Positions 1 to 33,526 of a stretch of 33,526 bases of DNA are shown here, one piece after another. The translations under genes and the position numbers were made by a program. Source of the DNA: Acidobacteriota bacterium (GTDB lineage Bacteria > Acidobacteriota > UBA6911); the NCBI GenBank assembly GCA_016933615.1, contig JAFGAO010000156.1, positions 1 through 33,526 on the forward strand, given 5' to 3'. The notes under the pieces were generated by a model, which saw only the letters and a program-made list of their open reading frames with translations, searched no databases and was not told the DNA's origin. Within the stretch, counting starts at the first letter, position 1, and each line of letters opens with the position of its first letter.

Positions 1-336
1 AATGTTTCTCCCAGATTGGTTTCGTCCGCAAAGAAGGTGATCGCCACCGGCGACAAGGAGTTGATCGCAGCCGTGGATTCCGGGCAAGTTGCCGTATCAG
101 CAGCGGTAAAAAAGATCGACCAGGAGAAGCAGCAGCCTGTCATGACGATGGGGTCCCAGGACAAGCCAACCAATACAGCCTCAAAAGAAAGGCTTCCCGT
201 AAAGCGCGCAGGTCAATATGTTGATCTGGCGATACTCCAACTGGAACGCATCCTTGACGACGATCCGACTGCCCAAAGTGCGCTAAGCAGACTTACTGAG
301 TGGATTGAACAAAAACAAAAGAGACTTCAGGGTTGA
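1..336 (+). CDS. ParB-like / replication-partition protein, C-terminal part (5' truncated by window edge)
   Basis: The reading frame is already open at base 1 and has no convincing start, so this is the 3' end of a longer gene. The visible protein begins with a helical segment (KKVIATGDKELIAAVDSGQV, then SAAVKKI) of the kind that follows the helix-turn-helix in ParB/RepB-nuclease-type DNA-binding proteins of phages and plasmids, and ends with a charged tail (EQKQKRLQG). Family assignment rests on this pattern only. It lies upstream of the DnaB/RepA-like replication gene, which fits a partition, replication or regulatory role in the element. A TTG at base 16 could be read as a start, but the frame continues upstream of it and no ribosome binding site is visible there. 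Confidence 0.6.
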   Translation, partial: NVSPRLVSSAKKVIATGDKELIAAVDSGQVAVSAAVKKIDQEKQQPVMTMGSQDKPTNTASKERLPVKRAGQYVDLAILQLERILDDDPTAQSALSRLTEWIEQKQKRLQG

Positions 337-376
337 TTTGTGCCCGGGCGGCGGCAGGGAAGGCAAAGAGAGTGAT

Positions 377-583
377 ATGCAAAAAACAAAAAAGGCCGGC
401 GGGCAACCGGCCAAAAATCAAAATAATAATCGCATGCTACCACTAAAACACCCGCGAATCAATCGTTTATGGCACAAATTTGTTGCTCAGGCGTTGGCTA
501 TCGCCGCGAAATTTCGGCTTCGGCAGGTTGAATCGGCCATTCTGCGATTGCACTGCAGGGCCTTGAAAGTGGTGTCGCGATGA
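377..583 (+). CDS. small basic protein of unknown function
   Basis: This is a 68-residue, strongly basic frame starting at ATG 377 behind a modest purine stretch (GAGAG). Its TGA overlaps the ATG of the next gene (ATGA at 580-583), which suggests translational coupling to the replication ATPase. The N-terminus is rich in Lys, Gln and Asn; the C-terminal half could form a helix with regularly spaced Arg and Leu. I do not recognise a family. A longer version could start at a TTG at 305 inside the preceding gene, but that looks less likely. The coupling is the main reason to take it seriously. Confidence 0.45.
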   Translation: MQKTKKAGGQPAKNQNNNRMLPLKHPRINRLWHKFVAQALAIAAKFRLRQVESAILRLHCRALKVVSR

Positions 584-2214
584 GCAACCTTTACGACCGG
601 GAAGCCGAGCGCGTTATTCTCGGGGCTGTTATCGAATTCGGAACAGAACCCCTCGCCGAAGCCCTTTCCGCTGGACTGGATCCCGGGCACCTGTACGACG
701 AAAAGCACCGGGCTATTTTTCGCGCCCTGGTCGACATGGCGGGCCGGGGCATTGCGATTGACGCGCTGTCGCTGGAAAAGACCCTGGGCGATGCCGACAT
801 CGGCAGATCGTTTATCCTCGACCTGAGCGCCGGAATCCCACGAGCCGCGAACGTCAAGCATTATGCCGGAGAAGTAGTCCGCCTTGCCAAAGAAAGAAAG
901 CTACTGTCCGCAGCCGAGAATCTCCGATTGGCAGCGCTTGAAGGCAACGGCGAGCTGTCTGGGGCCGTGCGGGATCTTACGGAAGCAGCGGACGATATCC
1001 GGGCGCTCCCCGCAAAGAAGCACGAATTTGAAACCTTAGCTGAAGATCGCTACAAATTGTCAATTCCGGAGATCGCCACGACCCTTGAGATTGATCGGCT
1101 TCGCCGGGACCGCGGCGAGTTATCGGCTGAGCTTATCGTAAGATCCGAGCTTCCCGGACTCCCGACGCACGACGGCATACTCCATTCGGCTACCTTCAAT
1201 TTATCTTCAGCGCGAGCCCGAAGCGAACGGGCTTCATTGATAGCAAAGCGGGCAAAAATCGATAAATTGGATTGGGGTGACTATCTGGAGGAGCTTTGCC
1301 AGCAGGTTATCGATGCAGACCGTGCCGGCCAGCCCGCAGTGGACTTACGGACGCTGGAGAGACCTGGCCCCGATGATGCAATCCATATTGACAGGTTGGT
1401 CCTTCCACGCAGACACCCGACAATAATTTTCGGCGATGGCGGATCCGCAAAGAGTTACATAGCACTTCATTTAATAGGCCGACTTGCTCAGCAAGGCTTG
1501 CGTGTCGCCCTGTTCGATTGGGAGCTGGACGGCCCGGATCACAGGGACCGACTGGAAAGGCTCTTCGGTACCAACATGCCATTAATAACTTATGCCCGAT
1601 GCAACAGGCCGCTGTATTACGAGTGCGATAGATTGACGCGGATTGCTCGCGATCACCGGATCGAGTTTGCCGCTTACGATAGCGTCGCGTACGCATGCGA
1701 TGGAGCGCCCGAGGCCGCAGAAGTCGCGAACAAATACTTTCAGGCGGTCCGTAGAATCAATGTCGGTTCGCTTTCCGTTGCGCATATCTCCAAGCAGGAC
1801 GGCGGCGACCAGAAACCGTTCGGCTCTGTTTTCTGGCACAACTCGGCCCGGGCTACCTATTTCTTTCAGGCGGTAGAAACCGGAACGGGGGGTAATGCGC
1901 TTTCGGTAGGGATCTTTAACCGCAAGGCGAATCTCGGAGCTCTACTCCCTCCATCGGGATATACCCTCGCATTCACCGACGCCACAATCATCACAAAATC
2001 CGATCCGGCAGACACCCCTGCACTAGCAGACACAATGAGTCTACGGGACCGCATGAAAAAGATTCTCCAAGGCGGGGCAATGACCGTTAAGGAGGTTGCG
2101 GAGGAAGCCTCCACAAAGCCGGATTCCATCTACAAAGCCGTCCGTAGGAATGGAAAATTGTTCACTCTGCTGGAAGGTGGCAAAGTTGCGCTTTTACAAC
2201 GAGTTACAGGATAA
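580..2214 (+). CDS. phage/plasmid replicative ATPase: DnaB N-terminal domain fused to a RepA-like AAA domain
   Basis: A 544-residue protein with three parts. Residues 1 to about 120 match the DnaB helicase N-terminal domain (YDREAERVILGAVIE, then a helical bundle). Residues 265 to 440 form a RecA/RepA-like ATPase: a P-loop GDGGSAKS at 285-292, a Walker B strand ending in Asp367 (FAAYDS) and a sensor-like AHISK at 401-405. The last 60 residues resemble a winged helix (MTVKEVAEEASTKPDSIYKA). The P-loop has Ala where the last Gly of GxxxxGK[ST] normally sits; I have the impression this is tolerated in phage relatives. It overlaps the preceding small gene by ATGA and is followed by a dense TTGGACAA repeat array, so it probably initiates replication of the element there. 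Usual DnaB proteins have a different C-terminal motor, so this is an initiator-type helicase rather than the host DnaB. Confidence 0.85.
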   Translation: MSNLYDREAERVILGAVIEFGTEPLAEALSAGLDPGHLYDEKHRAIFRALVDMAGRGIAIDALSLEKTLGDADIGRSFILDLSAGIPRAANVKHYAGEVVRLAKERKLLSAAENLRLAALEGNGELSGAVRDLTEAADDIRALPAKKHEFETLAEDRYKLSIPEIATTLEIDRLRRDRGELSAELIVRSELPGLPTHDGILHSATFNLSSARARSERASLIAKRAKIDKLDWGDYLEELCQQVIDADRAGQPAVDLRTLERPGPDDAIHIDRLVLPRRHPTIIFGDGGSAKSYIALHLIGRLAQQGLRVALFDWELDGPDHRDRLERLFGTNMPLITYARCNRPLYYECDRLTRIARDHRIEFAAYDSVAYACDGAPEAAEVANKYFQAVRRINVGSLSVAHISKQDGGDQKPFGSVFWHNSARATYFFQAVETGTGGNALSVGIFNRKANLGALLPPSGYTLAFTDATIITKSDPADTPALADTMSLRDRMKKILQGGAMTVKEVAEEASTKPDSIYKAVRRNGKLFTLLEGGKVALLQRVTG

Positions 2215-2223
2215 TTCGGAGCC

Positions 2224-2413
2224 ATTGGACAAGTTGTCCAATCGGACAAAATCTGTGGACACTAATTTGTTGTCCAATACTTTCAGGCTGGATTGCTCTA
2301 TGTTACGGCAAATTAATACTTTACGGCATTGGACAACTGTCCAATATCTTGTCCAAAAATAATCATTGGACGGACAACTCTCCCCTTTAGGGGGAGTCTG
2401 TCCAATTGTCCAC
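2224..2413. repeat. iteron-like array of TTGGACAA / TTGTCCAA, probable replication origin or operator cluster
   Basis: About ten copies or near-copies of an 8-bp word occur in both orientations in 190 bp. They include a perfect 19-bp palindrome ATTGGACAAGTTGTCCAAT at 2224-2242, TCGGACAA at 2242, TGTGGACA at 2254, TTGTCCAA at 2270 and 2349, a second dyad ATTGGACA-AC-TGTCCAAT at 2328-2345, TTGGAC and GGACAA at 2366-2377, and TGTCCAA plus TTGTCCAC at 2399-2413. A stem CTCCCC/GGGGAG sits at about 2380-2396. The array directly follows the replication ATPase gene, the usual position of an iteron origin; autoregulatory operators are the alternative. No gene is credible in 2215-2602, and the rest of that stretch (2414-2602) shows only a short GTGAA/TTCAC dyad near 2570. 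Confidence 0.75.
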
Positions 2414-2602
2414 AGAAAAAAGATACGAGATTACCGGGGCAAAAGATCCAGCCTTAAGCCTCTTGAAGCCCTGCAATCGATCCCGTCGCGGTAGGGCGAA
2501 AGTCTAACAGGCAGATGCGCGGCTTTGTAAGCCATTAAAAACAAGGAACTTATAAGGCCGCATTTTAAAGTGAAGTGAAATTCACAGGGGATTTTTATAA
2601 AA

Positions 2603-3013
2603 ATGACCGATAAACGCCCCTATTCCAGGACCGGATTAAACTCGCTGAAAGCCAAGGTAAAGCTTCGCGGACTGCAGGCAATCGACCAGCGGACAGCGGC
2701 GGCTCAGGCCCTGCTTGCCTGGCGCCGTGAGTTGTTCACGGACCTCGGTGGAGAGGAGGCCTGTAACCCCGAGAAGAAGGCGCTGGTGGACCTTGCAGTC
2801 CGGACCAGGTTATTTATCGAGAGCGTAGACTACTACCTGCTCAATCAACCTTCCGTAGTGAGCGTCAAGCACAGGGCGATCCTGCCGGCGCTTAGGGAAC
2901 GTCAAGTGCTCGCCGATAGCCTGGTCCGAATTCTTGAGCGTCTCGGGATAGGAAGCGGGAACGGACAGAAGCCGGTGGATCTTGCGGCCATGCTTGCGGG
3001 AGCCTCGAGATGA
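2603..3013 (+). CDS. hypothetical protein preceding terminase, possible terminase small subunit
   Basis: A 136-residue, mostly helical protein rich in Leu, Ala and Arg. It lies directly upstream of the large terminase, and the two overlap (ATGATAA-type junction, stop at 3011-3013, next ATG at 3010), which is the classic position of the small terminase subunit that recognises phage DNA. The sequence itself shows no clear helix-turn-helix that I can name; a helical C-terminal stretch (ALRERQVLADSLVRILERLG) could form an oligomerisation helix. The role is therefore inferred from position, and the gene itself is well supported by length and coupling. A purine-rich AGGGGA lies somewhat far upstream of the start. 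Confidence 0.65.
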   Translation: MTDKRPYSRTGLNSLKAKVKLRGLQAIDQRTAAAQALLAWRRELFTDLGGEEACNPEKKALVDLAVRTRLFIESVDYYLLNQPSVVSVKHRAILPALRERQVLADSLVRILERLGIGSGNGQKPVDLAAMLAGASR

Positions 3014-4416
3014 TAACCGAGACCCAGCTCAACGACCTGAAAAAGGATCCTGTTGTGTTCTTCGCGGAAGTGCTGCGGGATCCCGAGACCGGCCAGCCCT
3101 TTGAGCTGTACGGGGCGGAGAGGGCTTTTCTCAGGGAGGCCTTTGCCCTGCTACCCGATGGCCGCATGAAGTACCCGGAGCTTGTGTTTGCGGCGCCTAA
3201 GAAGTCCGGCAAGACGGCGCTGGGGGCCGGTATTCTCATTTACGCCACCGTAGTCCTGGGAGGACTTTACGCCGAGGCGTATGTTCTTGCAAACGACCTG
3301 GAACAATCCATGAGCCGCGCATTCCAGGCAGCCGCCAGGATAATCAAGACATCGCCGCTGCTCCGGGATTCGGCGGACATTTATCAAAGTAAGATCATAT
3401 TCCCTTCGACGGGGGGCGAGATCCGGGCGTTGGCCTCCGACTATACCGGGGCCGCCGGCGCGAATCCGACGATTTCTGTGTTTGACGAGCTGTGGGGATA
3501 CACGTCGGAGCGGTCCGTCAGGCTTTGGGATGAAATGGTTCCGCCGCCTACCCGGAAGATCGCCTGCAGGTTGACCGTGACTTATGCCGGTTTCGAGGGC
3601 GAAAGCGAGCTACTCGAGAAGCTTTACAAGCGCGGGCTCAAGGGAAAAGAAATCGCGCCGGACCTGTACGCCCAGCCCGGAATGTTAATGTTCTGGACGC
3701 ACGAGTGCCGGGCGCCCTGGCAGACGGCGGATTGGAAGCTTCAAATGCGGGAGCAGCTCCGGCCGAACGCCTACATGCGCATGATCGAGAACCGCTGGGT
3801 GACAACGGAAAGCACGTTCATCGACATGGGCTGGTGGGATGCCTGCGTTTACGACTATGAGCCGCTGCTTGAGGATCGCCGCCAGGACGTCTGGATCGGA
3901 GTGGATGCCTCGGTAAAGAGGGACAGCACGGCAATCGTTTGCGTGACGTACGACAGCGATCTGGAGAAGGTTATCCTGGTCAATCACTTTGTTTTCCAAC
4001 CGACAAAGGCCGAGCCGCTGGACTTTGAATCATGCGTCGAGGACACGCTGCTGGACCTGAACAAGCGGTTTCACGTTCGGGAGATCCGGTTCGATCCATA
4101 TCAGCTGATTGCCGTTAGTCAACGGCTTCAGAGGAAGGGCCTTCGGATGCAGGAGTTTCCGCAGACGGTTCCGAACCTGACGGAGGCGTCGAGCAATCTT
4201 TACGACCTCTTGAAGAACAAGAACCTGGTTGTTTATCCGGATGCCGGGCTCCGGAAGTCAGTCGGCCAGGCGGTTGCGATTGAGACCACCCGCGGCTGGC
4301 GGATCGCGAAGGAGAAGGCAAGTCACAAGATCGACGTGGTTGTCGCGCTTGCCCAGGCGGCGCTGGCGGCTACGAAGGCATTTCACACGAGACCGGGAGA
4401 CATACACATATCATGA
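3010..4416 (+). CDS. phage terminase large subunit
   Basis: A 468-residue DNA-packaging motor. The ATPase domain carries a Walker A motif AAPKKSGKT at residues 61-69 and Walker B TISVFDE at 154-160 with the catalytic Glu. The C-terminal nuclease domain starts near residue 294 (VWIGVDASVKRDSTAIV), where Asp299 is the expected first metal-binding acid of the RNase H fold. Length and motif order match TerL of tailed phages. In such phages TerL docks on the portal and pumps DNA into proheads, but no portal gene is seen here. It overlaps both the upstream hypothetical gene and the downstream zinc-finger gene (ATGA at 4413-4416), so the three are likely translated as one unit. Confidence 0.93.
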   Translation: MITETQLNDLKKDPVVFFAEVLRDPETGQPFELYGAERAFLREAFALLPDGRMKYPELVFAAPKKSGKTALGAGILIYATVVLGGLYAEAYVLANDLEQSMSRAFQAAARIIKTSPLLRDSADIYQSKIIFPSTGGEIRALASDYTGAAGANPTISVFDELWGYTSERSVRLWDEMVPPPTRKIACRLTVTYAGFEGESELLEKLYKRGLKGKEIAPDLYAQPGMLMFWTHECRAPWQTADWKLQMREQLRPNAYMRMIENRWVTTESTFIDMGWWDACVYDYEPLLEDRRQDVWIGVDASVKRDSTAIVCVTYDSDLEKVILVNHFVFQPTKAEPLDFESCVEDTLLDLNKRFHVREIRFDPYQLIAVSQRLQRKGLRMQEFPQTVPNLTEASSNLYDLLKNKNLVVYPDAGLRKSVGQAVAIETTRGWRIAKEKASHKIDVVVALAQAALAATKAFHTRPGDIHIS

Positions 4417-4715
4417 GCTGGATCCGAGCAATCAAATCACTTGTCAGTGGAAAGGAATTCAAGCCGGAGCCCCGGCCTGATCCGGAGCATGACGGCGAGC
4501 TTGTGTTCGACGTTACGCAGCCGTGCCCGGTTTGCGGGACGTTTTATTCGGACCCGGTAGTCCAGCAGCGGCATTTCGACCGTGCGCATGTAGATGACGG
4601 TCCTCGGGAGAGCAACTGGCGGCCGATCCCGTATTATCGTGATGCGGAAGATTATTACCAGCCGATGGGCCTGATGCCCGGGCGGACGATTTTCAGAAAC
4701 TGGCTAAAATTCTAA
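4413..4715 (+). CDS. small C2H2-like zinc-finger phage protein
   Basis: A 100-residue protein with a single classical-looking finger: Cys38 and Cys41 (CPVC), then FYSDPVVQQRHFDRAH with His54 and His59. The rest is polar and rich in Tyr and Pro (PYYRDAEDYYQP). The start overlaps the terminase stop. A second protein with the same YSDP-x5-H-x4-H pattern is encoded at 6809-7189, so the two look like diverged paralogues or members of one phage family. A DNA- or protein-binding adaptor role linked to packaging is possible but not shown by the sequence. Confidence 0.75.
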   Translation: MSWIRAIKSLVSGKEFKPEPRPDPEHDGELVFDVTQPCPVCGTFYSDPVVQQRHFDRAHVDDGPRESNWRPIPYYRDAEDYYQPMGLMPGRTIFRNWLKF

Positions 4716-4737
4716 CATCCTATAGGAGGATAAAATC

Positions 4738-5487
4738 ATGGCAACAGCACTGAAGGAAGTCACAAAGCCGGAGCCCCAGCCGGACGTTATCGGCAAGGCC
4801 CTGACGCTTTTCTCGGAAAAGGCCGCCTTGCGGAAGCGGCGCCGGGATTCATCCAAGGAGTTTTCCCGCGCGGAGGCTGCGCTGAAACGCGCGGCCGGCG
4901 ATTTGGAACGAGAAGAAAAACGAAAGAAAAATGGCGACCAGGCTGCGAATCCGAAGGCGGCGAAAAACTGGCACGCCCACGTCGAGCAAGAGTTCGAGAC
5001 CGCGAAGTCGGAAGTCGAAGACATCGACCGTTCGCTCGAGGGTCTGGACCTGGAGCTTTCGACCCTGGACATTGAGCCGATCAGAACCGAATTCGAATCG
5101 CTTTCGCGGGAATCCAAGCTGATTTCCCGGCGCTTGAAGCGGGCATTTTACGATGATACCCAGGAGGAGCGCGAAGCGCAGGCCCGCCAGGAGGAAATCG
5201 ACGGCCGCCTCAAGATCCTGGAGCCCGCGCTCTCCGACGTTGAAGCCCTCCAGGCGGCAGCGCGGCACAAAAAGGAACTTGCCGACCAGGCCACGGGGAT
5301 CAACAAGCTCTGCGACGAGTATGAGTCCAGACTGAGTGAAGCCGTCGAGCTTTTCGTCAAGCTTCGGGATACGCCTTGCCTCCGCGGCCAGGGGATTGTG
5401 CCCGACGGCGTGTTTTTGATCCTGGCGAGCTCCCAGCACCTCGGCGAAGCCGTCAAAGAGCGGATCGAAGAGAAACTAAGTTCGTAA
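4738..5487 (+). CDS. coiled-coil protein of unknown function
   Basis: A 249-residue protein introduced by an excellent ribosome binding site (TAGGAGGATAAAATC). From about residue 25 to 200 it is nearly all charged helix with heptad-like spacing (REEKRKKN, EQEFETAKSEVEDIDRSLE, ARQEEIDGRLKI), so long coiled coils are very likely; a short globular C-terminus with one Cys follows. I recognise no enzymatic motif. Its place between the terminase and the prohead protease is where portal or scaffold genes usually lie, so a scaffold or structural role is possible, but coiled-coil content alone cannot settle that. Confidence 0.75.
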   Translation: MATALKEVTKPEPQPDVIGKALTLFSEKAALRKRRRDSSKEFSRAEAALKRAAGDLEREEKRKKNGDQAANPKAAKNWHAHVEQEFETAKSEVEDIDRSLEGLDLELSTLDIEPIRTEFESLSRESKLISRRLKRAFYDDTQEEREAQARQEEIDGRLKILEPALSDVEALQAAARHKKELADQATGINKLCDEYESRLSEAVELFVKLRDTPCLRGQGIVPDGVFLILASSQHLGEAVKERIEEKLSS

Positions 5488-5510
5488 TTTGAACGGAAAG
5501 GAGAAATGGA

Positions 5511-5696
5511 ATGGGAAAAGAAACAAACATTAAATCGGAGTCGATTGTGAGCGCGAAAATTGAAAGCGTTCCGAACCTTGCCCGGGCGACCAGCCTGGTA
5601 AGCCAGGATTGTTTAACGGATCCGGACCGGCGCGGAATTTCCAAGGGCGTCGGCAAATCCTCCGCGAGCAACAGCGGCAACGGCGGCGGTCACTAA
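5511..5696 (+). CDS. small hypothetical protein
   Basis: A 61-residue frame with a good AAAGGAGAAATGGA ribosome binding site and tight spacing to both neighbours (23 bases after the coiled-coil gene, 21 before the zincin gene). The composition is polar with a Gly/Ser/Asn-rich tail (SASNSGNGGGH), so it is probably partly disordered. No domain is recognisable. The Shine-Dalgarno spacing and operon position are the evidence that it is expressed. Confidence 0.6.
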   Translation: MGKETNIKSESIVSAKIESVPNLARATSLVSQDCLTDPDRRGISKGVGKSSASNSGNGGGH

Positions 5697-5717
5697 TTTC
5701 GGAAAGGAGATTGCAAA

Positions 5718-6143
5718 ATGGACACAGTGCTTTATAAGGAGCTTCACCCGGACGATATCAGCTTCGCCCGGCGCAGCTTGGCGGAAAAAATAACGGAGCG
5801 TTTCTGCGCTCAAAACGGAATTGCGCAGCCGGAGATCCATTATTTTCGTGGCGCTAATTATTCCGATGCCACGTTCCGGAGCTCGCCGATGGCGGGCTGC
5901 GCATCCAAAACAAAAATCTTCCTCGGCGTCGACACGACTCTCGATGCCTTCGCGGATACAGTCCTGCACGAGTTGCGTCACGTTCTGCAGTTCGGCCGGG
6001 ATACCATCCACTTTGCCAACCGCGAGTCCGAGGCAGAGAGATTTGCATCAACCGGCAGTTTTGCGGGATTCGGCGATCTGATCGACCAGGCCCGCAACCT
6101 CGAGGGCCGGCTCGACACTTTCCGCATCGGAACAAGGAGCTAG
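5718..6143 (+). CDS. HEXXH zinc metallopeptidase-like protein (zincin)
   Basis: A 141-residue protein with a zincin signature LHELRHVLQF: His84, Glu85 and His88 give HExxH, and an acidic helix downstream (ESEAERFA, around residue 104-108) could supply the third zinc ligand, as in gluzincin-like mini-proteases of phages. It follows a good AAAGGAGATTGCAAA ribosome binding site and lies four bases ahead of the HK97-type prohead protease. It is far shorter than secreted metalloproteases and has no signal peptide, so it acts in the cytoplasm or in a particle. Possible jobs are processing of structural proteins or an anti-host function; neither is proven here. Confidence 0.75.
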   Translation: MDTVLYKELHPDDISFARRSLAEKITERFCAQNGIAQPEIHYFRGANYSDATFRSSPMAGCASKTKIFLGVDTTLDAFADTVLHELRHVLQFGRDTIHFANRESEAERFASTGSFAGFGDLIDQARNLEGRLDTFRIGTRS

Positions 6144-6146
6144 GAA

Positions 6147-6728
6147 ATGGCCAAAGAAACATTTGATTTGCTGACAAGGCTGGAGGTCCACGGCGACGGC
6201 GCCGACGGCATGGAGTTTTCAGGCATGGCCTCCGTCTTCGGCAGTTTGGTGCAGAGCTGGATGCCCACCATCATCGAGCCCGGCGCCTTCACGAAAACCC
6301 TGCAGACGGACGGCTCCAGAATCAAGCTGCTGCTCCATCATGATACCGGCCGGCCCGTAGGGCGCCCGATCGAGCTGAAAGAGACCCGGGCGGGCTTGTT
6401 CCTTCGCGGCCGTCTCTCTGATACGGGCGACGCCAAGGACGCATACACCCTCCTGAAGGACGGCGTCCTTGATTCTTTGTCCATCGGCTTCGATCCCATC
6501 AAGTGGGAAATGGAAGAGACGGAAAACAAGGAAACCATCCGCCACGTCAAGGAAGTCCGGCTATGGGAAATCTCGCTGGTGACGTTCCCGGCCGATCCGA
6601 AGGCGGTGATTTCCGAAGTGCACGGCGTTCAGTTTTTACGGGCCCCGGAGGCCGGGGAAGCCGTGCGGCGCGAAGATCGCCGGATCCCGGATTTTTCGGA
6701 GCGGTTCGGCAGCGGCTGGATTTTTTAA
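6147..6728 (+). CDS. HK97 family prohead protease
   Basis: A 193-residue protein matching the U35/HK97 prohead protease: FSGMASVFG near the N-terminus, the catalytic His in LLLHHD (residues 61-66), the catalytic Ser in LDSLSIGF (Ser112), and the typical WEISLVTFPADP strand later on. In tailed phages it cleaves the scaffold or delta domain of the major capsid protein during maturation, and the capsid gene normally follows at once. Here no capsid gene follows; instead there are two tandem hairpins and a zinc-finger gene. The start ATG is preceded by AGGAA and sits four bases after the zincin stop. Confidence 0.9.
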   Translation: MAKETFDLLTRLEVHGDGADGMEFSGMASVFGSLVQSWMPTIIEPGAFTKTLQTDGSRIKLLLHHDTGRPVGRPIELKETRAGLFLRGRLSDTGDAKDAYTLLKDGVLDSLSIGFDPIKWEMEETENKETIRHVKEVRLWEISLVTFPADPKAVISEVHGVQFLRAPEAGEAVRREDRRIPDFSERFGSGWIF

Positions 6729-6732
6729 TTTT

Positions 6733-6790
6733 CCCCTGTTCCTCCGTACAGGGGATCGCGGGAGTCTTCGGTCTGCTCCGGGGCTCCCGC
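6733..6790. other. two tandem stem-loops after the prohead protease gene
   Basis: CCCCTG (6733-6738) pairs with CAGGGG (6749-6754), and GCGGGAG (6758-6764) pairs with CTCCCGC (6784-6790). They fill the gap between the protease and the next gene. Neither is followed by a T-run, so they are poor intrinsic terminators; an RNA-processing or stabilising role, or the scar of a lost capsid gene, are possible readings. Confidence 0.45.
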
Positions 6791-6808
6791 ACCTGGGAGG
6801 GAGGAGTC

Positions 6809-7189
6809 ATGACTTTTTTATACGATCAGTTGAAAGAGCAAATCAAAAACCGTGATCCAACGGAGACGCCCGATGCCAGGCCAAAAGAAGTTGAAACCTC
6901 GCCGGCAGAAACCCCGGTTCCACGCGAAACCCCGGCCGCTGCGCCCGCAATGGAAGCGGACGTTTTACCTGCAACCGGCCGTTGCGGCGTCAACAACTGT
7001 CAAACCGTCTACAGCGATCCCGCTATGATGGCGAAGCACCGGGAGCGGCAGCACGGTATCGGCTTGAAGGTTTTGAATCAACCGAAGGCGCGCAGTCCAT
7101 TTCCCATCGGTCGGGAGTCGCGCGAGTTTCAGGGCATCGAGGATCACAATCTGGCGGCGCCCGAGGACTGGGGGCGGCGATGGGGGTAA
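6809..7189 (+). CDS. second C2H2-like zinc-finger phage protein
   Basis: A 126-residue protein starting at ATG 6809 behind a very strong GGAGGGAGGAG ribosome binding site; the open frame extends upstream but only through the preceding gene. The first 55 residues are Pro-, Glu- and Thr-rich and probably disordered. A finger follows with Cys59, Cys64, His77 and His82 (spaced by TVYSDPAMMAKHRERQ), sharing the YSDP-x5-H-x4-H pattern with the protein at 4413-4715. The tail is polar. The function is unknown; duplication within one packaging module suggests a specific phage role, perhaps as a nucleic-acid-binding adaptor. Confidence 0.7.
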   Translation: MTFLYDQLKEQIKNRDPTETPDARPKEVETSPAETPVPRETPAAAPAMEADVLPATGRCGVNNCQTVYSDPAMMAKHRERQHGIGLKVLNQPKARSPFPIGRESREFQGIEDHNLAAPEDWGRRWG

Positions 7190-7356
7190 AGAAAACGCTC
7201 GAAAAGGAAATTGCAGAGGCTTTAAACCTGCTCGCGGATGCGGTCATCGCGCAGACCAAAGTCATGAAATCCCTTCACGCCGCGATCCAGCGCCGGCTGC
7301 CGCTCTGGGATGACGATTTTTCAGACGAGGAAATCGACGAGAGGAAACCGAATTGA
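7180..7356 (+). CDS. small helical acidic-tailed protein
   Basis: A 58-residue protein starting at ATG 7180, inside the end of the zinc-finger gene (10-base overlap). The sequence is one amphipathic helical stretch (EKEIAEALNLLADAVIAQTK) followed by an acidic tail (DDDFSDEEIDE). Its stop (TGA 7354-7356) overlaps the TTG start candidate of the next gene. The neat overlaps at both ends support translation. No family is recognised. Confidence 0.6.
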   Translation: MGVKKTLEKEIAEALNLLADAVIAQTKVMKSLHAAIQRRLPLWDDDFSDEEIDERKPN

Positions 7357-8219
7357 AAATGCGTGAGTATCTGGGCATAGCTCCGGCTTATCGGGGCTCG
7401 AATTGCAGCAAAAGCCAGGCCCCCGGCCCTATGATTTCCCTGCTGCCGGTCCGGGATCGCAGCTGCATCGACCCGAACAAAGAGTTCGAGAGGTCCAATA
7501 CGTTTGAGGGCTTGATGCCGTTTTACTGGAATATTATTTCAGGTTGCACCAACGGCTGTCCGTATTGCCGGGTAAAAGATTTTACCATCGAGAAAGAGGG
7601 CACCTGGGCCCCGAAATTTCATCCTGGCCGCCTGAATGCGCCCTATGGATCCCGGCCGATTTTCGGGCATCGGGCCTGGCGCATTTACGTCGCCGCCCTG
7701 GGCGACTTTTTCTGTGACGGCGTACCCGACGAGTGGATTTCAGCGACCATGGACGTTATCCGCGATACTCCGCGGTGGTGGTACTTTTTTTGTACTAAAT
7801 GCCCGAAACGGGCCTCGGAGATCGGCTATCCCGACAATACCGCAGTGGCCACGAGCATTGACACCGTGGCGCGGCTTAAAATCGCCGAAGAGTACATGCC
7901 CCAGGTCAATTCCCCGTTCAGGATCGCGGCCTGCAGCCCGCTTCTCGAGCGCCTGGTATTCAAAGGGCCGGCGATTTTCGATGGCTTCATGATATTTCCG
8001 CGCGAGCCGTCGGGCAGCTTCCCTGTTTTTTGGCCGCCGCTCGATTGGGTCGAGTCGATAATCGACCAGGCTGAAAGCGTCGGCGCGCTTCTTTGGGTCA
8101 AGAGCGACCTGATTAGGCATTACGGCCTGGACGCAAAAAAAACCAAGCTACAAAGTTTGATTCACGCGACGGACGCCGAGCTACGTTCGCACATCGCAAA
8201 AAAACGGAGGACATCATGA
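7353..8219 (+). CDS. DUF5131 family protein (phage Gp37/Gp68-like), radical SAM-like
   Basis: A 288-residue protein with the Cys motif of radical SAM enzymes, Cys65-x3-Cys69-x2-Cys72 (SGCTNGCPYC), in the setting typical of the phage Gp37/Gp68 family (FYWNIISGCTNGCPYCR, then FFCDGVPDEWI and WYFFCTKCPKR). Members are common in phages and mobile elements and are of unknown reaction; by motif they should bind a 4Fe-4S cluster and S-adenosylmethionine. A TTG at 7353 fits the upstream GAGG best; ATG 7359 is the alternative start. The gene is flanked by overlapping genes on both sides, so it belongs to the same operon as the packaging genes. Confidence 0.85.
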   Translation: MKMREYLGIAPAYRGSNCSKSQAPGPMISLLPVRDRSCIDPNKEFERSNTFEGLMPFYWNIISGCTNGCPYCRVKDFTIEKEGTWAPKFHPGRLNAPYGSRPIFGHRAWRIYVAALGDFFCDGVPDEWISATMDVIRDTPRWWYFFCTKCPKRASEIGYPDNTAVATSIDTVARLKIAEEYMPQVNSPFRIAACSPLLERLVFKGPAIFDGFMIFPREPSGSFPVFWPPLDWVESIIDQAESVGALLWVKSDLIRHYGLDAKKTKLQSLIHATDAELRSHIAKKRRTS

Positions 8220-8317
8220 CAGAAATGGTTTTTGCCGGAATCGCATTCGTGATTTTCGTTACAACGGTGGGCGTTCTCATTGAGCTGGCGGTCCGCCGGC
8301 GAACGAAAAAAGGGTAA
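8216..8317 (+). CDS. 33-residue single-pass membrane micro-protein
   Basis: The ATG at 8216 overlaps the preceding stop (ATGA) and has a clean ACGGAGG ribosome binding site at 8204-8210. The product has one hydrophobic segment (about 20 residues, MVFAGIAFVIFVTTVGVLIE) followed by a basic tail (RRRTKKG), as expected for an inner-membrane protein with a cytoplasmic positive end. Its position in a phage operon allows a holin-like or exclusion role, but nothing in so short a protein proves it. Confidence 0.55.
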   Translation: MTEMVFAGIAFVIFVTTVGVLIELAVRRRTKKG

Positions 8318-8468
8318 TGGTTTTATAAGGGTCTCCGGGAGATCGCGCCTCCTAGGGCCGTACAGGCAATGTTTTTTGGCGGGGGATCCCGCATTGAACG
8401 GGATTTCGTCGAATGGCTCAAGAGTCAGCGGACAGTCTTGAACCTGGACGCATAGCTGCGTAGAAGCC

Positions 8469-8504
8469 CCGAAAACAGGCGAAGACAGGCCGAAAACAGG
8501 CGAA
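8469..8504. repeat. short direct repeat, CCGAAAACAGGCGAA twice with 21-bp period
   Basis: CCGAAAACAGGCGAA occurs at 8469-8483 and again at 8490-8504. It lies in the 231-base stretch 8318-8548 between the membrane micro-protein and the zinc ribbon gene. That stretch otherwise holds only a weak 28-codon frame (8369-8455, no ribosome binding site) and no promoter I would defend. Confidence 0.5.
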
Positions 8505-8548
8505 CTCGAACGTCACTTTTCAGGGCCATACCAACATAAGGGGGCCGT

Positions 8549-8731
8549 ATGAAGGAGCCTAAACGGAGCCTTAAAACCGATTCCCGGGAGCCGCACTGGC
8601 ATCCGTTCGACTGCGAGGCCTGCAATGCGCCGTTCGATCCCCGGACCTGGCAGGCGGACTGGAGCCTGTCGGGGGAGCTCACCTGGAGCTGCCCGAAATG
8701 CGGGCACCCCAATTTCCCGAGGTTGGACTAA
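8549..8731 (+). CDS. small zinc-ribbon protein
   Basis: A 60-residue protein with two Cys pairs, CEAC near residue 22 and CPKC near residue 49, the layout of a zinc ribbon; the C-terminus after CPKCGHPNF is very short. The start ATG follows an AAGGGGG stretch. It lies 24 bases before the tail-type protein gene. Such mini-ribbons are frequent in phage genomes and usually have no assigned job. Confidence 0.65.
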   Translation: MKEPKRSLKTDSREPHWHPFDCEACNAPFDPRTWQADWSLSGELTWSCPKCGHPNFPRLD

Positions 8732-8755
8732 TATCAATCAGTCAAGAGGTAAACA

Positions 8756-9118
8756 ATGGCAATAGCAGCCTGGCCGGCGACGCTTCCGCAGAAGCCGCTG
8801 GCAAAAGCATACGACGAGCAGCTGCAGGGCGACGTCATGCGCTTTCGTTCGCCGGGCCCGGTCAAGCTTCGCCGGCTGGTGAGCATCGCGCCCTACAGGG
8901 TAAGCGTAGGATTGTGGCTCACGAAGGCGCAGACGGCGATCTTTGATACGTTCTTCAATACAACGCTGCAGCGGATTTATCGCTTCAGCTGGACACACTA
9001 CCGCACGGACGCATCCATCGAATGCCGGATCATTACCGGGGACGGCCAGGGGCCGACGTATTCGGCCAACAACGGCGATCTGTATTATTTATCCTTCACG
9101 ATGGAGATACTGCCGTAG
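8756..9118 (+). CDS. phage tail-associated type protein
   Basis: A 120-residue protein beginning with WPATLPQKPL, a pattern I associate with small siphophage tail or tail-completion proteins that start with a Trp-Pro-x-x-Leu-Pro stretch, then a beta-rich body (RFRSPGPVKLRRL, YRFSWTHYRTD, YYLSFTMEILP). The length fits. It is preceded by AAGAGG at normal spacing. It is the only tail-type gene in the element; no tape measure, tail tube or baseplate gene is visible. The family assignment is from sequence feel rather than from a diagnostic motif. Confidence 0.6.
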   Translation: MAIAAWPATLPQKPLAKAYDEQLQGDVMRFRSPGPVKLRRLVSIAPYRVSVGLWLTKAQTAIFDTFFNTTLQRIYRFSWTHYRTDASIECRIITGDGQGPTYSANNGDLYYLSFTMEILP

Positions 9119-9128
9119 TAAGAAAAAG

Positions 9129-9160
9129 GCCCGGAAACCGTCACGCCTCCGGGCTCTTCT
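9129..9160 (+). terminator. probable intrinsic terminator of the phage-like operon
   Basis: GCCCGGA at 9129-9135 pairs with TCCGGGC at 9148-9154 and is followed by the T-rich TCTTCTTTC. It starts ten bases after the stop of the tail-type gene. The tail is not a pure T-run, so termination may be partial. Confidence 0.55.
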
Positions 9161-9203
9161 TTCATCTTCTCCGCTTTCCAAGATTATACACCAGGGAGGC
9201 GGC

Positions 9204-9563
9204 ATGCATTGTTCTATTTGCGGATCTTCGGAGGGATTGTTTGAGGAGACCAGGCCCTCCGGCGCTGAGGGCTGGGCGGAGACCTGGCATTTCTGCCCGG
9301 AGTGCTGGCGGGAGCTTCAGGAGCAAAGAAGTGACCATGATCCTGTTGTAGCCCGGCAGTACCTGGTTTTCCTTCAGTTCCTTTCCGGCCGGTATCGGAT
9401 GCAACGGGCTTTCAACGGCAACCAGGCGTCGGCTATCCGGCGCTGCGGGATATTGCTTCGAGAGATCGAAAAGGCACACGGAGCAAATCAAAACATTAGG
9501 GACGGCAACGACCCTAAAGTTACAAGGAAGCAAGCCGCACAAGATGCCGGACTTTCGCGTTAA
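9204..9563 (+). CDS. small zinc-binding protein of unknown function
   Basis: A 119-residue protein starting at ATG 9204 after a strong GGGAGGCGG site. The N-terminal third has CSIC at residues 3-6 and HFCPEC near residue 31, two Cys pairs of a zinc ribbon or treble clef. The remainder is helical (RQYLVFLQFLSGRYRMQRA) and then polar. The end overlaps the next reading frame by 20 bases. The function is unknown. Confidence 0.65.
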   Translation: MHCSICGSSEGLFEETRPSGAEGWAETWHFCPECWRELQEQRSDHDPVVARQYLVFLQFLSGRYRMQRAFNGNQASAIRRCGILLREIEKAHGANQNIRDGNDPKVTRKQAAQDAGLSR

Positions 9564-9741
9564 ATTGGTCAAGGTCCGCGAGGAAATCTACAGGGCGCAG
9601 GCGAAGGAGCGGCAGCTTTCAAGCTTGATGAAGGGGAACGAAAAGCCCGTTTACCACCAAAATGGTAAACGGGCGGACCACTCAGAATCCACCGATCGCC
9701 GACTAGCCAAAGAAGCCGGAGGAAAATCACGATGCTGTTAA
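9544..9741 (+). CDS. small basic hypothetical protein (uncertain)
   Basis: A 65-residue basic frame beginning inside the end of the preceding gene. Its N-terminal 35 residues could be helical (VKVREEIYRAQAKERQL). The middle is encoded by a perfect 12-bp hairpin (9645-9674), which is unusual inside a coding region and lowers confidence. The frame may be real only in its first part. Confidence 0.35.
   Translation: MPDFRVKLVKVREEIYRAQAKERQLSSLMKGNEKPVYHQNGKRADHSESTDRRLAKEAGGKSRCC
9641..9674 (-). terminator. perfect 12-bp stem-loop, terminator-like on the minus strand
   Basis: GCCCGTTTACCA (9645-9656) and TGGTAAACGGGC (9663-9674) form a perfect stem with a 6-base loop. Read on the minus strand the stem is followed by TTTT (AAAA at 9641-9644 on the plus strand), as in an intrinsic terminator. 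No leftward gene ends here, so it may stop antisense transcription or be a structural DNA/RNA element. Confidence 0.5.
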
Positions 9742-9818
9742 AAGTCAAGGGATACCGGGATAAAATTGACGTCGCCCGCGAGGATTGCCCGACGTTCAAG
9801 TGTTTCTGGCAACGCTAG
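9732..9818 (+). CDS. 28-codon reading frame, possible micro-protein
   Basis: The ATG at 9732 overlaps the end of the preceding frame, after GGAGGAAAATCACG, an acceptable ribosome binding site. The product is basic with two Cys (EDCPTFKCFW). It is short and could be the start of a gene cut off when the AT-rich segment arrived. The evidence is limited to the binding site and coupling. Confidence 0.35.
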   Translation: MLLKVKGYRDKIDVAREDCPTFKCFWQR

Positions 9819-9822
9819 CGAA

Positions 9823-9918
9823 ATGTCGGCTGAAATCCTCCGGGCAATCAAAGAATTGTGGAAAATTGATCCAGAAGTTCAGGGGGCAAGTTACACAACT
9901 AGGGATGAGATTCATTGA
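9823..9918 (+). CDS. 31-codon reading frame, possible gene remnant
   Basis: It starts five bases after the preceding stop and encodes a short helical peptide (SAEILRAIKELWKIDPEVQG). There is no clear ribosome binding site. It lies exactly at the change from GC-rich to AT-rich sequence, so it may be the truncated 5' end of a phage gene. Nothing else is visible in 9919-10110, which is AT-rich and untranslated, apart from a possible promoter for the next gene. Confidence 0.3.
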   Translation: MSAEILRAIKELWKIDPEVQGASYTTRDEIH

Positions 9919-10110
9919 AAAGATAAAAAGACTTGTAGTATTAAGGAAAATTTTGAGATATTCTTTATCCGCATTTCACTAAGAAAAAATTGTAAACTTA
10001 GTTAAATATCTTTATCCTTAACAATAAGCATAAATCATGAAACATACTGCAACCTAATTCATTTAAAATACGAACCTAAATAGTGGTCAATCGTATAATT
10101 AGGATAAATT

Positions 10111-10452
10111 ATGGAATCAGAAAACGGAAAAAAAGTAGAAAAAGCGCCTCCGCCGGTTGATATAGCATTAGAAGTTGGCGCACCTCAAATCTACGGAAAC
10201 GGATTTAGTATCGGTATGGGGAACTCAGATACTTATATAGTGATACAACGTTTCGGAAAACCAGTGGCAGTTATTAACATGTCATTTACTCTTGCGAAAA
10301 CATTGGTCTTGAAACTCGGAGGGCTTGTCGATTTCTGGGAAAAAACTACTAATCAGAAGATTCAAACAACCGAAGATCTAGATAGAGTTTTTAAACGAGA
10401 AAAATATGAACCAAGACCGAGCCAAAGCAATAATCCTGAGTACAAGCAGTAA
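10111..10452 (+). CDS. uncharacterised protein, first gene of an AT-rich trio
   Basis: A 113-residue protein; residues 15-80 look like a compact beta-rich domain followed by a helix (PQIYGNGFSIGMGNSDTYIV, then the PVAVINMSFTLAKTL segment), vaguely reminiscent of DUF3467-type proteins, though I cannot confirm this. The tail is polar. Codon usage is much more AT-rich than in the flanking phage genes, which points to separate acquisition. The next gene begins 47 bases before this one ends. No signal peptide, membrane segment or catalytic motif is visible. Confidence 0.65.
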   Translation: MESENGKKVEKAPPPVDIALEVGAPQIYGNGFSIGMGNSDTYIVIQRFGKPVAVINMSFTLAKTLVLKLGGLVDFWEKTTNQKIQTTEDLDRVFKREKYEPRPSQSNNPEYKQ

Positions 10453-10990
10453 CCAAGAAAAAAACAGGCAAATATCAATAAAAAAGCTTAAAAGGATGAC
10501 AGAAATGCCTCCCGGTTGGAGTTTGGGAGAAGGTTTGCCCATTTCAAAAGAATCGACGGAGCTTGCCGAAAGTTTTATTACGATTGCTTCAATATATGAA
10601 CTTAAAGCCGATGTTTTTCCTAACCTGGATGGCGGTTGTGCCGTTGCGTTCTATGCCGGCAAGGATAAAGTCGAAGTTTCTATTCACGCTGATGCATGTA
10701 GATTTGATCTACTAGTAGAAACCGGTATTGGGTTTGATTTTGAAAATGTTATTGAACCTATTAGGAATGCTGATTTACATGATGTTAATTCTCAGCTTTT
10801 GCGCTTAAAATCGATCCAGGACAGAGAATGGAATTTACCAGATTTCTCGACTTACGACTATTTGATAGAAATAGAGGGAGATTCCGAGACGTCGTCCTTA
10901 GAAACTCGGAAAGACCAGCTGACATTTCGTCAACTCCAGATGGAAAGGGCGGTATTTCAGTATTTAACTCCGATTGTGCATGCGCAGTAA
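10406..10990 (+). CDS. uncharacterised protein, second gene of the AT-rich trio
   Basis: A 194-residue protein overlapping the first gene by 47 bases. After a basic lead (SIKKLKRMTEMPPGWSLGEG) comes a segment I associate with conserved hypothetical proteins of cyanobacteria and proteobacteria, with a Trp-x-x-Gly-Glu-Gly motif and an FPNLDGGCAVAFY strand pair followed by VEVSIHADACRFDL. No nuclease, protease or toxin motif is apparent. An internal ATG at 10497 could be the real start, since the core homology-like region begins right after it. Its company (first and third gene) suggests a small conserved operon of unknown job. Confidence 0.6.
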   Translation: MNQDRAKAIILSTSSNQEKNRQISIKKLKRMTEMPPGWSLGEGLPISKESTELAESFITIASIYELKADVFPNLDGGCAVAFYAGKDKVEVSIHADACRFDLLVETGIGFDFENVIEPIRNADLHDVNSQLLRLKSIQDREWNLPDFSTYDYLIEIEGDSETSSLETRKDQLTFRQLQMERAVFQYLTPIVHAQ

Positions 10991-11310
10991 GTGGCTCTAT
11001 ATGCAATCATATTAGTCGCTTTTACAGCAATGCAATCCAAGAGCCATTAGCATACTGGAACTTTACTTTAGAAGATCTCCAACAAAGATATCCTGATAAT
11101 CCACCAGTAGCTATTCAAAATCGAACTGCAAGCGGCGATGATTGTCATTACAATATTCATAATCTTTCTGATAATAAGGCCGACAAAATACGTAAACAAT
11201 GGAAGGATGATATAGACAACATTAATCTATGTGTTGATGGTAAATCAGAATCCTTTACTATCGAACGTGCTATTGGCTTAATTGAACAATATTATCCCGA
11301 TCCAACCTAG
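10828..11310 (+). CDS. uncharacterised protein, third gene of the AT-rich trio (start uncertain)
   Basis: The credible protein part runs from about 10,960 to 11,310 (NHISRFYSNAIQEPLAYWNF, then DNPPVAIQNRTASGDDCHY and IHNLSDNKADKIRKQWKDD). The only ATG in frame is at 10828, which would overlap the second gene by 163 bases; the first 40 residues of that reading are Arg-rich and look non-coding. Either a rare start codon nearer 10,980 is used or a frameshift has separated an originally fused frame. The stop codon (TAG 11308-11310) lies inside the target duplication of the MITE-like insertion that follows. The function is unknown. Confidence 0.5.
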   Translation: MEFTRFLDLRLFDRNRGRFRDVVLRNSERPADISSTPDGKGGISVFNSDCACAVSGSICNHISRFYSNAIQEPLAYWNFTLEDLQQRYPDNPPVAIQNRTASGDDCHYNIHNLSDNKADKIRKQWKDDIDNINLCVDGKSESFTIERAIGLIEQYYPDPT

Positions 11311-11440
11311 ATAGTTTCTGTCGCGAAACGCGGTATTTTCATGACGGAGGAAAATGACTGTATTGATTCTAGAGGACTTACAAATACGATCTTGCAATAT
11401 TTTCCTATAATTCATGAGTTTCGCGACAGAAACTAGATAG
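11307..11440. repeat. 8-bp target-site duplication CTAGATAG flanking the insertion
   Basis: CTAGATAG occurs at 11307-11314 and 11433-11440. The left copy contains the stop codon of the third AT-rich gene, so removal of the insert restores CCAACCTAGATAGGACATAA without changing that protein. Together, 11311-11625 holds the insertion, a terminator and a promoter, but no gene other than these. Confidence 0.7.
11315..11432. mobile_element. 118-bp MITE-like insertion with 15-bp terminal inverted repeats
   Basis: TTTCTGTCGCGAAAC at 11315-11329 is exactly inverted as GTTTCGCGACAGAAA at 11418-11432, and the pair is flanked by an 8-bp direct repeat CTAGATAG (11307-11314 and 11433-11440), a textbook target-site duplication. 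Inside are only two short frames, one of 31 codons from ATG 11341 that reads through the right repeat and stops in the duplication. It is too small to encode a transposase, so it should be a non-autonomous derivative mobilised by a full IS elsewhere in the genome. The parental family cannot be named from the ends alone. Confidence 0.75.
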
Positions 11441-11463
11441 GACATAACATATTACAAAATACA

Positions 11464-11488
11464 GGGCTCCTTCGGGAGCTTTTTTATT
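11464..11488 (+). terminator. intrinsic terminator after the AT-rich trio
   Basis: GCTCC (11466-11470), TTCG loop and GGAGC (11475-11479) are followed directly by TTTTTTATTT. The stable UUCG tetraloop and the T-run make this a convincing rightward terminator for the AT-rich genes. Confidence 0.85.
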
Positions 11489-11590
11489 TGGAGGGTATAA
11501 CTTCAGGATTTCAAACCGGCCACTCTTTGAGCTTGAATACATGCAATGTTCACCCGCAAGGCCAGATAAAAATTTTCCGAAAAATAATAG

Positions 11591-11619
11591 TGGACAATTC
11601 ATCGATTCATTGATATATA
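11591..11619 (+). promoter_or_regulatory. sigma-70-like promoter of the ribbon-helix-helix gene
   Basis: TGGACA at 11591-11596 and TATATA at 11614-11619 are separated by exactly 17 bases. Transcription would begin near 11626, the A of the ATG, so the mRNA may be leaderless. The -35 box is embedded in TGGACAA, the same word as in the iteron array at 2224-2413. Confidence 0.6.
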
Positions 11620-11625
11620 TGAAGC

Positions 11626-11778
11626 ATGAAAACGACACGATACAATCTGCTGTTACCCGAAGATCTTCACAGGCGCTTCAAAATCGTTTGTGTCCAGGAA
11701 GGCAAAGACATGAGCGAGGTTGTGCGTGAAATGATAGAAGGCTACGTAGTAAAGGCAGAGAAAAAACAGAAGAAATAA
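11626..11778 (+). CDS. ribbon-helix-helix (Arc/CopG-type) DNA-binding protein
   Basis: A 50-residue protein with the classic layout: a short beta strand (TRYNLLLP), helix A (EDLHRRFKIVCVQEG) and helix B (DMSEVVREMIEGYVVKA), ending in a Lys-rich tail. Such proteins dimerise and insert their strands in the DNA major groove, serving as repressors, plasmid copy controllers or antitoxins. No toxin-like partner is adjacent; the downstream gene is a hypothetical protein and then the integrase, so control of excision or of the element's own genes is the most economical role. There is no ribosome binding site, and the promoter is placed so that the message may start at the ATG. Confidence 0.75.
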   Translation: MKTTRYNLLLPEDLHRRFKIVCVQEGKDMSEVVREMIEGYVVKAEKKQKK

Positions 11779-11851
11779 CCTGCAGAGAACGGAACCGGCA
11801 ACCGTTAGCGCGGCTACCGATTCCTGACCCTGCATCCTGATAGGAGGACGC

Positions 11852-12115
11852 ATGGCTGAGAAAAAATCTACCATTAAACCCATTTCGGATGAACCGCAAA
11901 AACCCACAAGAAACAATGCCCCGGAAGGGATGACACTGGTCCCGAACGACGCCTTATCCGAAATCCGGGTGACGCTGCATACTAGCCTCGAGTCGGCTAT
12001 CAATTTCGCCATGGAGGCCGGCCCGTGCATGAAAGCCGCGGAGCTGGCCGGACTGATCCGGCCGGCGGTCGAGAGGCTCAAGGCGATCTGCGAACAGAAC
12101 GATTTTCCGGAATAA
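11852..12115 (+). CDS. hypothetical protein upstream of the integrase
   Basis: An 87-residue protein with an ideal TAGGAGGACGC site. The N-terminal third is polar and Lys/Pro-rich; the rest looks helical (LHTSLESAINFAMEAGPCMK, AAELAGLIRPAVERLKAICE). It may be a small DNA-binding or accessory factor (an excisionase-like location), but no helix-turn-helix is evident. Codon usage returns to the GC-rich style of the left part of the element. Confidence 0.65.
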   Translation: MAEKKSTIKPISDEPQKPTRNNAPEGMTLVPNDALSEIRVTLHTSLESAINFAMEAGPCMKAAELAGLIRPAVERLKAICEQNDFPE

Positions 12116-12126
12116 ACCATTCAACC

Positions 12127-12144
12127 GGGGCCCTTCGGGGCCCC
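12127..12144 (+). promoter_or_regulatory. GGGGCCC-TTCG-GGGCCCC stem-loop in the integrase leader
   Basis: A perfect 7-bp GC stem closed by a UUCG tetraloop ends one base before the integrase ribosome binding site (GGAGGG 12146-12151). There is no T-run, so full termination is unlikely. It may separate the upstream message from integrase, or lower integrase translation. Confidence 0.5.
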
Positions 12145-12156
12145 TGGAGGGCAATC

Positions 12157-13293
12157 ATGGCACGTAAAGGTGACGCAGTATTTAAGCGCGGCTCAGTCTG
12201 GCGCCTGGATTGTCGTATCAATGGCCAGCGGTACCAGCTGAGCCTCGGAAAGGGAATCACCCGGACCAGGGCGAAGGAGATCGCCGCCTTGAAGCGGGCT
12301 GCGATTTTGGGCGGAGAGGCCGGGATAGCGAAAAGAAAGAGGGACATTTCCTTTGAGAAGGCCTCAGAGGAGTTCTTATCCTGGGCGAAGGCAAATAAGC
12401 GGCCGAAGACTTTCAGAGGCTATGAGAGCATCATGAGCCGCCTGAAAGAGTATTTCGGGGGCAAGAAGCTCTCGGAGATCCACCCGTTTCTGATCGAGAA
12501 GTACAAGCAGAAGCGGCTTTCCGAAGGGGCGAAGGTAGGAGTCAACCGGGAGCTTTCACGGCTGAGGACGCTGTATAACCTCTGCATCCGATGGAAAAAG
12601 TATGAGGGCGAAAATCCCGTGAAACGGTTTCAGATGGCGCCCGAAAGTCGGGGGCGAATCCGGTTTCTAACTGAAGACGAAGAAACCGCGCTTTTGAACC
12701 AGGCAAAGGAGCCCTTGCGGTCTGCCGTTCTTATCGGCGTCAATACCGGACTGAGGATGCAATCTGAGGGTATGACTCTGACATGGGATAACGTCGATTT
12801 CTCCCAGAAGTCCGTCACGGTGGAAGATCACTTCGCTAAGAACGGCGAAACCCGGACCGTTCCTTTGAATTCAATCGCCCTGGAAATCCTGAAGCAGCTG
12901 AAGGCGACAACTCCCGGACCTTGGGTATTTATGACCAACAAGGGAAGTAAGCGCCGGCAAGATAAATATTGGGAACAATATAAAAGTTTCCGCACAGCCT
13001 TTGAAAACGCCTGTAAACGTGCTAACCTATCCGACGTTACGCCGCATGTCCTGAGACATACGTTTGCATCCCGGCTGGTGATGGCCGGCGTCGATCTGCG
13101 GACGGTTCAGGAATTGGGCGGCTGGAAGAGCTTAAACATGGTTCAGAGGTATGCGCATCTTAGCAGGGAACACAAGCAGAACGCGGTGGAGTTGCTTGCA
13201 AATAATTCTACTTCACTTTTCACTACCCCTGCTTCCGGCGCTCCTACCGAGAAAACCTCTAACCTCAAAGCAGTCAATGAGATGGGCCGTTAG
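12157..13293 (+). CDS. tyrosine recombinase / phage-type integrase
   Basis: A 378-residue integrase starting at ATG 12157 behind GGAGGG. Residues 1-60 form the small arm-binding-like beta domain (DAVFKRGSVWRLDCRINGQR), residues 65-160 the SAM-like core-binding domain, and residues 165-345 the catalytic domain with Arg200 (NTGLRMQSEG), His297-x2-Arg300 (HVLRHTF), Trp323 (LGGWKS) and the nucleophile Tyr332 (QRYAHLS). All catalytic positions are present, so it should be active. The stop codon (13291-13293) falls inside tRNA-Lys, bases 8-10 of the tRNA. This places integrase upstream of the tRNA 5' end, unlike the usual layout in which integrase sits beyond the 3' end. Confidence 0.92.
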   Translation: MARKGDAVFKRGSVWRLDCRINGQRYQLSLGKGITRTRAKEIAALKRAAILGGEAGIAKRKRDISFEKASEEFLSWAKANKRPKTFRGYESIMSRLKEYFGGKKLSEIHPFLIEKYKQKRLSEGAKVGVNRELSRLRTLYNLCIRWKKYEGENPVKRFQMAPESRGRIRFLTEDEETALLNQAKEPLRSAVLIGVNTGLRMQSEGMTLTWDNVDFSQKSVTVEDHFAKNGETRTVPLNSIALEILKQLKATTPGPWVFMTNKGSKRRQDKYWEQYKSFRTAFENACKRANLSDVTPHVLRHTFASRLVMAGVDLRTVQELGGWKSLNMVQRYAHLSREHKQNAVELLANNSTSLFTTPASGAPTEKTSNLKAVNEMGR

Positions 13294-13359
13294 CTCAGTC
13301 GGCAGAGCATCTGCCTTTTAAGCAGAGGGTCGTTGGTTCGAATCCAACACGGCTCACCA
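13284..13359 (+). tRNA. tRNA-Lys (anticodon UUU)
   Basis: A complete 76-base cloverleaf: acceptor GGGCCGT/ACGGCTC, D arm GCTC/GAGC, anticodon arm TCTGC-CTTTTAA-GCAGA with anticodon TTT, T arm GTTGG-TTCGAAT-CCAAC, and an encoded CCA. It is intact although the integrase reading frame ends inside its first ten bases, so it is a likely integration target of the element to its left. The 213 bases to tRNA-Glu contain no gene. Confidence 0.97.
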
Positions 13360-13525
13360 GACACCTTCTTACCATCAACTGCCTGAATCAACAAATGCAC
13401 TTCAACAATGCATTCCGAGGTCATAAGTAACACTATATACCTGAGGCATGGGTTCGCCCAAATCACCCTGTTCCCAATGGAACCGGCCAATTTTCTGGCC
13501 GCCCATAAAATTAGCGGTCCGATTC

Positions 13526-13553
13526 TTGAAAAATCCGGATAAAAGTGTAAGAA
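13526..13553 (+). promoter_or_regulatory. possible promoter of tRNA-Glu
   Basis: TTGAAA (13526-13531) and TAAGAA (13548-13553) are separated by 16 bases, with the mature tRNA beginning about 20 bases downstream. The match to the consensus is fair and the location is right. Confidence 0.4.
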
Positions 13554-13572
13554 TGTGGAGCCTTTTGAGTGC

Positions 13573-13649
13573 GTCCCCATCGTCTAGACGGCCTAGGACA
13601 CCGCGCTTTCAATGCGGCAACACGGGTTCGAATCCCGTTGGGGACGCCA
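13573..13649 (+). tRNA. tRNA-Glu (anticodon UUC)
   Basis: A complete 77-base tRNA: acceptor GTCCCCA/TGGGGAC, anticodon loop CTTTCAA with anticodon TTC, T arm ACGGG-TTCGAAT-CCCGT, discriminator G and encoded CCA. It stands 213 bases after tRNA-Lys in the same orientation. Confidence 0.97.
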
Positions 13650-13793
13650 ATTCTCAAATTCTCTCCCAAATCGGCGTTTCACTGTATAATATCCGGTCTC
13701 GAAACTGAATATTCATTACTTGATCCAATTTCATCAGAAATCAGGATCGTCAACGGAGTAAAAGGTTGCCGTCAAACACTTTAACGGACTTTT

Positions 13794-14033
13794 ATGTTCT
13801 TAAACCGCCTTATTCATCGCGGGAATAAACGCCCCCTAAGAGCATTGCAGGTGGAGGTCACAAGCCGTTGCACCCGGTCATGCGTGGTTTGCCTCCGGTC
13901 CGTTTTTGAAAACCACTGGATGGAAGGGGATTTGGACGAAGACCTGTGGAAGATTCTGGAACCCGACCTATCTCTTGTTGAATATGTGTACCCCCAGGGC
14001 TGGGGATATAAGGATAGAATAGAGAACCCATAA
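13794..14033 (+). pseudogene. radical SAM protein, truncated after the N-terminal segment
   Basis: The 79-residue product begins like a normal radical SAM enzyme: LRALQVEVTSRCTRSCVVC with Cys26-x3-Cys30-x2-Cys33 for the 4Fe-4S cluster, then a strand leading to YPQGWG. In intact relatives this point continues into a GWGEPLLHP-like stretch and some 200 more residues. Here the similarity stops at Gly and an unrelated tail (YKDRIENP) leads to a stop. No continuation is found in other frames before the next gene. It is a relic created by deletion, or a short standalone fragment; function is unlikely. Confidence 0.65.
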
Positions 14034-14050
14034 TTAAAAGGGAGGCGGCC

Positions 14051-15100
14051 ATGAAGGTTTTTCGAAATGTACCGTTACTATTGCTGTGTCTCTTAACGCT
14101 GCGGCCATCGGCGGACGCACAGCCAGGGGCGTTCAACCCCGCGCTGCTTGAATGTGGGCGGCATGGAGAGGCTGAGATTATCTGCGGCACGTGGGCGCCG
14201 GAAGACCTGGAGCGGACTCCGGACGGCCGTTTCCTCGTCGTGGCGAAAATGGATCAGGGTGAATACGGCGGCCTGGATCTGTTTGAGCTTGCCACAAAGG
14301 CCTTTACCCGAATTCCTCTGTCCGCCGGCAAGCGGCCGGACTGGGGGGACCCTGCCTGTACGGATTCGATCGGCAGGCGGATCCAGCCCCACGGGCTGTC
14401 ACTTTCGAGACGTACGAGCGGAGAGTGGCAGCTGTATGTCGTCAATCACAATGTGCGCGAATCTATGGAGATGTACGAGGTACTGCCCGACGGCGGGAGC
14501 TGGAAGCTGGCATGGCGCGGATGCGTCCTGGCGCGCGAAGCGTACAATGACGTTGCCTCCCTGCCAGACGGAAGTTTCGTAGCCACCCGGCCGCAGGCTC
14601 TTCATAAGAACGGACAGAACCTTTTTGGGGGCGAGCCTTCCGGGAATGTCGTGGTCTGGAACGCCGGGAACGGGGAGCGGACGCTTCCCGGTTCGGAGTA
14701 CGGCTTTCCAAACGGTGTTCTGGTCTCCGGGGACGGCCGTTTCGCTTTCATCAGCGGCTGGACCACGCGGGACCTCTATAAGTATGACCTGAAGGCGGAA
14801 AAGGAAGTTGCAAGGTGCGAATTCAATTTCATGCCGGACAACCTTACCTGGACCCCTGAAGGCGGAATTCTGGCCGCAGGCATCAAAGGCGTGAGCGGCG
14901 ACTGCCCCCCGGAATCCGGCAATCCCTGTCTTCAGGGCTTCGTAGTGGCGGAAATCGATCCGGAGACGCTGGCGTCGCGGATCTTTTACGACAACAGCGG
15001 CAAAGCACTGATCAATGGGGTTTCCGTCGCCTTAGCGGCGGGCGACGCTGTCTATGTGGGCTCCTTCCAGGGCGATCGGGTGGTTCAATTGCCTCGGTAA
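14051..15100 (+). CDS. secreted SMP-30/gluconolactonase-like beta-propeller protein
   Basis: A 349-residue protein with a signal peptide (LLLLCLLTL core, likely cleaved after ADA) and propeller-type repeats such as LERTPDGRFLVVAK, ASLPDGSFVATRP, FPNGVLVSGDGRFAFISG and NLTWTPEGGILAAG. These Asp-Gly-containing strands and the NGV-type metal-ligand motif fit the SMP-30/paraoxonase superfamily, calcium-dependent lactonases or arylesterases. Cys residues (ECG, IICG, DPACTD, DCPP, NPCLQ) may form disulfides in the periplasm. Start ATG 14051 follows AAAGGGAGGCGGCC. The substrate is unknown. Confidence 0.75.
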   Translation: MKVFRNVPLLLLCLLTLRPSADAQPGAFNPALLECGRHGEAEIICGTWAPEDLERTPDGRFLVVAKMDQGEYGGLDLFELATKAFTRIPLSAGKRPDWGDPACTDSIGRRIQPHGLSLSRRTSGEWQLYVVNHNVRESMEMYEVLPDGGSWKLAWRGCVLAREAYNDVASLPDGSFVATRPQALHKNGQNLFGGEPSGNVVVWNAGNGERTLPGSEYGFPNGVLVSGDGRFAFISGWTTRDLYKYDLKAEKEVARCEFNFMPDNLTWTPEGGILAAGIKGVSGDCPPESGNPCLQGFVVAEIDPETLASRIFYDNSGKALINGVSVALAAGDAVYVGSFQGDRVVQLPR

Positions 15101-15196
15101 GCCTGGTATTGGCCGACAGAAGGATTCCTGCCTGAAAGCCACCGTCATTGATGATAGAATAGCCGGCGGCTGGATAGCTAATAAGGAGCAAGGACA

Positions 15197-16309
15197 ATGG
15201 GCATCTGGGATAAAGTGCGCGGCGAATTCATCGACATCGTTCAGTGGATTGACGACACCAACAACACTATGGTGTATCGCTTTGAACGCTACAACAATCA
15301 AATCAAATACGGCGCGCAGCTTACCGTCCGGGAAGGGCAGGCGGCTGTATTCGTGAACCAAGGCAAAATCGCCGATATCTTTCAGCCCGGAATGTACGCC
15401 CTGGAAACAAGGAACCTGCCGGTTCTTTCGACGCTCCAGGGGTGGAAATACGGCTTCAACAGTCCCTTCATGGCTGAAGTCTATTTCTGTTCCATGCGGC
15501 AGTTCACGGACCTCAAGTGGGGCACCATGAATCCGGTTATGATGCGCGACGCGGAATTCGGGCCCGTTCGCCTTAGGGCATTTGGCACCTATGTTGTGCA
15601 GATAACCGAACCGGCGGTGCTGATCCGACAGATTGTGGGAACCGACGGACGGTTCACGGTCGAAGAAATAGTCAACCAGCTCCGTAATCTGATTGTCTCC
15701 CGGTTCTCGGAAGTTGCGGGAGAAAGCAAAATCCCTGTCCTGGACATAGCCGCCAATTATTCGGAACTCGGAGATTTCCTGACGCGACGGATAGCGCCGG
15801 AATTCCAGTCCTACGGTTTGGCCCTGACCAAACTGCTTGTGGAAAACATATCACTCCCTCCCGCGGTCGAAGAGGCGCTGGACAAGCGAACCAGCATGGG
15901 AGTCATCGGAAATCTCGCCGCTTACACCCAATTTAACATCGCCGATTCCATCCCGGAAGCAGCCAAGAATCCGGGGGGCCTGGCGGCTGCCGGTGCCGGT
16001 CTGGGAATGGGTATGGCAATGGCGGCTCCCATCAGTCAGGCCCTGGCTGGGCAGAAACCCGCGGATTCCGGGCCGGCCGTGACGCCTCCGCCCATTCCGG
16101 GTGCGGCAACGTATTTTGTCGCCGTCGAAGGGAAGCAGACGGGGCCGTTTGATGTGCCGGCACTGTCTTCGCAGGCCGCTTCGGGCCTGCTGACGAGGCA
16201 GACCCTGGTCTGGACACAGGGAATGAACCAGTGGACGCAGGCCGGGCAAGTTCCGGCGCTGGCCGGCATTTTCGCAAGCGTGCCGCCGCCCATCCCGCCG
16301 GAGGCCTGA
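15197..16309 (+). CDS. SPFH-domain protein with C-terminal GYF_2 (DUF4339) domain
   Basis: A 370-residue protein. Residues 1-220 match the SPFH-type 'virion core' family related to Bacillus YdjI (WDKVRGEFIDIVQWIDDTNN, then QGKIADIFQPGMYALETRN and FGTYVVQITEPAVLI). A Gly/Ala-rich linker follows, then a GYF_2 module (YFVAVEGKQTGPFDVPALSS, WTQGMNQWTQAGQVP). Family members are membrane-associated scaffolds linked in other bacteria to envelope stress and PspA recruitment; that link is knowledge of relatives, not seen here. Start is supported by AAGGAGCAAGGACA. The next gene, 28 bases on, is its usual zinc-ribbon partner. Confidence 0.85.
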   Translation: MGIWDKVRGEFIDIVQWIDDTNNTMVYRFERYNNQIKYGAQLTVREGQAAVFVNQGKIADIFQPGMYALETRNLPVLSTLQGWKYGFNSPFMAEVYFCSMRQFTDLKWGTMNPVMMRDAEFGPVRLRAFGTYVVQITEPAVLIRQIVGTDGRFTVEEIVNQLRNLIVSRFSEVAGESKIPVLDIAANYSELGDFLTRRIAPEFQSYGLALTKLLVENISLPPAVEEALDKRTSMGVIGNLAAYTQFNIADSIPEAAKNPGGLAAAGAGLGMGMAMAAPISQALAGQKPADSGPAVTPPPIPGAATYFVAVEGKQTGPFDVPALSSQAASGLLTRQTLVWTQGMNQWTQAGQVPALAGIFASVPPPIPPEA

Positions 16310-16337
16310 TTCATTCCTTGTCCAGTCTCGAAGCCGG

Positions 16338-17462
16338 ATGGCATTCATGGAAATACCACAGGAACAGGGAAGGATTCGGGATCCCGAGCAGCACACATGC
16401 AGCCGGTGCGGGGCGAAGCTGAATTTCGCTCCCGGGGCTGAAGCTCTCGAATGCCCGTACTGCGGTTCCGAATCACGGATTGCACGGGCGTCGGGGCCGA
16501 TTGCCGAGCTGGATTACCGGGATTTCCTTGAAAAGGCCTTAAGTGAGAGGGAATCGTCCGAGGCCAAACGTGTTCAATGCCGTAAATGCGGAGCTGAAAC
16601 CACCGTGCCTCCGGAGTCTTTGGCGGGGGTATGCCCGTTCTGCGGGGCCAATATGGTTTTTTCGGGTGGCCTCTCCCGGCTTATCAGGCCCGAATCCCTG
16701 CTGCCGTTCAAAATTGCCGGAAAGGAAGCTTTTGGGCGCTTCCAGCGTTGGATCCGGGGTTTGTGGTTCGCCCCCAACAGACTGAAGCAACATGCGCGGT
16801 CTGAGGGGAATCTGACCGGGGTGTACGTGCCCTTTTGGACATACGACTGCATCGCAACGACCGCCTATCGCGGAGAACGCGGCGATCATTACTACACTAC
16901 GGAGAGCCATACCGCCATTGTAAACGGGCGCTCCGTGCCGCGCACCCGCACAGTCCGGCACACGCGCTGGAGTCATGCCTCCGGCACGGTCCGGAACAGT
17001 TTTGACGACATACTGGTCCCCGCCAGCAAATCCCTTCCCGTCGGATATCTGCAAATCCTGGAGCCGTGGGACCTGCCGAGTCTGGTCCCCTATGCGGATG
17101 AGTACCTCAGCGGATTCCGGGCTGAAAGCTACCAGGTACCCCTGACGGAAGGGTTTGAGGCTGCAAAAGGGGCGATGGCGCCTTTTATTGAAAGCAGCAT
17201 GCGCCGCGATATCGGCGGCGACGAACAGAGGATCCATTCCGCCCGGACGCAGTATGAGAATATCACGTTCAAATATATCCTGCTTCCGGTCTGGCTGAGC
17301 GCGTACCGCTTCCGGGACAAGGTATACAGGATACTCATCAACGCGCGTACAGGGGAAGTCCGGGGGGAGCGCCCGTACAGCGCCTGGAAGATCGCCGGAG
17401 CCGTCGCCGCCGGACTCGTCGTCATAGGGATCGTTATAGTGATCGCGTCGGTCGCTCAATGA
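16338..17462 (+). CDS. double zinc-ribbon membrane protein, partner of the SPFH protein
   Basis: A 374-residue protein. Two zinc ribbons lie at the N-terminus: Cys21/Cys24 with Cys39/Cys42 (TCSRCG, LECPYCG) and a second pair set near residues 80-100 (VQCRKCGAE, GVCPFCGANM). A large soluble domain follows (PFWTYDCIATTAYRG, ILVPASKSLPVGYLQ), then a single C-terminal membrane helix (AGAVAAGLVVIGIVIVIAS). This layout is that of proteins paired with YdjI-like SPFH proteins (compare Bacillus YdjG); some databases wrongly call them primosomal helicase-like. A second ATG at 16347 is possible, since no strong ribosome binding site precedes 16338. Confidence 0.8.
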   Translation: MAFMEIPQEQGRIRDPEQHTCSRCGAKLNFAPGAEALECPYCGSESRIARASGPIAELDYRDFLEKALSERESSEAKRVQCRKCGAETTVPPESLAGVCPFCGANMVFSGGLSRLIRPESLLPFKIAGKEAFGRFQRWIRGLWFAPNRLKQHARSEGNLTGVYVPFWTYDCIATTAYRGERGDHYYTTESHTAIVNGRSVPRTRTVRHTRWSHASGTVRNSFDDILVPASKSLPVGYLQILEPWDLPSLVPYADEYLSGFRAESYQVPLTEGFEAAKGAMAPFIESSMRRDIGGDEQRIHSARTQYENITFKYILLPVWLSAYRFRDKVYRILINARTGEVRGERPYSAWKIAGAVAAGLVVIGIVIVIASVAQ

Positions 17463-17511
17463 AAGCGGTCCAAGCCTGCCGGGCATTCTCTTCGGATGGC
17501 GAAATGAATTG

Positions 17512-17682
17512 ATGGATCTTTTTTTTACCGAAGAGGTGCCGGTCCGGCCTCAGGAGGGACAGTACGATGCCGGGCTCGTTTCCGGGCAGGATGAATGTGC
17601 GATCGCGGATTTCCTGGCGGTCTGCTGCGGCGGCGCAGAGGAGGCTGTTCCGCCCGAGATGCTCGGGATTAACGACTGGTAA
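17512..17682 (+). CDS. 56-codon reading frame, possible small protein
   Basis: The frame starts at 17512 just after the zinc-ribbon gene. The product is acidic with a Cys pair (LAVCCGGAEE) and ends NDW. There is no clear ribosome binding site and no family is recognised. It may be a remnant or non-coding. The 110 bases from 17683 to 17793 contain only the leader of the selenoprotein gene. Confidence 0.3.
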   Translation: MDLFFTEEVPVRPQEGQYDAGLVSGQDECAIADFLAVCCGGAEEAVPPEMLGINDW

Positions 17683-17793
17683 AATTCTATGGTGGCGCTT
17701 TGGAGTATTTGATCTACAATGGGAACAGCTTTTTCTAATCAATTAGTAAAGGATGGATCTGGTTTCAGTCTGTTTACCCGGGAGGCTTTATCT

Positions 17794-19569
17794 ATGAGGA
17801 AAAAAACGGCAGGCATTCTGGTCGCCGCTCTGATTGCGGCGTTCGCCCTTTCCTACGGATGGGGAGCCGACGAAGAAAAAATTGTTGTGATGAATCCGCG
17901 GGGCATTATGCCCGAAATACGCAAGATTCCCATGGCGCCGCGCCCGGCAACCTTGGACGGCCGGACCGTATACATCGTGGATACCAAGTATCCCAATACG
18001 AAGCCGTTTGTCGAAGAGCTCTTTGCCGCGCTGAAAGAAAAGTATCCCAAAACGAACTGGGTGCTGCGGGATAAGTTTGCCGGCTACATGGACGACGATC
18101 CGAAACTGTGGGCCGAGATCAAGGAAAAGGAGGCCTGTGCCATCGTGCTGGTAGGCCATTGAAGCAGCTGTTCGCCGGCGGTCGTCGGCCACGCTGTGAC
18201 GCTTGAAAGAATGGGCGTGCCCTCCGTACCCATGATCACGCAGAGATTTGAGGAGCTGGTGACAACCATCGCCTATAAAAAGGGAATCCCCAACATGCGG
18301 ATCACCTATACGCCCCATCCGATTACGGACAGGCCGGCGGAGCTTTGCCGGCAATACGTCGCGGGCAACGATCCGCTCACGGGCCGGCCCATGCTGGAGG
18401 AGATTTACGACAGTTTGACCCGGCCGCTGTCGGCGGAAGACGCCAAGGCGGGATTTCTCAAGCGGGATCCGCGGCCCAGGCTGATCGGGCCCGACACCCG
18501 CGATAAACTCATGGAGTATTTCCATGAGCAGGGCTTCACCGACGGCAATCCGGTCATTCTTCCCACCGAGGAGAAGGTCGATGAAATGCTGAAGGCGACA
18601 AGCCGCGAACGGGATGAATGGGTGGGCCAGATGCGTCCCTCTCCTCCGCACGAAGCCTGGTATTACACGGTCGAGATGGTGGCGGTCAACGCGGTTATGG
18701 CGGGCGCCAAACCCGATTACTTCCCGACCATTCTGGCACTGGCCTCCAAGGGCGTCACCTCGCTTTTCAGCTCCACGTCCTCTTTCGCCAGGATGGCCGT
18801 AGTCAACGGACCCATTGTCGAGGAAATCGGCATGAACACGGGCATCGGAGCCCTCGGCCCGATGAGCCGGCCCAATTCTTCCATCGGCAGAAGCTGGACC
18901 CTGATCTCCAAGAACCTGGGCGGGTCGGGGAAACCCGGGGAAACCTACCTGGGCAGCCAGGGAAACCAGCTCAATTACAACAACCTCTGTTTTCCGGAAA
19001 CGGAGACCGGCCTGCCCGAAGGCTGGAAGCCCCTGCACGTGCAGAAAGGATTCGACAGTTCCGACAGCGTCGTGAGCATCTTCAGCGGCTGGAGCATCAA
19101 TGACATCGCGTGGTACTCTCCGCTGCCTATCCATGAAGTCATCCGGGGCTGGCTGGAAAATTTCTTTTCCTTCGGGGTGTCCCAGGCTACGCTGATTCTC
19201 GATCCCATTGTCGCGGCCGATGTGGCGTCCAAAGGGTTTGCGTCGAAGGAAGCCTATGCCAGATACCTTGCGGACAATACCGGAACTCCGGGCTGGCTCT
19301 ACTGGTCGGAGCATCCGAAGGAATTGAAACAGGCGGAATCGGGCGTGGAGCCTTATGCAGGCTGGCTGAAAAGAGGCAAGGATACCGTCGTTCCCGTTTC
19401 CCGCTACAAGGGAGGCCGAAGAGGCAGCTCGAGCTTCCTGGCGTCCAAGGACACCAACGAACCCACGACTTCCATAGAAATCGTCGTCACCGGAGGGGGA
19501 ACGAATACTTTCTGGTCAGGCGGAGATTTCGGGTATGTGGGCAGCGCTTCCGTGGACCATTGGAGATAG
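17794..19569 (+). CDS. exported UGSC-family selenoprotein, in-frame UGA at codon 123
   Basis: The gene starts at ATG 17794 (GGAGG at 17781-17785) with a signal peptide (RKKTAGILVAALIAAFALS, cleavage probably after GWGA). The frame is interrupted once, by TGA at 18160-18162, and continues unchanged to TAG at 19567, 591 residues in all. Around the TGA the protein reads VGH-U-SSC-SPAVVGHAV, a U-x-x-C redox motif matching the UGSC family of bacterial selenoproteins, with Ser in place of the usual Gly. The strong conservation-like sequence on both sides (ERMGVPSVPMITQRFEELV after; KEKEACAIVLVGH before) and a SECIS-like hairpin directly downstream argue for selenocysteine rather than a nonsense mutation. 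The redox role is inferred from the motif; the substrate is unknown. A longer frame from 17719 lacks a ribosome binding site. Conceptual annotation without Sec would split this gene into two pieces. Confidence 0.85.
18163..18198 (+). promoter_or_regulatory. bacterial SECIS-like hairpin after the selenocysteine codon
   Basis: GCCGGC (18174-18179) pairs with GTCGGC (18184-18189, one G-U pair) around a GGTC loop (18180-18183), and a lower stem GCAGC (18164-18168)/GCTGT (18193-18197) can also form. The apical loop begins 17 bases after the TGA and has G at its first two positions, which fits the spacing and loop rules for bacterial SECIS elements that recruit SelB. Confidence 0.7.
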
Positions 19570-19582
19570 GAGAGATAATCGT

Positions 19583-20152
19583 ATGAAAAACAAACTCGCA
19601 ACGCTTGTTATAGTCCTGCTGGTATCGACGGTTGCCGCGTCTCTCCGCCCTGCAGCTGCCCAGGATAATTCTTCGACCAATCCGGCGGACGTGGGTTCCC
19701 GGGTGCGCTCCATGGTCGAACTCGGCTCGGTCTACTCGAACATCTATGACATTGCCGTCACCGTTGTTGAAACGGTTCGGGGACAGAAGGCGATGGAGCG
19801 ATTGAAAGCCGCCGCCCCGGAAAATCCGGCGCCCGGCGAAGGCTTTGAATATGTGCTGGCCCGGATCAAATTCGAGCACAAGGGCAGATACGTTTCCGAC
19901 AACATGAGCTTTGATCTCGGGAATGCGCCTCTGCAGTGGGTTGCTCTGTCTTCAGACTTGACCGAATATCCCAGGATTTCGGTTGCGGTTCCCAAGCCGC
20001 CCCTGGTCGGGATGGTGAAGCCCGGGGGTTCGGCGGAAGGCTGGGTTGCGTTCGCGGTGGATAAAAATGACCGCGGCCCGGTCATGGTGTTCGACCCGGA
20101 TACCGGGGGCGCCACCGGACGCGGCAAGACCCTGTTCTTCAAACTATACTGA
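19583..20152 (+). CDS. exported DUF4352-type protein
   Basis: A 189-residue protein with a signal peptide (KNKLATLVIVLLVSTVAASL, cleaved near AAAQ) and an immunoglobulin-like beta domain of DUF4352 type: SNIYDIAVTVVETVRG, EGFEYVLARIKFEHKG and the closing VKPGGSAEGWVAFAVDKND. Such domains are extracytoplasmic and often bind proteins. It starts 13 bases after the selenoprotein stop, behind TAGGAGAGATAATCGT, so the two are probably co-transcribed and may work together in the periplasm. Choosing ATG 19583 rather than 19535 is based on the signal peptide and ribosome binding site. Confidence 0.75.
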   Translation: MKNKLATLVIVLLVSTVAASLRPAAAQDNSSTNPADVGSRVRSMVELGSVYSNIYDIAVTVVETVRGQKAMERLKAAAPENPAPGEGFEYVLARIKFEHKGRYVSDNMSFDLGNAPLQWVALSSDLTEYPRISVAVPKPPLVGMVKPGGSAEGWVAFAVDKNDRGPVMVFDPDTGGATGRGKTLFFKLY

Positions 20153-20177
20153 CCGGCGTCCGGTCCAGTAAATCAAT

Positions 20178-20206
20178 GCGGCCGGCGATGAAAATCAGCC
20201 GGCCGC
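20178..20206 (+). terminator. stem-loop after the selenoprotein operon
   Basis: GCGGCCGGC (20178-20186) and GCCGGCCGC (20198-20206) form a perfect 9-bp stem with an 11-base loop, 26 bases after the stop. There is no T-run, so it may be a transcript-end stabiliser rather than a full intrinsic terminator. The rest of 20207-20336 shows nothing I can support. Confidence 0.45.
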
Positions 20207-20336
20207 AACCACAAGCAGCGGCATTGCCGCAGCCTGCAATTTTCCACGGTCGTGGGCCGAACGTTTCTACGTGCGTGCACCATACCGCGTCAGCCAAAAT
20301 TTAAATGCACCCGGCAGGGCTTCAAACCGGCTGCAT

Positions 20337-20519
20337 TTACCGAGCACGGCTCCAGAGGCGGATTTTTTCAATCTCCACGGCTTCAATCCCCAGAGATTCC
20401 AGAAACTCCTGATGCGCGTCAGGTTCCATCTTTTCAAATTGGATGTGCCAGTTGCGCATGTTCCGGTCGGTCAATCCGGCCGCCCTCATGATGTCGATCC
20501 ACCGTTCCTTGTTGAGCAT
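20337..20519 (-). CDS. small protein resembling the C-terminal domain of some MerR regulators
   Basis: A 60-residue protein (MLNKERWIDIMRAAGLTDRN, then the core MRNWHIQFEKMEPDAHQEFL) of a type I recall both as a standalone small protein and as the C-terminal part of MerR-family regulators. No DNA-binding domain is attached here. A good AAGGACTTGAA ribosome binding site precedes the ATG on the minus strand. It faces cstA in the same direction, 114 bases downstream of it, across an AT-rich spacer. The function is unknown. Confidence 0.65.
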   Translation of the reverse strand: MLNKERWIDIMRAAGLTDRNMRNWHIQFEKMEPDAHQEFLESLGIEAVEIEKIRLWSRAR

Positions 20520-20633
20520 TTCAAGTCCTTTTTATGGTTGTTGCCGGTTCATTGCGCCGCAATAAATAGATTAAAGTGTAAAGTTTTAGAAATGTCATTA
20601 TCCGGAATCAATAATTTCAATGGATTTCTTCGT

Positions 20634-22382
20634 TTAAAAAGAATCGGCAGGATTATTCGGGGTACCCTGCACCGTTTTCGGGAGATTGAAAAACTTGACG
20701 ATGCCCTCCGCCGTAATCCACAGAACGATGATGACGATGATGCCGTTGACCGAGAACAGTAACCACTCGAGCTTGTCGAGGAATTCAACCTGGTTCATCA
20801 GCGAAGCCCAGATCGTCATCACGGCCATGAAAACGGCCGGAATTCCTGCGACCAGCCAGTGCAGGGAGCCCCTGCGGCGCAGGTAGAGCGTGACGACGAT
20901 CAGGGCCAAGGCCGCCAGCGTCTGGTTCACGGCGCCGAACATGGGCCAAAGCGTCAAAGCCCCTTTCCCGTCGGCGCCGGTGGCGAATGCCAGAAGAGCC
21001 GCCGTCACCACGACGAAAAGGGTTGCAAGGCGCCGACCGCGGAAAATGCTGATTTTCATGTCGGAGGCGAGTTCGTTGACGACATAGCGCTGGATGCGCG
21101 TGGCCGTGTCCAGGGTGGTTCCGGCAAAGGATGCGACGAAGACCCCCATGATGACGACGGCGATCTCGTGCGGAATGCCGGTTGACTCAATCATGTTGGC
21201 GGCGCCGATTACGAAGGCGCCGACTTTGGATCCCAGTCCGTCCGCGGCGGTCCAGGAGGCGTAGTGCGTGGTCCATGCCGACACCCCCGTGAGCGTTTCC
21301 CCGGAGGCCGTGGTATATCCCATGCCGATTCCGGCTGCTACGGCCGCAGTGACCAGGATCGCCAGAACGCCTTCGATCAGCATGGAGCCGTAACCGACAA
21401 ACTGGGCGTCCTTTTCATTGCTTACCTGCTTGGGGGATGTGCCTGAGGAGACGAGCGCATGAAAACCCGATATGGCGCCGCAGGCAATGGTAATAAAGAG
21501 AAAGGGCCACATGGGAGGCGCCGCTTCAGGGTTCAGCCGAAGCGGCGGCGCGACCAGTTCCATGCCGCCCCCCAGGGAGCTGAAAAATACGCCCGCGACC
21601 ATGAGGGCCATGGCAATCAGCAGCTGGTAGGCATTGATGAAATCCCTGGGCTGCAGCAGCGTGGTGACCGGCAGCACGGAGGCATAGTATGCATAGATCA
21701 GGAGAAGAACGGTCCAGACTCCGGTTGCGGGAAGGCCCAAGATTGAAGGCATCTCCAGGGGCAAGTAGCGCCCGACAATCATGATGCCGTACATGAGCAT
21801 GACGGCCGCAAGGGAAGCGACGGTTGCATTCCCCCCCCTCTTGTAGATGACGTAACCCAGTCCCAGGGAAATCGGAATCTGCAGCCAGACTGGGGCGACG
21901 GAGTTCGGATACATGCTGAATATAATGGCGATGATGAGGCCGAATATGGCGATAACGATCCAGAGGGTTATAAACACGACGATAAAGAAGAGAAAACGCG
22001 TGCGGACGTTGATGTAACGGGCGGTGAATTCCGAAAGGGATTTGCCCTGGTTGCGCATCGAAATGATGAGGATGCCGAAATCGTGAACGGCGCCCATAAA
22101 AATCGAGCCGATGAATACCCAGAGCAGGGCGGGAACCCATCCCCAGATTATGGCGATTGCGGGTCCGACAATCGGCCCGGTGCCGGCGATGGAGGTAAAA
22201 TGATGCCCGAAAATAATTCCTTTGCGGGTCGGCACGTAGTCGATGCCGTCTTCCATTTCTTTCGCGGGAACGGGCGCCAGGCCGGATACCCTGAAAATCC
22301 TTTTAGCGATGAAGCGCCCGTAGGTCCAGTACATCAGGATGTAGCCGAAAAAAGTGACCGCGAGTATCAGAAGCGTATCCAT
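20634..22382 (-). CDS. cstA: carbon starvation protein CstA family transporter
   Basis: A 582-residue polytopic membrane protein with the family hallmark GHHFTSIAGTGPIVGPA near the N-terminus, preceded by YVPTRKGIIFG, and about 14 to 16 hydrophobic segments. CstA proteins take up peptides or pyruvate during carbon limitation; the E. coli paralogues are about 100 residues longer at the C-terminus, so this is the shorter form common outside enterobacteria. No two-component partner is adjacent. An inverted repeat and other hairpins lie in the 357-base upstream gap to the rubredoxin gene. The ribosome binding site is weak (GGGACTG). Confidence 0.9.
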   Translation of the reverse strand: MDTLLILAVTFFGYILMYWTYGRFIAKRIFRVSGLAPVPAKEMEDGIDYVPTRKGIIFGHHFTSIAGTGPIVGPAIAIIWGWVPALLWVFIGSIFMGAVHDFGILIISMRNQGKSLSEFTARYINVRTRFLFFIVVFITLWIVIAIFGLIIAIIFSMYPNSVAPVWLQIPISLGLGYVIYKRGGNATVASLAAVMLMYGIMIVGRYLPLEMPSILGLPATGVWTVLLLIYAYYASVLPVTTLLQPRDFINAYQLLIAMALMVAGVFFSSLGGGMELVAPPLRLNPEAAPPMWPFLFITIACGAISGFHALVSSGTSPKQVSNEKDAQFVGYGSMLIEGVLAILVTAAVAAGIGMGYTTASGETLTGVSAWTTHYASWTAADGLGSKVGAFVIGAANMIESTGIPHEIAVVIMGVFVASFAGTTLDTATRIQRYVVNELASDMKISIFRGRRLATLFVVVTAALLAFATGADGKGALTLWPMFGAVNQTLAALALIVVTLYLRRRGSLHWLVAGIPAVFMAVMTIWASLMNQVEFLDKLEWLLFSVNGIIVIIVLWITAEGIVKFFNLPKTVQGTPNNPADSF

Positions 22383-22496
22383 ATTGTTTCAGTCCCGTAT
22401 GTTTGCCGGAAAAGCGGTTTCGATGCCTCAAGTGCTTAATTCTAGGTGAAGTGCGGCATATGTCAAGCCGGCGGGACCCATCGTTGCGGACAGGCG

Positions 22497-22530
22497 GTGG
22501 CCGGGACTGTACAGCTTTAGTCCCGGCCAC
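22497..22530. promoter_or_regulatory. 12-bp perfect inverted repeat upstream of cstA
   Basis: GTGGCCGGGACT (22497-22508) and AGTCCCGGCCAC (22519-22530) are perfect inverses with a 10-base spacer, about 115 bases before the cstA start. There is no T-run on either strand. It may be an operator or a transcript-end hairpin of the upstream rubredoxin message. The 22383-22739 gap contains no credible gene, though a plus-strand 8-codon frame with a good AAGGAG (22591-22617) runs into the next hairpin. Confidence 0.45.
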
Positions 22531-22609
22531 ACAAGAGGTAATGTTCGAAGGAAGCATAAATCAGCTTTATGAGAATAATATTAAGGAGCCATGAATATAT
22601 GGTTTGAGT

Positions 22610-22627
22610 GCCCGTAACCGGGCTTTT
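22610..22627 (+). terminator. short GCCCG-TAAC-CGGGC stem followed by TTTT
   Basis: GCCCG (22610-22614) and CGGGC (22619-22623) with a 4-base loop and TTTT next. It is oriented rightward, where no known gene ends, so its use is uncertain. Confidence 0.35.
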
Positions 22628-22739
22628 CCATCGTGATCAAGAACGGGGGAGTATCCTTTCTCCAAAGGAACTCTGCCGCAGGGATGCCGGTTTCATAACG
22701 GGGGCGGCCGCTGCGGCAGGCCGATGGAAGTCGGCGGCC

Positions 22740-22907
22740 CTATGAATCCGTTAAAGGCTCGAACATGTCTTTAGAAACCTGGCAAACGGGGCAGGTCCAG
22801 TCCTCCGGGATGTCTTCAAAAGGGGTTCCCGCCGCGATGCCGCCGTCGGGATCCCCTGTTTCGGGGTCGTAAATGTAACCGCATACGGAACAGACATATT
22901 TTTGCAT
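22740..22907 (-). CDS. rubredoxin
   Basis: A 55-residue rubredoxin with both iron-binding loops: [19 protein letters not shown] near the N-terminus and [14 protein letters not shown] near the C-terminus, four Cys in CxxC pairs. Rubredoxins carry single electrons from NAD(P)H-linked reductases to partners such as flavodiiron proteins and rubrerythrins under oxidative stress in anaerobes. It lies 21 bases downstream of a flavodiiron-protein relic on the same strand, the classic operon partner, which suggests the pair once worked together. Confidence 0.93.
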
Positions 22908-22928
22908 TTTCCTGGTTTTTCCCTCCGT

Positions 22929-23246
22929 TTATTGTTTGGGTTTTAGAATCCGGTCCCGGAATGCATCCGCAAGCAAATCCAGGGCGGCAAAATCACCGGC
23001 TCCCGGGAGACCTTTGGAAAGAACGGGGGGGATGATCTCGACATTCAGGCTTTGGAGCCTTTCGAACAGGATGTGTTTCTTTGCCGGGTCGACGGTATCG
23101 ACGAGGGCCGTCTTCTGGGCGCCCTTGATCAAGTTGGCGTTGTAGCTGGTTCCGTCTTGCAGCGGGATGAGGCCGTCAAACAGCCTCCGGTCCCAGTCCA
23201 TGGCACCCACCCATCAGACTCCTTCGTCAATTATCCTCGCTTGCAT
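22929..23246 (-). pseudogene. flavodiiron protein relic: internal deletion plus in-frame TGA at codon 11
   Basis: From ATG 23246 (AGGAGG upstream) the frame reads MQARIIDEGV, stop (TGA 23214-23216), then [20 protein letters not shown], the hallmark N-terminus of flavodiiron (rubredoxin:oxygen/NO reductase) proteins. About 40 residues later, at FERL, the sequence jumps to [14 protein letters not shown], which belongs to the very C-terminus of the family (junction near 23,055). The whole diiron-binding lactamase core (HxHxDH) and the flavodoxin domain are missing, roughly 290 residues, with the frame kept. No SECIS-like hairpin follows the TGA, so selenocysteine is unlikely. The product cannot reduce oxygen or NO. 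An assembly collapse is the alternative explanation for the deletion. Confidence 0.75.
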
Positions 23247-23262
23247 AATCCAGAAATTCCTC

Positions 23263-26046
23263 CTATCTGAAATCGCCGGCCTCGACGATGGAGATTTTCC
23301 CCATGTCCAAGTGGCGCTGCATGGCCGATAGGATCTGATCCGGCCTCAGATTCCGTATTTTCTCTTCGAAGGCTTTGTCCCATTCCAGGGTGCGCTCCAG
23401 GAACAGGTAGGAAGCCAGTTTTCCGCACAGGGAGCCGTCCTGGGCTCGGTTGACCTGGCGGGCTTGCAGGTAACCGGCTTTGGCCGCCTCGATCTCCTCA
23501 ACCGTGAATCCGTCTTTGAAAGCCCGCGCCATCTCCTCCCTGAAAGCCGTCTCGATTTGGCCGGTATTTTCCGGGGCGGCGATGGCGTACATGAGCCATG
23601 CGCCGGCCTCGTCGAGAGGATCGACGGAGAGCTGAGAACCTACGCCGTAGCTGAGCCCGTCTTTCTGCCGGATCCGGACCGCCAGGCGCGAATTGAGGAA
23701 ACCCCCGCCCAGCATGTAGTCGGCCAGTACCAGTGCAGGAAAGTCGGGGTCGTCATCCCGCAATTTCAGATTGAGGCCGGCAAGGAACATGGCGTTCTTT
23801 TTGTCCGGCGTTTCTATGGAGAGGTGAACGGGCGGAACGTCAAAGAAGCGGTCGGGAATCCGTGCGTAGGGGCCGGGGCTTTCCCACGATCCAAAAAGCT
23901 CCCGGACCAGCCGCACGACGGCTTTTTCGTCGAAATCCCCGACGATGGAAAACTCCATTTTGGATCCGCCGTAGAAATCATTGTAAAACCTGCGGACATC
24001 TTCAAGCGACAGGTCCCTTATAGCTGCAGCCTGTTCGTCCAGAGACGGAATATAACGGACGTCGTCCTCGGGATAGGGATTCAGGTGCCTTTGAATTTCC
24101 AGGATCGCCAGGGTTTGCGGATCGCTGCGCTGCTGTTCGAGGCCGGCCAGCCACTCCTGGCGCATCGGTTCAAACTCGGATTCGGGGAAGGAGGGCTGTT
24201 TCAGAATCTCGGCCACAAGTTGAAGGGTTTCCGGCAGGTTTTCCCTTTTTGTTTCCAGGGATGCCGCCGCACCGGTTGCAGACCCCGATATGCCGACGCT
24301 GGCCTGCAGTCGGTCGAAAGCGTCCTTGATTTCCTGGCGCGAACGTTTCCGGGTTCCGCGCATCAGCATGCGCCCGGCCGCATCCGGCACAAGATTCAGG
24401 TTTCTGAGATTGTCCGCTTCGCCGAAATGAAGCGAAATGCGGGCATGGACCGCAGCCCCGCGGGTCTTCTTGGGCAGCAGCGCCGCTTTCAGGCCGGAAG
24501 CCGGAGCGGTGCGGACGGTTCTCGATTCTATGTTTTCGATGGAAGGATCGAACGCTTCTCCCGCCGACAGTTCGGCGGATCCCCTGTAATCCTTCACCAT
24601 GGACTGAATATCGGGCACCGGCGGAATTTCGGCGCGCACGGGCGGGGTTTTTGTCGGGTAAAACAATCCAAGAGTCCTGTTGGATGCCAGAAAGTATCGG
24701 CCGTTGGATTCCCGGACTTCTTGCAGGGTTATATTTTTGATTCGGTCCCGAAAGAGAAAGAAAAGCCTCCAGTCTCCCCGGGCGATGGATTCGCTGAGGG
24801 AAAGCGCAAATTCCTCCGTATCGTTCAGCGTCAAATCGATGTTTTTCAAAACCGCGGTCCGGGCCCGCTGCAGCTCCTCTTCCGTGACGGGGGATTCGAC
24901 CGCTTTTTCCACGGTATCCAGCAATATATCCCGGGCCTCCTCGAGAGATTTTTCCTCGCGCACTTCGGCCATGAAAGCGGCGACTCCCGGATCGTGCAGG
25001 CTCAGAACGCCGGCGGAAACGGCGCTCGCCTTCTGAGTTTCCACAAGGGCTTTGTAGAGACGCCCGGAGGGCGTGTCGCCCAGGATCCGGGCCGCGAGCA
25101 CGACCGCCGCATGATCCGGGTCGGAGCCGGACGGTACGTGGTAAACCGCGAAAATGTACTGCGTGTCGCCCACACGGCGCAGCGCGACGTTTCTTTCGCC
25201 GTCCTGGGCGGGTTCGTCCGTATAGGTTTTTTCAAGGATCCGGGTCGGCCTTGGAATCGGGCCGAATTTTTCAAGGACAAGTTTGAGTGTTTCGGCTTCG
25301 TCGATTTTGCCTGCCACGATCAGGACCGAATTGTCAGGCTGGTAAAATTTCCTGTAAAAAGCCTGCAGGCGTTCAATCGGAACATTTTCGATGTCGGAGC
25401 GGGCCCCGATCGGGGAGTTGCCGTAGTTGTGCCACAGGTATGCAGTCGACAGAACCCGTTCCTGCAGGACTCCCATTGGATCATTTTCGCCCATCTCGAA
25501 TTCGTTGCGCACGACGGTCATTTCGCTGTCGAGGTCTTTTTGGGCAATGAAGGAATGCACCATGCGGTCGGATTCAAGGTCCAGGGCCCACTCGAGGTTC
25601 TCCTCGCTGGCCTGAAAAGTCTCGTAGTAATTCGTCCGGTCGTAGTAGGTGCTGCCGTTGGGTCGCGCTCCATGTTCCGTCAGCTCCTGCGGAATGTTGG
25701 GGTGTTTCATGGAGCCTTTGAACATGAGATGCTCCAGCAGATGAGCCATGCCTGTTTCGCCGTAGTTTTCAGAAGCGGATCCGACCATATAGGTCACGTT
25801 GACCGTGACGGTGGGCTTGGAGGGCTCCGGAAAGAGGAGTACGCGCAATCCGTTGGACAGCCTGTACTCGGTTATCCCTTCAACGGAAGCCACTTTTTCA
25901 ACCCCCTGAGGCAGGGACGTTTCCTGCGTTGCGGATTGCGCGGAATCCTGCGCCTTCAGGGGCTCCGGTCCGCTTAAACCAAGCAGGCTCAGAGCCAGAG
26001 CCGGCACCAGCAGCATTTTCGAAAGACGGCGTGTGCGATGAGGCAT
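23263..26046 (-). CDS. exported M16 family zinc peptidase (two-lobed)
   Basis: A 927-residue protein with a signal peptide (LLVPALALSLLGLSG) and two M16 lobes. The first carries the inverted zinc motif HLLEH (His102, Glu105, His106) and the distal Glu182 (VVRNEFEMGEN); the second lobe (about residues 500-927) has no such motif and is the inactive partner typical of the fused form. Bacterial relatives degrade peptides in the periplasm. The start is fixed by GGAGGAATGAG before ATG 26046. The flavodiiron relic and rubredoxin follow downstream on the same strand. The 311-base gap upstream (26047-26357) holds only this leader and no gene I can support. Confidence 0.92.
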   Translation of the reverse strand: MPHRTRRLSKMLLVPALALSLLGLSGPEPLKAQDSAQSATQETSLPQGVEKVASVEGITEYRLSNGLRVLLFPEPSKPTVTVNVTYMVGSASENYGETGMAHLLEHLMFKGSMKHPNIPQELTEHGARPNGSTYYDRTNYYETFQASEENLEWALDLESDRMVHSFIAQKDLDSEMTVVRNEFEMGENDPMGVLQERVLSTAYLWHNYGNSPIGARSDIENVPIERLQAFYRKFYQPDNSVLIVAGKIDEAETLKLVLEKFGPIPRPTRILEKTYTDEPAQDGERNVALRRVGDTQYIFAVYHVPSGSDPDHAAVVLAARILGDTPSGRLYKALVETQKASAVSAGVLSLHDPGVAAFMAEVREEKSLEEARDILLDTVEKAVESPVTEEELQRARTAVLKNIDLTLNDTEEFALSLSESIARGDWRLFFLFRDRIKNITLQEVRESNGRYFLASNRTLGLFYPTKTPPVRAEIPPVPDIQSMVKDYRGSAELSAGEAFDPSIENIESRTVRTAPASGLKAALLPKKTRGAAVHARISLHFGEADNLRNLNLVPDAAGRMLMRGTRKRSRQEIKDAFDRLQASVGISGSATGAAASLETKRENLPETLQLVAEILKQPSFPESEFEPMRQEWLAGLEQQRSDPQTLAILEIQRHLNPYPEDDVRYIPSLDEQAAAIRDLSLEDVRRFYNDFYGGSKMEFSIVGDFDEKAVVRLVRELFGSWESPGPYARIPDRFFDVPPVHLSIETPDKKNAMFLAGLNLKLRDDDPDFPALVLADYMLGGGFLNSRLAVRIRQKDGLSYGVGSQLSVDPLDEAGAWLMYAIAAPENTGQIETAFREEMARAFKDGFTVEEIEAAKAGYLQARQVNRAQDGSLCGKLASYLFLERTLEWDKAFEEKIRNLRPDQILSAMQRHLDMGKISIVEAGDFR

Positions 26047-26357
26047 CTCATTCCTCCGAAGCGATGCAACAATGGAAACATGTTCTTTGTCCGATGCTAT
26101 TCGGGTGCTTCAAGATCGAATCAAGAACATGAAAGGAATCTACACAATACGATAACCCGTGGTAACTTTTATAGAGGCCGGCGGCGAAAGTGCGGCATCG
26201 CCCGTATTGCACCGGCCTGTGCATATCCCAGAGGCGGACCGGAACGCAGCATGCCGCAATTCCACAACGGGCTGCCAGGGTGCTGTTGAGGGGGCATGGA
26301 ATCCCGGGGCCAAAAACCAAAACCTGCGATGAACGTAAAAAATTCAGGCTATTGTCC

Positions 26358-27155
26358 TCAATCTTTCCTCTTTTCCAATCCCCGGGAAGCCCCCGTCTCC
26401 TTTCCCGCCTTCTTTGCCAGATCTTCCAGAATGGAGCCGAATTCGGCCAGGTACTGTTCCCTGCTGCTATGAGACGGGAGGTGCCAGGGCATCGCGGCGA
26501 GATTGCGCGCCATGGTCGGAATCCACTGGTAAGGGATGGACACAAGCACGGAGCCTGCCGGGAACAGCTCTCTCCCTTTCATGCCGTGTATCATTTCCGG
26601 CAGTATGTAGTTTACGCGGCCGCTCTGAAAAGGGTAGACAAGAATCCAGGCGCACCCCATCACGGGCGTCGTCCTGGAATTGTAAAGCTCCCCCGACGAA
26701 TAGGTCATGGATCGCAGAACAATCTCGGCCTGATCCGGATCGGCGTCGAGTATCAGCAGATCCGGTTCGAACGCCAGACGTTCCAGGGTCGCGAACACGA
26801 CATAATTCACGATATTCCTTTCGAATTTCGGAACCTGCCGGTAGAAGGCGTAATTGGCCCTTGCCTCCTCGAAAATCTGGAGCTTTTCCCCGATCTGGCC
26901 GCTTTCGGCGAATGCTTCCATGTCCTGCATCCCGAGAAGGATCTTCCCGACGCAGGTTTCGTTGTGCTCCTTCCCAAAATAGAATGGATTTGCCGCATCC
27001 TGCGCCTCACGGAGAATTTCGCAGAGGGATTGCTTCCCGTCCGCGGCGAGCGGGTCGATCCCTTCGGGTCGGAAAAACCGGAATTTAATCCCGACGGGGG
27101 ACCGTTTGAATGAGAATTTGCGAAAGATCGATAAATCAGTCTGAAGCGGCCGCAT
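26358..27155 (-). CDS. DUF169 family protein
   Basis: A 265-residue protein matching DUF169: SPVGIKFRF near the start, NPFYFGKEHNETCVGKILLG with the conserved Cys, LDADPDQAEIVLRS, and the GRVNYILPEMIHGMKGRELF block. The family is common in anaerobic bacteria and archaea; its biochemical role is not established. ATG 27155 is supported by GGAGGTCAAA. The upstream region is divergent to the SDR gene (about 225 bases apart) and probably carries promoters for both. Confidence 0.82.
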   Translation of the reverse strand: MRPLQTDLSIFRKFSFKRSPVGIKFRFFRPEGIDPLAADGKQSLCEILREAQDAANPFYFGKEHNETCVGKILLGMQDMEAFAESGQIGEKLQIFEEARANYAFYRQVPKFERNIVNYVVFATLERLAFEPDLLILDADPDQAEIVLRSMTYSSGELYNSRTTPVMGCAWILVYPFQSGRVNYILPEMIHGMKGRELFPAGSVLVSIPYQWIPTMARNLAAMPWHLPSHSSREQYLAEFGSILEDLAKKAGKETGASRGLEKRKD

Positions 27156-27381
27156 TTTGACCTCCGTGGAAAAAGAGACGGCTTCCTTTTTAACACGGTT
27201 CCGTTGACCGTTTCAATCGTTCATCCGTGGGGATATTGATCGCATGCTTTTCCTTGCTTGTGTCCGGATAGGGATTGTGTAAAAATCCTCGACGCCGCGA
27301 ATCCATCGGCGGTGCAGGCTGCGCGCGTGCTGTAATGTATGGATAGGGCTCTGTTAATTGCATAAACGAGGAGAAACGAAT

Positions 27382-28191
27382 ATGAAACTTGAAGGGAAAG
27401 TGGCGCTTATTACCGGAGGCAGCAGGGGTATCGGCGCTGCGATAGCAAAAAGATTTCTGGATGACGGCGCCAAGGTCGTCATAAGCGATATACTGGCCGA
27501 CACCCTGGCCGAGACTGCAAAATCACTCAATTCGGACAGGGTGGCCGCGTTCCCGGGCGACGTAACCAAGTTTGAAGATGTCCGGAAGATGGTGGCGGAA
27601 ACCGTCCAATTCGGCGGTAAAATAGACGTCCTCGTCAATAATGCCGGCATTGACCCCCCGGGAAGCATAGTCGATATCGAAATCGATCTGTGGAAAAAGA
27701 TACTCGACGTAAACCTGAACGGTCCCTTTTATTGCATGAAGGCCGCGATCCCGGAGATGATCAAGCAGGGCAAGGGTTCGATCATCAACATCGCCTCGCT
27801 GGCGGGCGTGCGCTGCATCCCTTCCATGCCGGCCTACTGCGCTTCCAAGGGCGGCCTTATCCAGCTGTCCAGGCAGGCAGCCCTGGATTACGGGCCCAAG
27901 GGAATCCGAAGCAACGTGGTGGCGCCCGGCGCCACCAAAACGGACATGCTGATCAAGGCCATGGAAGGGCTCTCCAAGGCGCTGAACCGGGATGCGTTCG
28001 AAGTGCTCGCGGAGAGCGTCCCGCTGCGCCGGGCCGCGTTGCCCGATGAAATGGCCGGGGCCTGCTCGTTTTTGGCCAGCGACGACTCCTCCTTCATCAC
28101 GGGAGACGTGATCATGGTCGACGGCGGCGCCGCGATTGTGGATGTCTCCGGGGCGTCCGTGTCCCGTGTCGGCATGGGTTGGGGAGACTAA
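27382..28191 (+). CDS. short-chain dehydrogenase/reductase (SDR)
   Basis: A 269-residue classical SDR: cofactor loop TGGSRGIG (residues 11-18), Asp36 after the second strand (favouring NAD), NNAG at 86-89, catalytic Ser139, Tyr152 and Lys156 (YCASK). ATG 27382 is preceded by GAGGAGAAACGAAT. The substrate cannot be told from the sequence; relatives include 3-oxoacyl reductases, sugar and secondary-alcohol dehydrogenases. The C-terminal 20 residues extend beyond the usual VDGG end (AAIVDVSGASVSRVG), which may shape the substrate pocket. Confidence 0.9.
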   Translation: MKLEGKVALITGGSRGIGAAIAKRFLDDGAKVVISDILADTLAETAKSLNSDRVAAFPGDVTKFEDVRKMVAETVQFGGKIDVLVNNAGIDPPGSIVDIEIDLWKKILDVNLNGPFYCMKAAIPEMIKQGKGSIINIASLAGVRCIPSMPAYCASKGGLIQLSRQAALDYGPKGIRSNVVAPGATKTDMLIKAMEGLSKALNRDAFEVLAESVPLRRAALPDEMAGACSFLASDDSSFITGDVIMVDGGAAIVDVSGASVSRVGMGWGD

Positions 28192-28204
28192 GTCACATAT
28201 TCAG

Positions 28205-28250
28205 TTCAGAGTTTCCCGTTTCCCGTTGATTGGGAAACGGGAAACCTGAA
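28205..28250 (+). terminator. 19-bp imperfect inverted repeat after the SDR gene
   Basis: TTCAG-A-GTTTCCCGTTTCCC (28205-28224) pairs with GGGAAACGGGAAACCTGAA (28232-28250), with one bulged A and a 7-base loop. It sits 14 bases after the SDR stop and before a convergent gene, so a bidirectional transcription end is likely, although a T-run is absent. Confidence 0.5.
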
Positions 28251-28309
28251 ACGGAATACGATCCATCCGCCGCCTGTTTGCTGAGATTTATCGGGAGTGA
28301 TTAAAGGGA

Positions 28310-28759
28310 TTAAATCCCCACCATGGGATATTTCAATTCCACCCAACGAAGCGACCCGCCGCTGAGTACCTTCAGTTTGTCCAGATCGTAGCCCAGATCG
28401 TACAGCTCCTGTACGACATTTGCACTGTTGTCGTCATCCGTGCAGTCACAGTAGGTTACGATCAGTTTGTCCATGGGAAGGGCGATCAGCATCATCTGCC
28501 GCTGCATCGGATCCGAAGTGACGTCGTAATGAATGTTGATGGCTCCTTTGATATGACCGGCGGCGTAGCTTCCACCGTCCCGGGTGTCCACGATCACTAT
28601 ATCCGCGTTATTGTCGACCATTTTTTTCAGCTCTTCCACGGAAATTCGGGGCAGGTCCGGAAGCACGACATCCTCAACGGCAAAAAGCGTAAAAGAGGCT
28701 CCCAGCAGGAGAGCGACGGGAAAAATCAGCAGCAGGCGGGAAAGCAGATCAGTCTTCAT
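28310..28759 (-). CDS. exported rhodanese-like protein
   Basis: A 149-residue protein with an N-terminal signal or anchor helix (LLLIFPVALLLGASFTLFA) and one rhodanese domain: VDTRDGGSYAAGHIKGAINI and the active loop YCDCTDDDNSA with Cys104 as the expected persulfide-forming residue; Cys106 is a nearby second thiol. Such periplasmic single-domain rhodaneses handle sulfane sulfur or thiol carriers. Start is supported by GAGGACAA. It points toward the SDR gene. Confidence 0.85.
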   Translation of the reverse strand: MKTDLLSRLLLIFPVALLLGASFTLFAVEDVVLPDLPRISVEELKKMVDNNADIVIVDTRDGGSYAAGHIKGAINIHYDVTSDPMQRQMMLIALPMDKLIVTYCDCTDDDNSANVVQELYDLGYDLDKLKVLSGGSLRWVELKYPMVGI

Positions 28760-28924
28760 TTGTCCTCACTTTTGGGTTCTTTGATAATATCCGGGTCAAG
28801 GCCCTGCGGGTCTGTCCCTCCATTTAAGGTAATCCCGCGGCTTTCGGGAGTCAACTCTTCACCGGATTGTAGTTTTCAATTCCTGCAGCTTGACCATGGG
28901 GGAATGATGCGTCTAATTCAAGGC

Positions 28925-28953
28925 TTGTGTCCTATGTCGGAATATCCTATAAA
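28925..28953 (+). promoter_or_regulatory. probable promoter of the alcohol dehydrogenase gene
   Basis: TTGTGT (28925-28930) and TATAAA (28948-28953) are separated by 17 bases, about 100 bases before the gene start. The -10 box is strong and the -35 box weak. The 28760-29003 region otherwise contains nothing I can identify. Confidence 0.45.
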
Positions 28954-29003
28954 ATAAGATCGCCGCAGAACGGATGCCGGGGAAAATATCGGAGGGTGTT
29001 CCC

Positions 29004-29054
29004 ATGCCCGACAACAGCGGTCTTGGAATATTAATCATACATTCGGAGGGTTAA
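29004..29054 (+). CDS. 16-codon upstream ORF, possible leader peptide
   Basis: ATG 29004 has its own GGAGGG site, and the frame (MPDNSGLGILIIHSEG) ends at TAA 29052-29054, one base before the dehydrogenase ATG. Its last codons contain the dehydrogenase ribosome binding site (GGAGGG), so translation of the leader could open or mask that site. The peptide is not rich in a single amino acid, so classic attenuation is not indicated. Confidence 0.35.
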   Translation: MPDNSGLGILIIHSEG

Positions 29055-29055
29055 G

Positions 29056-30150
29056 ATGAAGATCAAAGCAGCCGTGGTACGCGAGGCGGGGGGGGCGTTC
29101 AATCTGGAAGAGATTGAACTCGAGGAGCCCAGGGCGAACGAAGTTCTGGTGAAGATTGTAAGCACGGGACTGTGCCATACGGACCTTGTGGCCCGTATGC
29201 AGTATTTGCCGATTCCGCTTCCGGGTGTGTTCGGGCACGAGGGCGCCGGGATCGTCGAAAAGGTCGGTTCCCAGGTGACGAAAGTGAAACCAGGCGATCA
29301 TGTGGCGACGAGCTTCCTCTCCTGCGGTGTCTGCGATTCCTGCAAGAAAGGGAAGCCCGGCTGGTGTCCCGATTTTAAACGACTCAACTTCGGAGGCAGG
29401 CGTGCGGACGGCTCCACCACCATGAAAAAAGGCGCGGAGACAATTTACGGCTCCTTTTTCGGCCAGTCCACGTTCGCGGACTACTCCCTGGTTTCCGAGC
29501 GCAGCGTCGTGAAGGTGCCGACGGACGTGCCTCTGGAAATTCTCAGCCCGATGGGATGCGGCATCCAGACGGGAGCCGGCGGCGTCATCCATTCCCTCGA
29601 TCCGGAACCGGGGTCTTCCATTGCGATATTCGGCATCGGGTCTGTGGGGTTGAGCGCCATTATGGCGGCCCTGGTTCGCGGTTGTACTCGAATTATCGGC
29701 ATCGATGTCGTGGAGAGCCGTCTGCAACTGGCCAAGGAGTTCGGCGTGACGCACACGATCGATTCCAGCAAGACGGATGCCGTCGAGGAAATCAGGAAAA
29801 TCACCGGAGGCGGCATCGCCTATACGCTGGAGTGTACGGGGATCCCGGCTGTTCTGCGCCAGGCGGTGGACTGCCTCATGATGGGAGGCGTCTGCGGACT
29901 GATCGGGGTCGCGCCTGCAGGGGCGGAAGTGAGCCTGGAAATGCAGCACCTCCTGGACGGACGCACGGTAAAGGGTATTGTGGAAGGGGACTGTATCCCC
30001 GATATTTTCATCCCCCAGCTGATCGAGCTCTACAGGCAGGGCCGCTTCCCGTTCGACCGGCTCATAAAGTTCTATTCCCTGGATCAGATCAATGAAGCGG
30101 CTGAGGATTCCGAAAAGGGGAGAACACTAAAAGCGGTCCTGAAGCCTTAG
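29056..30150 (+). CDS. zinc-dependent alcohol dehydrogenase (MDR family, aryl-alcohol type)
   Basis: A 364-residue medium-chain dehydrogenase. Catalytic zinc ligands are Cys40, His61 (FGHEGAGIVEKVG) and Cys168 (MGCGIQTGAGG); structural zinc ligands are Cys90, Cys93, Cys96 and Cys104. The nucleotide-binding loop is GIGSVG (193-198) and Asp217 points to NAD. The pattern is closest to benzyl-/aryl-alcohol and class III-like dehydrogenases that oxidise primary alcohols to aldehydes. The start is preceded by GGAGGGTTAAG, and a terminator pair follows. The substrate is not defined. Confidence 0.9.
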   Translation: MKIKAAVVREAGGAFNLEEIELEEPRANEVLVKIVSTGLCHTDLVARMQYLPIPLPGVFGHEGAGIVEKVGSQVTKVKPGDHVATSFLSCGVCDSCKKGKPGWCPDFKRLNFGGRRADGSTTMKKGAETIYGSFFGQSTFADYSLVSERSVVKVPTDVPLEILSPMGCGIQTGAGGVIHSLDPEPGSSIAIFGIGSVGLSAIMAALVRGCTRIIGIDVVESRLQLAKEFGVTHTIDSSKTDAVEEIRKITGGGIAYTLECTGIPAVLRQAVDCLMMGGVCGLIGVAPAGAEVSLEMQHLLDGRTVKGIVEGDCIPDIFIPQLIELYRQGRFPFDRLIKFYSLDQINEAAEDSEKGRTLKAVLKP

Positions 30151-30164
30151 ATGCATGGGTTTGA

Positions 30165-30228
30165 GGGTTCGCGCAAAAATAAGCTTGCATTTCGGCGCGA
30201 ACCCTAGGGGCGCTTTTTGAAGCGCCCC
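30165..30228. terminator. two consecutive hairpins between convergent genes
   Basis: GGGTTCGCGC (30165-30174)/GCGCGAACCC (30195-30204) is a perfect 10-bp stem around AAAAATAAGCTTGCATTTCG; GGGGCGCT (30207-30214)/AGCGCCCC (30221-30228) is a perfect 8-bp stem around TTTTGA. They end the dehydrogenase message and probably the convergent one. A related copy of the first is at 33,445. Confidence 0.65.
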
Positions 30229-30298
30229 TTCAAACAGCCAATTTTATAGTTGATCCTCTGCGAAGCTCCGAGTCTTCTGCGCCTCTGCGGTGCGTTTT

Positions 30299-31081
30299 TT
30301 ACGGCTCGGACTTTTCAATTTCCAGAGGTTTCAAGCGCTCGTTTCGTTTTGCCTCGCCGGTCGGTCGCCCGGTCACCGGGTGGGTAAAATGAAACGGCAG
30401 GATGTAGCCGGTGACATAACGCAGATCTCCGGGATCCATCGGAATATCCGGGGTTATCGGCCCGCCGCCCGACGCAGGCTGTTTCAGCATCGGACCGGCA
30501 ATGTCCTCAGGCATAATCCAACCGTCGTGTATGCGCACGCCGTAGGGAATGTTCCATTTGATGGTCAGCATCTTCCATATGCCGTTTTCCTTGATGTAGC
30601 CGATTTCGTAAATCCCGTTGATGAGCGACCGGCTGATCTCCGGGCCGGAGCCTTCACGGCCCTGCGAAGGCATCATAACGCCGCCCAGAGCGTACCATCT
30701 TCCGCGGGCCGAAGTCCCGTCCGGGGCGACGGTGATAAGGCCGGCTGAGGGAATAAGCTGATGCAGAAAATCCGGAGGAGGTACCTGGCTGACGTCGAAA
30801 TATTCTTTAACCCCCTCTTTGCCTTTCCACTTTCCTTCAAGCCAGTCCAGCAAAACATCGGGGCTGTCGGCGAAACAGTCGATGATTTCCTGTTTCAGCA
30901 TGTGTTCGACATAGTAGTTGTACGCGTACTGAAGCCGTTCAATCGCCTGGATGTCTTCGGCCCGCTGCAAACGTTTGTCCAGGGCATTGATTCTTAAACT
31001 GCAGACGACAAAAACGGCCAGGATCGCCACAGCGAAAAGCACTGTAACCAGAGGGATTTTTTTAGTTGCCTTAGTGTTCAT
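30299..31081 (-). CDS. membrane-anchored NTF2/SnoaL-like protein
   Basis: A 260-residue protein starting at ATG 31081 behind AGGAGAATCGCGG. One N-terminal membrane helix (PLVTVLFAVAILAVFVVCSL) is followed by a short coiled linker (INALDKRLQRAEDIQAIERLQ) and a SnoaL/NTF2-type cone fold (YAYNYYVEHMLKQEIIDCFA, EGKWKGKEGVKEYFD, IYEIGYIKENGIWKMLTI). The C-terminal 70 residues (MPEDIAGPMLKQPASGGG and on) are Pro-rich and beyond the fold. It is exported and anchored, with no known substrate. Confidence 0.75.
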   Translation of the reverse strand: MNTKATKKIPLVTVLFAVAILAVFVVCSLRINALDKRLQRAEDIQAIERLQYAYNYYVEHMLKQEIIDCFADSPDVLLDWLEGKWKGKEGVKEYFDVSQVPPPDFLHQLIPSAGLITVAPDGTSARGRWYALGGVMMPSQGREGSGPEISRSLINGIYEIGYIKENGIWKMLTIKWNIPYGVRIHDGWIMPEDIAGPMLKQPASGGGPITPDIPMDPGDLRYVTGYILPFHFTHPVTGRPTGEAKRNERLKPLEIEKSEP

Positions 31082-31163
31082 CCGCGATTCTCCTGAATAG
31101 ATTGGACAGGTTCCCGTTTCTAGCACAGCCGTTGTCGCTGCTACAAGCGGAAAGGAGCGGGCA

Positions 31164-32006
31164 TCAATCCGGGAATAGAACCTTTTGAGCCGGAGCCAGG
31201 GCCAGGGCGTCGCGCACCGGGGCGTAACTTTTGCGGTGAACGGGCAGAGGTCCCTTTTTTTTCAGAAGCCTTAAATGTTCCGGAGTCGGGTACCCCTTGT
31301 GATTCGCAAATCCGTAACCGGGATAGGCACGGTCCATTTCCATCATGCAATTGTCCCGGGCGGTCTTGGCGATAATGGAAGCCGCTGCGATCGATCCGCA
31401 CAGAGCGTCGCCATGGACAACCGCCCTTTGAGGTATGGAACAATGCGGAATCGTGCGGGCGTCGACAAGAAGATATTCCGGCTTTTCGACCAGGTTTTCG
31501 ACGGCGCGTTTCATGGCCAGTAGTCCCGCGCGGTAGACGTTCAGGCGATCGATTTCTTCTACTTCGGCAATGCCGGTGGCCCAGCAAACGGAATCCTCCT
31601 TGATCTGTCGCGCCAGGGTTTCCCGTTTTCCGGGGTTCAGGATTTTTTTTGAATCGTCGAGACCGGGCAGCTTGTAGTTTTGGGGCGGGATGACGGCCGC
31701 AGCCACGACCGGTCCCGCAAGCGGAGCCACCCCCGCTTCGTCCACACCCGCGATCAGGCGGATCCCCTGACGGTACAGCTCCCGCTCAAAATGCATCAGG
31801 TTTTCGAGCCGCTCGTCTTCCGCAATGTCCCGCATCCTCTTCTTCTGAATCTCGACTGCGAGTCGCCGCGCTGTTTTTCTCGGATCCTCCGTCAACGCCT
31901 GAAGCAATTTTCCCGCCGTACCCGGTTTCCGGGCATGCAGATATTCGCTCAGTTCCCGAACTGGCTTTGACAGTATGTTTTCAATCTCTTCGTCCTCTTT
32001 GTCCAA
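31164..32006 (-). CDS. rnhB: ribonuclease HII with N-terminal extension
   Basis: A 280-residue RNase HII. Catalytic residues are present: Asp89 and Glu90 (GVDEAG), Asp182 (LLVDARTIP) and Asp218 (TARDNC). It removes RNA from RNA-DNA hybrids and single ribonucleotides from DNA. The first 75 residues are an extra helical domain (KPVRELSEYLHARK and on), as in Bacillus-type RnhB. The motif after the catalytic DEAG reads VAPLAGPV instead of the canonical RGPLAGPV, so the GRG ribonucleotide-recognition motif is changed to GVA. The start is TTG (32004-32006) with AAAGGAG at normal distance. Confidence 0.92.
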   Translation of the reverse strand: MDKEDEEIENILSKPVRELSEYLHARKPGTAGKLLQALTEDPRKTARRLAVEIQKKRMRDIAEDERLENLMHFERELYRQGIRLIAGVDEAGVAPLAGPVVAAAVIPPQNYKLPGLDDSKKILNPGKRETLARQIKEDSVCWATGIAEVEEIDRLNVYRAGLLAMKRAVENLVEKPEYLLVDARTIPHCSIPQRAVVHGDALCGSIAAASIIAKTARDNCMMEMDRAYPGYGFANHKGYPTPEHLRLLKKKGPLPVHRKSYAPVRDALALAPAQKVLFPD

Positions 32007-32059
32007 GGATCCGCTCCTTTGAGTTTGCAGCGTCGTTCACTGAGAATGCCAATAATGGG

Positions 32060-33406
32060 TCATACGGAATTTTCGTCTTCCTGTTTTGAAGGCTGGGGCG
32101 CCGGATTCCGTTTCTTGCCGAACTGCAGATCAAACGGCTTGCTCGCGTCCCCGAAATAAACGCTGACGTGCGGGAAGGGAATTTCGATGCCAGCGGCATC
32201 GAACGTATTTTTAATGCGTCGCCTGAGTTCCCGTTCCACCGTCCATTGCTTCAAAGGCAGGGTTTTGACGCGAATGCGCAGGGTAACCTGGGAGTCGGCG
32301 AATGCGTCCACCCCCAGAATTTCGAGCGGTTCCATAAGGAGGGCGCCGAATTCGGCATCCCGCTGGAGTTCTTCGCCCACCCCCTTCAGGATTTCCATGA
32401 CATCATCGACGCTCTCTTTATAGGCGACACCCACGTCGAGAACCGCGTAAGAATATTCCTTGGTCATATTGGAGACCTGTTTGATCTCGCCGTTGGGGAA
32501 AATATGCACCGTACCCTGAAGGTCCCTCAGGACCGTGGTCCGAAGCTTGATCGACTCCACAACGCCGCCGGTGCCGTTGATGCGGACGACATCCCCGACC
32601 CGTATCTGGTCTTCGAGGATAAGGAAAAAGCCGCTGATGACGTCCCGGACAAGGTTCTGCGCTCCAAAACCGATGGCCAAGCCTGCAATGCCGGCCCCCG
32701 TGATGATCGGCATGATGTCCATGTTGAACTCGCTCAAAACCATCGTGAAGGCGATTCCGATGATTAAGACATAACCGGCGCTGTTAATGATTTTGCCGAG
32801 AGTCCTGGCCCGCTTTTCCGATTCGGACATTGTTGCAGCGTCTTTATCCTCCATCAGGCGTACCATCTGCGCGACTGCGAGATTGACGACGCGAAGGCAT
32901 ATATAGGCTCCGATTACGATTCCGAGAATGCGGACGATGCGAGCGCCCTGATTGTACAGGTCGAGATCGACGATCCTGAACGACAGGAAAACCGCCAGAA
33001 GCGCGAAGGTCACGTTCGCGAGCGCATGCAGGGGCTGCAGGTAACGCTTCATCGTCTCCGACCGGGTTTCGAAAGATTTGAAAATGGAGACGAAAAGCCT
33101 TGCCGAATAAAATGCCAGGAGGCATACCAGTACGATCAAAATTCCGTTTCGCACATATCCGAGCGTGCGGGGTGTCAGGGGCAACAGGGCTGCAAGGGAG
33201 TAGAGAATAAGAAGCAACAGAGCCGGGGTTACGAGCGTTTCCAGGTATGCAACGATCCGGTCATCGATATCGGTCCGGGTTCTGCGGGCCCACTTGCGCA
33301 GGATTCTCAGAAAAACGAATCGTATAATGAGAGCGGCTGCAAGGGAGGCGACAGGGTATACGGCATAGCGCGCATTGAAATTCAGCATCTCCGAGAGCTT
33401 TTCCAT
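32060..33406 (-). CDS. MscS-family mechanosensitive ion channel
   Basis: A 448-residue protein with about five membrane segments, the last being the pore helix (ITGAGIAGLAIGFGAQNLV), followed by the beta domain (FFLILEDQIRVGDVVRINGT, GGVVESIKLRTTVLRDLQGT, then IFPNG) and a C-terminal alpha/beta domain. It opens under membrane tension and protects against hypo-osmotic shock. The ATG at 33406 is chosen because GGAGGGAAAGA precedes it; a TTG six codons upstream lies before that site. It is 53 bases upstream of rnhB and may share its transcript. Confidence 0.9.
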   Translation of the reverse strand: MEKLSEMLNFNARYAVYPVASLAAALIIRFVFLRILRKWARRTRTDIDDRIVAYLETLVTPALLLLILYSLAALLPLTPRTLGYVRNGILIVLVCLLAFYSARLFVSIFKSFETRSETMKRYLQPLHALANVTFALLAVFLSFRIVDLDLYNQGARIVRILGIVIGAYICLRVVNLAVAQMVRLMEDKDAATMSESEKRARTLGKIINSAGYVLIIGIAFTMVLSEFNMDIMPIITGAGIAGLAIGFGAQNLVRDVISGFFLILEDQIRVGDVVRINGTGGVVESIKLRTTVLRDLQGTVHIFPNGEIKQVSNMTKEYSYAVLDVGVAYKESVDDVMEILKGVGEELQRDAEFGALLMEPLEILGVDAFADSQVTLRIRVKTLPLKQWTVERELRRRIKNTFDAAGIEIPFPHVSVYFGDASKPFDLQFGKKRNPAPQPSKQEDENSV

Positions 33407-33444
33407 TCTTTCCCTCCTCGGCAAGCGGCCCGTGCGTTTCCTAA

Positions 33445-33484
33445 GGGCTCGCGCAAAAATAATTTCACATTTTGCGGCCGGCTC
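33445..33484. repeat. second copy of the GGGYTCGCGCAAAAATAA element
   Basis: GGGCTCGCGCAAAAATAA at 33445-33462 differs by one base from 30165-30182, and the following CATTTTG is also close to the other copy. The 3' arm (GGCCGGCTC) is only partly complementary here. It lies upstream of the MscS gene and suggests a dispersed hairpin repeat family. Confidence 0.5.
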
Positions 33485-33526
33485 TATTGTGCAAAGATTT
33501 ACTGAGAAATACTATACTTTATTGCA

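Follow-up and report, generated by a model that had tools for sequence, protein, structure and literature searches.

An apparently exported UGSC-type selenoprotein fused to an unnamed C-terminal domain, its expansion in one Acidobacteriota genus, and its probable remote kinship with GrdB/PrdB

The window analyzed here is a stretch of 33,526 nucleotides from an Acidobacteriota bacterium (contig JAFGAO010000156.1, positions 1 to 33,526). A gene of 592 codons lies on its plus strand at 17794-19569. The frame holds a single internal stop, the TGA at 18160-18162 (codon 123), and is closed by a TAG. With selenocysteine (Sec) at residue 123, the product has 591 residues, in which a UGSC domain is fused to a C-terminal domain, and the flanks of the Sec site translate as VGH-U-SSCSPAV. 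An earlier note on this DNA, made from the sequence alone, had described an intact frame with one TGA, and this description is borne out. Its expectation that gene callers would split the gene is also correct, as a mechanical list of open reading frames cuts it into two pieces, 17719-18162 and 18196-19569. The sequence GGGAGG (17780-17785, plus strand), 8 bases upstream of the ATG, reads like a ribosome-binding site. A small gene of 189 residues with a hydrophobic N-terminus follows on the plus strand (19583-20152), its ATG at 19583 lying 13 bases past the selenoprotein gene, and its relatives are present beside several of the closest copies of the locus. The spacing given in the earlier note was right, but its assignment of this neighbor to DUF4352 was not sustained, since the match reaches 14.3 bits (E 0.051) where the cut-off is 25.9. 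Just downstream, a gene for a CstA carbon-starvation family transporter (439.7 bits) occupies 20634-22382 on the minus strand.

Conservation of the frame was examined in the 16 closest copies, several of which share one genome and are thus not strict orthologues. Differences among them number 13300, 10105 and 33848 at the first, second and third codon positions of the plus strand. A 508-codon open reading frame overlies the selenoprotein gene on the minus strand (window 17788-19314). An antisense gene was rejected because the differences fall at third positions of the plus strand and 13 of the 16 copies do not keep the antisense frame intact; we regard this open reading frame as a side effect of codon usage. 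The TGA is the sole in-frame stop of the selenoprotein gene in each of the 16 copies. At the Sec site, 58 of 62 distinct aligned sites have TGA; CTG, GGC, GCC and TCC occur once each, and a Cys codon never. The 62 sites were drawn from the phylum sample, contigs of named genomes and fetched stretches. The named contigs provided 13 loci, from eight Acidobacteria MAGs, three Gammaproteobacteria, one Deltaproteobacteria and one Chloroflexi; several of these contigs duplicate DNA found in the window's genus, in keeping with a genus of Acidobacteriota, and such rows were merged. Chance and base-calling error are excluded by the sole in-frame TGA in the closest copies and its recurrence at the aligned sites. 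The window's genome (298 contigs totaling 3.62 Mb, with a completeness of 82%) contains all the genes for Sec insertion that the earlier note had proposed to look for: a tRNA-SeC identified by ARAGORN, selA (560.9 bits), selB (382.6 bits) and two selD genes (373.0 and 356.5 bits), the protein genes all scoring over cut-off. Each selD has one in-frame TGA.

A hairpin of six base pairs at 18174-18189 on the plus strand follows the TGA and is a candidate bacterial SECIS element. On folding, 18174-18179 pairs with 18184-18189 around a GGUC loop at 18180-18183. The earlier note had the stem begin 17 bases after the TGA; that distance leads to the apical loop, and the stem itself begins after 11 bases. 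The stem and the GGUC loop form as the note proposed, but they are not unusually stable (z -0.61), and 50 of 200 shuffled sequences fold equally well. Each of the 16 closest copies can form all six pairs. Synonymous identity, measured pairwise among these copies at 218 codons of conserved residues, reaches 0.91 at codons 123-132 (the TGA included) versus 0.51 gene-wide, the highest of 91 codon windows. The first pair is C-G instead of G-C in one relative (L077). Distant and stand-alone rows do not have the stem seen in the window, and many of them form another hairpin nearby, as judged by eye. The candidate SECIS is supported by synonymous-site conservation and not by its stability, and its position and GGUC loop fit such an element. 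Taken together, a UGA conserved in frame, a conserved hairpin behind it and the Sec machinery indicate that the TGA at 18160-18162 almost certainly inserts Sec.

The joined protein matches the Pfam UGSC model (PF24696) over residues 32-190 (17887-18363, plus strand) with 105.8 bits, where the gathering cut-off is 25 bits. Its score against the NCBIfam equivalog NF041046 is 75.1 bits, below the curated cut-off of 125. The UGSC family named in the earlier note is therefore recovered by Pfam and not by the NCBIfam equivalog, and the Pfam match together with the Sec machinery supports a UGSC-family selenoprotein with a U-x-x-C motif. The partner of Sec in this motif is Cys126 (18169-18171, plus strand), a nearly invariant residue that at least 90% of 35 UGSC domains share. 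The note had pointed to U-S-S-C as a motif with Ser for Gly; the motif was read correctly, but it is no oddity, since the two middle residues differ widely among paralogues. The window protein shares the domain, the U-x-x-C motif and the use of UGA as Sec with the published UGSC selenoprotein (PF24696, NF041046). It differs in its apparent export, its fused domain of about 350 residues, middle residues that are not always G-S, and its many paralogues. We class the protein as a variant within the UGSC selenoproteins. It is not filed under GrdB/PrdB because its UGSC domain scores below every curated cut-off of that group (TIGR01917, TIGR01918, NF040794, TIGR04483 and the like). Zhang and Gladyshev 2008 (PMC2398784) describe UGSC fused to a domain called 'Unknown_1', which may be the domain seen here; with 255 sequences in their GOS table, UGSC is one of the most abundant selenoprotein families of aquatic metagenomes.

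The N-terminus of the window protein resembles a signal peptide (residues 1-25; 17794-17868, plus strand), with a hydrophobic stretch behind a start rich in K/R. Its mean Kyte-Doolittle value is 3.03 across 12 residues, a crude measure of hydrophobicity that agrees with the signal peptide proposed earlier. By one such crude measure, a strongly hydrophobic N-terminus is present in 29 of 34 testable fused rows versus 0 of 29 stand-alone rows, with the start codon picked to favor a signal in both sets. Two further fused rows had no N-terminus, and two rows were set aside from the stand-alone set: L081+, which is truly fused and scores low, and a copy at L058, which is cut by the contig end and scores high. 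A signal-like N-terminus was found in 13 of the 17 UGSC copies of the window's genome. It is very probable from these N-termini that the window protein is exported.

The UGSC family is greatly expanded in the genus. A full PF24696 scan of the window's genome identified 17 UGSC places, 15 of them over cut-off. Read singly, 16 of the 17 have TGA at the Sec site, and the remaining copy (C181) has Met. The 16 motifs are USSC (the window), USTC (two), UDGC (three), USVC (two), USQC, USLC, UPGC, UGSC, UWGC, UHGC, U-U-G-C and one U without Cys. The C-terminal domain is present in 16 of the 17 copies, the exception being the C44 paralogue. In each of nine further genomes of the genus there are 10-28 UGSC places, 148 in total, with 145 over cut-off and 121 with a TGA inside the match; this TGA count is an automatic tally within the match, and the site itself was checked for part of the copies. 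For the ten genomes together, a TGA lies inside the match in 137 of 165 UGSC copies. No UGSC place was found in two sister genomes belonging to the same family, and genomes outside the genus have 0-2 (a 396-genome sample, with up to 8 candidates scored per genome). At the Sec site, 27 of the 28 TGA-less copies were examined and have Ser (13), Met (8), Thr (2), Leu, Asn and Gly (one each) or a gap (one), and never Cys. Homologues with neither Sec nor Cys were seen in the earlier note as speaking against a Sec site. These 27 copies are of that kind, but they are a minority among the 165 and leave the Sec reading standing.

Two lineages of paralogues have unusual Sec sites. An adjacent TGA pair within G-G-U-U-G-C occurs in two genomes (in the window's genome as L137 on C14, and elsewhere as L180 on G113:C289), possibly encoding a Sec-Sec pair. 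A TGA-less lineage, G-D-M-G-T-S, has Met for Sec and no Cys (L173-L179 and L139); it occurs once in the window's genome and once in each of seven further genomes of the genus. The large UGSC paralogue family, with 10-28 places per genome in the genus, is new here. Neither this expansion nor a link to GrdB/PrdB was found in the consulted parts of the literature on UGSC and on large selenoproteomes.

The genes near UGSC places in relatives include an aldehyde ferredoxin oxidoreductase and a Tat-type Fe-S protein at one locus (L053) and a rhodanese at another (L057). In the window's genome, a distance of 4 kb or less from a UGSC place was found for AOR in 3 of 14 cases and for MoCoBD in 2 of 12, where 0.49 and 0.42 are expected (P ~0.0025); this test is post hoc, picked once the neighbors were known. 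A link between UGSC places and these two kinds of gene is no more than suggestive. At one locus of the window's genome (L146, C253), two UGSC paralogues lie about 8 kb apart with a MoCoBD match between them, and the interval has genes that by eye resemble those for molybdopterin oxidoreductase and 4Fe-4S proteins.

The unnamed C-terminal domain comprises residues 233-591 (18490-19566, plus strand). Comparison of 24 rows with Pfam and NCBIfam identified no recurring family, PDB sequences gave no match at E 1, and Foldseek gave no fold match at E 0.001. The weak Foldseek rows, mostly class I fumarate hydratases (E 0.12 or worse, rmsd near 17), were dismissed as noise, and a comparison with PF09338 showed no resemblance (0.3%). 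Two residues on the plus strand are invariant in the 24 alignment rows, Cys399 (18988-18990) and Glu402 (18997-18999). All 16 paralogues examined in the window's genome have Glu402, and 7 of them have Cys399; the absence of Cys399 from the other 9 weakens it as a catalytic partner of Sec. In other lineages the domain is encoded by a stand-alone gene, and a UGSC gene lies within 750 bases of it in 27 of 29 fetched loci, a count made after hand-merging seven duplicate rows. In one of the remaining two loci the UGSC gene is 2.3 kb away; in the other, L041, a UGSC match lies about 0.5 kb away. Thirteen shorter second copies of the domain, all from one family, have no UGSC place nearby in the scan of the 396-genome sample, which argues against a fixed pairing of the two domains. 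Among five full stand-alone proteins, two have an AhpC/TSA domain in front, one has a sub-cut-off thioredoxin match, and two have nothing. The fusion of UGSC to a domain of about 350 residues that occurs elsewhere as a separate gene is new here, unless 'Unknown_1' is this domain.

The C-terminal domain could itself be the catalyst, with UGSC as an accessory electron carrier or sensor whose Sec only shuttles electrons. Such a role would agree with its retention in TGA-less copies (26 of 26 fetched rows, 203-343 bits), its stand-alone occurrence and the invariant Glu402. However, the searches of Pfam, NCBIfam, PDB and Foldseek found no catalytic family or fold for the domain, and most copies in the genus keep the TGA in the UGSC domain, and we consider this role unlikely, though worth keeping in mind.

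The UGSC domain itself is probably remote kin of GrdB/PrdB, the selenoprotein subunit of glycine and D-proline reductase, as several sequence comparisons suggest. GrdB/PrdB-type proteins are cytoplasmic amino-acid reductases that work with a pyruvoyl-type partner. When the 35 UGSC domains were compared with NCBIfam (E 1 or lower), the families recurring besides UGSC were GrdF (15 of 35), GrdB (15), TIGR01918 (6), GrdH (5) and PrdB (4), and 11 further families occurred once each. The GrdB/PrdB matches are individually weak and span 45-75 residues, with a best E of 0.0011 and, for the window domain, 0.069 and 0.079 (11.8 bits each). When the UGSC alignment was compared by hhalign with an alignment of 13 GrdB/PrdB-like sequences, the probability was 89%, and both the Sec and the Cys residues of the two groups fell in register. 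In the controls, masking of Cys left 84%, reversed sequences gave 0.2 and 1.0%, and the best of 60 block shuffles reached 73%. Fused UGSC rows alone reached 92%, stand-alone UGSC alone 58%, and single GrdB/PrdB sequences 1.5-83%. Searches of 3914 ORF segments point the same way in both directions. The first six non-UGSC matches of a UGSC HMM are all GrdB/PrdB loci (E 0.0009-0.51; next other match 2.4). With a GrdB/PrdB HMM, which scores the window copy at E 1.6e-4, the first 30 matches outside its own loci are all UGSC rows (next other E 0.86), L123 being set aside from this ranking because it spans the gene beside L102. The rankings are not independent trials because the rows are related.

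The two groups also have a common layout. In GrdB/GrdF/GrdH and PrdB (TIGR01917, TIGR01918, NF040794, NF040795, TIGR04483), as in UGSC, Sec stands in a U-x-x-C motif after a beta strand, followed by a helix, then E-x-x-G-[IV]-P, and later HP. A difference is that searches of the window's genome (G000) found no match to PF09338, the pyruvoyl-type partner; PF07355 (GRDB) had no match there either. The Pfam GRDB model stops just short of Sec, which may be why Pfam holds no link between UGSC and GRDB. PF07355 matches occur in 75 of 297 genomes of the phylum, and short PrdB-like proteins with a U-P-x-C motif (L103-L120) are present in many phylum genomes, mostly without a full GrdB. A search for PDB relatives of UGSC and of GrdB/PrdB found none. 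The predicted UGSC structure, of moderate confidence (pLDDT 72.9), is alpha/beta with Sec between a strand (115-121) and a helix (126-139), and Foldseek with this model gave no match at E 0.001. The predicted order of three beta-alpha units, before and at Sec, differs from that of thioredoxin. A Rossmann-like alpha/beta fold with Sec at the start of a helix is supported by the model, not proven.

A thioredoxin-like fold is suggested for UGSC in published work. The window protein would then be an exported thiol-disulphide oxidoreductase of a Dsb-like or peroxide system acting on proteins or oxidants. The U-x-x-C motif is a classic redox motif, and the AhpC/TSA and thioredoxin matches in front of stand-alone C-terminal domains are in keeping with this role. 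On the other hand, the Pfam matches of the 35 UGSC domains include no thioredoxin-like family, no thioredoxin is among the 50 Foldseek matches listed for the moderate-confidence model, the order of the predicted beta-alpha units is unlike thioredoxin, and the recurring NCBIfam matches are to GrdB/PrdB. Up to 28 paralogues would also be unusual for a housekeeping thiol pathway. On balance, we put the odds of a thioredoxin-like role at about one in four. Far less probable, and rejected here, is a reading of the TGA as an ordinary stop, as a sequencing error or as the mark of a decaying pseudogene: the split in standard gene calling, the ordinary stability of the hairpin and an additional in-frame TAA in the C44 paralogue could be cited for it, but the 58 TGA sites, the intact frame with its third-position differences, the synonymous conservation of the hairpin region and the complete Sec machinery stand against it.

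We favor an exported two-domain selenoenzyme of the GrdB/PrdB type that has been duplicated and diversified, and give this reading as a whole, apart from the exact substrate, a probability of about 60%. After export, the selenolate of Sec123 would attack a small organic substrate. The C-terminal domain would hold the substrate while Sec123 reduces or cleaves it. Cys126 would resolve the intermediate by forming a selenylsulphide, and reduction of the selenylsulphide by a thiol or another electron donor would follow. Paralogues with differing residues between Sec and Cys may differ in substrate. For the chemistry alone, a reductase reaction of the GrdB/PrdB type has slightly less than an even chance.

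Reductive dehalogenases are tandem respiratory reductase families that are exported, have many paralogues per genome and are presumed to be diverse in substrate. The window family resembles them in its apparent export, its number of paralogues per genome and its presumed range of substrates. It differs in having selenium chemistry and no corrinoid, haem or Fe-S site, and no sequence kinship is claimed. For Syntrophobacter fumaroxidans, at least 39 selenoproteins of all families are given (PMC5029168). Beside that number, 16 UGA-bearing copies of one family in an 82% complete genome, and 20 in another genome by the TGA tally, are large. Since gene callers cut such genes in two, annotated genomes probably under-report the family. 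Sec was never swapped for Cys in the 27 TGA-less copies examined, which bears on the question of why Sec persists. If the link to GrdB/PrdB is true, the UGSC family gains a testable chemistry. More tentatively, one Acidobacteriota genus may have moved the selenium chemistry of glycine and proline reductase outside the cytoplasm. Each genome would then have up to about 28 exported selenoenzymes with their own residues beside Sec and their own genomic partners, some of them tungsten or molybdenum oxidoreductases, and these enzymes would reduce many organic compounds, perhaps as respiratory acceptors.
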